From NCBI RefSeq assembly GCF_013366925.1, contig NZ_JAALDK010000001.1, positions 1,309,089-1,373,088 of the forward strand: a stretch of 64,000 bases of DNA. Direction: 5' to 3'. The DNA is from Paraburkholderia youngii (lineage in GTDB: Bacteria > Pseudomonadota > Gammaproteobacteria > Burkholderiales > Burkholderiaceae). A program made the translations under genes and the position numbers. A model generated the notes under the pieces. It did not search any database. It saw nothing but the letters and a program-made list of their open reading frames with translations, and was not told where the DNA came from. Below are positions 1 through 64,000 of this stretch, in pieces (position 1 is the first letter of the stretch; every line of letters starts with the position of its first letter).

Positions 1-876
1 GGTCGCCTCGATCAGCACGGGTAGCCAGTTCTGCAGGAAGAACAGCGCCATCGAATTGGCGATGTACGCGAGCCACAACGCGGTCGTCACGTAGCGCAGG
101 CGGCCGGCGAACAGCATTCGTGGCGAGAACCTGGCGACGCGGCGCTCGTCGGTCACGACGAACTGCGCGCCGGGCACCAACGCGAGTTCGGGCCGCACGC
201 GCGCGGCGGTCGCCGCGATGCCGTCGCGGGGCCAGCCTTTCAGCACCTGATAGCGCAGCGACTCCGGCATCACGAACGACAGCCCGGCCGCCACCACGAG
301 CGGCGCGAGCCCACCGACCACGAATACCGCGGGCCAGCCAAAGTGCGGCACGAGCCACACGGCGACGCCGCCGCCGAAGCCCGCGCCGAGCGTGTAGCCG
401 GTGAACATCAGCGTGACCCAGGTGGCGCGCAGCCGCTTCGGGGCGAATTCCGACACCAGCACGAACGCATTCGGCACCGCGCCGCCGATGCCGATGCCCG
501 CGGCGAAGCGCAGCCACAGCAGCTGGTCGACACTCGCCGCCCATGCGGTCGCGAGCGTGATGAGCCCGTACCAGCACGCACCGAGCAGGATCGCGCGCTT
601 GCGCCCGATCCGGTCGCCGATATAGCCGAACAGGATCGAGCCGACCATGATGCCGAAGATGTTGGCGCCGAACACCGGACCGAGCACGCTGCGCTCGATG
701 TGCCACGCGCGAATCAGCGAAGGCGCGGCGAACGCCAGCGCACTGAGCTCGTAGCCGTCGGTCAGCATCACGAGCCATGTGGACGCGATCAGCAGGATCG
801 CGAAGCGGCCGATCTTCTGTTCGTCGATCAGGCGCGACACGTCCACCGTGCGCGCATCGGGCAGGGTTTGAATCAT
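1..876 (-). CDS. MFS transporter, AAHS-like (3' end outside window)
   Basis: Inner-membrane major facilitator permease, probably for an organic or aromatic acid imported with protons. The visible 292 residues start with a short cytoplasmic head, then a DGYE motif at the end of TM1 and an RIGRKRA loop between TM2 and TM3, both typical of the aromatic acid:H+ symporter (AAHS) group. The ATG at 876 is preceded by a strong GGAGGAG ribosome site. It is the last visible gene of the operon that begins with the IlvD-type dehydratase, 166 bases after the FAD oxidoreductase. It is clearly paralogous to the permease at 5064-6446, sharing the RAWHxExxVLGPVFGA stretch. The substrate is unknown, presumably that of the operon. 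Confidence 0.88.
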   Translation of the reverse strand, partial: MIQTLPDARTVDVSRLIDEQKIGRFAILLIASTWLVMLTDGYELSALAFAAPSLIRAWHIERSVLGPVFGANIFGIMVGSILFGYIGDRIGRKRAILLGACWYGLITLATAWAASVDQLLWLRFAAGIGIGGAVPNAFVLVSEFAPKRLRATWVTLMFTGYTLGAGFGGGVAVWLVPHFGWPAVFVVGGLAPLVVAAGLSFVMPESLRYQVLKGWPRDGIAATAARVRPELALVPGAQFVVTDERRVARFSPRMLFAGRLRYVTTALWLAYIANSMALFFLQNWLPVLIEAT

Positions 877-1042
877 CGTCTCCTCCAGAGGTGCCGCGTC
901 GGCGGCCGGGCAGATCCCGGCGCGTCGCGCGGTTCCGTCATATCGTCTCTGGCTGGCGCGGCAGTGGGTGCTCGCCGGGAGCCTCCTCGCGGAGCTCGCG
1001 CTGCACCTCTTTGGTATTGCCGCGCCGCCGGCGGATCATGCG

Positions 1043-2344
1043 TCAGTTCTTCAGATGCGGCGGATCGATGCGATCGACGTTGTCGGCGAGCCGCTCGCGC
1101 AGCATGCCGCGATCGATGTCGTGAACACTGCCGCCGTCGGCGAGATCGAATGCGTGCGCGGCCGCCGCGCCCATCGCGATGCACGGCCCCATCACCCGCA
1201 CGCTCGACAGTGCGGTCGCATCCGCGTCGATGCAGCGGCCGGCCGCGATCAGGTTGTCCGCGTCCTTCACGACGAGGCTGCCGAACGGCACGGTATGCAG
1301 ATGGTCGTCGCCGAACGGCTTCCATTCATAGCCTTCGGCGCGATCGTGCAATTCGATCGGCCACGACGTGCGCGCGACCGCGTCGGGAAACTGCCGGGCG
1401 GCGATCACGTCTTCCGAACTCAACTGCTGCGCGCCGACGATCCAGCGCGTCTGCCGGATGCCAGGCAGACCATAGCTGCGGATGTGGGCGTTGCGATAGA
1501 TGTGCGGATACTCGCCGCGCAGGAACTCGAACGCGCGGTCCGCCTGGTCGCGGCCGACGAGCGCCGTGTGCGACGCCGCCATCGGTTCGAGCGGCGTCTC
1601 GATGTGCGTCATGTTCGCGATGCCGATATTGCGGCCACGGAAGTAGAACACGAGCCCGTCCTTGCGCTCGAGCCCATAGGCGTGCGCCTTTTCCTCGACG
1701 CGCTCGCGAAACGCGGGCGGCGTCGGCAGATCGGTTTCGTCGAGGTTTTCGAGCACGATCATCTGCGTGCCGCGAATCGGCGTTTCCGGCTCCTGGCAGT
1801 CGAAGCCTGCGAGCCACGTGAGCGCCGCATCGCCGCTCGCATCGACGAAGCCGTTCGCCGCGATGCGCACGTCGCCGTAACGCGTCGCGACTTCCAGCTC
1901 GCGCACCCGCCGCTCTTCGCGTACGACGTTGCGCAGCACCGCGCCGAGCACGACGGTGATGCCGGCGTCGAGAATCTTCTGCTCGATCCAGCGCGCGAGC
2001 GCAACTTCGTCGTACAGCACGACGGTCGTCAGCGGCCCTTCCTTGTAGTGCAGCGCGCCCTTCTCGCCGAGATCGCGCAGGATGCCGTCCGCGATGCCGT
2101 GCGTCACCTGGAAACGCTGCGGCCCGTTCGAGAACAGCCCGCAGAACGTGCCGATGATCGAGTTGACCGCCTGGCCGCCGAGCGCGGGCAGGCTGTCCAC
2201 CAGCACGACCTTGCGGCCAAGCGCGGCCGCTTCGAGCGCAGCCGACGTGCCGGCGATGCCCGCGCCGACGATGCACACGTCGGCGTCGAGTTTCCAGCCC
2301 GTCGGTTGGCCGCCGCGGCGGACGATACGAGTACCAGTCTTCAA
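1043..2344 (-). CDS. FAD-dependent oxidoreductase (FAD_oxidored family)
   Basis: A flavoprotein dehydrogenase of 433 residues. The N-terminus has the dinucleotide-binding VGAGIAGTSAALEAA motif followed by VVLVDSLPALGGQ. The C-terminus has the AGRCIDADATA...MGPCIAMG stretch that closes the FAD site in this family (PF12831-like). The start is most likely the TTG at 2344, because GGAGG sits seven bases upstream; the ATG at 2368 lies upstream of that site and has no ribosome site of its own. The gene follows the aconitase X small subunit by 58 bases in the same operon, so it probably oxidises an intermediate of the same pathway. The family alone does not give the substrate. Confidence 0.85.
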   Translation of the reverse strand: MKTGTRIVRRGGQPTGWKLDADVCIVGAGIAGTSAALEAAALGRKVVLVDSLPALGGQAVNSIIGTFCGLFSNGPQRFQVTHGIADGILRDLGEKGALHYKEGPLTTVVLYDEVALARWIEQKILDAGITVVLGAVLRNVVREERRVRELEVATRYGDVRIAANGFVDASGDAALTWLAGFDCQEPETPIRGTQMIVLENLDETDLPTPPAFRERVEEKAHAYGLERKDGLVFYFRGRNIGIANMTHIETPLEPMAASHTALVGRDQADRAFEFLRGEYPHIYRNAHIRSYGLPGIRQTRWIVGAQQLSSEDVIAARQFPDAVARTSWPIELHDRAEGYEWKPFGDDHLHTVPFGSLVVKDADNLIAAGRCIDADATALSSVRVMGPCIAMGAAAAHAFDLADGGSVHDIDRGMLRERLADNVDRIDPPHLKN

Positions 2345-2402
2345 AACATTTCCTCCTTGAAAAACCATCGCGGTTGCGCGCGAACCGTCCCGCGCAGCAA
2401 GA

Positions 2403-2873
2403 TCATGCGCGGCCGCGTTTGAGCACTTCGACGACGCCACGCTCGGCATCGACGCGCACCCAGTCGCCGGTTTCGATCACGTCGAGTGGATCGATGTCGA
2501 AGTCGGTCAGCGACGGCGCATGGCTCACCACCGCGCCGAGCGCAATCTTCGTGGTCATCTCGTTGAACAGCATCGCGGCCGGCGCCGTGCCGGCGATCCG
2601 CGCGATATGGAACTGGCTCGACCAGCCCGACGAACCCTTCGCGCCGGGAAACACCAGCACCTTGTTCGCGAAGCTCTGGCCGCGCAGTTCGTGACGGGTT
2701 TCGATGATCGTGCCGGTGCGCGGATCGATGCCGCCCCAGCCCGAGATGCGATCGCGCGTGACGAGCGCCTCGCCCTCGACATAGCCGCCGACCACCTTGC
2801 GCCCGCGCAGCACGATCGGTGCGGCCGGCTCAGGTGTGCCTAACGTGTCTGTCGTCTCCTGGTTCGTGCTCAT
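2403..2873 (-). CDS. Aconitase X small (swivel) subunit, DUF126-type
   Basis: A 156-residue swivel domain that completes the active site of the large subunit encoded just upstream. It carries the conserved FPGAKGSSGWSSQF stretch near residue 75, whose serines belong to the active-site loop in aconitase X, and ends with a beta-rich domain (TGDWVRVDAERG). Its ATG overlaps the large-subunit stop in an ATGA of four bases, so the pair is translationally coupled. Known bacterial aconitase X enzymes dehydrate cis-3-hydroxy-L-proline and archaeal ones dehydrate mevalonate 5-phosphate. Neither context is visible here, so the reaction is inferred only as a dehydration. Confidence 0.88.
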   Translation of the reverse strand: MSTNQETTDTLGTPEPAAPIVLRGRKVVGGYVEGEALVTRDRISGWGGIDPRTGTIIETRHELRGQSFANKVLVFPGAKGSSGWSSQFHIARIAGTAPAAMLFNEMTTKIALGAVVSHAPSLTDFDIDPLDVIETGDWVRVDAERGVVEVLKRGRA

Positions 2874-4156
2874 GCGGCCAGCCCTCCTGTCCAGCGGCCG
2901 CTCACCGCGGCCTCGATGCAATCGGCCGTGGTGCCGAACCAGGCCTGCACGCCCATGATCGCGGGCAGGTAGTGCGCCTGCTTCGCCGAGTCGAGTGCGA
3001 CCACGCGCGTGCCCTTCGGCATCACGCGGCCGATCGCCGAGCACGTGTCGGTCATCAATACACCGCCCGCGTCCTCGATCAGCTTCGTATAGCCGGCCTG
3101 GTCCGCGAGCTGACGCGTCGCGCGCGCGGTGAAGATCCACAGTTCGGTATTCGCGCCGATGCGGCGGCCTTCGAGTAGCTGGCAGACCTCCCAGATCTGC
3201 TCGATCGAATAGTGCGGACAACCGAGCATCACGAAGTCGACCTGCGCGTCTTTCGCGGTGGTGTTCACGCGCTCGTACGCGAGGCGCCGCTCGGCCGCAC
3301 CGTAGCGAATGACCTCGAGCGGCTTGCGGCCGCGGAACGCTTCGTCGCGCGTGCGCGCCTCCGGCGTCTGGCCGACGATGTGATACATCTCGACACCGCC
3401 CGAGGACGCCGCGGCCGCGCCGAAGTGCTTGAGCTTCGGCAGGTTCGGCACGTCGCGCAGCCCGTCGATCACCGGAATGCGGTCCTGCACGAGTTCGCCG
3501 ACGTAGTAGCCGAGCAGCCCCCAGTCCTGCACCGTCTTGACGTCGATGCCGAGCTCGATCAGATGCGTGCCGCTACGGTTTTCGTCGAGGTGCAGACCCC
3601 AGTACGGAATCTTGCCGGTCAGCATCGCGGCGCCGGTGCTCTCGCGCCCTTCCGCGTTCGTGCGCGCGCCGAGCACCGCGTTGATGTATATCACCGCCGA
3701 CGACTCCATCCATGCGCAATGCTCGCCGCGCACCGGCACGTTGCCGGTCAAATATGGCGCGCAGGTGTTCAGTGGCTGGATGCCGAGCCGTCCCGTGAAT
3801 GCCTCGCCCTGGCGGTACAGCTTCACGACCTCGCCGTCGATGCCCTGACGCTGCGCATGCTGCGGGTCGAGGCCCTGCTGCAGATGGCTGCTGAACACCT
3901 TGGCCTTCGGCACCTCGACTACCTCAGGGCTATCGAGGTTGAATTCGGAAAACACCGCGTCGAGGCCGCCGTGCTTCGCCGCGTAATCGCGCAGGAACGG
4001 CATCGTCGCGCCGACCGTGCCGCATACGTTGTTCGTGTCCACCAGCCTCGGCGCGCCGAGTGCTTCGCCGTAGCGCACCAGCAGATCCATCGCGCGCTGC
4101 ACGGCCGCACCGTCGCGGCCGTCGAGCATCGCCCGTTCGTCGTCGTTCAGCTGCAT
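2870..4156 (-). CDS. Aconitase X catalytic (large) subunit, DUF521-type
   Basis: A 428-residue iron-sulfur dehydratase subunit. Cysteines at about 132 (NTCAPY), 313 (GCPH) and 372 (DTCSA) match the three cluster-binding cysteines of the family. The split large/small arrangement distinguishes it from the fused bacterial cis-3-hydroxyproline dehydratases. The ATG follows the stop of the TfdA-like dioxygenase gene with no gap (TAA then ATG). No pyrroline-2-carboxylate reductase or proline racemase gene is near, which argues against hydroxyproline as substrate. I infer dehydration of a hydroxy acid made or imported by the rest of the operon. Confidence 0.9.
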   Translation of the reverse strand: MQLNDDERAMLDGRDGAAVQRAMDLLVRYGEALGAPRLVDTNNVCGTVGATMPFLRDYAAKHGGLDAVFSEFNLDSPEVVEVPKAKVFSSHLQQGLDPQHAQRQGIDGEVVKLYRQGEAFTGRLGIQPLNTCAPYLTGNVPVRGEHCAWMESSAVIYINAVLGARTNAEGRESTGAAMLTGKIPYWGLHLDENRSGTHLIELGIDVKTVQDWGLLGYYVGELVQDRIPVIDGLRDVPNLPKLKHFGAAAASSGGVEMYHIVGQTPEARTRDEAFRGRKPLEVIRYGAAERRLAYERVNTTAKDAQVDFVMLGCPHYSIEQIWEVCQLLEGRRIGANTELWIFTARATRQLADQAGYTKLIEDAGGVLMTDTCSAIGRVMPKGTRVVALDSAKQAHYLPAIMGVQAWFGTTADCIEAAVSGRWTGGLAA

Positions 4157-5074
4157 TTAGCGCACTCCGTGGACAGGTTCAAGTAGCTCCGCTTGCGGCG
4201 CCGCGTGCCGGTCGATGTCGACCGTCGTCGCGCGCCGCAGCTCGCGGCGCACCGACAGATCGTGACGGCGGCCCCGGTGCAACGTGCAGCGGTTGTCCCA
4301 GATCACGAGATCGCCGGGCTGCCAGCGATGCGAATACACGAAGCGGCGCGCGGTCGCGTGTTCGAGCAGGTCCATCAGCAGCACGCGTCCTTCGGCAAGC
4401 GTGCGATCGGCGATATGCGTCGCGTGCGCGCCGATGAACAGATGCCGGCGTCCCGAACCGGCGTGCTCGCGCACGAGCGGCCAGCGCACCGGCGGCAGCG
4501 CGTTGCGCTGCTCGTCGCTGTAGTCGGTGTCGCCGAGCAGGAAGCGCGAGTGCAGCGCGTAGTGCTCCGCTTCGAGCCCTTCGAGTTCGCGCTGCTCGCG
4601 CGGCTCGAGCGCATCCCACGCGGCGCGCATGTCCGCGTACTCGGTCTCGCCGCCCGACTCCGGCACGACGACCGCATGCAGCATCGAATAGCGCGCGGCC
4701 GGCTGCTGAAACGAACTGTCGCTATGCCACAACTGGTTCGCCAGATTGCCGACGATGCGCCGGTGCGCGCGGTCCGCGATCTGTCCGGATTCGTCGACAT
4801 TCGAAATGTCCGCGAGCTCCTGATACGCGAGCCGCGCATGCGGACGCGCGACGCGCTTGAAGCCGAGATCGAGCGGCCCGAGCGAGCGCGCGAACGCGAG
4901 CTGCTGGTCCTGCGTGAGCGGCTGTCCGCGGAACACCAGCACCGCGTAGCGGTTCATCGCGGCATCGATCGCGCACGCGAGCTGTTCGGAAACGGGCGCC
5001 GTCAGATCGATGCCTCTGGCGAGGCCAACGAAGTCCGGACGCGCGGCGTCAATGGGAACGACTTCAAGCGGCAT
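4157..5074 (-). CDS. TfdA/TauD-family Fe(II)/2-oxoglutarate dioxygenase
   Basis: A cytoplasmic oxygenase of 305 residues that would couple 2-oxoglutarate decarboxylation to hydroxylation of a small acid. The iron ligands are visible as His117-x-Asp119 (LWHSDSSF) and His266 (TLHRGRR), and the 2-oxoglutarate-binding arginine lies near 281 (RRATT), as in TfdA. The ATG at 5074 was chosen because of an upstream GGAGC and the family-like N-terminus; it overlaps the end of the permease gene by 11 bases. It is unusual to find an oxygen-requiring enzyme between two iron-sulfur dehydratase genes. Residues alone cannot tell hydroxylation from cleavage. Confidence 0.88.
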   Translation of the reverse strand: MPLEVVPIDAARPDFVGLARGIDLTAPVSEQLACAIDAAMNRYAVLVFRGQPLTQDQQLAFARSLGPLDLGFKRVARPHARLAYQELADISNVDESGQIADRAHRRIVGNLANQLWHSDSSFQQPAARYSMLHAVVVPESGGETEYADMRAAWDALEPREQRELEGLEAEHYALHSRFLLGDTDYSDEQRNALPPVRWPLVREHAGSGRRHLFIGAHATHIADRTLAEGRVLLMDLLEHATARRFVYSHRWQPGDLVIWDNRCTLHRGRRHDLSVRRELRRATTVDIDRHAAPQAELLEPVHGVR

Positions 5075-6446
5075 GGGCTGCTCCTGTTTGAGGGTTGTCC
5101 GGCGCTGCATCGTCGCGGCGACGATGCAGACGGCCGAGAGCGAACGCGAGCACCGCGACGAACGCGACCGGCACCGCGCCGAGGAAGAACAGCTGCTCGA
5201 CCGGCAGATGCGCGGACATCAGCATCCCGCCGATCACCGGCCCGGCGATCGCGCCGATCTTCTGGATGCCGACCGCCGCGCCTGTGCCTTTCGCGCGCAG
5301 CGCGGTCGGATAGACGAGCGCCGCGACCGCGTTCAGGCCGAACTGCGTGCCGACCACCGTGAAGCCGGTCAGGAACACGGCTGCCACCAGCATCGGGCCG
5401 GGCAGTCCGGTGCCGAGCAGCGCGACGAGGGGCGTGCCGACAAGCGGCAGCGCGGTGATGATGATGGCGCCGCGCGTGTCGACGAAGCGCATCAGCGCGA
5501 GGCCGCCGAGCGTGCCGCCAAGCTGGAACATCGTCGATACGAGCGCCGCCTCGCGCGGCGCAAGGCCCACGCTTTCGATCAGCACCGGCAGCCAGCTGCT
5601 GAGGAAAAACAGCGCCATCGAGTTCGCGATGTACACGGCCCACAGCACCGGCGTCAGCGCGCGCAGCCGGCCCGCGAACAGCAGCCGCAGCGAGCCGTCG
5701 CGGCCGTCGCCATGTGCGTCACCACCCGAAGCGCCGCCGGTCACGAAGCGCGCCCCCGGCGCGACGTGGAAACCCGGTGCGATACGTGCGACGATTCGCG
5801 CGACTTCGGCGTGACGGCCCTTGAGCGTCAGGAAGCGGATCGACTCGGGCACCGCGAACCACAACATCGCGCTCGACACCAGCGGCGCGATGCCGCCGAT
5901 CACGAACACTACCTGCCAGCCGAACTTCGGCACGAGCCACGCGGACACGAGCCCGCCGACGCTGCTGCCGATCGTGTAGCCGGTGTACATCAGCGTGACC
6001 CACGTCGCGCGCCAGCGCTTCGGCGCGAACTCCGTCGTGTACGCGATCGCGTTCGGCACCACGCCGCCGATGCCGATGCCCGCCAGGAACCGCAGCACGA
6101 GCATCTGGTCGAGCGCGGTTGCGCGCGACGCCGCGAGCGTGAACCCCGCAAGCACGACGCTGCCGATCACGATCATGCGCTTGCGGCCGATCACGTCGCC
6201 GAGGTAGCCGAGCACGAACGCGCCGATCATCGTGCCGAACACGAATGCGCCGAACACCGGGCCAAGCACGCCGTGCTCGAGATGCCATGCGCGGCTCAGC
6301 GCCGGGGCCGCGAAGGCCATCGCGGCGAGGTCGTAGCCCTCGGTCATCATCATCACGCCCATCGCGACGATCAGCAGCACACCGAAGCGGTTCGTCTGCT
6401 GCCGCTCGATCACCGAGCCGATGTCGATTACGGTTTGGTCGCCCAT
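5064..6446 (-). CDS. MFS transporter, AAHS-like
   Basis: A 460-residue inner-membrane permease with about 12 membrane segments. It has the EGYDLAAMAF motif in TM1 and the DVIGRKRMIV loop between TM2 and TM3, both typical of aromatic acid:H+ symporters. The ATG lies one base after the IlvD-type dehydratase stop, so translation is coupled. The central loop, around residues 220-250, is glycine- and alanine-rich. It is a paralogue of the permease at 1-876, so one operon carries two versions. Having two could mean two related substrates or uptake plus export; the sequence does not decide. Confidence 0.92.
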   Translation of the reverse strand: MGDQTVIDIGSVIERQQTNRFGVLLIVAMGVMMMTEGYDLAAMAFAAPALSRAWHLEHGVLGPVFGAFVFGTMIGAFVLGYLGDVIGRKRMIVIGSVVLAGFTLAASRATALDQMLVLRFLAGIGIGGVVPNAIAYTTEFAPKRWRATWVTLMYTGYTIGSSVGGLVSAWLVPKFGWQVVFVIGGIAPLVSSAMLWFAVPESIRFLTLKGRHAEVARIVARIAPGFHVAPGARFVTGGASGGDAHGDGRDGSLRLLFAGRLRALTPVLWAVYIANSMALFFLSSWLPVLIESVGLAPREAALVSTMFQLGGTLGGLALMRFVDTRGAIIITALPLVGTPLVALLGTGLPGPMLVAAVFLTGFTVVGTQFGLNAVAALVYPTALRAKGTGAAVGIQKIGAIAGPVIGGMLMSAHLPVEQLFFLGAVPVAFVAVLAFALGRLHRRRDDAAPDNPQTGAAHAA

Positions 6447-6447
6447 C

Positions 6448-8163
6448 TCAGCGCTCCCGCGCCGGGCGATCCGCGCCGAGCACCGCGCCTTGCGGCATCG
6501 TGCCAACCGTCGCGCGATAGATTTTCAGCCAGCCGGTGTCGTTGACCGGCGCGGGACGCTGCCACGCGGCGCGCCGCCGCGCCAGCTCGGCTTGGTCCAC
6601 CTTCAGATCGCAGACGCGCCGCTCGAGGTCGATCTCGATCGTGTCGCCGTCCTCGACGTACGCGAGCGGTCCGCCGGTCGCCGCCTCCGGCGACACTTCC
6701 GCGACCACCAGCCCCTTGCAGACGAGGCCCGACAGATGCCCGTCGGTCAGCATCGCGACCTGCTCGGACAGGCCCGCGCCGTCGATCGCGAACACCACGC
6801 GTGACGCGCCGCCGCCCATCGCCGGGCCGCCGCACACGCCCGCGCCGTGCATCACGACGACTTTGCCCGGTTGCACGCGGCCGTCCTTGATCGCCGCGAT
6901 CGCATCGTCGGAGGTGGAGAAGCAGATCGCTTCGCCGGTGAACGCGCGCTGCTTGGTCGGCGAGATGCCGAACTTCACGATGCCGGCCTGCGGGGCCAGG
7001 TTGCCGCGCACCAGCACGATCGCCGGATGGTTCGCGAACGCGCGCTCCGGCGGGCGGATCACGTCGTCGTCGGCGATCCGGACCTCGGCCAGGTTGTCCT
7101 TCACCGTGCGGCCGGTCACCGTCAGCGCGCCGGTGTCGAGCCACGCTTCGAGCCGCTTCATCACGCCGCGCCCGCCGCCCGCCGCCTCCAGTTGCTCGAT
7201 CGTGTGCGAGCCGACCGGACGCACGCCGGTCAGCACCGGAATCTGCGCGGCGAATGCCTCGAACAGCGCGTACACGTCGACGTCGAGCTGGCCCTCGGCC
7301 GCGACCGCCTGCAAGTGCTTGACCGTGTTGATCGAGCCGCCGACCGCGAGCACCGTCTTCACCGCATTCGCGAACGCGCCGGGCGTCAGGATGTCGCGCG
7401 GCTTCAGGTCGTCGCGCACCATCTCGACGATGCGCGCGCCCGCTTCGTGCACGGACGCGAACATTTTGTCGCTGTTGGCGGCGACCGGCGTGCTGCCGGG
7501 CAACGACATGCCGAGCGCCTCGCTGACCATGTGCATCGAGTTCGCGGTGCCGAGACCCGAGCACACGCCCGGCCCGCGAATCGCGTTCTGGCTCATGCCG
7601 ATCAGGTCCTCGACCGGGAGCGTGCCGGTCAGCGTATGCATCGCGCCGACGAACACGTCCTCGATGTCCACATGCTCGCCGCGGAATTCGCCGCTCGGCT
7701 GATAGCCGCATGCGACGACGATGCTCGGGATGTTCAGCCGCGCGGCGGCCATCAATTGGCCCGGCACGGTCTTGTCGCACGAAGCGAGGCACACCATGCC
7801 GTCGAGTTGCGCGCCTTCGACGGCCACTTCGATGTCGTTCGTGACGAGGTCGCGTGCGGCCAGCATGTACGCGCCGCGCGCGCCCGCGCCGGTGATGAAG
7901 TCGCTCGGCGCCGCGGTGCGGATTTCGAACGGCAGCGCGCCCGCCGCGCGGATCGCCTGTTTCAGTTGTGCGGCGATGCCGTCGAGATGGCTGAAGCAGG
8001 TAGCGAGTTCGGACGAGGAATTGACGATGGCGATCTTGGGCTTGTCGAGGTCTTCCTCGCTGATGCCGAGATTGCGCCATTGGGCGGCGCGCACCGCGCC
8101 GAGATACGAACCTCGCGGGAAATTGCTGCGCAACGGGCGTTGCGGCTTGCGTCCATCGGACAT
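6448..8163 (-). CDS. IlvD/Edd-family sugar-acid dehydratase
   Basis: A 571-residue iron-sulfur dehydratase, the right length for the pentonate/hexonate branch (for example L-arabinonate dehydratase) rather than proof of dihydroxyacid dehydratase. Cluster cysteines appear at 56 (LATCFSHL), 129 (ASCDKTVPG) and 201 (GPGVCSGLGTA), and the TDGHLSG stretch carries the conserved catalytic serine. It is the first gene of the operon and starts with a good GGAGTGAG ribosome site. The reaction would be conversion of a 2,3-dihydroxy acid to a 2-keto-3-deoxy acid; the actual substrate is not known. Confidence 0.92.
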   Translation of the reverse strand: MSDGRKPQRPLRSNFPRGSYLGAVRAAQWRNLGISEEDLDKPKIAIVNSSSELATCFSHLDGIAAQLKQAIRAAGALPFEIRTAAPSDFITGAGARGAYMLAARDLVTNDIEVAVEGAQLDGMVCLASCDKTVPGQLMAAARLNIPSIVVACGYQPSGEFRGEHVDIEDVFVGAMHTLTGTLPVEDLIGMSQNAIRGPGVCSGLGTANSMHMVSEALGMSLPGSTPVAANSDKMFASVHEAGARIVEMVRDDLKPRDILTPGAFANAVKTVLAVGGSINTVKHLQAVAAEGQLDVDVYALFEAFAAQIPVLTGVRPVGSHTIEQLEAAGGGRGVMKRLEAWLDTGALTVTGRTVKDNLAEVRIADDDVIRPPERAFANHPAIVLVRGNLAPQAGIVKFGISPTKQRAFTGEAICFSTSDDAIAAIKDGRVQPGKVVVMHGAGVCGGPAMGGGASRVVFAIDGAGLSEQVAMLTDGHLSGLVCKGLVVAEVSPEAATGGPLAYVEDGDTIEIDLERRVCDLKVDQAELARRRAAWQRPAPVNDTGWLKIYRATVGTMPQGAVLGADRPARER

Positions 8164-8219
8164 GGCGTCTCACTCCTTTGTTGTGGAAACGATGTTAGGA
8201 AGCGCGATAAAATCCTTCA

Positions 8220-8248
8220 ATTATGTGACATCGATAGGCATCATCCAA
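8220..8248 (-). promoter_or_regulatory. Probable sigma-70 promoter of the dehydratase operon
   Basis: On the minus strand TTGGAT (8243-8248) and CATAAT (8220-8225) are separated by exactly 17 bases. The -35 box ends four bases before the ATG of the divergent LysR gene. The region also contains ATGTGACAT, a short palindrome at 8223-8231 overlapping the -10 box, which could be part of the LysR site. The match to consensus is visible; use of the promoter is inferred. Confidence 0.55.
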
Positions 8249-8251
8249 ACC

Positions 8252-9214
8252 ATGGATATTCGTCAGGTCGACCTGAATCTGCTGAAAGTGTTCGATGCGT
8301 TGCTGAAAAAGCGGCATGTGACGCAGGCGGGCGTGAGCATCGGGCTCAGCCAGCCGGCAATGAGCTATGCGTTATCGAAGCTGCGTGAGCTGTTCGAGGA
8401 CCCGCTGTTCGTGCGCACCGGCCGCGGCATGGAGCCGACGCCGCGCGCGCAGGCGCTCGGCGATCCAGTTGCGCGGCTGCTGGATCTCGTGCAGACCGAA
8501 ATCCTGCCGATGCCCGAATTCCGTCCGGCCGCGTCGTCGCGCAGCTTCGTGCTGTGTATGTCGGACATCGGCGAAATGGTGTTCCTGCCCCGCTTGCAGA
8601 ACTTTCTCGACAAGACCGCGCCGCACGTGACCATCAAAACGGTCGCGCTCAGCATGCCGGAGCTGGAGGAAGGTCTGGCGAGCGGCGACGTCGATCTCGC
8701 GATCGGCTACTTTCCGGGTTTGAACAGCGAATCGCTGAAGCGCAAAGCGCTGTACCGGCATTCGTATGTGTGTATTGCGCGCGAAGATCATCCGGAAATC
8801 GGCGACACGCTGTCGCTCGATCAGTACCGCGCGGCCGCGCACGTGATGGTGCATCCGGAAGGCCGCGAGCAGGACGTGCTCGCTCGCACGCACGAACGCC
8901 TCGGGATTCGCATCAACGTGCGCTTCAGCGTGCCGCGTTTTATCGGCGTACCGTTCGTCGTCGCCGGCTCGGACATGATTGCAGCGGTGCCTCAGGCGGT
9001 CGGGCGGCGCTTCGCGGAGTTCGTGAACGTCAAGCTGCTGCCTTTACCCTTCCCCGCGCCCAAGTACGACTTTTATCTGCACTGGCATCCGCGCTTTCAT
9101 CACGAGCCGGCCAACCGCTGGATTCGCGACGCGATGAGCGAGCTCATCAAGGGGCCGATGCAGCACGAGCCGTTGCCGAATACGAAACGGACGCGCTTGA
9201 ACGCAGCGCCATAG
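8252..9214 (+). CDS. LysR-family transcriptional regulator
   Basis: A 320-residue LysR-type regulator. Residues 1-65 form the winged helix-turn-helix (VTQAGVSIGLSQPAMSYALSKL) and the rest is the NodD-like effector-binding domain. It is divergent from the dehydratase operon, with only 88 bases between the two start codons, which is the usual layout for an activator of the operon that represses itself. The ATG at 8252 was chosen because the DNA-binding domain begins there (MDIRQVDLNLLKVFD). No strong ribosome site precedes it. The ligand is probably an intermediate of the operon. Confidence 0.93.
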   Translation: MDIRQVDLNLLKVFDALLKKRHVTQAGVSIGLSQPAMSYALSKLRELFEDPLFVRTGRGMEPTPRAQALGDPVARLLDLVQTEILPMPEFRPAASSRSFVLCMSDIGEMVFLPRLQNFLDKTAPHVTIKTVALSMPELEEGLASGDVDLAIGYFPGLNSESLKRKALYRHSYVCIAREDHPEIGDTLSLDQYRAAAHVMVHPEGREQDVLARTHERLGIRINVRFSVPRFIGVPFVVAGSDMIAAVPQAVGRRFAEFVNVKLLPLPFPAPKYDFYLHWHPRFHHEPANRWIRDAMSELIKGPMQHEPLPNTKRTRLNAAP

Positions 9215-9239
9215 TCCGGGCTGTATCAGCGCTACTCGC

Positions 9240-10202
9240 TCACGATGCGGAAGTGGCGTCGCCAGCGTGGATCAGCAGAATTGGCGTTTGCGTGATTTGC
9301 AAGACCCGCCCAGCGACGCTGCCGAGTATCCAGCGTGTGATGCCGCGCCTGCCATGCGTACCCATCACGATCAGTTGCGCCTCCCAGCCGGCCGCCTCGC
9401 GCACGATCGCATGAGCAACATCATCGTCGGTTCGGTTCGTCCTGACGAGCGCTGTCGAGACCCGCGCCGACACGCGCGCCAGAACCGGCTCGGCAGCGGC
9501 TATTGCCTCCTTGCCTTCGCCGACGAACGAGTCCTCGAGCGAATCGATCGGGATCCAATCGGAGAGCCGCACGGCGCGATCGATCACATAGACCGCTCGC
9601 AATTCGGTGTCGGACGTAGCGAACCGTATTCCGTACCGCACCGCGGACATCGACAGAGAACTTCCATCGACCGCGAACAGGATGCGCTCGGGCAACTCGC
9701 TTTGCGTCGTGCTGTAGCTCTGCGGGACGACCAGCATCGGGCAGCGCAGACGTCTCGTCAGCCGTTCGGACACCGTACCCTCGGCCCAACGCTGCAACCC
9801 CTGGTGTTGACGCGAGCCTATCACCATCAGGTCGGCTCTCCATGTGTCGGCCGCATCGATCAGGGCATCCACGACGTCGTTACCGCGCTTCGCGAGGTCG
9901 ATGACTTCCGAGTCGATACGTGCATCACACGCGGCTAGCGATTGCGTCGCCCGATCGAGCGCCTCGAGCGCATCGCGGAGCAATTCATCGCGCGCCAGAT
10001 CCAGCATGTGGCCGACGCGCCGGCCGGTCGGAAATAGCTTATGGGGATTCTCGGCCACGCTCACGAGGCGGACGTCGCATCCGGCGGGAAGGAGGTTTCG
10101 CGCGTAGTCGAGCGCCTGTCGGGATGCTTCCGATGAATCGACTGCGATCAGCACTCTGCGCGGCAGCGTCGAGATGGCGTCGCCTGAATGGGGGGAATTC
10201 AT
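9240..10202 (-). CDS. Tandem universal stress protein (UspA-type, two domains)
   Basis: A 320-residue cytoplasmic protein of two Usp domains, roughly 14-160 and 172-316. The second has an intact nucleotide-binding signature (GTHG, nine residues, GS), whereas in the first the second glycine is replaced by glutamine (GSRQ, nine residues, GT), so ATP binding may be restricted to the C-terminal half. The ATG at 10202 follows a GGAG-like site. It lies 127 bases downstream of the ferritin-like gene on the same strand, consistent with a stress group. It converges on the LysR gene with 25 bases between. Confidence 0.9.
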   Translation of the reverse strand: MNSPHSGDAISTLPRRVLIAVDSSEASRQALDYARNLLPAGCDVRLVSVAENPHKLFPTGRRVGHMLDLARDELLRDALEALDRATQSLAACDARIDSEVIDLAKRGNDVVDALIDAADTWRADLMVIGSRQHQGLQRWAEGTVSERLTRRLRCPMLVVPQSYSTTQSELPERILFAVDGSSLSMSAVRYGIRFATSDTELRAVYVIDRAVRLSDWIPIDSLEDSFVGEGKEAIAAAEPVLARVSARVSTALVRTNRTDDDVAHAIVREAAGWEAQLIVMGTHGRRGITRWILGSVAGRVLQITQTPILLIHAGDATSAS

Positions 10203-10329
10203 GGTTGGCTCCGTACTCGCAGGTTTGGCGGCGTGGTGACGAATGGCGTCGACTACGAGATCTACGCGAAACGCGACGCCTGACCGGCCCCTCTGCGATG
10301 CCCCGCTCATCACAGAGGGCCGTCTACGA

Positions 10330-10803
10330 TCAAGCCCGGGGTGCCTGCCGTTCCTCCGACGTCGTCATTTCCCCAGGGCGGCGCAACATCTTGTCGACCT
10401 CGCCCGCGTGCATCTCTTCGACGTGGATCATCTGACGGGCGAATTCCTCGAGTGCAACCGAGCGGTCTTCCACCAGCGCCAGCAGATCGCGATACAACTG
10501 CAACGCGACATTCTCGGCTTGCAACGACTCGCGGAGGATCGAAGCGATATCGAAGGTATGCGAGTCGAGCAGAGGACCGATCGCCAGCGACGGATAGGCG
10601 CCCAGCGTGGTAATCCATTCGCCCGCCTGCTGTGCGTGCAACAACGATTCATCCGCCTGAGCGCGCAACCACTCCCGGATCGGGATGCGTCCGAATCCGA
10701 AAACAAGCAACGAATAGTGCGTATATCGGACGACGCCGGCCAACTCGGATTCGAGAATCCGGTTCAGCACCGCAACCACGTCCTCCTTATTGATCTCGGC
10801 CAT
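10330..10803 (-). CDS. Ferritin-like/bacterioferritin-type protein
   Basis: A 157-residue four-helix ferritin-like protein. Carboxylate and histidine pairs occur in each helix: E18 and E20 (ILESELAG), E52/H56 (ADESLLHAQQ), E97 (LQAENVAL) and E129-x-x-H132 (EEMHAGEV), which fits a di-iron ferroxidase centre. The spacing in the second helix is ExxxH rather than the ExxH of classical bacterioferritin, and no haem methionine is evident, so it may be a Dps- or Bfr-related iron/oxidant-handling protein. The start has an AAAGGAG site. It lies between uspA-like and transketolase genes, all on minus. Confidence 0.82.
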   Translation of the reverse strand: MAEINKEDVVAVLNRILESELAGVVRYTHYSLLVFGFGRIPIREWLRAQADESLLHAQQAGEWITTLGAYPSLAIGPLLDSHTFDIASILRESLQAENVALQLYRDLLALVEDRSVALEEFARQMIHVEEMHAGEVDKMLRRPGEMTTSEERQAPRA

Positions 10804-10839
10804 TTGAACTCTCCTTTCACTCAAACCGTCGCCCCACGC

Positions 10840-12921
10840 TCAAGCGCCCCTCCCCTTCTTCACCCGCTCGATCTGCTGCTTCGCCGCCTGATAAACCGCT
10901 TCCGGCGTGAAACCGAACTTTTTCTTCAGATCCGCAATCGGCGCCGACGCGCCGAACGTATGCATGACGACCTGCGCGCCGAGCCGCCCCGTATACCGAT
11001 CCCAACCCAGCGACGCAGCCTGCTCGACCGCGACGCGAGCTTCCACGTCCGACGGCAGCACCGACTCCTGATACGCGCCGTCCTGGCGCTCGAAGATGTC
11101 CCACGACGGCATCGACACGACGCGCGCCGCGATGCCCTCGCTCTTCAGCTTCTCGTACACGTCGGCGCAGATCGACAGCTCGCTGCCGGTCGCCATCAGG
11201 ATCACCTCGGGCTTCTTGCCATCGGGCGCATCGGCGAGCACATACGCGCCGCGCTTCACGCCGCTCGCGGACGCATAGCGGCTGCGGTCGAGCGTCGGCA
11301 GCGGCTGGCGCGACACGACGATGCACGCCGGCCGATGCGGCTGCGTCAGCGCGACCCGCCACGCCTCGGCCGCTTCGTTCGCGTCGCCGGGACGCAGCAC
11401 CGTGAGGCCGGGCACGCCGCGCAACGATGCGAGCTGCTCGATCGGCTGATGCGTCGGACCGTCTTCGCCGACGCCGATCGAATCGTGCGTGAACACATAG
11501 ATGGCCGGCACTTCCATGATCGCGGACAGGCGGATCGGCGGCTTCATGTAGTCGCTGAAGATCAGGAACGTCGAGCCGTACGCGCGCAGATTCGAGAGCG
11601 CGAGCCCGTTGACTACCGCGCCCATCACATGTTCACGAATGCCGAAGTGCAGATTGCGGCCGCCATAGCTATCCGCCTGGAAGCTGCCGGCACCTTCGAA
11701 CTTCAGGTTGGTCTTCGTCGACGGCGACAGGTCGGCTGCGCCGCCGATCATCCACGGCACGCGCGCGGCAATCGCATTGAGCACCTTGCCCGATGATTCG
11801 CGTGTCGCGATCCCCTTAGGATCGGCGTCGAAGCTCGGGATGTCGCTGTCCCAGCCCTGCGGCAATTCGTGCGCCTGCATCTGCGCGAATTCGCGCGCGA
11901 GCTCCGCGTACTGTTTTTTGTAGCTGTCGAACTTCGCCTGCCATTGTTCGCGCGCTGCCTTGCCGCGCGCGCCGATGCCTTGCGCGAAACGTTCGTGCAC
12001 GCCCTCGGGCACGTAAAAGAACTTGTCCTCGGGCCAGCCGTAGAACTTCTTGGCCAGCGCGACTTCGTCGACGCCGAGCGCTTCGCCGTGCGCGGACGCG
12101 GTGTCCTGCTTGTGCGGCGCGCCCCAGCCGATGATGCTGTGGACCACGATCAGCGTCGGCCGGTCGGTCACCCTCTTCGCTTCGACCAGCGCCTTTTCGA
12201 ACGCGGCGGTGTCGTTCGCATCGCCGACGTTCAGCGTGTGCCAGTTGTAGCCGTGAAAGCGGCTTGCCACATCGTCGCTGTACGCGAGGTCGGTATGGCC
12301 TTCGATCGTCACGCGGTTGCTGTCGTAAATCCAGATCAGGTTCGACAGCTTCAGATGCCCCGCGAGCGAGGCCGCCTCGTGCGAGATGCCTTCCATCATG
12401 TCGCCGTCGCCGCACATCGCGTACACGCGGTAATCGAACAGCGGCGCGTCCGCGCGGTTGAAGTGGTTCTCGTGCCAGCGCGCGGCCATCGCCATGCCGA
12501 CGCTATTGCCGAGCCCCTGGCCAAGCGGTCCCGTGGTGGTCTCGACGCCGGTCGTCATCCGGTACTCGGGGTGGCCCGGCGTATTGCTGTCGATCTGGCG
12601 GAAATGCTGGATGTCGTCGAGCGACACGGCCGGCGCGCCGGTCGGCTTGCCGTGTTCGTCGACGGCTTTCACGTTGGCCAGATGCAGCAGCGAATACAAC
12701 AGCATCGATGCATGCCCGACCGACAGCACGAAGCGGTCGCGATTCGGCCACAGCGGCTCGTCAGGGTCGTAACGCAGATGGTGTTGCCACAGGTGATAGG
12801 CGATCGGCGCGAGCGCCATCGGCGTGCCGGGGTGGCCGGAATTGGCCTTCTGCACGGCGTCCATCGACAGCGTGCGGATCGTGTTGATGCACAGCTGATC
12901 GAGGGAGGGATCGTTTTGCAT
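10840..12921 (-). CDS. tkt: Transketolase
   Basis: A full-length transketolase of 693 residues, exchanging two-carbon ketol units in the pentose phosphate and Calvin-type pathways with thiamine diphosphate and a divalent metal. Landmarks are SGHPGTPM near residue 28, the cofactor motif GDGDMMEG at 171-178, and the pyrimidine domain with HDSIGVGEDGPTHQP. The start follows an AAGGAGCG site. It ends 36 bases before the ferritin-like gene. The usual partners gapA and pgk are not beside it here, so it stands apart from a glycolytic operon and may be a second copy in the genome. Confidence 0.97.
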   Translation of the reverse strand: MQNDPSLDQLCINTIRTLSMDAVQKANSGHPGTPMALAPIAYHLWQHHLRYDPDEPLWPNRDRFVLSVGHASMLLYSLLHLANVKAVDEHGKPTGAPAVSLDDIQHFRQIDSNTPGHPEYRMTTGVETTTGPLGQGLGNSVGMAMAARWHENHFNRADAPLFDYRVYAMCGDGDMMEGISHEAASLAGHLKLSNLIWIYDSNRVTIEGHTDLAYSDDVASRFHGYNWHTLNVGDANDTAAFEKALVEAKRVTDRPTLIVVHSIIGWGAPHKQDTASAHGEALGVDEVALAKKFYGWPEDKFFYVPEGVHERFAQGIGARGKAAREQWQAKFDSYKKQYAELAREFAQMQAHELPQGWDSDIPSFDADPKGIATRESSGKVLNAIAARVPWMIGGAADLSPSTKTNLKFEGAGSFQADSYGGRNLHFGIREHVMGAVVNGLALSNLRAYGSTFLIFSDYMKPPIRLSAIMEVPAIYVFTHDSIGVGEDGPTHQPIEQLASLRGVPGLTVLRPGDANEAAEAWRVALTQPHRPACIVVSRQPLPTLDRSRYASASGVKRGAYVLADAPDGKKPEVILMATGSELSICADVYEKLKSEGIAARVVSMPSWDIFERQDGAYQESVLPSDVEARVAVEQAASLGWDRYTGRLGAQVVMHTFGASAPIADLKKKFGFTPEAVYQAAKQQIERVKKGRGA

Positions 12922-13199
12922 GGGACGCTCCTTGTTCGGCATTTCGGGAGACGGCCGACGCACACCGCTGAGCGCGCGGACGGATCGGCGCATCGTGTCG
13001 TCATGGAAAACGCGCGCGTCCGGGCGTATCCACGAGGACACGAAGCGGGACGCAAAGCCTCACGTGGAACCGCACACGTGCCGACGTTACTGCCGAAAGC
13101 GCGCGGGAAAATCGCGGCGAAGCCCACAGATGATGCGCCTAACCGCGCAACTCTGCACGCCACCCCGCAGCAGACCGGCTGCTTCGCGAACCACGAAGT

Positions 13200-13745
13200 T
13201 CACGCCGCCTGCAGCCAAAGCTCGACCACCGGACCATGCTTGCCGTCGATCGGATCGAGCGGCGGAAACGGCAGCGCCAGCATCTCGGTGAGTTCCTGCG
13301 GCGTCAGCGCTTCGCGGCGAATGTCCCACTGCTGCCCCAACGGATAGCCCGCCACCACCTGAAAATGCGGCTCGAACGATTGCAGACAATGGCCGGTGCC
13401 GGCCGGCAGCAGCAGCACGTCGCCCGTATGCAGCCTCACCACCCGTCCGCCGGGTCCGCCGACGATCACTTCGGCGCTCGCGTCGGTCACGCCGAGCACC
13501 TCGTGCGCGGTCGCGTGAAAGTGATGGAAGTCGAAGATGCTGTTGCGCCACTGCGCGGGCCATGCATTGCGCTCGAACAGGATTTCGAACGCGGCGGGCA
13601 GATTGCCGCTGCCGGGCGACAGCGCGCGCCGGTACAGCACGACCGGCAGCTTGCTGTTGTTCGGCACCCAGCCGTGCGGTTCCAGCATGAAAGCTTCGTA
13701 TTCGGTCTGCGCGGCGTCGAAGCCGTGCTTTGACTCGTTGAACAT
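13200..13745 (-). CDS. Cupin-domain protein (YjlB-like)
   Basis: A 181-residue single-cupin protein of unassigned function. The first cupin motif is seen as HFHATAHEVLG near residue 75, and the second includes LLLPAGTGHCLQ, giving histidines suited to binding one metal. The length and the sequence GWVPNNSKLPVVLYR at the N-terminus resemble the YjlB group. The ATG at 13745 has an AGGAGC site nine bases upstream. It stands alone between transketolase (278 bases downstream) and a small zinc-finger-like gene. Confidence 0.8.
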   Translation of the reverse strand: MFNESKHGFDAAQTEYEAFMLEPHGWVPNNSKLPVVLYRRALSPGSGNLPAAFEILFERNAWPAQWRNSIFDFHHFHATAHEVLGVTDASAEVIVGGPGGRVVRLHTGDVLLLPAGTGHCLQSFEPHFQVVAGYPLGQQWDIRREALTPQELTEMLALPFPPLDPIDGKHGPVVELWLQAA

Positions 13746-13797
13746 GATTGCTCCTGGCTTGTGATGCGGTTGCCGCGAACCGGCGCTCCAGCACCGG

Positions 13798-13974
13798 CTA
13801 GCCTCCGCCGATGCCCTGCAGCACCTTGCCCGTGCCGCCGCACACGGTGCAGCGAGCACCGTCTACCGTGCCGGTGCCGTGGCAGGCGCGGCAAATGTCT
13901 TCGCCCGCGCCTGGTGTGTTGGGCGGCGCTTCGTCGCCGGGGTTCATCGATTCGGTTGAGTTGTCCGGTTGCAT
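13798..13974 (-). CDS. Small DnaJ-zinc-finger-like protein
   Basis: A 58-residue protein with an acidic, disordered front half followed by two CxxC pairs in the DnaJ central-domain style: CRACHGTGTV and CTVCGGTGKV. Four cysteines would bind one zinc ion. There is no J domain, so it cannot recruit DnaK in the usual way. It starts with a GGAG site seven bases before the ATG and is preceded by a 61-base gap from another minus-strand gene. Function is unknown; a small zinc-binding chaperone-like accessory is one guess. Confidence 0.7.
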   Translation of the reverse strand: MQPDNSTESMNPGDEAPPNTPGAGEDICRACHGTGTVDGARCTVCGGTGKVLQGIGGG

Positions 13975-14035
13975 GCGCTTTCTCCGGTTGAAGGTTGACG
14001 GACTGGATGCACGGGCTGGCTCACAACGCGCCGCG

Positions 14036-14368
14036 TCATTGCTCGCCCGGCTGCTTGCGATGCGATTCGCGCCCGCCGCCCCCTGGCGGTTCGGCGTGCT
14101 CGCCGGTGCCGAGCGGCACCTCGGCGCCGTGCCGCGGGCTCTCGCTCGAACGTGGCGGATTGGTCGCTTTATCCACGCCGGTCTGTACGACCGGTTCGAT
14201 GCCGAGCGGGCTCGGCTCGACGTAGTGCGTGCCACTCGGCCTGTTGCGGGCTTTGACTTCGTCGGATATCGCGGGGGCGGCGCGTTCATCCGGCCTCGTG
14301 GACTGCTCGCCGCCTGGGGTGGCGGCCTGCTGCTGGGTGTCGGCGTTGGTCGATTGGGGATCTGGCAT
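14036..14368 (-). CDS. Hypothetical hydrophilic protein
   Basis: A 110-residue protein of unknown function. It is rich in Pro, Gly, Glu, Ser and Thr, has no membrane segment and looks intrinsically disordered. The ATG at 14368 has a GAGGAGG ribosome site, which is the main reason to believe the gene. The plus-strand reading frame across the same bases lacks such a site. It sits within a run of small orphan genes (13798-15552). Confidence 0.55.
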   Translation of the reverse strand: MPDPQSTNADTQQQAATPGGEQSTRPDERAAPAISDEVKARNRPSGTHYVEPSPLGIEPVVQTGVDKATNPPRSSESPRHGAEVPLGTGEHAEPPGGGGRESHRKQPGEQ

Positions 14369-14550
14369 CACGCCCTCCTCGTGTGTTCGGCCGTCGATTC
14401 GCGTCGTGACGCGGCATGTCGAACAGCCACCCGGTTCATGCAGCAACATTCGAGCCTTGCCGAGGAAGTCAAGCGCAGCGCGACAGGCACGGCCATTGCG
14501 ATCTCGGTGGCAGTAGCGCCGCACGTTCGCTTTGTAAAAAGGAGAACCCT

Positions 14551-14787
14551 ATGAGCATCACGACTATTCGCGTATCCGGCACCGAGGTGCAGGTCGAGCG
14601 CACGCTGTACACGTTCGCGCAAAAGAGCGACGCCGATGCGTTCCAGAACTGCCTCGTCGAGGGTTCGGTCGACACCTGCTATCGCGATCACCCGCCGCTG
14701 GCGACGCGCCCCATCGAGCCCGACGAACATCCTGACGATCCCGCGCGTGGCAGCACGATTTCGCCGTCGCTCGGCGGTATGCCTTGA
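14551..14787 (+). CDS. Hypothetical small protein
   Basis: A 78-residue protein I do not recognise. Residues 1-45 look folded (alternating strands, one Cys-x7-Cys pair: NCLVEGSVDTC), and the tail is acidic and proline-rich. The ATG follows an excellent AAAGGAG site seven bases away. It is divergent from the disordered 110-residue protein, with a 182-base shared upstream region, which may hold promoters for both. Confidence 0.68.
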   Translation: MSITTIRVSGTEVQVERTLYTFAQKSDADAFQNCLVEGSVDTCYRDHPPLATRPIEPDEHPDDPARGSTISPSLGGMP

Positions 14788-14833
14788 TCGCGTCCGCACG
14801 TGTCGCGGAACGGGCACCGCACCGGCCGCGCGC

Positions 14834-15079
14834 TCAGCCTTCGGGTGCGGCGCGATCGGCCGCGACGATCTCGCGGCCATACGCGATCGCGGCGCGGCGA
14901 GCTTCGTCGGCGGTCGCATAGGGGCCGATCTGCGGTGCGCCGTCGAACGGAAACAGAATCCGCCTGTCCGCTTTCCTCACGACCTTCAGTCCACCTATGT
15001 ATCGGCCGTCGCCTGTTCCGTGATAGCTGGCGAAAATCTCGAACTCGTCGTCAGCAACGTCGGCCTTGTGTCGCGCCAT
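14834..15079 (-). CDS. Hypothetical small protein (possibly DUF6723)
   Basis: An 81-residue soluble protein, with a beta-rich front (DEFEIFASYHGTGDGRYIGGL) and an alanine-rich C-terminal helix (TADEARRAAIAYG). The style recalls small Burkholderia proteins annotated as DUF6723; I am unsure of that assignment. An AGAGGAA site precedes the ATG. It converges on the 78-residue gene with 46 bases between, so the two cannot share a transcript. Confidence 0.65.
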   Translation of the reverse strand: MARHKADVADDEFEIFASYHGTGDGRYIGGLKVVRKADRRILFPFDGAPQIGPYATADEARRAAIAYGREIVAADRAAPEG

Positions 15080-15252
15080 ATGCGTTCCTCTTCCTGTGCT
15101 TTGCGTGGGTGATGTCCAATGCGAGCCGGGCGCGTGCGGGCATCGCGATGCGGCGTGTGCGGGTTTTCAGCAAGTCACGTTCCACGCAACGACATCCGTC
15201 GTCATGCGGCACGAGCATTGCGCGTCTGAACGAAGACTTTGTGGAGACCCTG

Positions 15253-15552
15253 ATGGATTTACCTGACACGAGCCGGCAAGCGCCCCGTGCAATCGGCACA
15301 TTCGACCTGGACGCACCCACCCTGGCGCGGATTTCGACGCAGACGCTGCCGCTGCCGCTGCATCTGCATGTGCCGACGCCGCCCGAGGTCGACCCTGAGA
15401 TCCCGCCTAAGACGCCGCCGCCGAACATCGACCCCGATCCGATCCCGGACGATCCGCTCGACGACCCCAACGGACCACCGGAAGGCGACCCGCCCGCGGC
15501 GCCGCCGCCGTTGCACGCATGGCGCCGACGGTTGCCGTGCATCGCGGATTGA
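15253..15552 (+). CDS. Hypothetical proline-rich protein
   Basis: A 99-residue protein of unknown function. Residues 33-90 are dominated by Pro and Asp in PPEVDPEIPP- and DPIPDDP-like units, so this part is extended and acidic. The last ten residues are basic (WRRRLPC). There is no signal peptide or membrane segment. GTGGAG lies seven bases before the ATG. An overlapping minus-strand frame exists but has a composition expected for a shadow. I consider this strand the more likely one, with limited confidence. Confidence 0.5.
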   Translation: MDLPDTSRQAPRAIGTFDLDAPTLARISTQTLPLPLHLHVPTPPEVDPEIPPKTPPPNIDPDPIPDDPLDDPNGPPEGDPPAAPPPLHAWRRRLPCIAD

Positions 15553-15683
15553 GCCCATGTCGGGACGGCCAATATGGGAGGATCGACAGTTATCCTCATT
15601 GCCATGAGCGCGCCCGACCTTATCGAACACGAAGACGGCAACAAGGACGACGACCTCGGTCTTCATCGGCGCGCGACGCGTCG

Positions 15684-16358
15684 CTACGGGGTAGTCGCCC
15701 GCATCGTCGCGATCGGAGTCAGGAATTCCGACACGCCGGTCAGGATGATCTGCACGCCGATGCACAGCAGCAGGAACGCCGACACCCGCAATGCGACCTT
15801 GGTGCCCTCGACGCCGAGATAGCGCGCCAACACCGTGGCGCGGCTATAGATCAGATATACGCAGACGGCCACCGCGAACGTGATCGCGACCGAAGCGATG
15901 CTCGACATCACGAACGCCGACAGCTTGTGCGTACGATTCGCGGACAGCGCGATCGCGGTCGCGATCGAGCCGGGCCCGGTGGTCAGCGGCACGGTGAGCG
16001 GAAAGAATGCACGGGCCTTCGCGGTCTCGGCATCGACGCGCTTGACGTCCGTCTGCTCGGCCGGCGTGTCGGGCGCATTGAGCATCTGCCAGCCGCCCAC
16101 GGCGAGCGCGAGCCCCCCGCCGATGCGCAGCGCTTCCATCGAGATACCGAAGAAATGCAGGATCGGCGTGCCGATGAAGAATGCCACCAGCAGCACGCAG
16201 GCGGCATTGATCGCGACCTTGCGGGCAAGCGCGTCGCGCTCGTCGAGCGTCAACGATGCGGTCCGATCCAGAAACACGAACGCGCCGCCGAACGGATTGA
16301 TGATGCTGATCATGCCGATGAAGCCGAACATAATGTCCGAGATCAGACTTTCGACCAT
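15684..16358 (-). CDS. MarC-family inner-membrane protein
   Basis: A 224-residue integral membrane protein with about six hydrophobic segments and the family hallmarks IINPFGGAFVFL near the N-terminus and PLTTGPGSIATAIAL in the middle. The family (MarC/NAAT) was named after a multiple antibiotic resistance locus, but its transport role is not established. The ATG at 16358 is where the family homology begins; no clear ribosome site is seen upstream. It has no obvious operon partner and is divergent from the DUF3311/MctP genes. Confidence 0.85.
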   Translation of the reverse strand: MVESLISDIMFGFIGMISIINPFGGAFVFLDRTASLTLDERDALARKVAINAACVLLVAFFIGTPILHFFGISMEALRIGGGLALAVGGWQMLNAPDTPAEQTDVKRVDAETAKARAFFPLTVPLTTGPGSIATAIALSANRTHKLSAFVMSSIASVAITFAVAVCVYLIYSRATVLARYLGVEGTKVALRVSAFLLLCIGVQIILTGVSEFLTPIATMRATTP

Positions 16359-16709
16359 GTGCGTGTCCGTGTGTCTGCGTGTGCCTGCATGTGCTCGCGG
16401 GGGGTCGCGCCTGGGCGCGGTGCCGGTCATGAATCCGGCACGCATCGCGCGGACCGGAAAATGCTGGAATGCTCGCAGATCATATCGCGGCGCGCCAGTC
16501 GCCCAGTAAAAAAGCCGCGCGATACATGGCGCGTCACGCCGCGTCCCGCTTTGCACCGCAGCAATCCGTGCGGGAAAGATGCAATTGCAACGGTCGAAAT
16601 CCTCGCATTTATTTTGACCTGCTTTACGGGAGCGAAGTATCCGGCATACAGTCATCAGCGAAGCCGGAATTTCAACGACACATAACTACCCGTTCGAGGA
16701 GTTGCCCGC
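16359..16709. other. Intergenic region between marC-like and DUF3311 genes
   Basis: This 351-base gap separates two divergent genes and must hold both promoters. On plus, TTGACC at 16614-16619 is followed after 18 bases by TATCCG (16638-16643), a possible weak promoter for the symporter pair. The part nearest the MarC gene contains a short GTGTCCGTGTGTCTGCGTGT run of repeated TG. I see no coding potential or strong hairpin. Confidence 0.35.
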
Positions 16710-16925
16710 ATGCTTCTTCGTATACTTGCCGCGTTGCCGTTCATCGGCATTCTGGTCGGCGTTACGTTTGTCAATCGGGTCGAGCCCATCGTGTTCGGCA
16801 TGCCGTTCGTGCTGGCCTGGATCGTCATGTGGGTGGTGTTGAGCGCGATCATCATGGCGATCGTCTACAACCTCGATCCGTCCAACCGGCGCGTCGCCGC
16901 CAATGGCGAGGAGGTTCGTCCATGA
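16710..16925 (+). CDS. DUF3311 small membrane protein
   Basis: A 71-residue protein with two membrane helices (about 3-21 and 30-53) and a short basic tail. DUF3311 proteins are regularly encoded just before sodium/solute symporters of the MctP kind and probably assist them, by analogy with the small YhdT/YedF-like partners of other SSS permeases. GAGGAG lies eight bases before the ATG. Its stop overlaps the start of the symporter gene in an ATGA, which indicates coupled translation and close stoichiometry. Confidence 0.85.
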   Translation: MLLRILAALPFIGILVGVTFVNRVEPIVFGMPFVLAWIVMWVVLSAIIMAIVYNLDPSNRRVAANGEEVRP

Positions 16926-18397
16926 GCGCACTCGTCATCATCGCTGCCGTTACGCTGTTCGCGCTGTTCCTCGGCGTGCGCGCGAGGCGCGGCCACGACA
17001 TGAGCCTCGAGCAATGGAGCGTGGGCGGCCGCAGCTTCGGCACCGCGTTCGTGTTCCTGCTGATGGCAGGCGAAATCTATACGACCTTCACGTTCCTCGG
17101 CGGCAGCGGCTTTGCGTACGGCAAGGGCGCACCGGTCTACTACATCCTCGCGTACGGCACGCTCGCGTACATCCTGTCGTACTGGATGCTGCCGCCGATC
17201 TGGCGCTACGCGAAAGCGCACCGCCTCGTCTCGCAGCCGCACTTCTTCACGCGCAAATACGAAAGCCCGGCGCTCGGCACGCTGGTCGCGCTGGTCGGCG
17301 TGGCCGCGCTGATTCCGTATCTGGTGCTGCAATTGAAGGGCCTCGGCATCATCGTCGCGACCGCGTCTTATGGCGTGATCTCGTCGACGGCGGCGATCTG
17401 GATCGGCGCGATCGTCGTGACCTCCTACGTGATCGTGTCTGGCGTGCGCGGCTCCGCATGGAACTCGGTGGTCAAGGACCTGCTGATCCTCGCGATCGTG
17501 CTGTTCCTCGGCATCTATCTGCCGCTGCATTACTACGGCGGCTTCGCCGCGATGTTCCGCACCATCGACGCCGCCCGGCCCGGCTTCCTGACCTTCCCGG
17601 CGCACGGCTCGAGCGTCGTATGGTTCCAGTCGACCGTGCTGCTGACCGCGCTCGGCTTCTTCATGTGGCCGCATACGTTCGGTTCGATCTTCACGGCGAA
17701 GGACGAGCGCATCTTCCGCCGCAATGCCGCGATCCTGCCGCTCTACCAGCTGATCCTGCTGTTCGTGTTCTTCGTCGGCTTCGCGGCGACGCTGCGCGTG
17801 CCGGGTCTGAAAGGGGCCGACATCGACCTGTCGCTGTTCCGCCTGTCGCTGCAGACGTTCGATCCGTGGTTCGTCGGCGTGATCGGCGCGGCCGGTATCC
17901 TGACCGCGCTGGTGCCGGGCTCGATGATCCTGACCTCGGCCTCGACGCTGCTCGCCAACGACGTCTACCGCGGCATGGTGAACCGCAACGCGTCGGACGC
18001 GTCGGTCGCGATGATCGCACGCGTCCTCGTGCCTATCGTGGCGCTGGTCGCGGTCTTCTTCACGCTGAACGGCGGCGAAACCATCGTCGCGCTGCTGCTG
18101 ATGGGCTACAGCTTCGTCACGCAACTGTTCCCGGCCGTGATCTGCAGCCTGTTCCCGCGCAACCGCGCGACGAGGCAAGGCGCGTTCTGCGGGATCGTCG
18201 CGGGCGTCGCGGTGGTCACGCTGACCACGACGCTGCACTGGAGCGTCGGTCAACTGATGCCGTTCCTGCCCGAGGCGCTGAAGGACGTCAACATCGGCTT
18301 CCTCGCGCTCGCGGTGAACGTGATCGTGTTCGTGATCGTCAGCGCGGTGACGCAGCCGAGCGCGGCCGAGCAGGAGAAGCACGCGTCGGCGCATTGA
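16922..18397 (+). CDS. mctP: Sodium:solute symporter, MctP-like monocarboxylate permease
   Basis: A 491-residue inner-membrane symporter of the SSS family with about 13 segments. Family features include the SVGGRSFGTAFVFLLMAGEIYTT-type first loop and the GVRGSAWNSVVKD segment in the middle. Together with the DUF3311 partner this matches rhizobial MctP, which takes up monocarboxylates such as lactate and pyruvate and alanine. A rho-independent terminator follows 26 bases after the stop. Substrate assignment rests on family similarity only. Confidence 0.85.
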   Translation: MSALVIIAAVTLFALFLGVRARRGHDMSLEQWSVGGRSFGTAFVFLLMAGEIYTTFTFLGGSGFAYGKGAPVYYILAYGTLAYILSYWMLPPIWRYAKAHRLVSQPHFFTRKYESPALGTLVALVGVAALIPYLVLQLKGLGIIVATASYGVISSTAAIWIGAIVVTSYVIVSGVRGSAWNSVVKDLLILAIVLFLGIYLPLHYYGGFAAMFRTIDAARPGFLTFPAHGSSVVWFQSTVLLTALGFFMWPHTFGSIFTAKDERIFRRNAAILPLYQLILLFVFFVGFAATLRVPGLKGADIDLSLFRLSLQTFDPWFVGVIGAAGILTALVPGSMILTSASTLLANDVYRGMVNRNASDASVAMIARVLVPIVALVAVFFTLNGGETIVALLLMGYSFVTQLFPAVICSLFPRNRATRQGAFCGIVAGVAVVTLTTTLHWSVGQLMPFLPEALKDVNIGFLALAVNVIVFVIVSAVTQPSAAEQEKHASAH

Positions 18398-18423
18398 AAG
18401 ACAGCTAGCGCCTGATGCATCTG

Positions 18424-18454
18424 AAGGGGCTGTTCGCTTCGGCGACAGCCCCTT
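18424..18454 (+). terminator. Rho-independent terminator after mctP
   Basis: Perfect ten-base arms AAGGGGCTGT (18424-18433) and ACAGCCCCTT (18445-18454) enclose an 11-base loop and are followed by ATTCTTCC. It lies between the symporter and the glutathione S-transferase genes and should end the symporter transcript. Confidence 0.85.
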
Positions 18455-18506
18455 ATTCTTCCGGTTCACGGTTCGACCGCTCATCCCTCGACCCACGGAG
18501 CCCGAC

Positions 18507-19157
18507 ATGTCCTACGTTCTCTACTACTCGCCCGGCGCGGCCAGCATGCCCGTGCACTGGATGCTGCTGGAAATGGGCGTGGCGTTCGAAGCGCGCCTCG
18601 TCGATATCGACGCGGGCCAGCAGCACGATCCCGAGTATCTGCGTTTGAATTCGGCCGGACGCGTGCCGACGCTGGTCGTCGATGGCGTGCCCCGGCATGA
18701 ATCGGCCGCGCTGCTGATGCTGCTCGCCGAGCGCCACGCCGACGCCGGGCTCGCGCCCGCGCCGGGGTCGGCCGCGCGCGGCGAATGGTTCGAATGGATG
18801 ATCTACCTCGCGAACACGCTGCTGCCCGCGATGCGCGACTGGTTCTACGCCGGCAGCGACGGCGACCCGGCCGGCGCCGACGCGGTGCGCGCGCTCGCGC
18901 AACGCCGCATCGAAGCGGCGTGCGAGCGGCTCGACGCGCATTTCGCCGGCGGCCACGCGTACCTCGCGGGCGAGCAGCTCAGCACCGCCGATCTGCTCGC
19001 GCTCGTGCTGATGCGCTGGACCCGCAACATGCCGCACCCGGCGACGGTGGGCTGGCCGCATCTCGCGCGCTATATCCGCATGCTGCGCGCGCGGCCGGCG
19101 TTCATCGAACTCAATGAGCGCGAGAAGCTGACGGAGTGGCGCAACGAGGCTCAGTGA
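18507..19157 (+). CDS. Glutathione S-transferase family protein
   Basis: A 216-residue soluble GST. The N-terminal thioredoxin-like half begins YVLYYSPGAASMPVHWML, in which the Ser near residue 13 fits the beta-class-like catalytic position, and includes the glutathione-binding turn GRVPTLV (residues 51-57) and HESAALLM. The C-terminal half is all-helical (AHFAGGHAYLAGEQLSTADLLAL). The start has a GGAGC site. It is separated from the symporter by a terminator, so it has its own transcript. Substrate unknown. Confidence 0.9.
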   Translation: MSYVLYYSPGAASMPVHWMLLEMGVAFEARLVDIDAGQQHDPEYLRLNSAGRVPTLVVDGVPRHESAALLMLLAERHADAGLAPAPGSAARGEWFEWMIYLANTLLPAMRDWFYAGSDGDPAGADAVRALAQRRIEAACERLDAHFAGGHAYLAGEQLSTADLLALVLMRWTRNMPHPATVGWPHLARYIRMLRARPAFIELNEREKLTEWRNEAQ

Positions 19158-19169
19158 CGCTCGACAGGT

Positions 19170-20366
19170 TCACATCGTCGCTTCCCTGCCCGTCTGCGCC
19201 GCGAACGCGAAGCCGTTCTTGCCGTCGCGCTTGACCCGATACATCGCGGCATCGGCGGCGGCGATCAGACGGCGGTGATCGTCGACGTCGTCGGGATAGC
19301 TCGCGATGCCCACGCTCGCGCGCACGCGGCCGATTCCCATCTGCTCGTCGGTCTCGACCACGCAGGCCATCAGCCGGCGCGCGATCTCGGCGAGCTCGTC
19401 ATCGCCGGCGAAGGTGCGCACCAGCACCGCGAATTCGTCGCCGCCGATGCGCGCGACCAGATCGCCTTTGCGCACCGACGCGCGAAACCGCGCGGACACC
19501 GCGGCGAGGAATTCGTCGCCGGTGCGATGCCCGAACGAATCGTTGACCTGCTTGAACCCGTCGAGGTCGATATACAGCACGGCGAGGCGCGGCTCGACGG
19601 CCGCGGTCCGCGCGCTTCTGGCGGCGGCGTCGAGCGCGCCGAGCAGCTTGCGTCGGTTCGACAGGCCGGTCAGCGAATCGTGCAGCGACGCCAGTTCGAA
19701 CTCGTGCGACTGCCCCGCGAGCTGGCGGTTGCGCTTCGCGTACATGCCGAGCGCCGTGATCAGCATGCAGAACAGCAGCGCGGCGAGCGCGATCAGCGTG
19801 CGCGCGACGTGCGTGACGCGCAGCCGCACGTCGGCGCTCGCCGCGTCGCGTTGCGCGCGCCAGTAGGCCGAGACGCTGCCGCGCACCGCCGCGACGGCTT
19901 CGGGCGTCGCCTGGGCCGGCGACATCGACGGAATGGGCGGCGCCGGCGACGGACTCGCGTTGACGAGCGCCGCGAGCGACGCGAAACGCCGCGCGAGTTC
20001 CGCGCGCGCCGCATCATAGGCCGGCACGAACGACCCGTCGTGGCTCGCCGGTGTGTTGGCCATGTGCTGCCACGCGGCCAACTGTTCGCGCGCGCTGTCG
20101 ACGCGCCCGGCGGCTTCGAGCACGAGGCCCGCGTACTCCTGCTTCAGCTGATCGGAAAACACCGTGCGGATCTGCATCGCCACATACAGCAGGCCGAACA
20201 GCAGACACAACAGCGCGGCCACGGCGACGCTCGCGGGCCCCGGCCGGAAGCGCCACACTGGCCCGCGCGCGCGTGCGGCGCCGCGCAGCCCCGCTTGCCC
20301 CGCTGACCCGGCGACCCCGTGCTCAGGGATGGGAGTACGGATCTGGTTGCTGTCGGCCGTTGTCAT
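19170..20366 (-). CDS. Membrane-bound diguanylate cyclase (GGDEF)
   Basis: A 398-residue enzyme making cyclic di-GMP from GTP. Two membrane segments (about 46-66 and 189-210) flank a periplasmic sensor of about 120 residues of no recognised family. The GGDEF domain spans 225-390 with an intact GGDEF signature at 308-312. The feedback-inhibition I-site is also intact: Arg299-x-x-Asp302 sits exactly five residues before the signature. It should be active and product-inhibited. Its first 44 bases overlap the end of the upstream membrane-protein gene in another frame, so the two are co-transcribed. Confidence 0.92.
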   Translation of the reverse strand: MTTADSNQIRTPIPEHGVAGSAGQAGLRGAARARGPVWRFRPGPASVAVAALLCLLFGLLYVAMQIRTVFSDQLKQEYAGLVLEAAGRVDSAREQLAAWQHMANTPASHDGSFVPAYDAARAELARRFASLAALVNASPSPAPPIPSMSPAQATPEAVAAVRGSVSAYWRAQRDAASADVRLRVTHVARTLIALAALLFCMLITALGMYAKRNRQLAGQSHEFELASLHDSLTGLSNRRKLLGALDAAARSARTAAVEPRLAVLYIDLDGFKQVNDSFGHRTGDEFLAAVSARFRASVRKGDLVARIGGDEFAVLVRTFAGDDELAEIARRLMACVVETDEQMGIGRVRASVGIASYPDDVDDHRRLIAAADAAMYRVKRDGKNGFAFAAQTGREATM

Positions 20367-21078
20367 GTTGACGATAGCTCACGCGTCGAAAGAACTGTCC
20401 GATCCGCGCAAACAGACCGCCGTTGTGCTGCGACGACGCGCGCCGCTCCTGCTGCGCGACGCGCGTTTCTTTCGCATGTTGACCGCCCGCGGGCTTCGCG
20501 GTCGAATTCGCGACGTGCCGCATGGAGCGCGGCGGTGGCGTCGGAACAATCGGGGCGGTGGGTGGGTGGTCCGACAGACCCGCCGACAGATCCCCCGAGG
20601 TATCCACCGGTGTATCGGCCAGCGCGGCGGTGAGATTCGACTCGGGCGTACTCGGGTGGACCTGCCCGGACCACACGGCCGGGTTGGTGTCCTCGAAGCC
20701 GCCGTTCGAGCCGGCCGTTGCGAGCGCGACGTCTGACGCGGTGGGCTGGGTGGCTGACTGCGCGATGGCGGGCGCGGCGGCCTCCTGCGGCGCGTGCGCG
20801 ACGGCTACCGTCGGCACCGCGGGCGCCGATGAACCGAGCGCCTGGCGTGCGCCCGCAATGGCATCCGCGTAGGTCTGCTGATCCTGGTTGAACCAGACGC
20901 CGTAGGCGACGGTGCCCATCACGCCAAAGGTCAGCGCGCCGGCCGCCGCGAGGCACAGCGCGAGGCGGCCGAAGCGCGGCGGCGGGACGCCCGATTCGTC
21001 CGTGCCGTCGGGTTCGAAGGAGGAACGGCCGTCCGTTGTGGAATGACGCAAGTCGGTATCGTCGGGATCGGTAGCCAT
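20323..21078 (-). CDS. Hypothetical single-pass membrane protein
   Basis: A 251-residue protein I do not recognise. It has an acidic cytoplasmic head of about 35 residues, one membrane helix near 38-60, a short QDQQTYADAIAGARQAL helix, then a long Ala/Pro/Thr-rich periplasmic linker and a basic tail (GGLFARIGQFFRRVSYR). GGAGCG lies nine bases before the ATG. It ends inside the diguanylate cyclase gene, overlapping its start by 44 bases. The arrangement suggests a partner of the cyclase, for example a spacer or envelope sensor, but this is inference. Confidence 0.65.
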   Translation of the reverse strand: MATDPDDTDLRHSTTDGRSSFEPDGTDESGVPPPRFGRLALCLAAAGALTFGVMGTVAYGVWFNQDQQTYADAIAGARQALGSSAPAVPTVAVAHAPQEAAAPAIAQSATQPTASDVALATAGSNGGFEDTNPAVWSGQVHPSTPESNLTAALADTPVDTSGDLSAGLSDHPPTAPIVPTPPPRSMRHVANSTAKPAGGQHAKETRVAQQERRASSQHNGGLFARIGQFFRRVSYRQHDNGRQQPDPYSHP

Positions 21079-21647
21079 CGCAATACGCTCCGGGTATGCC
21101 ACTTCCTGCTGACCAGCTGGCGCACTGACGAGCCGCCGCGTAAGCCGCGCTCGCGGGCTGCCGCCGCACGCAATGCTCAATGAATGTAATCCTGTCGCGA
21201 ACCGCCGACAACACAGCAGCGTTGCGTTTCCGCGTCGCTTCCAGGTGCTTCGAACGACGCCGCCGGATACCGCGTGAGTTGGCAAAAAAGTGCGCAAAGC
21301 TGGTAAAAACTCCAACTCCCTAATCGCTCGACAGCCAGCCGCGCGCCTGCCGACACCGCGACGCCCGATGCGACGCGGGTTCAGCGAAACGCGCCATAGC
21401 GGTGGCCGTTTCGCATGCAACAACCGCGCCTGAAGGTGCACTCACGCGCACCCCGACAGCGCCGTTTGAAACCCTCGTGGGACTGAGCGCCGCGCGCCCT
21501 TAAGCAGCATCTCGCGAACCTGATAGCGTGCGAATTCCCGAAACCGTTCGCGCCCGGTGGTAAGGTCACCTGCGCGCATGTCGCGAACGCGCGCCGTGCC
21601 TGACGCGGCGCGGCCTGACGCGGCCCGGCCCCACCTCATCGGTCAGC
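21079..21647. other. Long intergenic region (569 bases)
   Basis: The gap separates two divergent genes. It contains an imperfect tandem repeat of about 15 bases (CTGACGCGGCGCGGC and CTGACGCGGCCCGGC near 21600-21629) just before the exporter gene. Open frames here lack ribosome sites and look like chance. I see no strong terminator or known RNA motif. A small RNA cannot be excluded. Confidence 0.4.
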
Positions 21648-22724
21648 ATGAGAATCATGTCGAACAGGCATCAGCACCAACCCCTCACGCCGCTGCGCCG
21701 CGCGCTCGCGCGCTTTTCTCTTTCGGAAACCGCCAGGTACACGAAGCTGACGCTCGGCCTGTGGATCGGTTTCGGCATCCCGTACCTGCTCGGTTTTCCC
21801 GACGCGGCCGTGCCGCTCGCCGGTTCGACGATGCTGACGCTGGCGCTCGGTAGCTCGATTTCGGCGGCGCGAAGCTACTTCTACAAGCGGGTGTTTTCCA
21901 ACGTGGTGGCGATGCCGATCGGCACGCTGCTGATCTGGCTGACCGCACCGCACCTGTGGATGGGCGCGGCACTGCTGCCGCTCGTGATCTTCAGCATCGT
22001 CGCGCTGCGGCCGTCGCTGTTCCAGATGACCAGCATCACGGTGCCGATCACGCTCGTGCTCTATACGGGCGAACATCTCCCTCTGCTCGAGCAGCGTCTG
22101 ATCGGCGTGGTACTCGGTATGTTCCTCGGCTTCGTGATCCAGCAGATCGCGTTTCCGCCCGATCACGGCTACTGGGCGAACACGCTCGTCAACGACGGCA
22201 ACGAAGAGGCCACCGATGTCGTCGCGCAACTAGCCGCGGCTCAGCTCGACAAAGTGCAGATCAAGCCGGCGGCCTCGAAGCTGCGCACGCTGAGCACGAA
22301 CCTGAAGCAGGCTCACCTGCTGCTGAAGACCGATCTCGAGCAGGCGTGGGTGTCGCCACATCTGAAGCGCAACGCGGCAAGGCTGCCGGTGTTCGCGTGC
22401 TATCAGGAGACTTTCGATTCGCTGGTCAATTTTCTGGAAACGATGGACACGTTTCACGATCAGTTCGCCGCGCTCGATGCCGCGTGGCGCGAAATGTTTC
22501 TCGCGCGGCTCGCGCGGCTCGTCAGCGCTCACCGGCAACTGGCCGAGGCGGCGGACCTGCGAGTCGAGCGTCCGCCGCTCGACGCCCCGCCTCTGCATAT
22601 CGAGGACCTGCGTCAACTGACCGAGGACCTGCCCGCGTCGAACGTGTTTACGAGCGTGTACCTCGGACATCTGACCGGCTACGGGATTCTGCTGTGCCGG
22701 TTGAGCGAGCTGCATACCGCGTGA
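21648..22724 (+). CDS. ArAE/FUSC-like membrane protein
   Basis: A 358-residue protein with a membrane half (about residues 28-165, five or six helices) and a C-terminal helical cytoplasmic half. The layout and the LTLGLWIGFGIPYLLG and PITLVLYTG segments resemble the aromatic acid exporter (ArAE/FUSC) superfamily, though at half the length of typical YccS-type proteins. The start is uncertain: ATG 21648 or ATG 21657 (MSNRHQH), with no clear ribosome site for either. No membrane-fusion partner gene is adjacent. Efflux function is inferred from the fold only. Confidence 0.65.
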   Translation: MRIMSNRHQHQPLTPLRRALARFSLSETARYTKLTLGLWIGFGIPYLLGFPDAAVPLAGSTMLTLALGSSISAARSYFYKRVFSNVVAMPIGTLLIWLTAPHLWMGAALLPLVIFSIVALRPSLFQMTSITVPITLVLYTGEHLPLLEQRLIGVVLGMFLGFVIQQIAFPPDHGYWANTLVNDGNEEATDVVAQLAAAQLDKVQIKPAASKLRTLSTNLKQAHLLLKTDLEQAWVSPHLKRNAARLPVFACYQETFDSLVNFLETMDTFHDQFAALDAAWREMFLARLARLVSAHRQLAEAADLRVERPPLDAPPLHIEDLRQLTEDLPASNVFTSVYLGHLTGYGILLCRLSELHTA

Positions 22725-22767
22725 GCGGCGCGGGTTGCCAGGTTCGCCTCGCCGCTCATGGCACCGC

Positions 22768-23166
22768 TCATTGCACGGTAATGGTGGCCCTCATGTTCGG
22801 ATGAATGCCACAGAAGATCTTGTACACGCCCGGTTTATCGAATTTGAATTGATAGGTGTCGTTCTGATCGAGCGCGGCCGAGCGGAACAGCCCCGCGTCG
22901 TTGACCACGGTGTGCGGCTCGCCGTCGAGATTTTTCCATGTGACCGTCGTGCCCGCCTTGATGGTCAAATCCGTCGGCGTGAAATTAAAGTTTTTCATGA
23001 ACATCGCGTTAGGCGTCGCCGCGACGGTCTGCTGCTGCGCCGGCTTCATCGGCATCTGCATCGGCATGGTGGTTTGCGCGAAGCCGAGCCCCGCCGACAC
23101 CGCCAGAATCGCGGCACCGCCGAGCGCAACTGCGAGTACTCGGTCCATCAGGTTGGTTGGCATCAT
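22768..23166 (-). CDS. Periplasmic cupredoxin
   Basis: A 132-residue secreted type-I copper protein of the plastocyanin/pseudoazurin kind. An N-terminal signal peptide probably ends near residue 30 (GLGFA-QT). The copper ligands are His85 (EPHTVV) and the C-x2-H-x2-M set Cys119, His122 and Met125 (FCGIHPNM). A methionine-rich stretch (MPMQMPMKP) follows the signal and may help copper delivery. Two ATGs lie at the start (23166 and 23163) behind GAGGAG. It follows the metallophosphoesterase gene by 33 bases in one operon. Confidence 0.92.
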   Translation of the reverse strand: MMPTNLMDRVLAVALGGAAILAVSAGLGFAQTTMPMQMPMKPAQQQTVAATPNAMFMKNFNFTPTDLTIKAGTTVTWKNLDGEPHTVVNDAGLFRSAALDQNDTYQFKFDKPGVYKIFCGIHPNMRATITVQ

Positions 23167-23199
23167 TGATCTCCTCGAGCGTAAAAGTAGCGCGTACGG

Positions 23200-24144
23200 T
23201 CAGGCGAGCGTCGTGTCGTCCAGCGTCGCCTTCAGCGGATGACGCGCGATGCTGACGCTCGTCACGCCGAGCATCTTCGGCAACTGGTCGCTCGCGACCT
23301 TCAGCGGCCCCGGGCCTTCGCCCTGGCCGGCGGTCGGTTGCGGATAGGCGGTCGAGCGCGCGGTATGGAACGTCACGTTGCCTTCGACCTTCGTCACGAT
23401 CTGGTGAATGTGACCGTTCAGCACCGTCACCGAACCGAAGCGCTTCAGATAGTCCATCGCCTGTCCCGCGTCACCCGTGCCCCAGCCCCACGGCTCGTAG
23501 ATCGTCCACATCGGCATGTGCGCGAACACGACGACCGGGGTGCTCGACGTGCGGCCTTTCAGATCGTTTTCGAGCCATTCGAGCTGCTCGCTGCCGAGAC
23601 CGCCGAGGCCATTCGGCTTGAAATGCATCACGTTGACGAGGCCGACGAAATGCACGCCCTGATGATCGAAGCTGTAATAGCCGCGGTTATCCGACGCCTT
23701 GCCGAAACGGTTGAAGTACTCGGTGCCGGGGCCGTCGGTGACGTCATGCTCGCCGGGGACCGTGTGCAGCTCGGTGATCTTCAATCCCGACATCAGCTGC
23801 GCGGCCAGATCGAATTCAGAGGGCTTCGACAGATGCGTGATGTCGCCGGTGTGAATCGCGAGCGGCGGCCGCGACGGCATCGCGTTGACGTAATCGATCG
23901 TCTGTTTCAGCGTGCCCGCGACGTCGGGATTCGCTTCCTTGTTGAAGCCGATATGCGTGTCGCTGATCTGCAGGAAAAGCGGCGTGCCCGCCACTGGCGT
24001 CGCGGTGTTCGCGTCGGCCGCGAGCGCGAGTTCGACCGGCGTCAGCACGCCGCCCGACAGCATGAACACGGTGCCCAGGCCACCGAACGCAAGACACTTC
24101 AGCGCGCCGCGACGCGCCGGATCGAATGAATGTTGTGACGACAT
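23200..24144 (-). CDS. Secreted metallophosphoesterase
   Basis: A 314-residue calcineurin-like phosphoesterase, with an N-terminal twin-arginine-like signal (ARRGALK then a hydrophobic stretch), so it is probably periplasmic. Metal motifs are SDTHIG (Asp62, His64), HTGDITH, PGEHD, FAHMP and NGHIHQ. The fourth ligand motif is GEHD rather than the common GNHD, replacing the metal-binding asparagine by glutamate. It is co-transcribed with the cupredoxin gene. Substrate unknown; Fe/Mn or Fe/Zn phosphodiesterase activity is likely by family. Confidence 0.88.
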   Translation of the reverse strand: MSSQHSFDPARRGALKCLAFGGLGTVFMLSGGVLTPVELALAADANTATPVAGTPLFLQISDTHIGFNKEANPDVAGTLKQTIDYVNAMPSRPPLAIHTGDITHLSKPSEFDLAAQLMSGLKITELHTVPGEHDVTDGPGTEYFNRFGKASDNRGYYSFDHQGVHFVGLVNVMHFKPNGLGGLGSEQLEWLENDLKGRTSSTPVVVFAHMPMWTIYEPWGWGTGDAGQAMDYLKRFGSVTVLNGHIHQIVTKVEGNVTFHTARSTAYPQPTAGQGEGPGPLKVASDQLPKMLGVTSVSIARHPLKATLDDTTLA

Positions 24145-24316
24145 GATGACCTCACGATAGGGATTCGCCGAACCGAACCCGGTTCGTGAGGCATGACTGT
24201 CGTGTGGCGGGTTTTATTCCCGGATCGTGCGGCGTTTGCGGGACGCGGCGCGTGTATGCAAATGGAAAGCGGCGCGTAAACACCGTGACGGATTGCGCAC
24301 TGGATTGCGCATCGCG

Positions 24317-25276
24317 TCAGCCGCCGACCGCCGCGATGATCCGCGCGCGCATCGCGGCGTCGGGCAGCGGTCCCGATCCCGCGCGCACGTTGTCCGCCAT
24401 GTATTGCGGCCGGCCGGTGCCGGGAATCACGACCGTCACCGCAGGCTGCGCGAGCACGAATTTCAACAGAATCTGCGCCCAGCTCGTGCAGCCGATTTCC
24501 GCGGCCCATGCGGGCAGCGGCGTTTTCATCACGCGCGCGAGCAAACCACCGCCGCCGAACGGCTGATTGATCACGACGCCGATGCCGAGATCGGCCGCGA
24601 GCGGCAGGATGCGTTGCTCGGCCGCGCGGTCGTCGGCGGCGTAGTTGATCTGCACGAAGTCGGGCTTCTCGCTGCGCATCACCGCCGCGACGTCGTCGAA
24701 CGCGCTCGACGTGTAATGCGTGATGCCGAGATAGCGAATCCGGCCGCGCGCTTTCCAGTCGCGCAACGTCGCGAGCTGCGTGCGCCAGTCGAGCAGATTG
24801 TGGATCTGCATCAGATCGACATGCGGCTGCTGAAAACGCCGCAGCGATTCCTCCATCTGCGCGATGCCGGCTGCGCGTCCCTCGGTCCAGACCTTGGTGG
24901 CGACGAAGGCCTTGCGATGCGCGTCGAGCTGGGTGAGCAGCGCGCCCGCGACCGCTTCCGACGAACCGTACATCGGCGAAGAATCGATCACCGAGCCGCC
25001 CGCTTCGAACAGGATGCGCAGTACGTCGGCGAGTTGGGCGCGCGCGGCGGCATCGTCGCCGACGTCGAAGGTGCGCCACGTGCCGCAGCCGATCACGGGC
25101 AGCACTTCGCCGGTGGACGGGATCGCGCGGCGGTTCATGCGGGGTAAGGAGGTACCGGATTGCGCGGGTGTTTCAGTCTGTGCGGACGTGACGCGCGACC
25201 ACGCGAGTGTTGCCGGTAATCCGAGCGCCGCGCGCAGAAAGCGGCGGCGGTGATCGTGGTTCGACGCAAGTGCCAT
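24317..25276 (-). CDS. Aldo/keto reductase with Tat-type leader
   Basis: A 319-residue protein: a twin-arginine leader (HRRRFLRAALGLP) ending near residue 30, then an aldo/keto reductase barrel. The catalytic tetrad is visible as Asp and Tyr in IDSSPMYG, Lys in ATKVW and His in QIHNLL. Tat export of an NAD(P)H-dependent reductase is odd because the periplasm lacks pyridine nucleotides, although a bound-cofactor enzyme could be exported folded. The ATG at 25276 lacks a strong ribosome site. It is 172 bases before the metallophosphoesterase gene. Confidence 0.86.
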   Translation of the reverse strand: MALASNHDHRRRFLRAALGLPATLAWSRVTSAQTETPAQSGTSLPRMNRRAIPSTGEVLPVIGCGTWRTFDVGDDAAARAQLADVLRILFEAGGSVIDSSPMYGSSEAVAGALLTQLDAHRKAFVATKVWTEGRAAGIAQMEESLRRFQQPHVDLMQIHNLLDWRTQLATLRDWKARGRIRYLGITHYTSSAFDDVAAVMRSEKPDFVQINYAADDRAAEQRILPLAADLGIGVVINQPFGGGGLLARVMKTPLPAWAAEIGCTSWAQILLKFVLAQPAVTVVIPGTGRPQYMADNVRAGSGPLPDAAMRARIIAAVGG

Positions 25277-25325
25277 AGCGGTTATGGTGCCCTCGTGCGT
25301 GGAAGTTCGACCGTCATCGCAGCGG

Positions 25326-25940
25326 CTAAAGCACACCCCGCCGCGCGAATTCGACCGCCAGGCCATCCGCGTCGACGAACCGGTAGGCCTGCAACCCAGC
25401 CGCGAGCGCGCCGTCCACGTTGGCCTCGCTGTCGTCGATGAACAGCGTCTCCGTTGCGGCCGCGCCGAGCCGTTCGACGCAGCGCAGATAGGTTTGCGCG
25501 GCGGGCTTCGCCGCGCCGAACACCGCCGACGAATAGACGTGCGGCCCGAACAGCCGCGCCACGGGCGGATTCAGATAAGCGATGTGGTCGGTCAGCAGGC
25601 GGCAGTTGTTGGTCAGTATCGCGATGCGGCAACGCTGCGCCGCGCGCGACGCCAGCGCGAGCGCCGCTTCGTTTGGCATGATCGACGCGAGCCGCGCGTC
25701 GAGCCATTCGGCGCGGCTCACCGGATAACCGAGCAGCGCGCCGAGTTCGCGCAGATATTCGTCGTCGCTGATTTCGCCGCCGTCGGCGCGCGCCTCGAGT
25801 CCCGAGCCCCAGATCGCATGACGCACGGTCTCTTCCGTGCAGCCCGCGATCGCCGCGAGACGCTCGACACGCGCGGCGCGGTCGTAGTGCGACAGCACAC
25901 CTTCCAGGTCGAACAGAAGCAGCGTGACGGGTGCGCTCAT
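25326..25940 (-). CDS. HAD-superfamily hydrolase
   Basis: A 204-residue cytoplasmic HAD (subfamily IA, four-helix cap). Motif I is FDLEGVL with nucleophile Asp11; the usual second Asp is Glu13. Motif II is ILTNN, motif III the Lys in AAKPAAQTY, and motif IV FIDDSEANV. The D-to-E change at the general acid position is seen in some FMN- or sugar-phosphate-directed members and may lower phosphatase activity. The ATG follows GGGAG. It lies 49 bases upstream of the aldo/keto reductase start on the same strand, so they may be co-transcribed. Confidence 0.88.
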   Translation of the reverse strand: MSAPVTLLLFDLEGVLSHYDRAARVERLAAIAGCTEETVRHAIWGSGLEARADGGEISDDEYLRELGALLGYPVSRAEWLDARLASIMPNEAALALASRAAQRCRIAILTNNCRLLTDHIAYLNPPVARLFGPHVYSSAVFGAAKPAAQTYLRCVERLGAAATETLFIDDSEANVDGALAAGLQAYRFVDADGLAVEFARRGVL

Positions 25941-26006
25941 GCCGTGGGTCTCCCGGGTTGAAGTTTGCGCCGTGTGCGATGCGCTTTTTGCGCGCTACGC
26001 TGCGGC

Positions 26007-27182
26007 CTAACGTGTTTTCTGCCGCAACGGCCTGAAGAACTTGCGAATCTCGGCCGCCAGCAACTCGGGCTTTTCCATCGCCGCGAAGTGCCCGCCGGCC
26101 GGCATTTCGCTCCACTGCACGACGTTGAAGGTTCGTTCGAGCCAGCTGCGCGGCGGATGATTGATCTCTTTCGGAAACAGCGCGAAGCCGACTGGCGTGT
26201 CGATGCGCTCGCCGTCGGTGAAACGCATCGGCTGCAGGCGGTTTTCCCAATACATCTGCATCGCCGGGCCGATGCACTGCGTGAACCAGTACAGCGAGAT
26301 GTTGGTCAGGAGCTCGTCGATCGAGAACACGCTTTCGACGTCGCCGTCGCAATCGCTCCACGCGCGAAACTTCTCGCCGATCCATGCGGCGAGTCCCACG
26401 GGCGAATCGTTCAGCGACGCGGCGACGGTCAGCGGTTTGGTGCTGTGCTGATGCGCGTAGCCGCCTTCGAGTGCGGCCCAGTCGTTCTTCTCGCGCAGAT
26501 AGTCCCGCTCGGCCGGGGTCAGCTCCCGCTGCGCCGCGCCGATCGCCGGCTCGTAGGAACTCGGCAGGAAGTTCAGGTGGATGCCGTCGACCACCCGCGG
26601 ATGATGCGCGGCCAACGCGATCGACACGCCCGCGCCAAGATCGCCGCCCTGCGCGCCGAAGCGCTCGTAGCCGAGCCCGCGCATCAGCGACACCCACAGG
26701 TCCGCGACCTGGAACGCGGACATGCCGGCCTGCGCGGGCGCAGGCGAAAACGCGAAGCCCGGCAGCGACGGCGTGACGACGTCGAAGGCGTCGGCGGGAT
26801 CGGCGCCGAACGCGGCCGGATCGCACAACTGATCGAGCAGCGCGTGAAACTCGAAGAACGAACCGGGCCAGCCGTGCGTGATCACGAGCGGATAAGCCTG
26901 GAATCCCGGTGTGACGCTCGCGGCGCGCCGATGCGCGAAGTGCACGGTCTGGCCGTTCACGTCGGCGAGAAATTGCGGCAGCCGGTTCAACTTGCGTTCG
27001 GCCGCGCGCCAGTCGAATTGCCCAGCCCAATAGGTCGCGAGTTCGCGCAGCCAGGCCGGGTCGGCGCCCTGCTGCCACGCGGGCGCGGGCGTCGCGGGCG
27101 CCCAGCGGGTCGCACGGATGCGGTGGCGCAAATCGTCGATGTCCTGATCGGCGATCGCAATCTCAAACGGGTCGATCTGCAT
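26007..27182 (-). CDS. Epoxide hydrolase (microsomal-type, EHN domain)
   Basis: A 391-residue alpha/beta hydrolase converting epoxides to diols. The N-terminal EHN lid domain spans 1-110. The oxyanion motif HGWPGS is at 103-108, the nucleophile Asp181 lies in GGDLGAG, and the catalytic His is in PAGGHFAAME near 367. The length matches the family. It is followed after 66 bases by the HAD gene and is divergent from surE, with 118 bases between the starts. Confidence 0.92.
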   Translation of the reverse strand: MQIDPFEIAIADQDIDDLRHRIRATRWAPATPAPAWQQGADPAWLRELATYWAGQFDWRAAERKLNRLPQFLADVNGQTVHFAHRRAASVTPGFQAYPLVITHGWPGSFFEFHALLDQLCDPAAFGADPADAFDVVTPSLPGFAFSPAPAQAGMSAFQVADLWVSLMRGLGYERFGAQGGDLGAGVSIALAAHHPRVVDGIHLNFLPSSYEPAIGAAQRELTPAERDYLREKNDWAALEGGYAHQHSTKPLTVAASLNDSPVGLAAWIGEKFRAWSDCDGDVESVFSIDELLTNISLYWFTQCIGPAMQMYWENRLQPMRFTDGERIDTPVGFALFPKEINHPPRSWLERTFNVVQWSEMPAGGHFAAMEKPELLAAEIRKFFRPLRQKTR

Positions 27183-27300
27183 GGCGGGTCGTCCTGGGTC
27201 GGTTAGCGGCTCAACGTCATCGTACGCGCGTCGAATGAAAGCCGGATAATGGGCGTCCCTTCCCTACGATCCATTGACCGACCCACAGGAGATTGAATCG

Positions 27301-28080
27301 ATGTCCGCTTACAAATCCAAGGTGCCGCGAGTGCTGCTGACGAACGACGACGGTATCGACGCGCCCGGCCTCGCCGTGCTCGAAGCGGTTGCCGCCGAGC
27401 TCGCGCACGAAGTCTGGGTGGTCGCGCCCGAGCACGACCAGAGCGGTACGTCGCATTCGATCAGCCTGCATTCGCCGCTGCGCGTGAGCCGCCAGGGCGA
27501 ACGCCGTTTCGGCGTGACCGGCACGCCCGGCGATTGCGTCGTGATGGGCGTGCGTCATCTGATGCGCGAGGCGCCGCCGACGCTGGTGCTGTCCGGCGTC
27601 AATCGCGGCGGCAATCTCGGCATCGAAACGATGTTTTCGGGCACGGTCGGCGCGGCGATGACGGGGCTGCTGCTCGGGCTGCCGTCGTTCGCGCTGAGCC
27701 AGGTATTCACCGATCGCGGGCGCGTGCGCTGGGAAACCGCGCGCACGCTCGCGCCCGGCGTGATCCGTCAGTTGCTCGCGATCGAGCATGCGGCGCCGAC
27801 CTGCCTGAACATCAACTTCCCGGACGTCGATGCCGCCGATGCCGGTCCGCTGACGCCGACGCGCCAGGGCGTCGGGCTCGTCAGGGACATCGAGGTGCTG
27901 CCGGAAGTCGATCCGCGCGGCATCGCGTATCACTGGCTGCGCTTCGATCGCGGCCCGCGCGAGAACGATGCCGACAGCGAAACGGCGACGGTCGCGGCGG
28001 GCCGCGTATCGGTCACGCCACTCGCGTTCGATCGCACCGACGAGACCACCTTCGCGCGGCTCGCCGCGTCGTTGATCTAA
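27301..28080 (+). CDS. surE: SurE-type 5'-nucleotidase
   Basis: A 259-residue SurE acid phosphatase/nucleotidase. It begins VLLTNDDGIDAPG with the metal-binding Asp pair at 16-17, then HDQSGTSHSIS and LVLSGVNRGGNLG, all conserved metal-site loops. AGGAGATTG precedes the ATG at 27301. In most proteobacteria surE sits with pcm, nlpD and rpoS; here it stands alone and converges on an unknown gene, which suggests a second, divergent SurE copy in this genome. Confidence 0.95.
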   Translation: MSAYKSKVPRVLLTNDDGIDAPGLAVLEAVAAELAHEVWVVAPEHDQSGTSHSISLHSPLRVSRQGERRFGVTGTPGDCVVMGVRHLMREAPPTLVLSGVNRGGNLGIETMFSGTVGAAMTGLLLGLPSFALSQVFTDRGRVRWETARTLAPGVIRQLLAIEHAAPTCLNINFPDVDAADAGPLTPTRQGVGLVRDIEVLPEVDPRGIAYHWLRFDRGPRENDADSETATVAAGRVSVTPLAFDRTDETTFARLAASLI

Positions 28081-28111
28081 AGGTTGATGGGACGCGGCGC
28101 GGCGCCCTGCT

Positions 28112-28873
28112 TCAGTGCGCTCCAGGTCCCGACGGTGCGGGTCTGCCGAACGCGGGCATCGTGCCGTTCTCTCTCGCGCGCACGAGTTCGGCCTCTACCT
28201 CGGCGCGGGTTTTGGGGCCGCTGTTGGCAACCGCTTGAGTCACGGCCTCGCTGGTCTGCCCCGCGCGCGGCATCGACCACGCCGATTCGACGCCTTGCGT
28301 TGCATGTGGCGGCGACGGCCGCGCCTCTGGCATCACGCCAGCCGCTTTCTTGCCGGAGCGCTCGGCAGTAGAACTTTTCCGGTAGCTGCTGCCCCGTGCG
28401 TGAGTACCCGATGTCGTCACAGCGCTTTGCGCTGAATGCGGTTTCGTGGTGGTGCCCGATGCAATCCGGCTATGGTGTGCGCGCACGGTCTTTGCCGCGG
28501 GCGGCGCCTGGGTCCGGTTCGAAGTGACCGCGGGCTGTGGCGGCAGATTCGTCGGCTGCGGCTGCGGTTGCACCTGCGGTTGCGGCTTGTTCGACTCCCG
28601 CGCGTACTGTAGCGCCGCGATGGCCAGTGCGTCGCCTGCCTGCGCTCCGATCGACGCGGCCGGCTGAGACCGCAGCGCAGTCACGTCGTCGCGCAGCGCA
28701 TGGTGCCGCGTCGCCGCCGCGCCCGTCGCGCCGACACCCCGTTCGCCATCGGCGACGAGGCTCACGTCCCGGCCGGACGACCAGTCGTTGTCCAACTGCG
28801 ACACGTAGGCCCCAATCGTCACCGCGCCGAAGACGAGGCCCGTCAACACGATCATTCTCGGTTCGCTGTACAA
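28112..28873 (-). CDS. Membrane-anchored protein with DUF4148-like tail
   Basis: A 253-residue protein of unknown function. It has one membrane helix near residues 7-24, a long low-complexity periplasmic part rich in Pro, Gln, Ala, Thr and Ser, and a C-terminal TRAEVEAELVRARENG segment like the helix found in DUF4148 proteins of Burkholderia. I chose the TTG at 28873 because GGGGAG lies six bases upstream; the ATG at 28915 has no ribosome site. It converges on surE with 31 bases between. Confidence 0.6.
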   Translation of the reverse strand: MYSEPRMIVLTGLVFGAVTIGAYVSQLDNDWSSGRDVSLVADGERGVGATGAAATRHHALRDDVTALRSQPAASIGAQAGDALAIAALQYARESNKPQPQVQPQPQPTNLPPQPAVTSNRTQAPPAAKTVRAHHSRIASGTTTKPHSAQSAVTTSGTHARGSSYRKSSTAERSGKKAAGVMPEARPSPPHATQGVESAWSMPRAGQTSEAVTQAVANSGPKTRAEVEAELVRARENGTMPAFGRPAPSGPGAH

Positions 28874-29054
28874 AGCACGCTCCCCATTCCGACAGATCGA
28901 CGACCCATTAGTCAAAGTGTCGGCGATCCGAAGGACAGTGTTTTCCTTTTAGACCCAACAACTGACGAATCGGCGGATCTGGTCGTGGGTGTGTCCGAAT
29001 CCGACGGGTATTCTTCTGTGCAAACGGGCCCTTTAATCGGAGTCCCAAGAGGGC

Positions 29055-29702
29055 TTAAACGAGCGGCCCTTCCTCGGTCTTGCGGCGCATCGCGACAGCA
29101 ACCGAACTGCCGACGATCAACGCGATACCCAGCATCGATATCCCGCCAATCGTCTCGCCCCACACCAGGTAGCCGAATAGCGCGGCCCACACGATGCTCG
29201 TGTAGTTGTACGGCGCGAGCGCGCCGGCGTCGGCATCGCGGAACGCCATCGTCATCAGCAACTGTCCCGCCGTCGCGAGCGCGCCGAGCAGCGCCATGAT
29301 CGCGAGCGCATCGAACGACGGGGTGCGCCACGCGAAGATCAGCGATACACCCATCACCGCGGTGCCAACCAGCGTGAAGTACAGCACGGTGGTGCCCGAA
29401 TCGTCGCTCGCCTTGATGCGTTTGATCTGGATGATCGACAGCGCACCGCACAACGCACTCGCAATCAGCTGCGCCGGGCCGAGCCAGCTCGAATGCGAGC
29501 CGTCGGGACGCACCACCAGCAGCATGCCGGCGAAACCGACCGCCGCGGCCAGCGCGTCGCGCGGCTTCAGCGTTTCATGCAACAGCAGCGGCGCCAGCAC
29601 GATCACGAGCAAGGTCTCCGAATAGACGATCGCGACCGCCTCACCGAGCGGCATATACGGCAACCCGGCAAAGAACAGGCCCGATGAGCCGAGCAGCGCC
29701 GG
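29055..29702 (-). pseudogene. EamA/DMT-family transporter, 5'-truncated remnant
   Basis: The open frame codes for about 215 residues that match the C-terminal two thirds of a ten-helix drug/metabolite transporter, ending AVAMRRKTEE. The frame continues upstream of any good start into LLGSSGLFFAGLPYMPLGEAVA, which is internal family sequence (around TM3), and then meets a stop at 29703-29705. The first two or three helices are therefore missing. The break lies 14 bases from the terminator of the carbonic anhydrase gene. It could be translated from TTG 29663 or ATG 29654, but a functional carrier is unlikely. Confidence 0.75.
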
Positions 29703-29718
29703 TCAACCCTCAAAAAAC

Positions 29719-29753
29719 AACGCGGCGCACCGGAAAATCCGCTGCGCCGCGTT
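29719..29753 (-). terminator. Rho-independent terminator of the carbonic anhydrase gene
   Basis: Eleven-base arms AACGCGGCGCA and TGCGCCGCGTT flank a 13-base loop. An A-run on the plus strand (T-run on minus, about 29712-29717) follows the hairpin in the minus direction, and a T-run follows it in the plus direction, so it may work both ways. Confidence 0.85.
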
Positions 29754-29825
29754 CTTTTTAGGCAAGGCTTTCAGCAAGCTCGGGCTGTTAATTTCTCAAA
29801 GCAAAAACCCGTTTTAAATGCCACG

Positions 29826-30461
29826 TCAACCCGCATAAATTTCCGGATTCTCTGTAAGCGACAAAAAGTTACCGGTATTCCCATCGAGCGCGAGCATTTC
29901 GCCGCTTTCGATATTGAAGATCCAGCCATGCAGCCGCAGCGTCTTGTTCACGAGTCCGACCGCCACCGACGGATGCGTGCGGATATTGGCCAGCTGCGCG
30001 ATCACGTTGTCCTTGACCAGCGCCGCGAGACGCTCCGCATCCGAGCAATAGTGACGCGACGCGTTGATCGCTTTCGCCGCATCCGCGTGACGCAGCCAGC
30101 TCGCGACCGCCGGCATGTGCTCCAGGTTCGTGCAGGACGAGATCGCCGTCATCGCGCCGCAGTTCGAATGGCCGCAGATCACGATGTCGGTCACGCCGAG
30201 CACGGCGATCGCATATTCGACGGTTGCCGACACGCCGCCCGGCTCCGGGCCATACGACGGCACGATGTTGCCCGCGTTGCGGATCACGAACAGCGACCCC
30301 GGCTCGGTCTGCGTCAGCAGTTCCGGCACCACGCGGCTGTCCGAACAGGTCACGAAGAGCGTGCTGGGATTCTGCGCGGTCGATAAACGCTTGAAGAGCG
30401 CGCTTTGCTGTGGAAAGACCTCGCGTTGAAAGCGGATCAGACCTTCGATGATTTCCTGCAC
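29826..30461 (-). CDS. can: Beta-class carbonic anhydrase
   Basis: A 211-residue cytoplasmic enzyme interconverting CO2 and bicarbonate. Zinc ligands are Cys39 in TCSDSRV, and His and Cys of CGHSNCGA near 96-101; the Asp-Arg dyad follows Cys39. The start is GTG at 30461 with GGAG seven bases upstream, and the sequence begins [11 protein letters not shown] as in Can proteins. A TATAGT box at 30507-30512 (minus strand) could be its -10 element. A terminator follows about 70 bases after the stop. Confidence 0.96.
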
Positions 30462-30617
30462 GATTTTCTCCAGAGAATCGAAGAGACGGATTTAAAGTTT
30501 GCCGCGACTATACCGCAGCCTTTCACTCGTCGCGCGAATCACCGTGCTAATCGTCGGACGCTCCAGCGGCGAATTGCCAGCGAAATAATGGTGTGCCTGG
30601 ACGCGCCCATAAAAAAA

Positions 30618-30641
30618 GACCCGGCTGCCGGCAGCCGGGTC
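30618..30641 (-). terminator. Rho-independent terminator after the DUF1488 gene
   Basis: A perfect GACCCGGCTGCC/GGCAGCCGGGTC palindrome (12-base arms, effectively a stem with a tight tetraloop) is followed in the minus direction by seven T (A-run 30611-30617). It lies in the 321-base gap 30462-30782, which otherwise holds only the carbonic anhydrase promoter region and about 140 bases after the DUF1488 stop with no visible gene. Confidence 0.85.
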
Positions 30642-30782
30642 CAACTCTCTCGCTCACACGCATGAAGCAATGTGTGCGTCGATACTGTAGCCGCGCCGGC
30701 GTCGCGGATATAGTCGCCGCGGTGGAAGAGTCCTTTCCACCGCGGCGCGAATCAGTTGACCCGATACGCGCAGGCGGGCCGC

Positions 30783-31058
30783 TCAATCGAAGTCGCGCGT
30801 TTCGAGTTCCACGGACCGTCCCCCGTTGCGTTCGAGCACCCGCCGCGTAGCATTTTCAATGCGGGCGCGGTTCGCCTCGAACGTTCCCACCAGATCGTGA
30901 GCCGACGGGGCGCCGTTGCCGAGGCTGCCGTTGCCGAAATGGTCATTGAGCGCGTCGAGCGACACGCTGCACCATACGTCCTTCCCGTCCACATTGGCCT
31001 CGTAGGCGACGCGCGCAGCAGCCACCACTTCCCGCCGTCCGGTGAATTCGATCCTCAT
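30783..31058 (-). CDS. DUF1488 family protein
   Basis: A 91-residue soluble protein of the DUF1488 kind, common in Burkholderia and of unknown role. The family pattern is seen in EANVDGKDVWCSVSLDALNDHFG (split here around residues 18-40: a beta hairpin with a single Cys, then a helix). The C-terminus is an arginine-rich helix (ARIENATRRVLERNG). CGGAGG lies six bases before the ATG. A strong terminator lies 140 bases downstream, and it appears to be monocistronic. Confidence 0.8.
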   Translation of the reverse strand: MRIEFTGRREVVAAARVAYEANVDGKDVWCSVSLDALNDHFGNGSLGNGAPSAHDLVGTFEANRARIENATRRVLERNGGRSVELETRDFD

Positions 31059-31277
31059 GGTTGTCCTCCGTGTGTCAAAGGGAAATCCGAATACGCAACG
31101 CTCATGCCCAAACCGGCCGGCTGGCCGGCTGCCCTGGCGCGAGCACGCATTCTGCGCAAGGTGCATACACCTGAGCGGCCGTCATGCGCGGCCGCGCCGA
31201 TGCGCCGCAGTAAGGCCTCCTCCGGGCCGTCGACGCACTCAACATACCGATACTACGCCCTTCATGTCCCGCAATAC

Positions 31278-32459
31278 TCAATCTTCACGCCCGCGCGCCG
31301 GCAGCGTCGCCGCGAAGAAATCACGTACCTGTGCCGCGGTTCGCGCATGAATCGCGGCGCGATCGACGCCCGGCCCGTCCTTGCAGATCGGCGCCAGACG
31401 CTCCATCAGCTCGGGCTCGCACACATCCATGAAGGTGTAGTGCGAGGCGCCCGGCACCATCGTCACCGTCGCTTGCGGCATGAAGCCCGCGATGCGGTGA
31501 ATATTGGTGTTGACGGGCGCCGTCGTGTCCGCCTCGCCCGCGAGCAGCGCGACCGGAATCGTCACTTCCTTGAACGACGAACTGTTGAACGCCTCGCCGG
31601 GCGCGGGCGCGATCGCGAACGCCGCCTTGACGCGCGGATCACGATACGAGTCGCCCGAACGCGCGCGCGATGCATTCGTTTCGGCCGATAGCCCGTCGAC
31701 CGTCAACGCCGGCGCGTCCGGCGCGTGCGCGAGACTCGCGGCTTCGGGCGGCGAGCAGATCGCATCGGCTTCGGGCGACGTGCAAAAACGCTCGAACGCC
31801 GCGCGATCGGTACGTGCGCCCGCGACTTCGAGCACCGCGTAGCCGCCGAGCGAAAAGCCGAGCGCGCCGATCCGCGTCGTGTCGATGCGCGGACCGAAAC
31901 GCGGGTCCGCGAGCACGCCGTCGAGCACTTCGCTCAAGTCGGTCGCGCGCTCCCACCAGAGGATGAACCCGTCGCGCGTGCGCGGCTCCAGCGCGTTGTT
32001 GCCCGGATGATTGACGCCCGCGACGATATAGCCCTGCGCGGCCAGCGATGCCGCGAGCCAGTCGAGACTGTCCGCGCTGCCGCCGGTGCCATGCGACAGC
32101 AGCAGCAACGGGTATTTCGGCTGCGCGGTGGACAGCGGCGCATCGTCGGCGGCGGCGTGGCCGACGAACATCGGATGGCCGGGCGCGCCGATATCGTGGG
32201 GCGTCTCGGCTTGCGTCGCATCGGCCGGATACCAGATGCGCGTGATCAGCGCCTGCGTTTGCGCGCCGCGCCAGTTGCGGGCCACGTCGGGATGAAACAC
32301 GCGGCTCGTCTCGCCGACATGCCAGTCGGCGGATGCGGTTCGCGCGTCGGCATGCGCCGGCGACGCAGCCCACATCGCGCCGCCCAGCGCCCCCGACAAT
32401 GCCACGCTCAACGACACCACCACCGCGCTCGACAGCGCGGCACAGCTTCGACGCATCAT
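31278..32459 (-). CDS. Secreted alpha/beta hydrolase
   Basis: A 393-residue predicted periplasmic esterase or dienelactone-hydrolase-like enzyme. A signal peptide with a basic head (MMRRSC) ends near AHA at residue 37. The catalytic elements are the oxyanion HGTGG, nucleophile motif GFSLGG, acid in GEADTTAP and His in GASHYTF. It begins two bases after the stop of the AraC-type regulator gene, so the two are one operon and the regulator may control it. The substrate is unknown; platelet-activating-factor-acetylhydrolase-like enzymes have the same layout. Confidence 0.87.
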   Translation of the reverse strand: MMRRSCAALSSAVVVSLSVALSGALGGAMWAASPAHADARTASADWHVGETSRVFHPDVARNWRGAQTQALITRIWYPADATQAETPHDIGAPGHPMFVGHAAADDAPLSTAQPKYPLLLLSHGTGGSADSLDWLAASLAAQGYIVAGVNHPGNNALEPRTRDGFILWWERATDLSEVLDGVLADPRFGPRIDTTRIGALGFSLGGYAVLEVAGARTDRAAFERFCTSPEADAICSPPEAASLAHAPDAPALTVDGLSAETNASRARSGDSYRDPRVKAAFAIAPAPGEAFNSSSFKEVTIPVALLAGEADTTAPVNTNIHRIAGFMPQATVTMVPGASHYTFMDVCEPELMERLAPICKDGPGVDRAAIHARTAAQVRDFFAATLPARGRED

Positions 32460-32461
32460 GG

Positions 32462-33469
32462 TTAGTCCTCGCGAATGGGGATCAGCAGATCGGTAATGCA
32501 GGGGTCCAGCGCGCCGCGATCGGGCGCGCTTCGATACAGTTCGAGCCCCGGCCGCTGATCGCGCCGGTAGCCGCTGCGGGGCAGCCAGCCGCTGTACAGC
32601 GCCCTGAAAGTCGGCGAGATCAGCGCATAAGGACCGACGAGGCGGTGCACCGCGTACAGCCCGCCTTCGAGCCGCAGCGGCTCGATGCCCGGTGGCGGCC
32701 CCGCAACACGCGAGCGTTGCGCGGCATCGTCGAGCCGTCGCATCGCATCGCTGCACGCCGCCGGCGACCCCGCGACGACTCCCGCGTGGTAGCAAAGCCC
32801 GCCAGCCATCGACGGATCGCGCGCGCAGATGCCGACGCGCTGTTGCAACACCGGGTTCTCGTCGCAGCGCAACGTCGTCATCAGCGTGTGGAAGGTCTGG
32901 CCGATCGTCGCGACCGGGCCGTCATGGCGAAGGCATAGCACGTCGAGCGGCGCGATCTCGATGACTTCGACGGATGGTAATGCGGGCGTGCTTTGGTTTT
33001 CAGCGTATTCGTCGCTGCAGCCGTCAACGCCTATGCGATCGCCTTCGCCATGCCGCGCGATGCGCGCATGCGCCGTTCGCCGCGTCCGCGCCAAAGCCGC
33101 CGAAGCCGCCGGATTCCCCACCAGATGCCGCTGCCGGGTCCTGAACTCGCTCGGCGATACACCGGCGAAATCGCGAAACGCACGCGCGAACGCCTGGGGG
33201 CTGTCGTAGCCAGCGTCGTGCGCGACCGCCGTGACTTGCGCGGCGTCGGTCAGCCGCTGCGCCGCCTCGGCGAGCCGCAGACGCTTGACGGTATCGACGA
33301 CGCTCTCGCCCATCAACGCGCGATAAATCCGGTGGAAGTGGTATGGCGACATATGCGCGACGGCCGCGAGGCTGTCGAGCGTGTGTCGCGCGCCGGGCTC
33401 GACCAGGATGGCCTCGACCACGCGAGCGATCCGTCGACGGTAATCACGTTCGGTGTTGGGCTTCATCAT
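32462..33469 (-). CDS. AraC-family regulator with GyrI-like effector domain
   Basis: A 335-residue regulator, with two helix-turn-helix units at residues 10-115 (HTLDSLAAVAHMSPYHFHRIYRALMGESV, split over the first unit) and a C-terminal GyrI/SOUL-type ligand domain (about 165-330). This layout is like Rob/SoxS-related multidrug-responsive regulators, with the DNA-binding part first. It precedes the secreted hydrolase gene by two bases, so it probably senses a small compound handled by that enzyme. The 172 bases upstream, before cobM, must carry its promoter. Confidence 0.9.
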   Translation of the reverse strand: MMKPNTERDYRRRIARVVEAILVEPGARHTLDSLAAVAHMSPYHFHRIYRALMGESVVDTVKRLRLAEAAQRLTDAAQVTAVAHDAGYDSPQAFARAFRDFAGVSPSEFRTRQRHLVGNPAASAALARTRRTAHARIARHGEGDRIGVDGCSDEYAENQSTPALPSVEVIEIAPLDVLCLRHDGPVATIGQTFHTLMTTLRCDENPVLQQRVGICARDPSMAGGLCYHAGVVAGSPAACSDAMRRLDDAAQRSRVAGPPPGIEPLRLEGGLYAVHRLVGPYALISPTFRALYSGWLPRSGYRRDQRPGLELYRSAPDRGALDPCITDLLIPIRED

Positions 33470-33641
33470 GGCGCCACGATAGCGGTCTGCACGCCGCGTG
33501 GCGGTGCAGAACTTGCGGATTTTCGCGCTTTCGCGTTTTCGCGTTTTGCCAGGAAACGGAAGGCCACGCTCGCGCGCTGCGTCACATTATGATCGACAAG
33601 CCACGCCGCTTTCCGGCACCCAAGAGGCTGTCACGGCACCG

Positions 33642-34370
33642 TCAACTGCCGCTCCCATACAGCGTCGAATCGGCGAAACCTTCGGCGGCCAGCACCTGCC
33701 CGACCAGAATCAGCGCGGTGCGCTCGATCGCGCTGCCCTGCACTTTCGCGACGATATCGTCGAGCGTGCCGGTGATCTTTTCCTCGTCGGGCCAGCTCGC
33801 ACGATAAATCACGGCGATCGGACACGCGCCGCCGTAATGCGGCCGCAATTCATCGACGATGCGTACAAGATGCCGCACGCCGAGGTGAATCGCCAGCGTC
33901 GCGCGATGCCGCGCGAGATCGGCCAACTGCTCGCCTTCGGGCATCGACGTTTTGCTCGCGTAGCGCGTGAGGATCAGCGTTTGCGACACGCCGGGCAGCG
34001 TCAGCTCGCAGCCGAGCGCCGCCGCGCATGCGGCCGTCGCGGTCACGCCGGGTACGATTTCGTAAGGAATGTCCAACTCGCGCAAGCGGCGGATCTGCTC
34101 GCCGATCGCACCGTACAGCGACGGATCGCCCGAATGCACGCGCGCGACATGCTGGCCCTTCGCGTGTGCCGCCGCGAGCAGCGCGACGATCTGGTCGAGA
34201 TCGAGTTCCGCGGTGTTGACGACCTGTTCGGCGCTATGACCTTCGAGCACCGCCGCCGGCACCAGCGACCCCGCATACAGGATCACCGGGCAACTGCGCA
34301 CGAGACGCTGCCCTTTCACCGTGATCAGTTCCGGGTCGCCCGGACCCGCGCCGATAAAAAACACTGTCAT
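33642..34370 (-). CDS. cobM: Precorrin-4 C11-methyltransferase
   Basis: A 242-residue SAM-dependent methyltransferase of corrin synthesis, methylating C11 of precorrin-4. The uroporphyrin-III methylase-like fold is seen in FIGAGPGDPELIT at the N-terminus, HSGDPSLYGAI and VPGVTATAACAA. GGAGT precedes the ATG. It is the last gene of the minus cob operon, 20 bases after cobK. The same fold serves the cobalt-containing substrate in the anaerobic route (CbiF). Confidence 0.95.
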   Translation of the reverse strand: MTVFFIGAGPGDPELITVKGQRLVRSCPVILYAGSLVPAAVLEGHSAEQVVNTAELDLDQIVALLAAAHAKGQHVARVHSGDPSLYGAIGEQIRRLRELDIPYEIVPGVTATAACAAALGCELTLPGVSQTLILTRYASKTSMPEGEQLADLARHRATLAIHLGVRHLVRIVDELRPHYGGACPIAVIYRASWPDEEKITGTLDDIVAKVQGSAIERTALILVGQVLAAEGFADSTLYGSGS

Positions 34371-34390
34371 TCAGTACTCCAGTTATTTGC

Positions 34391-35137
34391 TCACTGATCC
34401 GAAGCCGAAGCCGAATCCACCTGCGCGGGCAACGCATCGAGAAGATCGGCAACGCTGCCAAACTCGCGATCGACGTCGGGCAACACCGGCCGTCGCAGCA
34501 TGATCACCGGCAAGCCGCGTTCGCGCGCAACGTCGAGCTTGGCCTCGGTCGCGCCGCCGCCGCTGTTCTTGCTGACGACGACGTCGAACGCCTGCAGCGC
34601 GAACAGCGCGCGTTCGCCGTCGAGCGTGAACGGTCCGCGCGCGGCGAGGATGCGCGAGCGCGCGGTGTCCGGATGCGAATCGAGCACGCGCACGGTCCAG
34701 AATTGATACGGCGGAATCTCGTCGAGATGCGCGAGCGGTTCGCGTCCGAGCGTGAAAAGCGGTCGTCTGAACAGCGCGAGCGCATCGATCAGTTCGTTCC
34801 AGTCATCGACCATGCGCCAGTCGTCGCCCGCTTGCGGCTGCCACGCCGGACGCCGCAGCGCCCAGCACGGCACCTTCGCGACGCGACACGCCTCGACGGC
34901 ATTCGCGCTGATCCGCGCCGCGTACGGATGCGTCGCGTCGATCACGAGGCCGATCGCTTCGCTTGCGAGGTAACGCGCCAGCCCCTCACTGCCGCCGAAG
35001 CCGCCGACGCGCACCGCGCACTTCAGGTCGTCGGGCACCTTGCCGAGCCCCGCGAGACTGTACACATGCGCGCGACCGAGTTGGCGCGCAATCTTCAGCG
35101 CATCGCCGGTGCCGCCGAGAAGCAGGATGCGCGTCAT
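34391..35137 (-). CDS. cobK: Precorrin-6A reductase
   Basis: A 248-residue NADPH-dependent reductase of the corrin macrocycle. It begins [14 protein letters not shown] and has the [12 protein letters not shown] motif near residue 58, both typical of CobK/CbiJ, plus [15 protein letters not shown] near 190. The ATG at 35137 overlaps the cbiD stop in an ATGA. It acts after the C1 methylation step, so its direct neighbour cbiD supplies the substrate. Confidence 0.95.
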
Positions 35138-36234
35138 CGGGCTACTCCGACGAACTTGCCCTGCCGGTCGATCGCGAAGATTTCGACGCTGACCTGCGGC
35201 GGCACGATATCGCGTGCAACGGCCAACGCGTGCTGACAAACGATATCGCCGAGCGGCACCTGTTGCGCGTGCGCGAGCGCGAGCGCCTGCTGGCTCGTGT
35301 TGGCCGCGCGCATCGCCGCTTGCAGCTCGGCGTCGGCGCCCTGCTCGGCGGCCCAGCCGGCGAGTTGTTCGAGATCGATGCTGGAGTTGCGGCTATGCAG
35401 ATCGAGATGGCCGGCCGCGAGCTTGCTGAGCTTGCCGAAGCCGCCGCAAATGCTCAGACGCTCGACCGGCGCGCGCTTCACATGCTTGAGCACCGCGCCG
35501 ACGAAGTCGCCCATTTCGATCAGCGCGATATCGGGCAGGCCGTAGTGCGCGCGCATCGCGTCCTCGCTCGCGTTGCCGGTGCAAGCGGCCACATGCATGT
35601 AGCCGTTCGCGCGCGCAACGTCGATGCCCTGATGAATCGACGCAATATACGCGGAACACGAAAACGGCCGCACGATGCCGGTCGTGCCGAGTATCGACAG
35701 TCCGCCGACGATGCCGAGCCGCGGGTTCATCGTTTTGAGCGCGAGCGCCTCGCCGTTTTCCACGCAGATCGTCACTTCGAAGCCGCCGTGATACGCGTGG
35801 TGCGCGGCGAGTTCGTCGAGGTGCTGCGTGATCATCTGGCGCGGGATCGGATTGATCGCCGGTTCGCCGACCGCCAGCGTGAGCCCCGCGCGCGTGACCG
35901 TGCCGACGCCCGGCCCCGCGCGAAAAATCACACCGGGCTCGGGCACGAGGCGCACGCGCGCGAACAGGAGCGCGCCATGCGTCACGTCGGGATCGTCACC
36001 GGCATCCTTGATCGTGCCGGCTTCGGCGATCCGCTCGCCGTCCATCTCCACGAGACGGCAGAACGTGAGCCGCATCGGCACATGCTGGCCCTTCGGCAAC
36101 ACGATCTCGGCGACCTCGCTGACCTCGCCCGCCAGCAGCAGACGCGCGGCCGCCAGCGACGTTGCGGTCGCGCAGCTGCCGGTCGTATAGCCGCTGCGCA
36201 GCGGCGCCGGCTGTTCGGGGGTTTCGTCGCGCAT
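35134..36234 (-). CDS. cbiD: Cobalt-precorrin-5B C1-methyltransferase
   Basis: A 366-residue CbiD, which methylates C1 in the anaerobic corrin pathway. The family signature [12 protein letters not shown] is at residues 13-24, with [19 protein letters not shown] and [14 protein letters not shown] later. It overlaps the upstream cobL stop by one base (TGATG) and the downstream cobK start by four, so the operon is tightly coupled. The aerobic counterpart, CobF, is absent from the window; CbiD together with CbiG probably fills its role. Confidence 0.95.
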
Positions 36235-37457
36235 CACGAATCGGCTGACGGTTTGGCGGGTTTGGTCACGTCGAGCAGCGTGATCGGCAACGCCTGGCGC
36301 CATGTATCGAAGCCGCCCAGCGGTTGCGCGTGCGCGAGCGCGATGCGTGTCAGCGTGCCGCCATGCTGCTCGCGCCACGCGGCGAGCACCGCCTCGCCTT
36401 GCAGCGTGACCGCGTTCGCGACGAGCCGGCCGCCATCGCGCAATTGCGCCCAGCAGGTGTCGAGCACGTCCGGCACCGTCACCCCACCGCCGATGAACAC
36501 CGCATGCGGCGCGGGCAGCCCGCGCAACGCGTCCGGCGCGCGGCCGGCCACGAGTTGCAGACCGGGCACGCCCAGAGCATCGCGATTCTGTTCGATGAAG
36601 CGCTGCCGCGCGTCATTCGCTTCGATCGCGATCGCACGACAAGTGGGATGCGCGCGCATCCATTCGATACCGATCGAACCGCTGCCCGCGCCGACGTCCC
36701 ACAGCAACTCACTGGGCGCGGGCGCGAGGCGCGCGAGCGTGATGGCGCGCACGTCGCGCTTGGTCAACTGGCCGTCGTGGATAAAGGCGTCGTCGGGCAG
36801 GCCGCAGGTCAGCGGCAGACGCGGCGCTTGCGCCGCCGCGCGGCAGTCGAGCGCGATCAAATTGAGCGCGGCCATCTCGCCGCCCGGCCATTGATCGGCG
36901 CGGCCATCGACGCGCCGTTCGCGTTCGCCGCCCAGATGTTCGAGTACCGTCATGTGAGTCGCACCGAAGCCGCGCGTAGCGAGCGAGGCCGCCAGCGCCG
37001 CAGGCGTGCGCCCGTCCGCGCTCAGCACGAACAGACGCGCGCCGTCATGCAGATGCACATTCAGCGCGGCAAGCGGCCGGCCCACCAGCGACACGGTCGC
37101 GACATCCTGCAACGGCCAGCCGAGCCGCGCGGCCGCGAGCGACAGCGACGACGGCGCGGGCAGCACGCGCAATTCGCCGGCCGGCAACTGCCGCGCGAGC
37201 GTCGCGCCGACGCCGAACAGCATCGGGTCGCCGCTCGCGAGCACGCACACCGCATGCGGACGCTCGGCGAGCAACGGCGCGAGATCGAACGGACGCGGCC
37301 ACACGGCACGGCGCGCGGCGAGCCGCGCGGGCAGCATCGCCAGATGGCGCTCGCCGCCGTACACGACCGACGCGCTCAGCAACGCACGCCGCGCGGGCCG
37401 CCCCAAACCGGCGAAGCCGTCGTCGCCAATGCCCACTACGGTCAGCCATGCCGGCAT
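36234..37457 (-). CDS. cobL: Precorrin-6B methylase/decarboxylase (CbiE-CbiT fusion)
   Basis: A 407-residue fusion. Residues 1-200 form the CbiE-like C5-methyltransferase ([25 protein letters not shown]) and residues 215-405 the CbiT-like C15-methyltransferase/decarboxylase with SAM motif [14 protein letters not shown]. This is the fused form of the aerobic pathway (CobL). The ATG at 37457 follows GAGG; an upstream in-frame ATG has no ribosome site. It is the first gene of the minus operon and is divergent from cobG. Confidence 0.95.
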
Positions 37458-37768
37458 GCATCCATCCTCATCAGTTGCGTCGATTTTTGAGCGATTGCAC
37501 CGCGCCGCGTCATGCATGCGGCTGCGCGCAGGCTCGGACCGCGGGTTGCGAAAGTCCGCATGATACCGCCGCCATGTGGCCCGCGGGTCCGCGGCACGGC
37601 GCCGTGCGCCGCGATCGGCGGCATCGTGCGATGGCCGGCAAACAGGCGCTGCGGCCATTGCGTAAAGATATAATGGCCGCTTTCATTGCCCACGGTCAGC
37701 CCGAAGCGCTTTTCGGCCGCATGGTTCACGCCGGCCCTCATCGGGCAGCATGCAGCGAGGCCGCCACC
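37458..37768. promoter_or_regulatory. Divergent control region of the two cob operons
   Basis: This 311-base gap lies between the cobL and cobG starts. A perfect TATAAT occurs on plus at 37669-37674 about 95 bases before the cobG start, but no convincing -35 box is 16-18 bases upstream. I looked for the cobalamin riboswitch (B12 box GCCACTG and the AGTCCGGA/ACCTGCC-like end) on both strands and found no convincing copy. Several GC-rich inverted repeats (for example CGCGGGTCCGCGG near 37586) are present. Confidence 0.35.
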
Positions 37769-39238
37769 ATGCCGTCGCGCGACGCTAAACCCGGTGCCCC
37801 ATTGAATCGAGCTTCGCCTCCCACCGTTTCGTCCCACGCGGTCACGACACCGCGGTCCTCGGCATGTCCGGGGTTGTTGCGCATCGTCCCCGCACGCGAC
37901 GGCGGCATCTGCCGCATCAAACTGCCCGGCGGCGTGCTGAGCGCGGCGCAGGCACACGCGATCGCCGATGCAAGCACACGGCACGCGAACGGCGTCGCCG
38001 AGTTGACCAATCGCGCGAATCTGCAACTGCGCGGCGTGCGTAGCGGACACGAAGCTGCGTTGAGCGCGGCGCTGATTGGCGCGGGGCTTGGACCGTCCAC
38101 CGCGAACGACCCTCACACCACCGTCCCCACCGCGCTCAGTTACGCCGACGACGTCCGCAACGTGATGATCAGCCCCGCCGCCGGCCGCGATCCGCACGCG
38201 CTGTTCGACACGACGCCGCTGTGCGCGGAGCTGCTCACGCTGCTGCAAAGCGATGCGCGTTTCGCCGCGTTGTCGCCGAAATTCGCGCTGCTGCTCGACG
38301 GCGGCGAACGACTCGCGCGAGTCGATCATCCGCATGACGTGTGGCTCGCCGCCTCGGCTGAGGAACAAGGCGTGCGCTTCGTGTTCGGCCTCGCGGGGTG
38401 CCCCGGCTCGACAGGCAATAACGCGAACGCCGGCGGCCATCCCGATGCCGACGGCACGGGCGCCCTCGCGGCCGTCCCGCCGTCGCGCGTGCCCGCGCTC
38501 GTGCGCGCGTTGCTGCACACGTTCCTCGACCTCGCCGCCGCCGACGCGACCCGCATGCGCGACCTGCTCGCCACGCACTCCGCCGATGCGCTGCTGCGAC
38601 ACGCGCAACGTTACGTCGATTTCCCGCTCGCGCGCGACGCATCGCTGCGCCGCTGGCAACGCCACATTCCCGCCGACGCATCGCTGCGGCTTGGCGCGCA
38701 CGCACAGCGCAGCGACGGCATGTGGCACGTCGGCGGCCAGCCGCCGCTCGGCCGGATCGACGCGGCCACGCTGCGCGGCCTTGCCGCGCTCGCGCAACGA
38801 CACGGCAACGGCATGCTGCACGCAACGCCGTGGCAAAGCGTGCTGCTGCCGGACATCGCGACGAACGCCGTGCCCGCCGTGCTCGCGAAGCTGAGCGCAC
38901 TCGGCCTCGCCTCCGATCCGGCGCAGGCCATCACGCATGTGATCGCCTGCGCCGGTTCGGCCGGCTGCGCGAAGGGCCTCGCCGACACCAAGACCGACGC
39001 CCTGCAACTCGCCGAACGCTTACCCGCAGGCGTTGACGTGCATCTGACCGGCTGCCCGCGCTCGTGCGCGGCCGCGCATCGCGCGCCGTACACGCTGCTC
39101 GCCGCCGCGCCCGGCCGCTACGACCTTTATCGACGCGACGACCGCCCCGGTTTCGGCCAATGCGTCGCGCCCCAACTGACGATCGACGAGGCCGCCGCGC
39201 TGCTCGCGCGCCTCGCCCGGAGTACTCCACATGCTTGA
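37769..39238 (+). CDS. cobG: Precorrin-3B synthase (O2-dependent)
   Basis: A 489-residue sulfite/nitrite-reductase-like iron-sulfur monooxygenase that hydroxylates precorrin-3A before ring contraction in the aerobic route. Two ferredoxin-like half-domains start at GLLRIVPARDGGICRIKLPGG (split over residues 33-53) and in the C-terminal half. The cluster cysteines are CAGSAGC (C-x5-C) and CPRSC (C-x3-C) near residues 395-440. The ATG at 37769 has GAGG eight bases upstream; the in-frame ATG at 37673 overlaps the TATAAT box. It is 8 bases overlapped with cobH. Confidence 0.92.
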   Translation: MPSRDAKPGAPLNRASPPTVSSHAVTTPRSSACPGLLRIVPARDGGICRIKLPGGVLSAAQAHAIADASTRHANGVAELTNRANLQLRGVRSGHEAALSAALIGAGLGPSTANDPHTTVPTALSYADDVRNVMISPAAGRDPHALFDTTPLCAELLTLLQSDARFAALSPKFALLLDGGERLARVDHPHDVWLAASAEEQGVRFVFGLAGCPGSTGNNANAGGHPDADGTGALAAVPPSRVPALVRALLHTFLDLAAADATRMRDLLATHSADALLRHAQRYVDFPLARDASLRRWQRHIPADASLRLGAHAQRSDGMWHVGGQPPLGRIDAATLRGLAALAQRHGNGMLHATPWQSVLLPDIATNAVPAVLAKLSALGLASDPAQAITHVIACAGSAGCAKGLADTKTDALQLAERLPAGVDVHLTGCPRSCAAAHRAPYTLLAAAPGRYDLYRRDDRPGFGQCVAPQLTIDEAAALLARLARSTPHA

Positions 39239-39857
39239 TTACATTCGCGACGGTCAGGAGATCTATCGCCAATCGTTCGCGACGATCCGCGCCGAAGCCG
39301 ACCTCGCGCGCATCCCCGCCGACCTCGAAAAACTGGCGGTGCGCGTGATCCACGCGTGCGGCATGGTCGACGTGATCGACGACCTCGCGTTCTCCGCCGG
39401 CGCAGGCAGCGCGGGCCGCCGCGCGCTCGCGCAAGGCGCGCCGATCCTGTGCGACGCGGGCATGGTCGCGCAAGGCATTACGCGCGCGCGGCTCGCCGCG
39501 AACAACGAAGTGACCTGCACGCTGACGCACCCGGACGTGCCCGCGATGGCGCGCGAGATCGGCAACACGCGCTCGGCCGCCGCGCTCGAATTGTGGCGCC
39601 CGCGTCTGGCGGGCAGCGTCGTCGTGATCGGCAATGCGCCGACCGCGCTGTTCCATCTGCTCGACATGCTCGATGCCGGCGCGCCGAAGCCCGCGCTGAT
39701 TCTCGGCTTTCCGGTCGGCTTCGTCGGCGCGGCGGAATCGAAAGCGGCACTCGCGGAGAACAGCCGCGGCGTGCCGTACGTGGTCGTGCACGGACGGCGC
39801 GGCGGCAGCGCGATGGCCGCCGCCGCGGTCAACGCGCTTGCGACGGAGGTCGAATAA
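39231..39857 (+). CDS. cobH: Precorrin-8X methylmutase
   Basis: A 208-residue enzyme that moves the C11 methyl group to C12 to form hydrogenobyrinate (or the cobalt form, as CbiC). The conserved segment RVIHACGMVD carries the catalytic His, with PILCDAGMVAQGI and ALILGFPVGFVGAAESK also typical. Its start overlaps the end of cobG by eight bases behind GGAG, and its TAA is followed directly by the cobI ATG. Confidence 0.96.
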   Translation: MLDYIRDGQEIYRQSFATIRAEADLARIPADLEKLAVRVIHACGMVDVIDDLAFSAGAGSAGRRALAQGAPILCDAGMVAQGITRARLAANNEVTCTLTHPDVPAMAREIGNTRSAAALELWRPRLAGSVVVIGNAPTALFHLLDMLDAGAPKPALILGFPVGFVGAAESKAALAENSRGVPYVVVHGRRGGSAMAAAAVNALATEVE

Positions 39858-40601
39858 ATGACGAGCCAGATAACGAGCCGCGGACGGCTATACGGCATCG
39901 GTGTCGGTCCCGGCGACCCGGAGTTGCTGACGTTGAAAGCGCTGCGGCTGCTGAAAGCGGCGCCCGTGGTCGCATATTTCGTCGCGAAGGGCAAGAAGGG
40001 CAACGCGTTCGGCATCATCGAGGCGCATTTGCACGACGCGCAGCAGCATCTGCCGCTCGTCTATCCGGTCACGACCGAAGCGCTCGAACCGCCGCTGTCG
40101 TACGAAGCGATCATCGCGGACTTCTACGACACCGCCGCCGAAGTCGTCGCCGGCCATCTCGACGCGGGCCGCGACGTCGCCGTGGTCTGCGAAGGCGATC
40201 CGTTTTTCTACGGCTCGTACATGTATTTGCACGACCGGCTCGCGGCGCGCTACGACAGCGAGGTAGTGCCCGGCGTGTGCTCGATGCTCGGCGGCGCGGC
40301 GGTGCTCGGCGCGCCGCTCGTGTATCGCAACCAGAGCTTGTCGGTGCTGTCGGGGGTGTTGCCCGAAGACGAATTGCGCCGCCGTCTGGCCGATGCCGAC
40401 GCGGCGGTCATCATGAAACTCGGCCGCAATTTCGACAAGGTGCGGCGCGTGCTCGACGAACTTGGACTCGCGCAGCGCGCGCTGTACGTCGAACGCGCGA
40501 CGATGCGCAATCAGCGCATCGTGCCGCTCGCCGAAGTCGATCCGATGGCATCGCCGTATTTCTCGCTGCTGGTTGTGCCGGGGCAGAAATGGCAAGGATG
40601 A
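39858..40601 (+). CDS. cobI: Precorrin-2 C20-methyltransferase
   Basis: A 247-residue SAM-dependent methyltransferase acting on precorrin-2, the first committed step of the corrin ring. The motifs [30 protein letters not shown] and [16 protein letters not shown] are those of CobI/CbiL. GGAGG lies before the ATG, inside the end of cobH. Its TGA overlaps the start of the cbiG-cobJ fusion gene in an ATGA. Confidence 0.96.
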
Positions 40602-42352
40602 ACGCGCCCGCGATCGTGATTCTCGGCACGGGCGCGCTCGCGACGGCGCGGCGGATTCAGGCGCTGTATGTCGAACGTGGCGCGCATGCCGCGGCCGGCG
40701 TTGCTGCGGCATGTCAGGTCCACGCGCTGCAAGGCCGCGTCGAGGCCGACGTGTCGTACAGCGAACTCGGTGCGCATCTGCGCGAGCTGTATGCGCGCGG
40801 CACGCCGATCGTCGCGTTGTGCGCGGCCGGCATCGTGATTCGCTGCCTCGCGCCGCTGCTGTCGAACAAAGGCGCCGAGCCGCCGGTGCTAGCGGTTGCC
40901 GAGGACGGCAGCGCGGTCGTGCCGCTGCTCGGCGGCCTCGCGGGCGTCAACCTGATGGCGCGCGACATCGCTGCCGCGCTGGCCGTGCAGCCCGCGATCA
41001 CGACGAGCGGCGAGCTGCGCTTCGGCACCTGCGTGCTCAATCCACCCGATGGCTATGCGCTCGCCGATCTCGGCCAGGGCAAGCGCTTCGTGTCGGATCT
41101 GCTGGCGGGCGAAAGCACGCGCATCGAAGGCGACGCCCCGTGGCTCGACGACGCGCAACTGCCGCGCTCGGACTCGGCGCGTCTCGCGATTCGCGTGACG
41201 CCGCGCGCGTGGGATGGGCGCGAAGACGAGCTCGTGATTCATCCGCGCAGCGTGGTGGCGGCTGTCGTCAGCGACGATGCCGACTGCGCCGATGCGATCG
41301 TCGCACGCGTGCGCGCGGCACTGAGCGCGCACGGTCTCGCGATGCTTTCGCTCGCGGCCTTGCTCGCGCCGTCGCCGAGCATGACCGACCCGGCGCTCGC
41401 GCAAGCGGCACGGCTTCTCGAAGTGCCGCTACGCTTCGCGGATGCCAGCGCCGAACCGGGCGAAACGAGCGCCGCACGCTTGCTGCATACCGCGCTACGC
41501 GTCCCCCACGAAACGCTGCACGACGACGCATACCCGAACGTCGCGCTCGCCCTCTCCTCACTCGCCATCGACCCGGCGACGCTCGGCCGCCCGCGCGGCC
41601 GTCTGACCGTGATCGGCCTCGGCCCCGGTTGTGCCGAACTGATGGTCCCGGCCGCGCGCACCGCGTTGAACGAAGCGACCGACATCCTCGGCTACGACAC
41701 CTACGTGAAAATGGCTGGCCCGCTGCGCGCCGATCAGCGTGTGCGCGGCACCGACAATCGCGAGGAATTGCAGCGCGCGCGGCACGCGTTCGAGCTGGCG
41801 AGCGAAGGCCGCTCGGTCGTGATGGTGTCCTCGGGCGACCCCGGCGTGTTCGCGATGGCGGCCGCCGTGCTCGAAGCGCTCGAAGCTTCGCGCAACGACG
41901 CATGGGCCGCCGTCGAACTATCGGTCGTGCCGGGCGTGTCGGCCGCGCTCGCGACCGCCGCGCAGGCCGGCGCCCCGCTCGGCCACGACTTCTGCATGCT
42001 GTCGCTGTCGGACAACCTGAAGCCGTGGACGATCATCGAAACCCGCCTGCGCCATGCGGCGCAAGCCGATCTGGTGATGGCCTTCTATAACCCGATTTCG
42101 CGCGCGCGTCCGTGGCAGCTCGACAAGGCGCTCGATATCGTGCGGGAATATCGCGCGCCATCGACCCAGGTGGTGCTCGGGCGCGACATCGGCCGGCCCG
42201 GTGGCACGCTGCGCACGCTGCCGCTCGGCGAGCTGCGCTCGGCCGACGTGGATATGCGTACGATGGTGATCGTCGGGTCGTCGCTGACGAGAAAATTCGC
42301 TTGCGGCGACAACGGCGCGCAGTGGGTGTACACGCCGCGGTGGTACGAGTAA
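40598..42352 (+). CDS. cobJ: CbiG-CobJ fusion: precorrin-5A deacylase and precorrin-3B C17-methyltransferase
   Basis: A 584-residue fusion. Residues 1-335 are a complete CbiG: N-terminal part with [15 protein letters not shown] and a C-terminal part with [12 protein letters not shown]. Residues 345-584 are CobJ/CbiH with [29 protein letters not shown] and [14 protein letters not shown]. CbiG opens the lactone and releases acetaldehyde in the anaerobic route; CobJ contracts the ring and methylates C17. The start is ATG 40598 (ATGA overlap with cobI) or 40589. The gene converges on the SbcC-like ATPase gene. Confidence 0.93.
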
Positions 42353-42386
42353 GCGGGCCGTACCGGGTGGTGCCAGCCCGCTCCGC

Positions 42387-45008
42387 TCATGCCATCTTCA
42401 GATCCTGCACCGCCCGCTGCCTGACGCCCAGGTCGTCCCACAACTCCGGATGACACGTGAACACCAGAATCTGATGCCGCGTCGCCGCGTCGATCAATAC
42501 GCGTTTGAGTGCGTCGCGGCGCGCGGCATCGGTGTGGACCGCGGCATCGTCGAGCATCAGCAGAGTCGGCCGGCCTGAGGCCTGCAACAGGTCCGCGTAC
42601 GCGAGTCGCGTCAGGATGCCGAGCTGTTCGCGCGTACCGAAGCTCAGCGCGTCGAGCAGTTCCGCGCGGCCGTCGCGATCGAGCATCGCCGGAATCAGAT
42701 CGTCGCCGAGCGCGAGGCTCGACTGCGGAAAAATCCGCTTCAGGTAATGACCGAGCCGCTCGGTCAGCGGCGCGCGCAGTTGCGCGAGCGCGGCGTCGCG
42801 TTCGTCGACCAGCACTTCGTCGAGCAGACTCAGCGCGCTCGCGCGCAGGCTCAGTTCGTCCTTGCGGCGCGTGGCCTGCTCGACCTGCGCCTCGAGCACG
42901 GCAAGCCGTTCGCCGAGACCCGATGCGCCCATCGTTTCGAGCTGGCTGCGCAGCTCCGCGATCCGCAGTTGACGCTCATGCTGCTCGTTGCGCGCGAGTT
43001 CCGCCGATGCGCGGTAGCGCTTCGCCTCCGCCACGGGATCGTCCAGACGCGCCGCATCGAGTTCGCGCTCGCGCTCGCCGCGCTGGTTCTTCAGCACATC
43101 GACCTTCACGCGCTGCTCGACGATATGCGCCTGCCACTGCGCGCGGTTGCGTCGGAACGCTTCGTCGTTCAGCTGCGCTTCTTTACGCTGCAGCTGCGCC
43201 GTCAGCGAATCGGCCTTGGCGACGCCGGTGGATTGCGCGCCCGCCGCCTGCGCGAGCACCTTGCGCGCGGCCTCCAACGCGTCGCGCGCGATATCGGCAT
43301 TGCGGCGCGCGTCGTCGAGCGGCGGCGCCGCCGACACGTCGGGAAGACCGGCGAGGCGCTCGCTCGACGCCTGCAAGCGCGCAGCCGTCGATGCCAGCGC
43401 CGCGCGCAACGCATCGATGCCTTGCGGCGCATGGACCGCGAGTATCCCGGTCTGACTCTTCTGTTGCGCGACCAGCGTTTTCCATTGCTCGTGACGCGCC
43501 TGCGCATCGCCCACCGACGCGACGCCGAGCGTCAGCAGCAACTGCGCGTGTTTCGCCTCGAGCGACGCCAACTCCGACAATCGCGCGGACAGATCGGACA
43601 CGCCCGGAATCACGCGCAATTCGCCGAGCTCGCCGAGGCCGATGCGTTTTTCTTCGTCGACACGCAGCACGCCTGTGCCGCTGATCGTCTCAGCGCCGAC
43701 GCGTAACTCGCCGTTCAAGCTGTACTCGATGCGCGTCATCGCCGCTTCGGTCCGCGCGCGCAGCACAGTCAATTCGCTGTCGAGCGTGACGAGGCGCTTG
43801 AACTGCGCGTCGTCGAGTTCGAGCGCCGCCGCGTCGCGCGCGGCCTGCAGCACCGCCGCGTTCGCCTTGTCCGCCTCACCGATCGACGCTTCGAGCCGCT
43901 GGCTCTCGGCCCGATAGAAATCGACCTGGCTGCGCAGGTCGGCGGCGGTCACGGCCGCGTTCGCGAGTTCGAGCGCGCGGTTCGCCTCGGCGGCCGCCTG
44001 CTCGAATTGCGCCACGCGGCTTTGCGCCTGCGCATGCGCGGTTTGCGCAGCCGCGACTTCGGCGCGCGCCGCGTCGAGCTGCTCGCGTTCGCGCGCGATG
44101 GCCGCCTCCAGTTCGAGCGCACCCTGCTCCTGCTGCACTGACAACGCGAGTTCCGCCTCGCCGATCTTCAGCGACTGCGCGAGCCCTTCGAGACCGCGTT
44201 CGAGTTGTTCGACCGCCGCGGCACGTTGCTGCGCGAGCGCGGCCTTCTGCTCGTGAAGCTCCCACGGACGCCGGCGCTCGGCGTCGTCGAATGCCTGCTG
44301 TTGCGAGGCGAGGCGCGCGATGTTGTCGTCGAACTGCTGGCGCTGCTGTCGCAGCTCGTCGCGGCTCGCGATCAGCGTGGCGAGCTTCTGCTCCGCCTCG
44401 GCAAGCGGCCCGGTCGATTTCTGCGTGCGCGCGGTCAGCAGTTGCCGCAGCTCGCGCTGCACGGCCGCGATCAGCGCGTCCTCGCCGCCCGCTTCGCGGC
44501 CGCCCGACAGTTGCGTGAGCGCGTCGCGCAGATACTGCGCCGCGTGCCCGGTCGAATCGCGCATCTCCTGCGTGCCGCCTTGCTGCACCCACAACAGACC
44601 CGGCACGCCGGCGTTCTCGGCTTTCATCGGACCGCGCGCCGCGCGCGAGAAGCCGAGCAGCGCGGCGAGCTTGTCTTCGGCTTCGTCCTCGCTATACACG
44701 GCCTGGCCGATTCTCAGCTCGCAGCGCTGACGCGACACGAACTGTTTCGACAGACGGCACGCGACACCATCGAGTTCGAAGCTGACCTCGACCGACGGCT
44801 GCCCGTTCGCGAGCCCCCACGGCAACAGGTCCTTCAAATGCGAGGCCTTGTAGCGTTCGAGAAACACCGTGCGCACCGCTTCGGCAATCGTGCTTTTGCC
44901 GGCCTCGTTTGGGCCGACGAACAGGTTGAGACCGGGCTGCAGATCGTCGATCACGATCTGCCCGCCGAACTGCCTGAATTCCTGAATCGCGATACGTTGC
45001 AGCTTCAT
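42387..45008 (-). CDS. SbcC/YhaN-like AAA ATPase
   Basis: An 873-residue SMC-like ATPase. Walker A GPNEAGKS is at 32-39, and the Walker B/D-loop part (LLMLDDAAVHTD) lies near 830 with an SFGTREQLGILTRLAY signature before it. The middle is a long Ala/Glu/Gln/Arg-rich coiled coil from about 190 to 770, without an obvious zinc hook CxxC. It pairs with the nuclease encoded upstream (ATGA overlap), giving an SbcCD-like DNA end-processing or repair machine; it resembles YhaN-YhaO rather than true SbcCD. Confidence 0.88.
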   Translation of the reverse strand: MKLQRIAIQEFRQFGGQIVIDDLQPGLNLFVGPNEAGKSTIAEAVRTVFLERYKASHLKDLLPWGLANGQPSVEVSFELDGVACRLSKQFVSRQRCELRIGQAVYSEDEAEDKLAALLGFSRAARGPMKAENAGVPGLLWVQQGGTQEMRDSTGHAAQYLRDALTQLSGGREAGGEDALIAAVQRELRQLLTARTQKSTGPLAEAEQKLATLIASRDELRQQRQQFDDNIARLASQQQAFDDAERRRPWELHEQKAALAQQRAAAVEQLERGLEGLAQSLKIGEAELALSVQQEQGALELEAAIAREREQLDAARAEVAAAQTAHAQAQSRVAQFEQAAAEANRALELANAAVTAADLRSQVDFYRAESQRLEASIGEADKANAAVLQAARDAAALELDDAQFKRLVTLDSELTVLRARTEAAMTRIEYSLNGELRVGAETISGTGVLRVDEEKRIGLGELGELRVIPGVSDLSARLSELASLEAKHAQLLLTLGVASVGDAQARHEQWKTLVAQQKSQTGILAVHAPQGIDALRAALASTAARLQASSERLAGLPDVSAAPPLDDARRNADIARDALEAARKVLAQAAGAQSTGVAKADSLTAQLQRKEAQLNDEAFRRNRAQWQAHIVEQRVKVDVLKNQRGERERELDAARLDDPVAEAKRYRASAELARNEQHERQLRIAELRSQLETMGASGLGERLAVLEAQVEQATRRKDELSLRASALSLLDEVLVDERDAALAQLRAPLTERLGHYLKRIFPQSSLALGDDLIPAMLDRDGRAELLDALSFGTREQLGILTRLAYADLLQASGRPTLLMLDDAAVHTDAARRDALKRVLIDAATRHQILVFTCHPELWDDLGVRQRAVQDLKMA

Positions 45009-46207
45009 GCGCAGGCTCCTTCACGCGGCGCTTCGGGTTGCCGATCGCGCGCCTGCGCGGGTGGTGCGGCATGGGAATCGCGGTGCCACTGTTCGCGCTG
45101 AAAGCGCGCCAGCAGCAGCAACGCTTCGGCCGCGCGCCGCGCCTGCTGCGGATCGGCCTGCGCGTCTTCCTGCAAGCCGCGCAGCCGCGCGACCACCTTC
45201 GCGAGATAGCCGCTTTGCGCGCCGAGTTCGGCGAGATCGTCGGCGGTGGGCAGCACGTGCAGGCTGCTCAGATCGGCCCGCAACGCGCGCACGCACGCGC
45301 GAGCCTCTTCGACCGCGACATGCAGCGCCTCGGCATCGGCGAGCGCCGCGGTGCCGCCGACCTCGATGCGCAGCACGTCATTCGCGCCGAGTTCGGCGAG
45401 GCGGGCTTTCAGTGCGTCGATGTCGGTCGGCACCGAAATCGTCTCGTCCCAGCGATGCCACCGGTATTGCCCGACTCGCACCGCGTCGACCTGCGGCATC
45501 GCGCCCGGCTCGCTAATCGTGACGTCGAGCACGAAGCCCGGCTCGTTCGCGCGGAAACGGTCCTGTTCGTGTGTGCCCGCGTACCACGTGCGTTCGTCGA
45601 CACGCAGATGGCCGTGCCAGTCGCCGAGCGCCAGATAGTCGAGCCGCGCGCTCGCGGCGCGCGTCGGCGCGATCGGGTTCGACGAATCGATGCCCTCCTG
45701 CAGGATGCCGCCGACGCTGCCATGCGCGAGCCCCACGCGGTGATAGCCGGGCGGCGTCTCGGTGGAATCGAAGAATGCGGTGGTGTCGTCGTAGGTGATG
45801 CGCTGCGTGAGCGGCGCGCACAGCAGCGCGCAACGGCACGCGTCGAGCAGCACGACGCCGGTTTCGAGCACGACGCGCACGTTCGGCGGCACGCAATTGA
45901 GCCGCTGCGCGCGGGTCCACACGCTTTCGACCAGCGCCGCGTCGTGATTGCCCGGCAGCATGATCCACGTTCCGGAAAACGCTTGCAGCGCCGCGAACAA
46001 ACGCCGGATCACGGTGTCCGACACCGTCTGCAGATCGAACACGTCGCCCGCGACGAGCACCGCGTCGACGTTGCGCGCGGCCGCTTCTTCGGCGATGCGG
46101 CGCACCGTGTCGAAGCGCGCTTGAGCGAGATGCGCGGCCTCGTCCGCTTCGAACTGACCGAACTGCGTGCCGATCTGCCAATCCGCGGTGTGCAGAAACC
46201 TGATCAC
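45005..46207 (-). CDS. SbcD/YhaO-like DNA repair exonuclease
   Basis: A 400-residue Mre11-like metallophosphoesterase. Motifs are LHTADWQIG (residues 5-13), LVAGDVFD, LPGNHD, LAHGSVGG and GDWHGH. The first metal motif reads D-W-Q where most family members have D-x-H, a change that may be normal in this subgroup. The start is GTG at 46207 behind GGAGG. It is the first gene of the two-gene operon with the ATPase and is divergent from the DUF445 gene (209 bases between starts). Confidence 0.88.
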   Translation of the reverse strand: MIRFLHTADWQIGTQFGQFEADEAAHLAQARFDTVRRIAEEAAARNVDAVLVAGDVFDLQTVSDTVIRRLFAALQAFSGTWIMLPGNHDAALVESVWTRAQRLNCVPPNVRVVLETGVVLLDACRCALLCAPLTQRITYDDTTAFFDSTETPPGYHRVGLAHGSVGGILQEGIDSSNPIAPTRAASARLDYLALGDWHGHLRVDERTWYAGTHEQDRFRANEPGFVLDVTISEPGAMPQVDAVRVGQYRWHRWDETISVPTDIDALKARLAELGANDVLRIEVGGTAALADAEALHVAVEEARACVRALRADLSSLHVLPTADDLAELGAQSGYLAKVVARLRGLQEDAQADPQQARRAAEALLLLARFQREQWHRDSHAAPPAQARDRQPEAPREGACA

Positions 46208-46416
46208 TGTGCCTCCATTGCGATTGCGTTGCGTCGTCTTGCGTACGGCACGACGACGAGCCCAACCGCGAATGTTACCTTGCCGAAGCCCCGGCGCGTA
46301 TTGCGCGCGCGCATCCAGGCTGGACGCGTGCGCGGGCCGTACCGCATCATTGCAACCGAACCGGCTGCCGCGCCACCTTTCAGCCGCCCGCCGCCCGACA
46401 CGATCAACCGCGCCCG

Positions 46417-47697
46417 ATGGACAAGACCACCGAACTGAAGAAGGCCAAGCGCACGCCTTTACTGCTGCTGCTTGCGGCCGCCTGCGTTTTCGTCGTCACC
46501 GCGTTCCTGCCGCGCGGCCTGTGGGTCGACGGCATCAAGGCCGTCGCCGAGGCCGCGATGGTCGGCGCGCTCGCCGACTGGTTCGCGGTCGCGGCGCTGT
46601 TTCGCCGCGTACCGATTCCGGTCGTGTCCGCGCACACCGCGATCATCCCGCGCAACAAGCACAAGATCGCCGACAACCTCGCGCACTTCGTGCAGGACAA
46701 GTTTCTCGACGTGCCGTCGCTGGTCGGTCTGATCCGCCGGCACGATCCGGCGCAGAGCATCACCGCGTGGCTCAGCGAATCGGCCAACACCGAGCGCCTC
46801 GGCGACTACGTGGTGCGCCTCACCGGCGGCATCCTCGAGGTGGCCGACGACGCGCGCATCCAGAACTTCATCAAGGACGGCTTGCGCGACGTGCTCGCGA
46901 AGGTCGATCTGTCGCAATCGCTCGGCGCGATCCTCGACACGCTGACGCGCGACGGCCGTCATCAGGAACTGCTCGACACCGCGATCGATCAGGTGATCGC
47001 GGTGCTGCGCGAAGCGCCGGCGCGCGAGTTCATTGCCGCGCGCATCGTCGATTGGGTGAAAAGCGAGTATCCGACGATGGAGAAGTTTCTGCCGTCGGCG
47101 TGGATCGGCGACAAGGGCGCCGAAGCGATCGCGAGCGCCGCGAACCGTATGCTCGAACAGATCGCCGAGAACCCCACGCACGAGCTGCGCGACAGGTTCG
47201 ACCGGGTGGTGCAGAAGCTGATCGTGCGGCTGAAGACCGATCCGGTTTTTCTGCAACAGGGCGAAGCGCTGAAGCGCTATCTGGTCGAAGGCGAGGCTTT
47301 CAGCAGCTACGTGAAGGACATGTGGGGCGAACTGCGCGCGTGGCTCAAGCGCGATCTGCAAAGCACCGACTCGGCACTGCATGCGCGTGTCGCCGCGATG
47401 GGCGCGTGGGTCGGCCGCGAACTCGCGCGCGACCCAGCGCTGCGGCAATCGCTGAACGATCACCTCGAAGAAGCCGCACGCGCGATGGCGCCGGACTTTG
47501 CGCAGTTCCTGACGCGCCATATCAGCGATACCGTGAAGAACTGGGACGCGCATGAGATGTCACGGCAGGTCGAGATGAATATCGGCAAAGATCTGCAGTA
47601 CATCCGCATCAATGGGACGATCGTCGGCGGATTTATCGGCTTGCTGCTGTATGTGAGTTCGCAGTTGCTGGAGATATTGCGGGTGCATGTAGGCTGA
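46417..47697 (+). CDS. DUF445 family membrane protein
   Basis: A 426-residue protein with one N-terminal membrane segment (residues 13-32), the conserved WVDGIKAVAEAAMVGALADWFAVAALFR stretch (about 35-62), a long helical middle and a second membrane helix at the extreme C-terminus (GTIVGGFIGLLLYVSSQLLEIL, split). DUF445 proteins are widespread and of unknown function. The ATG at 46417 has no clear ribosome site. The next gene follows after 143 bases. Confidence 0.88.
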   Translation: MDKTTELKKAKRTPLLLLLAAACVFVVTAFLPRGLWVDGIKAVAEAAMVGALADWFAVAALFRRVPIPVVSAHTAIIPRNKHKIADNLAHFVQDKFLDVPSLVGLIRRHDPAQSITAWLSESANTERLGDYVVRLTGGILEVADDARIQNFIKDGLRDVLAKVDLSQSLGAILDTLTRDGRHQELLDTAIDQVIAVLREAPAREFIAARIVDWVKSEYPTMEKFLPSAWIGDKGAEAIASAANRMLEQIAENPTHELRDRFDRVVQKLIVRLKTDPVFLQQGEALKRYLVEGEAFSSYVKDMWGELRAWLKRDLQSTDSALHARVAAMGAWVGRELARDPALRQSLNDHLEEAARAMAPDFAQFLTRHISDTVKNWDAHEMSRQVEMNIGKDLQYIRINGTIVGGFIGLLLYVSSQLLEILRVHVG

Positions 47698-47840
47698 CGA
47701 TTCGAGCTCATCGACCGACCCGCCGCGCAGCCGCGCCTGAGCCCTGCTCCCACCAAACCGCCTACAATTCGGGCATATGTCTTGCGGACGACCAGTGCTC
47801 CGCTCGGTCGTCAACGCGTCCCAACCGGAATTGTGTTTAC

Positions 47841-49814
47841 ATGAAAATATCGCTACCGCCGCCGCATGGGCGCCCCAATCGCGTTTATCCGCCGGGCACG
47901 CCGGGCCTGCATGGCCTCGTGTCGCTAATCACCGGCGTGGTGGTCGTGTGCGCGCTGTACTTCGGGCGGGAGGTGCTGATTCCGATCACGTTGTCGGTGC
48001 TGCTGAGCTTCCTGCTCGCGCCGCTCGTGCAGATGCTGCGGCGTCTGCACATGGGCCAGTTGCCGTCCATCTTCATCGCGGTGCTGTTCGCTCTCGCGTC
48101 GCTGCTCGCGATAGGCGCGCTGATCGGCGCGCAGCTCGTGCAGCTCGCGAACGCCCTGCCGCAGTACCAGGAAGCGATCGAGCAGAAGATCGAAACCGTG
48201 CAGGAAAAGACCGTGGGCCGCGCCGATTCGCTGATGAGCAGCGCTGCCAGCGCGTTGCAGCGCATGGCGCCGTCGCGTCCCGCGCCGCCGCGCCCGACCG
48301 GCCGCGCCGCGCGCAACGCGCCGCAGGTGCCGCAACAGGTCGAGGTGCACGAGCCCGCGCCGACGCCGGTGCAGCTCGCGCAGCGCGCGCTGACGCCGGC
48401 CATCGCGCCGATCGAGACGACCTTCATCGTGCTCGTCGTGACGATCTTCATCCTGTTGCAGCGCGAGGATTTGCGCGACCGTCTGATCAGCCTGTTCGGC
48501 TCGCGCGATCTGCACCGCACGACCACCGCGATCAACGACGCCGCCGGGCGCCTGTCACGCTATTTCGTCGCGCAGCTCGGCGTGAATCTGAGCGCGGGCG
48601 GCATCATCGCGATCGGGCTCGCGATCATCGGCGTACCGGGTGCGCTGCTGTTCGGCGTGATCGCCGCTTTGCTGCGCTTCGTGCCGTACATCGGCATCTG
48701 GATCGCCGCGATCCTCGCGGTGTTTCTCGCGGCCGCGATCCAGCCGCAATGGACGATGGCGGTCCTCACGCTGATCCTGTTCATCGTCGTCGACGTGGTC
48801 GCCGGGCAGATCGCCGAGCCGCTGCTGTACGGTCATCGCTCGGGCCTGTCGCCGCTCGCGGTGGTGGTCGCGGCGATTTTCTGGAGCTGGCTGTGGGGGC
48901 CGATCGGCCTCGTGCTGTCGACGCCGCTCACGCTGTGCGTCGTCACGCTCGGGCGCTACGCGGACCGCTTGAACTTCCTGACCGTGCTGCTCGGCGATCA
49001 GCCCGCGCTGACGCCCGCGCAGAACTTCTATCAGCGCCTGCTCGCCGACGATCCGCACGAGGCGATCGTGCAGGCCGAACGGCTGCTGCGCGAGATGTCG
49101 CTGATCGACTACTACGACAAGGTCGCGCTCGAAGGCCTGCGGCTCGCGCGCAACGACGCGCAGCGCGGCGTGCTGATGCCCGGGCAGTTGCAGCGGATCA
49201 ACGACGCGCTCGCCGATATCGTCGAGAACCTCGAAATCGCCGACGGGCTGCGCGATACGCTGTCGCCTGCCGAATCGGCTGGTGCGGGTAACGCGCTGCT
49301 CGCGGGGGCGCCGGAGCTGGCGTCGCCGGGCGCGGGTGCTTCGGAGCGCTACGGCAGCGATCCGCTGTCGCGCTCGCCACAGGCGGACGAAGCGGGCAAG
49401 GCGGCGGTGTTGTGCGTGCCCGGCCGCGGCGCATTCGACGAAGTGACGACGGCCATCGCCGTGCAACTGCTGAACCGCCAGGGCTTCGCGCCGCTGATGG
49501 CGACGCACTCCGGCTATCGCAGCGCGCGCGCCGATGAGCCGAGCTTCAAGGACACCTCGATCATCTGCATCGTGTCGCTCGACGCGCCCGAGTCGCCGCC
49601 GTATCTGCGCAATATGCTGCGGCGCACGCGCGAATGGCGGCCACGCGCGACGCTGGTGGTCGGCGTCGGCGACGCGCCGGACGACAGCGCCGAACTCGAT
49701 GCGGGCGGCGAGCTGCATGCGTCGCCGACGTTCCGCGCGATGATCCAGGCTTGTCACGCGGCGACGAGCGGGCAGCCCATGCGGCAGCAATCGCAGACGG
49801 CCAGCGCGGGCTGA
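47841..49814 (+). CDS. AI-2E family transporter with long soluble C-terminus
   Basis: A 657-residue permease. The AI-2E/PerM membrane core (about 8 helices) spans 25-380, with a Pro/Ala-rich loop of about 60 residues near 140-190. A typical family member ends soon after the last helix, but here about 270 more residues follow: a helical linker (LLADDPHEAIVQAERLLREM) and, from about 521, an alternating strand-helix part (AVLCVPGRGAFDE, ICIVSLDAP, TLVVGVGDAPDD). Ribosome site weak. The family exports or imports small molecules, some AI-2; the substrate here is unknown. Confidence 0.85.
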   Translation: MKISLPPPHGRPNRVYPPGTPGLHGLVSLITGVVVVCALYFGREVLIPITLSVLLSFLLAPLVQMLRRLHMGQLPSIFIAVLFALASLLAIGALIGAQLVQLANALPQYQEAIEQKIETVQEKTVGRADSLMSSAASALQRMAPSRPAPPRPTGRAARNAPQVPQQVEVHEPAPTPVQLAQRALTPAIAPIETTFIVLVVTIFILLQREDLRDRLISLFGSRDLHRTTTAINDAAGRLSRYFVAQLGVNLSAGGIIAIGLAIIGVPGALLFGVIAALLRFVPYIGIWIAAILAVFLAAAIQPQWTMAVLTLILFIVVDVVAGQIAEPLLYGHRSGLSPLAVVVAAIFWSWLWGPIGLVLSTPLTLCVVTLGRYADRLNFLTVLLGDQPALTPAQNFYQRLLADDPHEAIVQAERLLREMSLIDYYDKVALEGLRLARNDAQRGVLMPGQLQRINDALADIVENLEIADGLRDTLSPAESAGAGNALLAGAPELASPGAGASERYGSDPLSRSPQADEAGKAAVLCVPGRGAFDEVTTAIAVQLLNRQGFAPLMATHSGYRSARADEPSFKDTSIICIVSLDAPESPPYLRNMLRRTREWRPRATLVVGVGDAPDDSAELDAGGELHASPTFRAMIQACHAATSGQPMRQQSQTASAG

Positions 49815-50213
49815 GGCTGCTGGCCCGAAGCAGGCCAGGTCGAAAAACCAGGATTTTTGCTTCGAGCATCCATCTGCGGCTGTGGCTAGCGCGCACCGCC
49901 CCGCTCAGGGCTTATGTTAAGCCTCGCTCGAATCCCATTCTCATGGTCCGTCGAGGCTTGCCTTGAATCCGTTCTGGGAGAACTCGGCTTCAATATCCTG
50001 AGTACGCTGAAGCTCAACGGCTTCGAAAACCATACGCGCATCAACGATACGACCGCAGGAAATCGCAGGCCTGATCGTCGAATTCCTGAAGGCCCACTGA
50101 CGCAAGCCTGGACGGGGTCAACTCGCGTCGCGGCGTCGTACCCAAAATGCGGACAGCCGCGCACGCGCGCTGCCGCATACTGCGCCGATAACGCAAGCAA
50201 ACCGGAGACACGC
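49815..50213. other. Intergenic region, possible gene remnant
   Basis: This 399-base gap lies between the AI-2E permease and a flavin monooxygenase. Near its middle, 50014-50100 on plus reads RPQEIAGLIVEFLKAH followed by a stop, which resembles the C-terminal helix of an alpha/beta hydrolase; nothing upstream in that frame supports a whole gene. The rest shows no convincing gene or hairpin. The promoter of the monooxygenase must be near its end. Confidence 0.25.
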
Positions 50214-51950
50214 ATGACCCGTCCGTTCAAACCCTATCCGTTCGCGCCGCGCCGTTATCCCGCCGCGCTGCCGCCGCTCGTCGACGGACGCGATCCACAA
50301 ACGCGCGCCGTCGCGATCGTCGGCGGCGGTCCGGTCGGCATGACGCTCGCGATTGCGCTCGCGCGCCAGGGGGTGCGCTCGGTGCTGATCGAGGCCGACG
50401 ACAGCGTCTGCACCGGCAGCCGCGCGATCTGCATCTCGCGACGCAGCCTCGAAATCTTCAAACGGCTCGGCGTCGTCGAGGGGTTTCTGCAAAAGGGGCT
50501 GGCGTGGACCGGCGGGCGCAGCTTCTATCGCGACACCGAGGTGTTCCGCTTCGCGATGCATCAGGACGACGAGCAGTCGCTGCCGCCGATGATCAATATC
50601 GCGCAGTATCAGATCGAGCAACTGCTGCTCGACGAGATCGAACGGCACGCCGATCTGATCGACGTGCGTTGGCAAACGCGTGTGACGGGCCTCGCGCAAC
50701 GGCCGCGAGGCGGCGCGACCTTGACGCTGCGCAGCGCCGAATCTGCCGATTCGCAACGCGCGAGCTGGCAGATGGACGCCGCGTGGGTCGTCGCCTGCGA
50801 CGGCGGACGCAGCACGATCCGCGACCTGCTCGGGCTTAAGCTTACCGGCACGACCTACGAAGGCCGCTACGTGATCGTCGATATCGAACTCGACAGCACG
50901 CGCGCGACAGAACGGCTCGCTTATTTCGATCCGCCGTCGAATCCTGGTTCGACGGTGCTGGTGCACAAGCAGCCCGACAACGTGTGGCGTATCGACTATC
51001 AGTTGCGCGACGACGAAGACCCCGACGCCGCCGTGCTGCCCGAGAACGTGATGCCGCGCGTGCAAAACCTGCTCGACTCGATGGGCGAAACCGGCGCGTG
51101 GTCGCCGATCTGGATCACGATCTACAAGGCCAATGCGCTGACGCTCGACCGCTATCGGCACGGCAACGTGCTGTTCGCGGGCGACGCCGCGCATCTGGTG
51201 CCGATCTTCGGCGTGCGCGGCGCGAACTCCGGCATCGACGACGCCGACAATCTCGGCTGGAAGCTCGGCTGCGTGATCAACGGGAGCGCGTCGCCAGCGC
51301 TGCTCGATAGCTATACCGACGAACGTGTGTACGCGGCGCGCGAGAATCTGAGCTACGGCATGAAAAGCACCGAATTCATGGCGCCGCCGACCTTCGCGTT
51401 CGATCTGCTGCGCACGGCCGTGCTCGGACTCGCCGAGCGTCATGCGGCGGTGCGGCCGCTGATCAATCCGCGCCAGACGCATGCGATCGCGTATCGGCAA
51501 TCGCCGCTGAACTTCGTGGGCGACAAGGCCGATGCATTCGATCGCGGCCCCGCGCCCGGCACCGTGCTGCCCGAGTGCAGGCTGCTGAAACGATCGCAGG
51601 ATGGCGCACGGCTCGGCATTCACCTAACCGACCTGCTCGGACCGTGCTTTACGGCGCTGCGCTTCGACCCAGACCACGCGAACGACGGTGAGTCGTGGCA
51701 GCAACTGCAAAGCATGCTAGCCAGCCAGGACATTCCGTTCAACCTGATCGATATCGTCACGGCCGAAGCGCATTCGGCAATCAGCCCTCAAGCGATCGAT
51801 CCAACCGGCCGTCTGCACCACATGCTCGACGCACAGCCCGGCACCGTCTATCTGATCCGCCCCGACGGCCACGTGCTGGCGCGCTGGCGCAACGGCAGCG
51901 CGGCCGCCGTGCGGCACGCGCTCGATGCCACGCTGACGCCGCAGAACTAA
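50214..51950 (+). CDS. FAD-dependent aromatic monooxygenase
   Basis: A 578-residue class A flavin hydroxylase. The FAD-binding VAIVGGGPVGMTLAIALARQG begins near residue 33, the DG motif is CDGGRSTIRDLLG near 200, and GDAAHLVPIFGVRGANSGIDD near 320 closes the flavin and pyrophosphate site. The C-terminus has a thioredoxin-like fold (VYLIRPDGHVLARW). It resembles MhpA/PheA-type phenol or hydroxybenzoate hydroxylases, so the substrate is probably a phenolic acid. GGAG lies before the ATG. The next gene follows after 21 bases. Confidence 0.9.
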   Translation: MTRPFKPYPFAPRRYPAALPPLVDGRDPQTRAVAIVGGGPVGMTLAIALARQGVRSVLIEADDSVCTGSRAICISRRSLEIFKRLGVVEGFLQKGLAWTGGRSFYRDTEVFRFAMHQDDEQSLPPMINIAQYQIEQLLLDEIERHADLIDVRWQTRVTGLAQRPRGGATLTLRSAESADSQRASWQMDAAWVVACDGGRSTIRDLLGLKLTGTTYEGRYVIVDIELDSTRATERLAYFDPPSNPGSTVLVHKQPDNVWRIDYQLRDDEDPDAAVLPENVMPRVQNLLDSMGETGAWSPIWITIYKANALTLDRYRHGNVLFAGDAAHLVPIFGVRGANSGIDDADNLGWKLGCVINGSASPALLDSYTDERVYAARENLSYGMKSTEFMAPPTFAFDLLRTAVLGLAERHAAVRPLINPRQTHAIAYRQSPLNFVGDKADAFDRGPAPGTVLPECRLLKRSQDGARLGIHLTDLLGPCFTALRFDPDHANDGESWQQLQSMLASQDIPFNLIDIVTAEAHSAISPQAIDPTGRLHHMLDAQPGTVYLIRPDGHVLARWRNGSAAAVRHALDATLTPQN

Positions 51951-51971
51951 CGCGCAAGGACCCTCGACACC

Positions 51972-52157
51972 ATGACCGATTCCGATCTCGACCTCGTCTA
52001 TACGACGCTGTGCAACACGCTGACCCACGAAGGCGAAGCGCAGGCGTCGCTGTATCTGGCGCGCCTCGCGCTGTTGTGCCTGACCGAACTCGACGACCCG
52101 CGGCGCGCGTTGTCGTTGATCGAAGCGGCGAAGCTGCCAGCTGCCGTCGCGGCCTAG
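51972..52157 (+). CDS. Small protein resembling DUF2783
   Basis: A 61-residue, mostly helical protein. The pattern DLDLVYTTLCNTLTHEGEAQ followed by ARLALLCLTEL resembles DUF2783, whose members are commonly encoded right after MhpA-type monooxygenases in proteobacteria. AAGGA lies about 11 bases before the ATG, and the gene is 21 bases after the monooxygenase stop. It may be a stabilising or accessory subunit. The family assignment is from memory of the pattern and not certain. Confidence 0.7.
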   Translation: MTDSDLDLVYTTLCNTLTHEGEAQASLYLARLALLCLTELDDPRRALSLIEAAKLPAAVAA

Positions 52158-52171
52158 CGCAGGCAAAAAAA

Positions 52172-52191
52172 ACCGCCTCCCTGGAGGCGGT
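52172..52191 (-). terminator. Rho-independent terminator
   Basis: Perfect arms ACCGCCTCC and GGAGGCGGT enclose a two-base centre. An eight-base A-run on plus (52164-52171) gives a T-run on minus, so it ends the minus-strand small gene at 52202-52429. It lies just downstream of the DUF2783-like stop and may also stop that transcript without a T-run. Confidence 0.75.
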
Positions 52192-52201
52192 AACGAGCCG
52201 A

Positions 52202-52429
52202 CTATTTTTCCGCGAGCCGATGACCGCCGGCATGCGGCTCGACGCGATAGCGCTGGCGAATCTCCTTCAAATGATCGAGATCGCCGGGATGCTTGCCGTC
52301 GGGAAAATCGACTTCGGCGATGCTGTGGCCAGCGCTCGCCTTGAGCATCCCGCGCTTTTGGCCGCCGCTGGCCAGCACGGCGATCGCTTTGATATTGCCT
52401 TGCTGATCGTATTCGATATGGACCTTCAT
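52202..52429 (-). CDS. Hypothetical small protein
   Basis: A 75-residue soluble protein of unknown function: a beta-hairpin start (VHIEYDQQGNIKAIAVLAS), then a basic helical C-terminus (DLDHLKEIRQRYRVE). The Shine-Dalgarno-like AGGAGTCC precedes the ATG. It ends at a strong terminator and is 53 bases downstream of another small minus gene, so the two may form a small operon. Confidence 0.7.
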   Translation of the reverse strand: MKVHIEYDQQGNIKAIAVLASGGQKRGMLKASAGHSIAEVDFPDGKHPGDLDHLKEIRQRYRVEPHAGGHRLAEK

Positions 52430-52482
52430 GGAGGACTCCTCGTCATGTTCGATGGAATTGAGCGGATGCACAGCGGCCAGGT

Positions 52483-52764
52483 TCATATTGCGTCGGTCCA
52501 TGCAATGAAGAGTCCGTAGGAAGCATAGTCGGTTGCGCTCTTGTTATGCACTTCCAGCAGCACCACGCGATTGCCTTCGGCGTCGCAATCGTTGGAAAGG
52601 TTGCGGACTTCGACGTTCTTGTCCCACGGCGGTCCCGACAGGGGGATCGCTGCCGCCCACAGGATTTCGCCGTAGTTCATCGGACCCACCCACCAGAACG
52701 CGGAGTCGCCCGCATTCAGATCGACTCCGCTGCCGAGCAGTTGGCCATTTACATTGATACCCAT
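52483..52764 (-). CDS. Hypothetical protein, possible beta-sandwich
   Basis: A 93-residue protein I do not recognise. It has four aromatic residues in the stretch AFWWVGPMNYGEILWAAAI and a beta-sheet-like pattern with VVLLEVHNKSATDYASYGLFIAW near the end, suggesting a small beta-sandwich domain. GGGAG lies seven bases before the ATG. It has no signal peptide. The nearest upstream gene on the same strand is the 2-dehydropantoate reductase-like gene, separated by a terminator. Confidence 0.68.
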   Translation of the reverse strand: MGINVNGQLLGSGVDLNAGDSAFWWVGPMNYGEILWAAAIPLSGPPWDKNVEVRNLSNDCDAEGNRVVLLEVHNKSATDYASYGLFIAWTDAI

Positions 52765-52905
52765 CGCTGTCTCCCAGTTGCAGACGGCCACAGCGACGCG
52801 TAATTGCCCGTGTGCCCGTGGCGGTCGTTACACCGCTGACTAAAGAACGGCGACGTTCGATGCGTTTTGAAGGCACCCTGCTATTCTGCGAATGCCCACA
52901 AAAAA

Positions 52906-52926
52906 GCCGCGCGATCAACGCGCGGC
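52906..52926 (-). terminator. Rho-independent terminator of the reductase operon
   Basis: Eight-base arms GCCGCGCG and CGCGCGGC enclose a five-base loop. Six A precede it on plus (T-run on minus) and TTTCTT follows it on plus, so it may act in both directions. It ends the transcript of the reductase gene 42 bases after its stop. Confidence 0.8.
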
Positions 52927-52967
52927 ATTTCTTCCTTCTTCGAAGCGAAGGCGTTACGACAACAACC

Positions 52968-53951
52968 TCACTGCTTCGGATACAAGCCCAACGTACTGGC
53001 ATGCAGCCGCGCGAGCCCGAGCAACGCATCCGTATAAGGCGTCGGCACATGCGTCAGCTGCCCGAGTTCGCGCACCGCGCCGACCAGCGCATCGAGTTCG
53101 ACCGCCTTGCCGGCCTGCACGTCCTGCAGCATCGACGTCTTCATCGCGCCGAGCTTCAGCGTGACCGCGTGACGGTCATCGGGCGCCTGGTCGATCGGGA
53201 TGCCGAAGCGAGCGCCGATTTCCTTCGCCTCCAGCATGATGTGCGTGACGAAGCCGCGCACGAGTTCGTCGCCGAGAATCCGGTCCGTCGTTGCGCCGGT
53301 GATCGCGCTGACCGGGTTCATCGTCATGTTGCCCCATAGCTTGAACCAGACGTCGCGCTGGATCTGCGCGGAGGCCGTCGCATGGAAGCCCGCCGCCTGC
53401 AGCAGCGCGGCAAGCAACTCGACACGCTCGCTCGCCTTACCCGACGCCTCGCCGACGATCAGCCCATTGCCCTGGTGATGCCGGATCACGCCGGGTGCGT
53501 CGGTCAGGCAACTGGCATGCACGACGCAGCCGACCGTCTGCGCGGCCGGGATCGCGGCTGCGATCGCGCCGTCGGGATCGATCGTCTTCAGGCGCTGGCC
53601 GGCGAGCTCGCCGCCGAGGCCGTCGCAGAACCACCACGGCACGCCGTTCATCGCCGTCAGCACGATGGTCTCGGGTCCGAGCAGCGGTTTGATATGCGCG
53701 GCCACCGCCGCCATCGCCGGGCCCTTCACCGCGATTACCACCAGCTCCTGCACGCCGAGATCGGCCGGCTTGTCGCTCGCCTTCACCTGCTCCGCGTAGA
53801 TCACGCCGCCTTCGATCAGCCGCAGACCGTGCTGGCGCACCGCGTCGAGCGTCGCGCCGCGCGCGACCACGCTGACCTGATGCCCAGCCTGCGCGAGCTT
53901 TACTCCCATCCAGCCGCCGATCGAGCCGGCGCCGTAGATCGCTACTTTCAT
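52968..53951 (-). CDS. panE: 2-dehydropantoate 2-reductase family protein
   Basis: A 327-residue NADPH-dependent reductase. GAGSIGGWMG at 7-16 binds the dinucleotide, MNGVPWW near 110 and the catalytic Lys in QRDVWFKLWGN near 205 are family features, as is NMTMNPVSAITGATT. Many ApbA/PanE homologues in Burkholderia act on other 2-keto acids, so the pantothenate role is not proven. It follows the class II aldolase gene by 71 bases, suggesting a keto-acid pathway together with the aldolase. Confidence 0.82.
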   Translation of the reverse strand: MKVAIYGAGSIGGWMGVKLAQAGHQVSVVARGATLDAVRQHGLRLIEGGVIYAEQVKASDKPADLGVQELVVIAVKGPAMAAVAAHIKPLLGPETIVLTAMNGVPWWFCDGLGGELAGQRLKTIDPDGAIAAAIPAAQTVGCVVHASCLTDAPGVIRHHQGNGLIVGEASGKASERVELLAALLQAAGFHATASAQIQRDVWFKLWGNMTMNPVSAITGATTDRILGDELVRGFVTHIMLEAKEIGARFGIPIDQAPDDRHAVTLKLGAMKTSMLQDVQAGKAVELDALVGAVRELGQLTHVPTPYTDALLGLARLHASTLGLYPKQ

Positions 53952-54022
53952 CGCCTGAATCCTTGCCTGTTGCTGTGTTTATCGCAGCGTTGATTGTCGC
54001 GCTCTTTTATGCGTGGCTTCAA

Positions 54023-54817
54023 TCATTGCCGGTAGCTCGCATCGATCCGGTCGACCCGCCGCACCAGCGCATCGAACACGTCCTGCCCGGCGCCGTGGCG
54101 CGGGTCGAACTGCAACGCGTCGCGCGAGCAGCGAATCGCGATCTCCTCGGGCACCGGCCGCGCGCGGCCCATCGAAAACGTCGCCATCTGGATTTCGCAC
54201 GCGCGATTCAGCGTCCACAGAATCGCGAAGGTCTGCGGCAACGTCCGTCCCCACGATAGCAGACCGTGGTTGCGCAGGATCACCGCCTGTTTGTCGCCGA
54301 TATGCGCGAGCAGCCGCGGGCCCTCTTCCGCATGAATCGTAATGCCTTCGAAGTCGTGATACGCGACCCGGTCGTGCAACTGCGCGCTATAGAAGTTGGT
54401 CTGCTGCAGGCCCTCTTCGAGACAGGCCACCGCGACGCCCGATGTGGTGTGCGTATGCATCACGCAGTGCGCGTCGGGCAAGCCTTCGTGAATCGCCGCG
54501 TGCACGACAAAGCCGGCCGGATTCACCGGAAAAGGCGAGCCGTCGAGCACCCGCCCCTGCGCATCGATCTTCACCAGATTGCTCGCGGTGACTTCGCTGT
54601 AGTGCAGCCCGAACGGGTTGATCAGGAAGTGGCGCTCGGCGCCGCTGACGGTTTCGGGCACGCGCAGCGTGATGTGGTTGTAGATCATCTCGGTCCAGCC
54701 GAGCAGATCGAAAATCCGGTAGCACGCGGCGAGCTGCACTCGCGCCTGCCATTCGTCCGGATGCATCGCGGCCGGTCTGGCCGGGCTTGTCGGCTGCGCT
54801 TCGAGGGTCGTGGCCAT
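54023..54817 (-). CDS. Class II aldolase/adducin-domain protein
   Basis: A 264-residue zinc aldolase-fold protein. Zinc ligands include His121-x-His123 (VMHTHTTSG) and the His in RNHGLLSWG near 185; an acid in the AAIHEGLPDAH stretch may be catalytic. The ATG at 54817 is chosen because GGAG lies nine bases upstream; the ATG at 54832 has no site. Members include fuculose aldolase, ribulose-phosphate epimerase and decarboxylases, so the reaction is open. The neighbouring reductase and LysR genes suggest a sugar-acid or keto-acid route. Confidence 0.85.
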   Translation of the reverse strand: MATTLEAQPTSPARPAAMHPDEWQARVQLAACYRIFDLLGWTEMIYNHITLRVPETVSGAERHFLINPFGLHYSEVTASNLVKIDAQGRVLDGSPFPVNPAGFVVHAAIHEGLPDAHCVMHTHTTSGVAVACLEEGLQQTNFYSAQLHDRVAYHDFEGITIHAEEGPRLLAHIGDKQAVILRNHGLLSWGRTLPQTFAILWTLNRACEIQMATFSMGRARPVPEEIAIRCSRDALQFDPRHGAGQDVFDALVRRVDRIDASYRQ

Positions 54818-54914
54818 CGTCAGTGTCTCCATGATTGTGGTTGTGACGGCACGCCCATGCGCGCCGCCACCCTATTCACGCGTGCCGCAACAGCGGCTGG
54901 ACCGCCGGACGGCT

Positions 54915-56114
54915 TCAGTCGCCCGACACCACCGCCGCGATCGACGACGCGACATAGTCCGCGTTGCGCGCGTTCAGCCCGGCGACACACATGCGGCCCG
55001 AGCGCAGCACGTACACCGCGTATTCGTTGCGCAGACGCTCGACCTGGCTTTCGGACAGGCCCGTGTACGTGAACATGCCGCGCTGAGCGACATAGCGCGC
55101 GCGCATCACTTCATCGACGCGTCCGTCGAGCCCCGCGTGGATCACGTTGCGCATCGCCAGAATGCGCTCGCGCATCGCGCCGAGCTCGGCTTCCCACGAC
55201 GCACGCAGCGTCGCATCGGCGAGCACGTTGGCGACGAGACGCGCGCCGTGCGTCGGCGGATTGCTGTAGTTCGCCCGCACCGCCGACATCAGCTGACCCG
55301 CCACGCGCGCCGCTTCGTCGGCGCTCTTGCAGACCACGCTGAGCGCGCCGACACGCTCGCCATACAGCGAGAAATTCTTCGAGAACGAGTTCGCGACGAT
55401 CAGCGGCACGTTCGCGTCGGCGAGCAGGCGCACCGGTGCGGCGTCTTCTTCGAGACCCGCGCCGAAACCCTGGTAGGCCATGTCGACGAACGCGATCAGC
55501 TTGCGGCGCTGCAAAACCGGCGCCAGTTCCGCCCATTGCGCCGGGCTCAGATCGACGCCGGTCGGGTTATGGCAGCACGCGTGCAGCAGCACGACGCTCT
55601 TTTCCGGCAATGCGTCGATCGCGGCGAGCATCTCGGCGAAACGCAGGCCGCCCGTTTGCGGGTCGTAGTACGGATAGGTGTTGACCGTCAGGCCCGCCCC
55701 TTCGAATATCACGCGATGGTTTTCCCAGCTCGGGTCGCTGATCCACACCTGCGAGCCGGGGAAATAGCGCTTCAGGAAATCGGCGCCGACTTTCAGCGCG
55801 CCCGAGCCGCCGAGCGTTTGCAGCGTCGCGATCCGGCCTTCGGCGCGCGCCGCGTTATTGGCGCCGAACACCAGCGCCTGCGCGGTGTCGCGATAGAGCG
55901 GCAGACCCGCCATCGGCAGATACGAGCGTGGGCCGATCGCGTCCAGCAGCGCGGTTTCGGCGCGGCGCACCGCGTCGATCACCGGTAGCTTGCCGGCGTC
56001 GTCGAAGTAGATGCCGATGCTGAGGTTGACCTTGTTCGGCCGGGGGTCTAGCTGAAAGTCTTCGTTCAGGCTCAGAATCGGGTCGCCCGGATAGGCGGGA
56101 ATATGGTCGAACAT
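54915..56114 (-). CDS. Aromatic/aspartate aminotransferase
   Basis: A 399-residue fold-type-I PLP enzyme of the AspC/TyrB group. It starts MFDHIPAYPGDPILSL, and has SYLPMAGLPLYR near 82, HNPTGVDLS near 190, and the PLP-binding Lys in NSFSKNFSLYGERVG near 257. Arg residues for the two carboxylates are present near the C-terminus. AAGGA precedes the ATG. It transaminates aspartate and aromatic amino acids with 2-oxoglutarate. It is divergent from the LysR gene, 192 bases apart. Confidence 0.92.
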   Translation of the reverse strand: MFDHIPAYPGDPILSLNEDFQLDPRPNKVNLSIGIYFDDAGKLPVIDAVRRAETALLDAIGPRSYLPMAGLPLYRDTAQALVFGANNAARAEGRIATLQTLGGSGALKVGADFLKRYFPGSQVWISDPSWENHRVIFEGAGLTVNTYPYYDPQTGGLRFAEMLAAIDALPEKSVVLLHACCHNPTGVDLSPAQWAELAPVLQRRKLIAFVDMAYQGFGAGLEEDAAPVRLLADANVPLIVANSFSKNFSLYGERVGALSVVCKSADEAARVAGQLMSAVRANYSNPPTHGARLVANVLADATLRASWEAELGAMRERILAMRNVIHAGLDGRVDEVMRARYVAQRGMFTYTGLSESQVERLRNEYAVYVLRSGRMCVAGLNARNADYVASSIAAVVSGD

Positions 56115-56274
56115 GACGGGTCCTTGAAGGCGGCCTGTGCAGGCCTGTTGTAGCGGTCGTCCGCGCGCCGCGTGACGACAGGGCAAACCTTAAGTCTAAG
56201 CGGGTTTGCCGGGCTAAGTCGACCCGCACGAGTGTCGGTCGCCGCCGGGCCGCGCACAATCAATCGATTTTTCA

Positions 56275-56301
56275 CGATTCGTAAGTTTTACTTTAGAATC
56301 G
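56275..56301. promoter_or_regulatory. Operator-like inverted repeat before the LysR gene
   Basis: CGATTC (56275-56280) and GAATCG (56296-56301) form an inverted repeat with a 15-base centre, and an inner GTAA/TTAC pair gives extra symmetry. It overlaps a possible promoter for the LysR gene: TTCACG (56271-56276), 17 bases, TAGAAT (56294-56299). The size and spacing suit a LysR dimer site, so autorepression is likely. Confidence 0.5.
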
Positions 56302-56306
56302 ATCGT

Positions 56307-57248
56307 ATGCCTCTTACCCGCGTCACGATCCGCCAATTCGAAGCGTTCCTCGCCATCGTCGATCTGCACAGCATCGGCGCCGCGGCAGAGCGGCTCGGGC
56401 TGACTTCGTCGGCGGTCAGCCAACTGCTTGCCGAACTCGAAACGGAGCTCGGCTTCCGGCTGTTCGATCGCACCACGCGGCGTGTCGCGCTGTCCAGCGC
56501 GGGGCAGGACTTTCTGGCGTCGGCCGAATCGGTGCTGCGCCACGTGCGCATGGCCGCCCAATCCGCCGACGACATCCGCAACCGCGCGGCCGGCATCGTG
56601 CGGGTCGGCGCGCCGCTCGTGATCGCATCGACGGCGCTGCCCGCGGCGATCGCCGCGTACGCGCGCGGCAAGCCGAAGGTGGTCGTGCGGGTCTGCGATA
56701 CCGTGGTCGAGCAACTGGTGGAGCGCGTGGAAAGCGGCGATATCGATCTCGCGATCGGCCCGGACCGGCAAAGCGGGCCGCGCGTGCGCTCCGAGGCCGC
56801 GTTCGCGAGTCCGTGGGTCATGTGGTGCGCGGCCGCGCATCCGCTCGCCGCTCGCCGCCGCGTGCAGTGGCAACATCTGCGCGACGTGCCGATCGTCGCG
56901 ACCGGCCGCGACCACGAGCGCGCGGTCGATCAGATGCGCGCCAATCTGCCGGTCGAGGCACGCATCATTCCGGTCGATGTCGTCGATAACGTGACCACCG
57001 CATTCGGCCTCGCCGCGCAAGGGCTGGCGGTCACGCTCGCGCCGGCCTATGTGGCGCCGCTCGCGCGCACGTTCGGGCTCGTGATGAAGCGCATCGTCGA
57101 TCCGGAAACGATTCGCGAGGTGTGCGTGTATCGCTCGACCGAACGGGCGCTGTCGCCATCGGCCGATGGTTTCGCGGATTTCGTGGTGCCGTGGTTGAAA
57201 CGCTGGGATCGGGAGACGCAGGCCGACGCGCGGGGTAAGCGGAGTTGA
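56307..57248 (+). CDS. LysR-family transcriptional regulator
   Basis: A 313-residue LysR regulator with an N-terminal winged helix (SIGAAAERLGLTSSAVSQLLAELE at about 22-45) and a substrate-binding domain of the CysB-like fold from about 90. The ATG at 56307 begins MPLTRVTIRQFEAFLAIV, the usual family start. No ribosome site precedes it and the predicted TAGAAT box ends only seven bases upstream, so the mRNA may be leaderless. Divergent from the aminotransferase gene and probably its regulator, or that of the aldolase-reductase genes. Confidence 0.92.
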   Translation: MPLTRVTIRQFEAFLAIVDLHSIGAAAERLGLTSSAVSQLLAELETELGFRLFDRTTRRVALSSAGQDFLASAESVLRHVRMAAQSADDIRNRAAGIVRVGAPLVIASTALPAAIAAYARGKPKVVVRVCDTVVEQLVERVESGDIDLAIGPDRQSGPRVRSEAAFASPWVMWCAAAHPLAARRRVQWQHLRDVPIVATGRDHERAVDQMRANLPVEARIIPVDVVDNVTTAFGLAAQGLAVTLAPAYVAPLARTFGLVMKRIVDPETIREVCVYRSTERALSPSADGFADFVVPWLKRWDRETQADARGKRS

Positions 57249-57320
57249 AGCGGGCTTGAAGCGGGTCTGAAGCGCCAGGCGACCCGCGCTTCGGCGCAGC
57301 GCGCATCGTGCATCGTGCAT

Positions 57321-58145
57321 CTAGGGCTGCATACACAGCGCGAACAACTGCCGCTGATTCGAAATCCCGAGCCGCGCATATGCGCGCTTCTGATACGTGA
57401 CGACGCTCGCCGGCTTCACACCCATCTGCCCGGCGATCTCGGCGGCGCTCGCGCCTTCGAGCGTGCCACGCAACGCGTCGAGTTCGCGCGGCGTCAGCGC
57501 CGGACATGCGCGCCGCACGCGCGCGAGCATCGCCGCGCCGGTGCCCTGCTGATGCTGCCCATTCAGCGCGTAATGACCCTTGGCCGCATGCGCGAACAGC
57601 GGCGCGACGCTTTCGATCCGCTCCAGATCGCCCGGCGTGAACACGCCGTACGCGCGGTCGCGATACAGGTTGATTGACAGCCACACGCTATCCGCGGGCT
57701 GCACCAGCAACGACAGCCGGTCCGATACGTTCGGCTGCGCGTAGCAGACCGCGCGATACGCTTCATTCTCGATTTCGTCGCCGCGCTGCTGATGCAACAC
57801 CAGCGCATCGCGTGAAGCGCTGCGCCGCCTGTCGTGGGTCTGGCCGATGATCGCGCGATTGCCGTCCAGCGCATAAAAATGGGCGGCGTAGCGTTCGGCG
57901 ACGTCGCGCAGAAAATGCCCGCCGCGATGATCTGCTGCCGACACCGTACGCGGCCGCGCATCGAACTCGTACGCGAAGATCGTGCACTGCGAAACGGGCA
58001 GCGACAATGATTCGCCCACCGTCTGCAGAATGCTCGCGGCGAGCGCGTCGGCATCCGGGTGCGAAATCGCCATGACGAGGTCAGTGGCGCGCGCGGTGCT
58101 GATCTGACCGCTGCGCTGCGGTGATGCGAGGCGCCAGGAACGCAT
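57321..58145 (-). CDS. LuxR-family transcriptional regulator
   Basis: A 274-residue protein with a C-terminal LuxR/GerE helix-turn-helix (LTPRELDALRGTLEGASAAEIA, then VKPASVVTYQKRAYARLG) at about 215-270. The N-terminal 200 residues are a sensor of no clear family; it has no receiver Asp and no autoinducer-binding WxxxYD pattern that I can see. The ATG at 58145 is assumed from the domain layout; ribosome site weak. It stands alone between LysR (convergent) and the signalling operon. Confidence 0.85.
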   Translation of the reverse strand: MRSWRLASPQRSGQISTARATDLVMAISHPDADALAASILQTVGESLSLPVSQCTIFAYEFDARPRTVSAADHRGGHFLRDVAERYAAHFYALDGNRAIIGQTHDRRRSASRDALVLHQQRGDEIENEAYRAVCYAQPNVSDRLSLLVQPADSVWLSINLYRDRAYGVFTPGDLERIESVAPLFAHAAKGHYALNGQHQQGTGAAMLARVRRACPALTPRELDALRGTLEGASAAEIAGQMGVKPASVVTYQKRAYARLGISNQRQLFALCMQP

Positions 58146-58248
58146 GATGGGGATTCGTGCTTGCGCTGCGTGGATTGGGTTGCGGCAAGCGTAGCACAGC
58201 CGGCGCGCGGCGCAGGGCTGCCACGGTGAGCGACTCATTAGCGACGCG

Positions 58249-59376
58249 TTATCGCCGGGTGAATGACCCTCGCTGCAACGCCACCACCCTCGGCAATTCG
58301 ATCGTAAAGGTCGTGCCGGCCTCGTCGCTGGATCCGACGCTGACGTCGCCGCCATGCATGCGCGCGATCTCCTGGACGATATGCAGACCAAGCCCGAGCC
58401 CTTCGCGCGAGCGCGCGCCGTTGCCGTTCGACCCGAACGCCTTGAACAGATGCGGATACACCTCGGCCGGAATCGTGCCGCGATTGGACACCTTCAGCCG
58501 CACGCAATCCTCGGCGTCGCCATCGACCTCCACGCCGATATCACCCTCCGGCGCGCCATGATGCAGCGCATTGCTGACGAGATTCGACACCGCCTGCCAC
58601 ACGAGATCGGTATCCCACGCGCCGGCCGTATTGCCGGTGCAGGTGAACACGATCTGCTTGCCGCTCTTCTGCGACGCGCATTCATCAATGACCGAGCGGC
58701 ACAGTGTGGCGAGGTCGATCGAGCGCGGCTGCAACGGCAGACGTCCGCCTTGCAGGCGCGCGAGGTTCAGCAGCTGATCGACCATCCGCGCCATCCTCAG
58801 CGAACTGTTCTTCACGCGCGCGGCAACGGTCGCGGCCTGCTCGTCGGCAGCCGTGCGCATCAGGTATTCGGCCGACGCGAGCACCGCGCCGAGCGGCGTG
58901 CGCAGATCGTGACTGAGCACCGCCATCAGCATTTCGTTCGCTTCGAGCATCTGGCGCGTCGTCACCAGTTGCGCGGCGAGCTGGCGCTTCTGCTGCTCCA
59001 GCTGCACGAACACGTCGACCTTCGACTGCAGGATGCGCGGATCGAACGGCTTGTACAGGAAATCGACCGCGCCCGCCTCGTAGCCGCGGAACGTGCGCGA
59101 CGCGTCCTGCGCGGTCGCAGTCAGGAAGATGATCGGGACGTGCGAGGTGCGCGGGCTGCCGCGCATCAGCGCAGCCAGCTCGAAGCCGTTCATGCCGGGC
59201 ATATTGACGTCGAGAATCGCCAGCGCGACTTCGTGCTTGAGCAGCAGATCGAGCGCGGCGGTGCCGGAGTCGGCGACCAGCACCGCGACGTCGGGCCGCG
59301 CGAGCAATGCTTCGAGCGCGGTGATGTTGTGGGCGATGTCGTCGACGATCAGGATGTTCACAGGTGAGTTCGTCAT
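58249..59376 (-). CDS. Receiver-histidine kinase protein
   Basis: A 375-residue soluble sensor kinase. Residues 6-122 are a receiver with phospho-acceptor Asp56 (AILDVNMPG) and the Lys in FLYKPF near 109. A short coiled coil (QLEQQKRQLAAQL) leads to a HisKA domain with His156 (LSHDLRTPLG), and the ATPase domain has N (SNLVSNALHHG), G1 and G2 (REGLGLGLHIVQEI) boxes. Receiver-first hybrid kinases are common in Burkholderia. It is nine bases after cheB, the last gene of the operon. Confidence 0.92.
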   Translation of the reverse strand: MTNSPVNILIVDDIAHNITALEALLARPDVAVLVADSGTAALDLLLKHEVALAILDVNMPGMNGFELAALMRGSPRTSHVPIIFLTATAQDASRTFRGYEAGAVDFLYKPFDPRILQSKVDVFVQLEQQKRQLAAQLVTTRQMLEANEMLMAVLSHDLRTPLGAVLASAEYLMRTAADEQAATVAARVKNSSLRMARMVDQLLNLARLQGGRLPLQPRSIDLATLCRSVIDECASQKSGKQIVFTCTGNTAGAWDTDLVWQAVSNLVSNALHHGAPEGDIGVEVDGDAEDCVRLKVSNRGTIPAEVYPHLFKAFGSNGNGARSREGLGLGLHIVQEIARMHGGDVSVGSSDEAGTTFTIELPRVVALQRGSFTRR

Positions 59377-59385
59377 GGCACCGGA

Positions 59386-60030
59386 TCAGAGCGAAGTCGG
59401 CAGCGCGGCAAGGCGCTTGGCCAGGGTTTCGGGAGTGTAGATCGCGTCGGCCGCGCCACGCGCGATCGCCGCGCGCGGCATTTCCGCCGAACCGGCGCTG
59501 GCGGGGTCCTGCACCCATGCGGTGCCGCCGAGCGTGCGCACGCGTTCGAGGCCGAGCGCGCCGTCGTCGTTGGCGCCGGACAGCAGGATCGCGAGCAGCC
59601 GCTCGCCGTACACCGCGGCGGCCGATTCGAACAGCACGTCGATCGACGGCCGCGAGAAGCGCACCGCCGCATCGGTCGATAGCGCGACCGTGCGGTCCAC
59701 TTCGACGAGCATGTGGTAACCGGGCGGCGCGACGTGCACGCGGCCCGGCAGGAGCAGCTCGCCCGCATCGGGTTCGAGCACCGGCAGCGCGCAGCGATGC
59801 GCGAGCGCCGGCACCAGATAGCTCGGCGAATCGGGCGGCAGATGCATGACGATCATCACGGCCGCCGCGAAGCGCGCGGGCAACGCGGCGAGCAGCACGT
59901 TGAGCACCTCGATGCCGCCCGCCGACCCGCCGATCACGACCAGCTCGTAACCGCGTGGCGCGTGCGTGTGCGCGGCGCCGCCGGCATCGGCGGTCTGGGT
60001 CATCGCAGGTTCGACGTTCAAGGATGGCAT
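59386..60030 (-). CDS. cheB: CheB-type methylesterase without receiver
   Basis: A 214-residue CheB catalytic domain that would remove methyl groups from chemoreceptor-type glutamates. The catalytic Ser is in IGGSAGGIEV near 35, the His in MHLPPDSPSY near 63, and the Asp in LSGANDDGALG near 155. The N-terminal receiver found in ordinary CheB is missing, so it should not be switched on by direct phosphorylation. GAGG precedes the ATG, ten bases after cheR. Confidence 0.9.
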   Translation of the reverse strand: MPSLNVEPAMTQTADAGGAAHTHAPRGYELVVIGGSAGGIEVLNVLLAALPARFAAAVMIVMHLPPDSPSYLVPALAHRCALPVLEPDAGELLLPGRVHVAPPGYHMLVEVDRTVALSTDAAVRFSRPSIDVLFESAAAVYGERLLAILLSGANDDGALGLERVRTLGGTAWVQDPASAGSAEMPRAAIARGAADAIYTPETLAKRLAALPTSL

Positions 60031-60040
60031 CGCGACCTCG

Positions 60041-60886
60041 CTAACGCTTCTGATAAATGCGCTCGGCCGCGCGGAACTCGTCGAACGCCGCGTAGTGACG
60101 CGAAAACCGCAGGCTTTCCTTGCTGCCGAGGCCGAGAAAGCCGCGCCGCACCAGCGCGTTCTCGAACAGCCCCAACGCGCGATCCTGCAAGCCGCGATCG
60201 AAATAGATCAGCACGTTGCGGCAGGACACCAGATGCGCTTCGAGGAACACTTCGTCGGTGGACAGGCTGTGATCGGCGAACACCACGCGCTCTTTCAGCG
60301 AGCCGGCAAAGCGCGCGCCGCCATACGCTGCATGATAGTAGTCCGACAGCGAACGGGTACCGCCCGCCGCCAGATAGTTCTGCGTGAAGCCCTGGATGCG
60401 TTCGAGCGCATAGATGCCCGCCTCCGCGCGCGCGAGCGCGTCGGGGTTGATGTCGGTCGCATAGAACAGCGTGCGCTCGGTGAGGCCCTCCTCGTCGAAC
60501 AGGATCTTCAGCGACCACAGCTCCTCGCCGGTGCTGCATCCCGCGACCCACACCTTGATCGACGGATAGGTGCGCAGGCGCGGCAGCACGTGTTCGCGCA
60601 GCGCGAGGAAATACGACGGATCGCGAAACATGTCGCTGACCTGCACGGTCAGGTAGCGGAACAGCCGCGAAAACTCGTTGCCGTCGCGCATGATGCGGTC
60701 CTGCAATTGCGACAGCGTCTCCACGTTGAATTCATCGAGCGCCTGCGTGAGGCGGCGGCGCAGCGACGACATCGCGTAGTGGCGAAAGTCGTGCTGATAC
60801 TTCAGATAGATCGCCTCGAGCAGCAGCCGCAGCTCGATGTCGAAATCGCTGAGACGCTGAGGTACGTCAGATGCGGACGGTTTCAT
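60041..60886 (-). CDS. cheR: CheR-type methyltransferase
   Basis: A 281-residue SAM-dependent protein glutamate methyltransferase. The N-terminal alpha domain (SSLRRRLTQALDEF) precedes the Rossmann part with SAM motif VAGCSTGEELWSLKI near 110 and FRDPSYFLALREHVLP before it; CRNVLIYFD lies near 225. No TPR tail is present. The start could be 60886 (MKPSASD) or 60904; neither has a strong site. It lies 34 bases after the hybrid kinase stop. No MCP chemoreceptor gene is in the window, so the target may be the kinase itself. Confidence 0.9.
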   Translation of the reverse strand: MKPSASDVPQRLSDFDIELRLLLEAIYLKYQHDFRHYAMSSLRRRLTQALDEFNVETLSQLQDRIMRDGNEFSRLFRYLTVQVSDMFRDPSYFLALREHVLPRLRTYPSIKVWVAGCSTGEELWSLKILFDEEGLTERTLFYATDINPDALARAEAGIYALERIQGFTQNYLAAGGTRSLSDYYHAAYGGARFAGSLKERVVFADHSLSTDEVFLEAHLVSCRNVLIYFDRGLQDRALGLFENALVRRGFLGLGSKESLRFSRHYAAFDEFRAAERIYQKR

Positions 60887-60920
60887 CGCGTTTCTCGCTT
60901 GCATGCTTGCGCTCGCGCTC

Positions 60921-63900
60921 TCAGCGCTGCCGCAGCCACACGCGGCACAGCGCGACGAGCTTGTCGACATCGATCGGTTTCGACACGTAGTCGTCGGCGC
61001 CCGCTTCGAGGCAGCGCGTGCGATCGTTCGCCATCGCCTTCGCGGTCAGCGCGATGATCGGCAGATGCGCGAAGCGCGGATTGCGGCGAATCTCGCCCAT
61101 CGCGGTCAGGCCGTCCATCTCGGGCATCATCACGTCCATCAGCACCAGATGCACTTCCGGTCCGCTCTCCAGTTCGTCGAGCGCCTCGCGGCCGTTGCGC
61201 GCGATCAACAGCTTCGCGCCGAGCGGTTCCAGCACGTGCGACAGCGCGAAGATGTTGCGCACATCGTCTTCGGCGAGCAGGATCGTGCGGCCCTCGAGCG
61301 CGTTGTCGCGTTGGCGCACGGTGCGCAGCATGCGCTGCTGCTCCGGCGCGAGCGACGACTCGACGCTGTGCAGGAACAGCGTGACTTCGTCGAGCAGACG
61401 CTCCGGCGATTTCGCGCCCTTGATGATGATCGACTTCGAATAGCGGCGCAGCCGGTGCTCCTCTTCGTCGGACAGCATGCGGCCTGTGTAGACGATCACC
61501 GGCAGCGATGCATGCGCAGTGTTGGCGGCGAGACGTTCGAGCAGATCGTAGCCGGTGCCGTCGGGCAGCGCGAGATCGGTGACGACGCAGTCGAACGCCA
61601 CCGTCGACAGTTGCTCGAACGCCTCGGCGAGCGTCGCGACCGCGACGATCTCGGTGTTCTCGCTTTGCAGCAGCGCGCGGATGCTTGCACGCATCGGCGC
61701 GTCGTCCTCGATCACCAGCACGCGCTTCAGGCGCTGTTGCAGCCGCGCTTCGAGGCGGCGGATCGCGGCCTCCATCGTCGAGCGCGCGGTCGGCTTCAGC
61801 GTGTAGCCGATCGCGCCGAGGTGCAGCGCCTTGTCGGCGTGATCGGTAGCCGACACGATATGAATCGGAATGTGGCGCGTCAGCGGATCGTTCTTCAGCC
61901 ATTCGAGCACCGTGAGGCCCGAGCGGTCCGGCAAACCGACATCGAGCAGCACCGCGGCCGGCCGCATGTCTCGCACCAGCGCGAGGCCGCTGGCGGCGTC
62001 GCTCGCGTGCACGAAGTCGAAGTCGAGTTCGTGCACGAGATCGCGCAGAATCGCGGCGAACGGCGGATCGTCTTCGACCGCGACGATCAGACGGCCTGCG
62101 CGGGTGCGGTTGTCGCGATCGTCGGCAATTGGCGCAGCAGCGGGCTCGACGGTGCCGGGCTGCAAAGCGTCGCGCGAAGCGACGGGCGACGCCCGGTTTG
62201 CCAGACCATTCGCCGGCGAGATCACCGCGGCGGGCGCGGCGTCGAGCGGCGTGTGCAGCAACGGCGCTTCCGCCGTCGCCTGCGCGCCCATGCCCATGCA
62301 CATGCCCATGCCCGCGTTCATCGCGCTGTCCGCGGCCTCGCGCGTATCGAGCGGCAGCCACAGCGAAAACACGCTGCCCTTGCCGACTTCGCTCGCGACC
62401 GTAATGCGCCCGCCCAGCAGCCGCGAAAACTCGCGCGAAATCGACAGCCCGAGACCGCTGCCGCCATATTGACGGCTCGTCGAGCCATCGGCCTGCTGGA
62501 ATGCTTCGAAGATCATGTCGAGCTTGTCGGCCGGAATGCCGATGCCGGAATCGCGCACGTCGAAGCGCAGCACGTTGTCCTCGACCTTCGCGACCTCGAG
62601 CGTGACCTCGCCGCGCTCGGTGAACTTCACCGCGTTCGACAGCAGGTTGCGCAGAATCTGCGTGAGCCGCTGACCGTCGGTGACGAACGTATCCGGCGTA
62701 CCCGGCAACTTGTCGAAAGCGACCCGCAAGTGCTTGGTCGCCGCGATCGGCCGGAACATTTCGTCGAGCGATTGCAGCGTCGCCTCGATCGACACCGTTT
62801 CGGGTTCGACCGTCAACTGCCCCGCCTCGACCTTCGACAGGTCGAGAATGTCGTTGATCAGCACGAGCAGATCGCTGTTCGACGCGTGGATAGTCTCCGC
62901 GTAGCGCACCTGCTCGTCGGTCAGATTGCCGCTGCGATTCTGCTGCAGCAGCTTCGCGAGAATCAGCGAGCTGTTCAGCGGCGTGCGCAATTCGTGCGAC
63001 ATATTCGCGAGGAATTCGGACTTGTAGCGGCTCGACTGTTCGAGGCGCTCCGCGTTGGCCGCCAGATCGTTCTGCGCGCGCAGCAGATCAGATTTCTGCC
63101 GCTCCAGCCGCTGCGCGTATTCCTCGAGCTGCACGTTGGTCTGTTCGAGCTCGGCCTGCTGTGCTTCGAGGCGCCGTTGCGATTCCATCAGCGCGCGGCC
63201 GCGTTCCTCGAGACCTTCGTTCGAGACCCGCAACTCCTCCTGCTGGACCTGCAACTCCTCGTTGAGCTGCTGCGTCTCGGCGAGCGCATCCTGCAGGCGC
63301 TCGCGATACAGCGCCGCTTCGAGAAAATCGCCCATGCTGTGGCGGATCAGCTCCATGAACTCTTCGTCGCGCGGCCTCACCTCGCGCAGAAAGCCCATTT
63401 CGATGACGCCGTTGACCTGGCCGTCGTTGTCGATCGGCAGGATCAGCAGATTGCGCGGCGCGCCGCTGCCCGTCGCCGACATGACCCGCACATAATCGGC
63501 GGGCACGTCGCGCAGCACCAGCGTGCGGTGCGAGCGCGCGGCCTGGCCGACCAACGTTTCGCCCTCCTCGAAACTCAGAGCGGCGGTCTGTTCGCTGTCG
63601 CGGCTGTATCCATACGCGGCGATGCGACGCAGCGTGCCGCTTTGCCGGTCGCGCACGTACAGCGCGGCGACGACCGCATCGAGATATTGGGCGAGAAACT
63701 CGAGCATCGCGCGGCCGACGAGCGGCGCGCTCGTCTGGCCGACGACCTTGTCCGCTAGCAGGCGCTGGCCCGAGCGCAACCAGACCTGCTGCTCGAGCAG
63801 CGTGGTCTGCTCGGCCTGCTGACGCAGCACGTCGTCGTAGGTCTGTGACAGGTCCAGCAGTTCGCGACGACCCCGCCATGCGAGCAGGCCGCTGACGCCG

Positions 63901-64000
63901 AGGCTGAACAGCAGGAACAGGCCGACCAGCGTCGCCGTCACATTGCGCGTCGCTTCGGCGCGCTGCTGGCGCAGGCGCAATTGGACATCGAGAAAATCGC
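60921..64000 (-). CDS. Hybrid histidine kinase with three receivers (5' end outside window)
   Basis: At least 1,026 residues are visible. A membrane helix (about nucleotides 63870-63940) is followed by a GAF-like domain, a long Gln/Glu-rich coiled coil, HisKA with His in FLANMSHELRTPL (near 62995), an ATPase with GGSGLGLSISREF, a Met/Gly-rich linker, and three receivers with Asp in LLDVGLPDRSG, VTDLALPDGTG and LMDVMMPEMDG. The frame runs off the edge in DVQLRLRQQRAEATRN, the usual end of a CHASE3 periplasmic domain. It heads the operon with cheR, cheB and the receiver-kinase. Confidence 0.93.
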   Translation of the reverse strand, partial: DFLDVQLRLRQQRAEATRNVTATLVGLFLLFSLGVSGLLAWRGRRELLDLSQTYDDVLRQQAEQTTLLEQQVWLRSGQRLLADKVVGQTSAPLVGRAMLEFLAQYLDAVVAALYVRDRQSGTLRRIAAYGYSRDSEQTAALSFEEGETLVGQAARSHRTLVLRDVPADYVRVMSATGSGAPRNLLILPIDNDGQVNGVIEMGFLREVRPRDEEFMELIRHSMGDFLEAALYRERLQDALAETQQLNEELQVQQEELRVSNEGLEERGRALMESQRRLEAQQAELEQTNVQLEEYAQRLERQKSDLLRAQNDLAANAERLEQSSRYKSEFLANMSHELRTPLNSSLILAKLLQQNRSGNLTDEQVRYAETIHASNSDLLVLINDILDLSKVEAGQLTVEPETVSIEATLQSLDEMFRPIAATKHLRVAFDKLPGTPDTFVTDGQRLTQILRNLLSNAVKFTERGEVTLEVAKVEDNVLRFDVRDSGIGIPADKLDMIFEAFQQADGSTSRQYGGSGLGLSISREFSRLLGGRITVASEVGKGSVFSLWLPLDTREAADSAMNAGMGMCMGMGAQATAEAPLLHTPLDAAPAAVISPANGLANRASPVASRDALQPGTVEPAAAPIADDRDNRTRAGRLIVAVEDDPPFAAILRDLVHELDFDFVHASDAASGLALVRDMRPAAVLLDVGLPDRSGLTVLEWLKNDPLTRHIPIHIVSATDHADKALHLGAIGYTLKPTARSTMEAAIRRLEARLQQRLKRVLVIEDDAPMRASIRALLQSENTEIVAVATLAEAFEQLSTVAFDCVVTDLALPDGTGYDLLERLAANTAHASLPVIVYTGRMLSDEEEHRLRRYSKSIIIKGAKSPERLLDEVTLFLHSVESSLAPEQQRMLRTVRQRDNALEGRTILLAEDDVRNIFALSHVLEPLGAKLLIARNGREALDELESGPEVHLVLMDVMMPEMDGLTAMGEIRRNPRFAHLPIIALTAKAMANDRTRCLEAGADDYVSKPIDVDKLVALCRVWLRQR

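Follow-up and report, generated by a model that had tools for sequence, protein, structure and literature searches.

A conserved catabolic cassette in Paraburkholderia youngii with a two-subunit aconitase X, an IlvD-type dehydratase, a flavoprotein, and a TfdA-clade dioxygenase

TfdA, the 2,4-D/2-oxoglutarate dioxygenase, starts the breakdown of the herbicide 2,4-D by converting it to 2,4-dichlorophenol and glyoxylate, and IlvD enzymes convert 2,3-dihydroxy acids to 2-oxo acids. The natural substrate of TfdA is not settled in the available parts of the literature on the origin of tfdA. For aconitase X (AcnX), residue roles have been described in solved relatives (PMC8184944), and the same structural paper left subclasses IIc-IIf uncharacterized (PMC8184944). 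In the 64,000-nucleotide stretch of P. youngii DNA analyzed here (the window), genes for all three kinds of enzyme stand in one operon together with a flavoprotein gene. They represent a real, conserved, and uncharacterized pathway; in line with the claim of the initial annotation that the genes do not fit one known pathway, a search of open-access literature returned no described pathway with this combination of genes.

Organization of the operon

The minus-strand operon and its spacings of +1, -11, 0, ATGA, 58, and 166, as given in the initial annotation, were reproduced to the base. The gene for the IlvD/Edd-family dehydratase (6448-8163, 571 aa) is followed after a gap of +1 by that for MFS1, a putative permease of the aromatic acid:H+ symporter (AAHS) type (ATG at 6446, end at 5064, 460 aa), which overlaps by 11 the gene for the TfdA-clade 2-oxoglutarate/Fe(II) dioxygenase (ATG at 5074, end at 4157, 305 aa). 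With a gap of 0 comes the AcnX large subunit (4156-2870, 428 aa), joined through an ATGA overlap of 4 to the small subunit with its swivel domain (2873-2403, 156 aa). A gap of 58 leads to the FAD-dependent oxidoreductase (2344-1043, 433 aa), which begins with TTG behind AAGGAGG, and a gap of 166 to the ATG, at 876, of a second such putative permease, MFS2. Positions 1-876 cover part of MFS2, which continues past the window at its 3' end (L009:9470-10876 for the complete gene, 468 aa); a porin gene (Porin_4 by Pfam, L009:8171-9361) is next after it, also outside the window. On the plus strand, the gene for a LysR-type regulator (8252-9214, 320 aa) diverges from ilvD across an 88-bp intergenic region (8164-8251); it was named from its own sequence and its 28% similarity to pJP4 LysR proteins rather than from a domain scan.

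The Pfam domains of the operon genes are ILVD_EDD_N and ILV_EDD_C, MFS_1 twice, TauD, AcnX, AcnX_swivel_put, and FAD_oxidored (PF12831), and the scan detected no ring-cleavage gene in the operon. The best-scoring family for both permeases was TIGR00895 (AAHS), at 333.4 and 341.1 bits, below the cut-off of 418.55; MFS2, which had the score of 341 bits, shares 42% identity with pJP4 TfdK and 55% with MFS1.

The conserved block extends for 11.1 kb, from the porin gene to the divergent LysR gene at its edge, and is larger than the unit first described. Five Burkholderia/Paraburkholderia contigs (L011-L015) align with it at 88-94% DNA identity, and similarity (matches >300 bases) breaks off where the porin and LysR genes end. 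Because the block is aligned across five contigs with such gene-precise edges, the operon is more than chance. The claim of one catabolic operon is supported. An Rfam search of the window at gathering scores returned no RNA element, and no tRNA was seen at the cassette edge in L009. Flanking genes of several loci, among them those for DNA polymerase III, photolyase, and a tRNA synthetase, were scanned and set aside as unrelated.

A conserved core with add-ons

Conservation was followed in the best 80 of 355 AcnX relatives (66-99% identity), and all counts out of 80 refer to this sample. The mixture initially described is not a single occurrence, and its core recurs in many other bacteria. The AcnX small subunit was found in 79/80 loci, an IlvD of the same subfamily near AcnX in 69, and a PF12831-type flavoprotein in 76, four of them assigned mainly by clustering. 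Flavoproteins of type 1, to which the protein in the window belongs, occurred in 24/80 loci and those of type 2 in 48/80, never both together, and in four further loci the flavoprotein was of a third PF12831 kind, recognized by Pfam in L025 and by clustering in L021, L033, and L034. The small subunit, IlvD, and a type 1 or type 2 flavoprotein were present together in 66/80 loci. AcnX and IlvD are encoded on the same strand in 63 of the 69 paired loci, with gene orders that differ between loci, and their distances correlate (r 0.887, 0/2000 permutations, n=69), in part owing to shared descent. On a Paroceanicella plasmid, LysR-IlvD-FAD-AcnXL-AcnXS are contiguous, and the two Fe-S dehydratases and the flavoprotein co-occur in Burkholderiales, Pseudomonas, and this one alphaproteobacterial plasmid. 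The subfamily IlvD was absent from 11/80 loci, some of which are short contigs (L021, 11.1 kb; L026, 9.9 kb), and in two genomes (G442 and G408) AcnX occurs with the flavoprotein but with no subfamily IlvD anywhere in the genome. The core consists of the PF12831 flavoprotein, the two-subunit AcnX, and IlvD, across proteobacterial classes.

TfdA and the aromatic-acid permeases are add-ons to this core. TfdA was present in 16/80 loci and absent from 64, aromatic-acid permeases were found in 20, and a LysR orthologue (at least 45% identity) in 19; TctC receptors occurred in 54, with DctP-type TRAP and ABC transporters in others. In the order sample, 14 of the 16 genomes with a TfdA relative had no AcnX of this clade. 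Five 10-16 kb stretches around TfdA relatives likewise had no AcnX among the ORFs picked, with TctC picked in four, by a procedure imperfect enough to miss TfdA itself in L160. The refuting outcome that the initial annotation itself named, a break-up of the synteny, thus applies to TfdA and the permeases and mostly does not apply to IlvD, AcnX, and the flavoprotein, and the dioxygenase is not the integral part of the route that was first supposed. In the TfdA tree, into which 12 AcnX-linked rows were entered, the AcnX-linked proteins fall in three places among rows without known context, some of the separating forks having support of 81-88 and L153 being a long branch. When the rows without known context are ignored, the AcnX-linkage label needs a single change, so that the tree does no more than suggest that TfdA and AcnX came together repeatedly.

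IlvD and AcnX were assigned to their superfamilies by scores above the gathering score. IlvD matches both Pfam domains over its full length (320.1 and 169.6 bits) and lies below the NCBIfam equivalog cut-offs (TIGR00110, 458.5 vs 618.15 bits; NF009559, 354.7 vs 882 bits). Its AcnX-linked copies are 53-98% identical, and the seven other copies in the source genome are 28-36% identical. The flavoprotein model from AlphaFold has a pLDDT of 86, and the best 50 matches listed in a fold search were mixed flavoproteins (Z 21.1 to 17.8) from which no subfamily stands out. Tricarballylate dehydrogenase TcuA was rejected as an identity for this protein, the match being confined to the Rossmann region.

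AcnX is of the two-subunit Type II superfamily (PF04412, 389 bits; PF01989, 87.2 bits), and its large subunit is the sole AcnX match in the source genome. The presumed Fe-S ligands Cys132, Cys313, and Cys372, together with Glu151, Ser152, Ser153, Lys392, and Tyr396, are kept in all 86 loci read, and Ser81 of the small subunit is presumed to be catalytic. Since the residues with which solved relatives bind a carboxylate and a beta-hydroxyl and abstract the alpha-proton are kept, AcnX should dehydrate a 3-hydroxy acid; those that hold an amino group are missing. Residues 43-56 form a mostly conserved N-V...T-P-F-x-R stretch.

Candidate substrates

Ten of the 80 loci have genes of the vanillate or ferulate type within 10 kb, and neither a vanA nor an fcs homologue was found in the other 70. 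By a strict count vanA is present in four loci (L015, L042, L062, and L065), a fifth, in L029, being cut by the locus end; about 0.2-0.3 would be expected by chance, because AcnX-bearing genomes of the genus carry approximately one copy (one in seven of eight, two in G103). An fcs-like synthetase occurs in six loci, four of which are of the Pigmentiphaga type and thus represent one lineage, and also in G408, from another class. In L029, LysR-ech-aldehyde dehydrogenase-fcs-thiolase-acd lie on one strand, and L031 and L032 also have a similar thiolase after LysR. The control of 20 other AcnX loci had none, a difference that is not significant (Fisher two-sided P 0.20 vs 10/80, or 0.12 vs 12/80 with the thiolase loci included). 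In the source genome, vanA and the best of five fcs relatives lie about 2 Mb from the operon.

We tentatively favor a horizontally moving, nine-gene catabolic cassette (porin, two AAHS permeases, LysR, TfdA-clade dioxygenase, flavoprotein, two-subunit AcnX, and IlvD) whose core may act on a hydroxylated acid linked to plant phenylpropanoids. The porin and permeases would take up the substrate, and LysR would sense it or an intermediate. For the version found in Burkholderia, Pandoraea, and Glaciimonas, the first step may be an oxidative breakage, by the TfdA-clade enzyme, of an ether bond alpha to a carboxylate, modelled on what TfdA does with 2,4-D. AcnX, IlvD, and the flavoprotein would act on a hydroxylated acid from lignin- or hydroxycinnamate-type material, and the products, 2-oxo acids or hydroxycinnamate/vanillate-type compounds, would enter housekeeping pathways. 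One substrate may, as the initial annotation proposed, be oxidized once and dehydrated twice. The TctC, DctP-type TRAP, and ABC transporters of other loci suit non-aromatic acids too.

Almost as likely, the substrate of the core is a hydroxy-polycarboxylic or sugar acid that is not aromatic, such as hydroxycitrate, an aldarate, or a branched 2,3-dihydroxy acid; it would be used either in free form or as the acid moiety of a hydroxycinnamoyl ester, with TfdA as an accessory for an ether-linked form. Since a central 2-oxo acid would be produced, three enzymes would then be enough, and the Paroceanicella operon has only the three core enzymes and a regulator; a nearby TRAP transporter carries an annotation for C4-dicarboxylates. 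The frequency of TctC receptors and the lack of a ring-cleavage gene point the same way, the conversion of hydroxycitrate to oxalosuccinate by an IlvD-type reaction appears chemically plausible, and the nearby ferulate-type genes are accounted for because ferulate would be co-released from hydroxycinnamoyl esters. However, no esterase was recognized among the neighbors scanned, a small fraction of all neighbors; for the Burkholderia version, the two AAHS permeases, with the 42% identity to TfdK, and the TfdA active-site stretches speak for an aromatic ether acid; and the presumed AcnX pocket, with Trp46 and small residues around it, appears from alignments to have room for a ring. A more specific aromatic proposal, which we consider unlikely, is that the operon reveals the original function of the TfdA lineage, whose dioxygenases would have evolved to cleave natural aryl-ether acids (lignin beta-O-4-like, aryloxy alpha to the carboxylate). 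The arylpropanoid part, as 3-hydroxy-3-aryl or 2,3-dihydroxy-3-aryl acids, would then be dehydrated by AcnX, IlvD, and the flavoprotein, giving products of the cinnamate or arylpyruvate type for the ferulate and vanillate pathways, and 2,4-D plasmids would have borrowed their first enzyme from this pool.

It is similarly improbable that several small pathways are grouped for regulatory convenience, with AcnX and IlvD acting on different compounds. G442 and G408, the 11 loci without IlvD in the stretch fetched, and the frequent occurrence of TfdA apart from AcnX would fit such a grouping, but the pairing of AcnX with IlvD in 69/80 loci, mostly on one strand and in varied gene orders, and the minimal Paroceanicella operon argue against it. 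Hydroxyproline catabolism deserves hardly any credence. The NCBIfam model for cis-3-hydroxy-L-proline (C3LHyp) dehydratase does match the large subunit, but at 239.4 bits (small subunit, 69.3 bits) against a cut-off of 700, a comparison in which a split AcnX is at a disadvantage since the model describes a fused protein. Active-site residues also contradict this reading: Asp, which holds the proline nitrogen, occurs in aligned residues 46-53 in 0/86 loci, and the Thr72 position is Gly in 95, Ala in two, and unaligned in one of 98 rows of at least 50% identity, some loci being counted twice. No proline-pathway gene was seen among the operon genes scanned, as the initial annotation had noted, and identity to other AcnX proteins in genus and phylum searches is bimodal (at least 56% vs at most 40%).

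The precise gene set, with its regulator and transporters, provides a starting point for identifying what an AcnX subclass outside both characterized enzymes acts on. If the plant-aromatic reading is true, soil bacteria would have an added route for lignin- or hydroxycinnamate-derived acids via two Fe-S dehydratases.

Comparison with characterized enzymes

The AcnX protein fits neither characterized kind, as judged from its residues. Like the archaeal mevalonate 5-phosphate dehydratase of T. kodakarensis (PDB 7cnr/7cns), it has two subunits, and the equivalents of Cys110, Cys283, and Cys342 (a three-cysteine pattern found in 86/86 loci), Ser62, Glu129, Ser130, Ser131, Lys361, and Tyr365 are conserved. 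In contrast, the phosphate-binding Asn53 and Asn79 align with Phe and Leu (read by eye in the window protein only, from sequence alignment with a register of +/- one residue), Leu27 with Trp, Thr63 with Ser, and Val64 with Gly (also by eye), and the context is catabolic. Mevalonate 5-phosphate dehydratase (AcnX Type IIb) was rejected as an identity since the cluster ligands match and the phosphate-binding residues do not. With the tumefaciens AcnX (PDB 7cnp/7cnq/7d2r) it shares the family domains and equivalents of Trp35, Ser70, Cys273, Glu292, Ser293, Cys508, Lys530, and Tyr534; it differs in the absence of equivalents of Asp203, Thr72, and Cys510, which also counts against the C3LHyp reading, and in an extra cysteine (Cys313) at the Ser449 position. 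Compared with dihydroxy-acid, L-arabinonate, and D-xylonate dehydratases, the IlvD protein scores below the cut-off of all eight NCBIfam models listed.

The dioxygenase was initially called TfdA-like, which holds but understates a 66% identity to pJP4 TfdA over 274 residues. The HxD...H motif (HSD...H here) with its flanking residues and most neighboring stretches are common to both, in keeping with TauD/TfdA family membership. This closeness is not unique, as numerous other proteins resemble pJP4 TfdA to about the same degree and two metagenomic ones are closer (72-75%). The chromosomal, non-herbicide context makes the natural-substrate question directly testable. Unlike pJP4 TfdA, which belongs to another clade of the TfdA tree, the enzyme in the window is encoded on the chromosome, within an AcnX-IlvD operon and away from chlorocatechol genes.

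The operon and the 11.1-kb block

The genes and spacings given for the operon in the initial annotation were reproduced exactly. Reading past the window edge, in the own-genome stretch L009, completed the second permease at 468 aa and revealed a Porin_4 porin next after it, outside the window. At the other end lies a divergent LysR-type gene, its start 88 bp away from ilvD. When ten related loci were compared, the edges of an 11.1-kb block fell at the end of the porin (window approximately -1829) and the end of the LysR gene (9195-9239). The DNA of this block is 88-94% identical in loci L011-L015 (Paraburkholderia sejongensis, Paraburkholderia sp. UYCP14C, Burkholderia latens, B. dolosa and Burkholderia sp. 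Ax-1724), and their flanks, compared over approximately 5 kb per side, gave zero matches longer than 300 bases beyond it; in the closest locus, L010 from P. atlantica, the similarity continues past the block. The block is taken as a functional unit of nine genes that moved as a cassette. AcnX at 82% identity or higher was present in 8 of the 144 genomes of the genus sample, own genome counted.

Past the porin, left of window position 1 and outside the cassette, lies L009 3675-7541, whose 1288-aa product combines TPR repeats with an AAA domain. The GC content is 0.618 for L009 1-8100 versus 0.675 for the block. A 357-aa ORF adjoining the LysR gene (window 9240-10313, minus strand) resembles, by eye, a tandem universal stress protein, and has a relative in L010 alone among the 80 loci surveyed.

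Gene content of loci encoding AcnX

One scan of GTDB species genomes yielded 355 AcnX-encoding stretches, and the locus counts cover the best 80 of these 355. The AcnX small subunit was found in 79 of the 80 loci and an IlvD of the window's subfamily in 69, on the same strand as AcnX in 63 of the 69. Type 1 flavoprotein, the window's kind (1043..2344), occurs in 24 loci and type 2, which has 19-22% identity to it (alignment A1), in 48, never together with type 1. Of the seven-gene combination put forward initially, the part that recurs is the small subunit, IlvD and a flavoprotein of type 1 or 2, found jointly in 66 loci; TfdA (16 loci) and an AAHS permease at 30% identity or higher (20 loci) are optional. 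TctC receptor, IclR and LysR genes were found in 54, 53 and 19 loci, respectively. The AcnX and IlvD distance matrices correlate with an r of 0.887 (0/2000 permutations, n = 69 loci), to which genome kinship contributes.

A type 1 or 2 flavoprotein is missing from eight loci. Four carry a third PF12831-type protein (L025, by Pfam; L021, L033 and L034, by clustering), L026 and L039 are short stretches of 9.9 and 3.9 kb, respectively, the AcnX of L082 is close to the end of the stretch examined, and L044 has no flavoprotein in 21 kb.

IlvDs linked to AcnX are 53-98% identical to the window's IlvD, versus 28-36% for the seven other IlvD/Edd proteins of the own genome, and the window's IlvD falls below the cut-off in all eight NCBIfam models listed. 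Because of this identity gap and these scores, AcnX-linked IlvD is a separate subfamily that has no named member in NCBIfam.

AcnX relatives of 55-59% identity were found in four genomes of another class in the phylum, and an alphaproteobacterium, Paroceanicella profunda, carries a further one on its plasmid pD4M1B. The pD4M1B gene row (LysR-IlvD-FAD-AcnXL-AcnXS, with TRAP transporter genes beyond one opposite-strand HD-domain gene) is the minimal case. Of the four genomes, G270 has a row of permease, IlvD, AcnX and type 2 flavoprotein; G442 has AcnX, a TAXI/DctM transporter, a flavoprotein and TfdA (53%), with no IlvD of the AcnX-linked subfamily in the whole genome; G334 has a flavoprotein close to AcnX and an IlvD 13 kb off on the same contig; and G408 has a flavoprotein immediately ahead of AcnX, no IlvD of this subfamily genome-wide and no TfdA within the stretch examined. 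The G334 IlvD (G334:C54 / L165 10096-11781) is 58% identical to the window's, and ABC transporter genes lie between it and AcnX. From the varied gene content across loci and classes, the gene set is therefore modular: flavoprotein and AcnX, mostly joined by IlvD, form the core, transporters and regulators are exchangeable, and TfdA is optional. No description of this gene set was found in the open-access literature; subscription papers were mostly outside the search, and absence is not proven.

The window's TfdA-clade protein is 66% identical to pJP4 TfdA across 274 residues, closer than to its best PDB relatives, and the two have in common the HxD...H triad and adjoining stretches. Both operon permeases show 42% identity to TfdK. 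The TfdA-clade protein (window 4157-5074, minus strand) has a C-terminal tail extending approximately 15 residues past the pJP4 TfdA end, as do those of L014 and L017 and not that of L020. In a 134-row tree, AcnX-linked TfdAs occupy three places (a Burkholderia-Pandoraea-Glaciimonas clade, an Azohydromonas-Methylibium-Ramlibacter group, and G442 on a long branch), and the pJP4 TfdA group lies elsewhere. This hints that TfdA may have joined AcnX repeatedly, in a tree where 118 rows come without a genomic context and some intervening forks are weak; if these rows are ignored, one change suffices. In a sample of 399 genomes of the order, 16 have a TfdA relative (E 1e-75 or better) and 3 have an AcnX of this clade, with both in the own genome and in G627, there on separate contigs. 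TfdA therefore occurs in other contexts and is peripheral to the AcnX set.

Plant-aromatic genes and other clues to the substrate

Four loci have a vanillate-demethylase-like vanA, with vanB adjoining, at a distance of 10 kb or less: a Burkholderia (L015), a Vitreoscilla MAG (L042), a Methylibium (L062) and a Variovorax (L065). In L029, from Pseudomonas flavescens, vanA lies at the cut locus edge. Feruloyl-CoA-synthetase-like genes, matching NCBIfam subfamily PRK12582 at 696-739 bits versus a cut-off of 777, occur in L029, L036, L041, L043, L057 and L079 of the 80, plus G408. In L029, an enoyl-CoA hydratase family gene, aldehyde dehydrogenase, synthetase, thiolase and acyl-CoA dehydrogenase follow the operon's LysR on the same strand, and in L031 and L032 LysR is followed by a thiolase that resembles the L029 one at 75-76%. 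Loci bearing vanA or the synthetase number 10 of 80, or 12 with these thiolase loci. The only van gene scanned was vanA; vanB, vanR, fcs, ech and vdh are presumed assignments, based on family matches, position and the usual make-up of such operons.

Because vanA at this level of similarity is mostly single-copy (one copy in 7 of the 8 genomes of the genus that carry AcnX, two in G103), approximately 0.2-0.3 would be expected by chance in 1.63 Mb versus 4 observed; the Poisson P of 6e-5 to 4e-4 is rough because catabolic genes cluster. No such vanillate/ferulate-type genes were found in 20 control loci around other AcnX genes, a difference that is not significant (Fisher two-sided P 0.20 for 10/80, 0.12 for 12/80). 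The own genome encodes five synthetase relatives, four of the synthetase loci are one lineage, and the own genome's vanA and best synthetase relative lie approximately 2 Mb from the operon. Taken together, the link of the AcnX set to plant phenylpropanoids is suggestive.

In L025 (5819-13399; L163 has the same genes), a PF17645 protein and the third PF12831-type flavoprotein stand in one gene row with AcnX, as they do, by clustering, in L021 and L034. PF17645 is the arylmalonate decarboxylase family, which includes maleate isomerases as well, and the gene is a further clue to the substrate. A protein of the GMC (choline-dehydrogenase) kind, below NCBIfam cut-offs, is encoded divergently from the AcnX genes in L042 (3518-7497) and L026 (6357-8051), accompanied in L042 by an aldehyde dehydrogenase, an arrangement that would suit an initial oxidation of a primary alcohol to the acid.

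Proposed route and AcnX residues

Most likely, the substrate would be taken up via the porin and permeases, and in the Burkholderia version the TfdA-clade enzyme would perform an oxidative ether cleavage or hydroxylation. The flavoprotein would provide an oxidation step, AcnX would dehydrate a 3-hydroxy acid and IlvD a 2,3-dihydroxy acid, and the product would pass into general metabolism because the loci conserve no further catabolic enzyme. The firm part of this route is limited to the family assignments, the order and conservation of the genes, and the residues; its chemistry, order of steps and substrate are inferred.

According to PMC8184944 (cited besides PMC5144071 and PMC10531765), the two characterised AcnX kinds hold the substrate differently, and subclasses IIc-IIf are without the landmark residues of either enzyme and await characterisation. 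Alignment to the characterised enzymes, with roles from that paper, indicated that the window AcnX retains the general base Ser (Ser81, small subunit) and the residues that deal with the carboxylate and beta-hydroxyl (Glu151, Ser152, Lys392 and Tyr396), and that Cys132, Cys313 and Cys372 match the three-cysteine pattern of the archaeal enzyme. Across 86 loci (own, the 80 and five of other classes), the mapped large-subunit residues are invariant (86/86), the Cys510 equivalent is Ala in 82 and Ser in 4, and Asp is absent from the aligned 46-53 stretch, where a proline nitrogen would be bound, in all 86. In the small subunit, Trp occupies the Trp35 position, and the stretch that reads Ser-Cys-Thr or Ser-Thr-Val in others is Ser-Ser-Gly (twice with Ala for Gly).

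An intermediate AcnX of 38-40% identity in genome G055 (L099 / L154 4575-5816) also has the archaeal-type cysteine trio, with Asn in place of Trp in the swivel subunit and one in-frame TGA reported; it is perhaps another uncharacterised subclass.

Compared with the characterised enzymes, the window AcnX would be a dehydratase with an archaeal-type cluster, acting on a non-amino-acid 3-hydroxy acid that is probably not phosphorylated.
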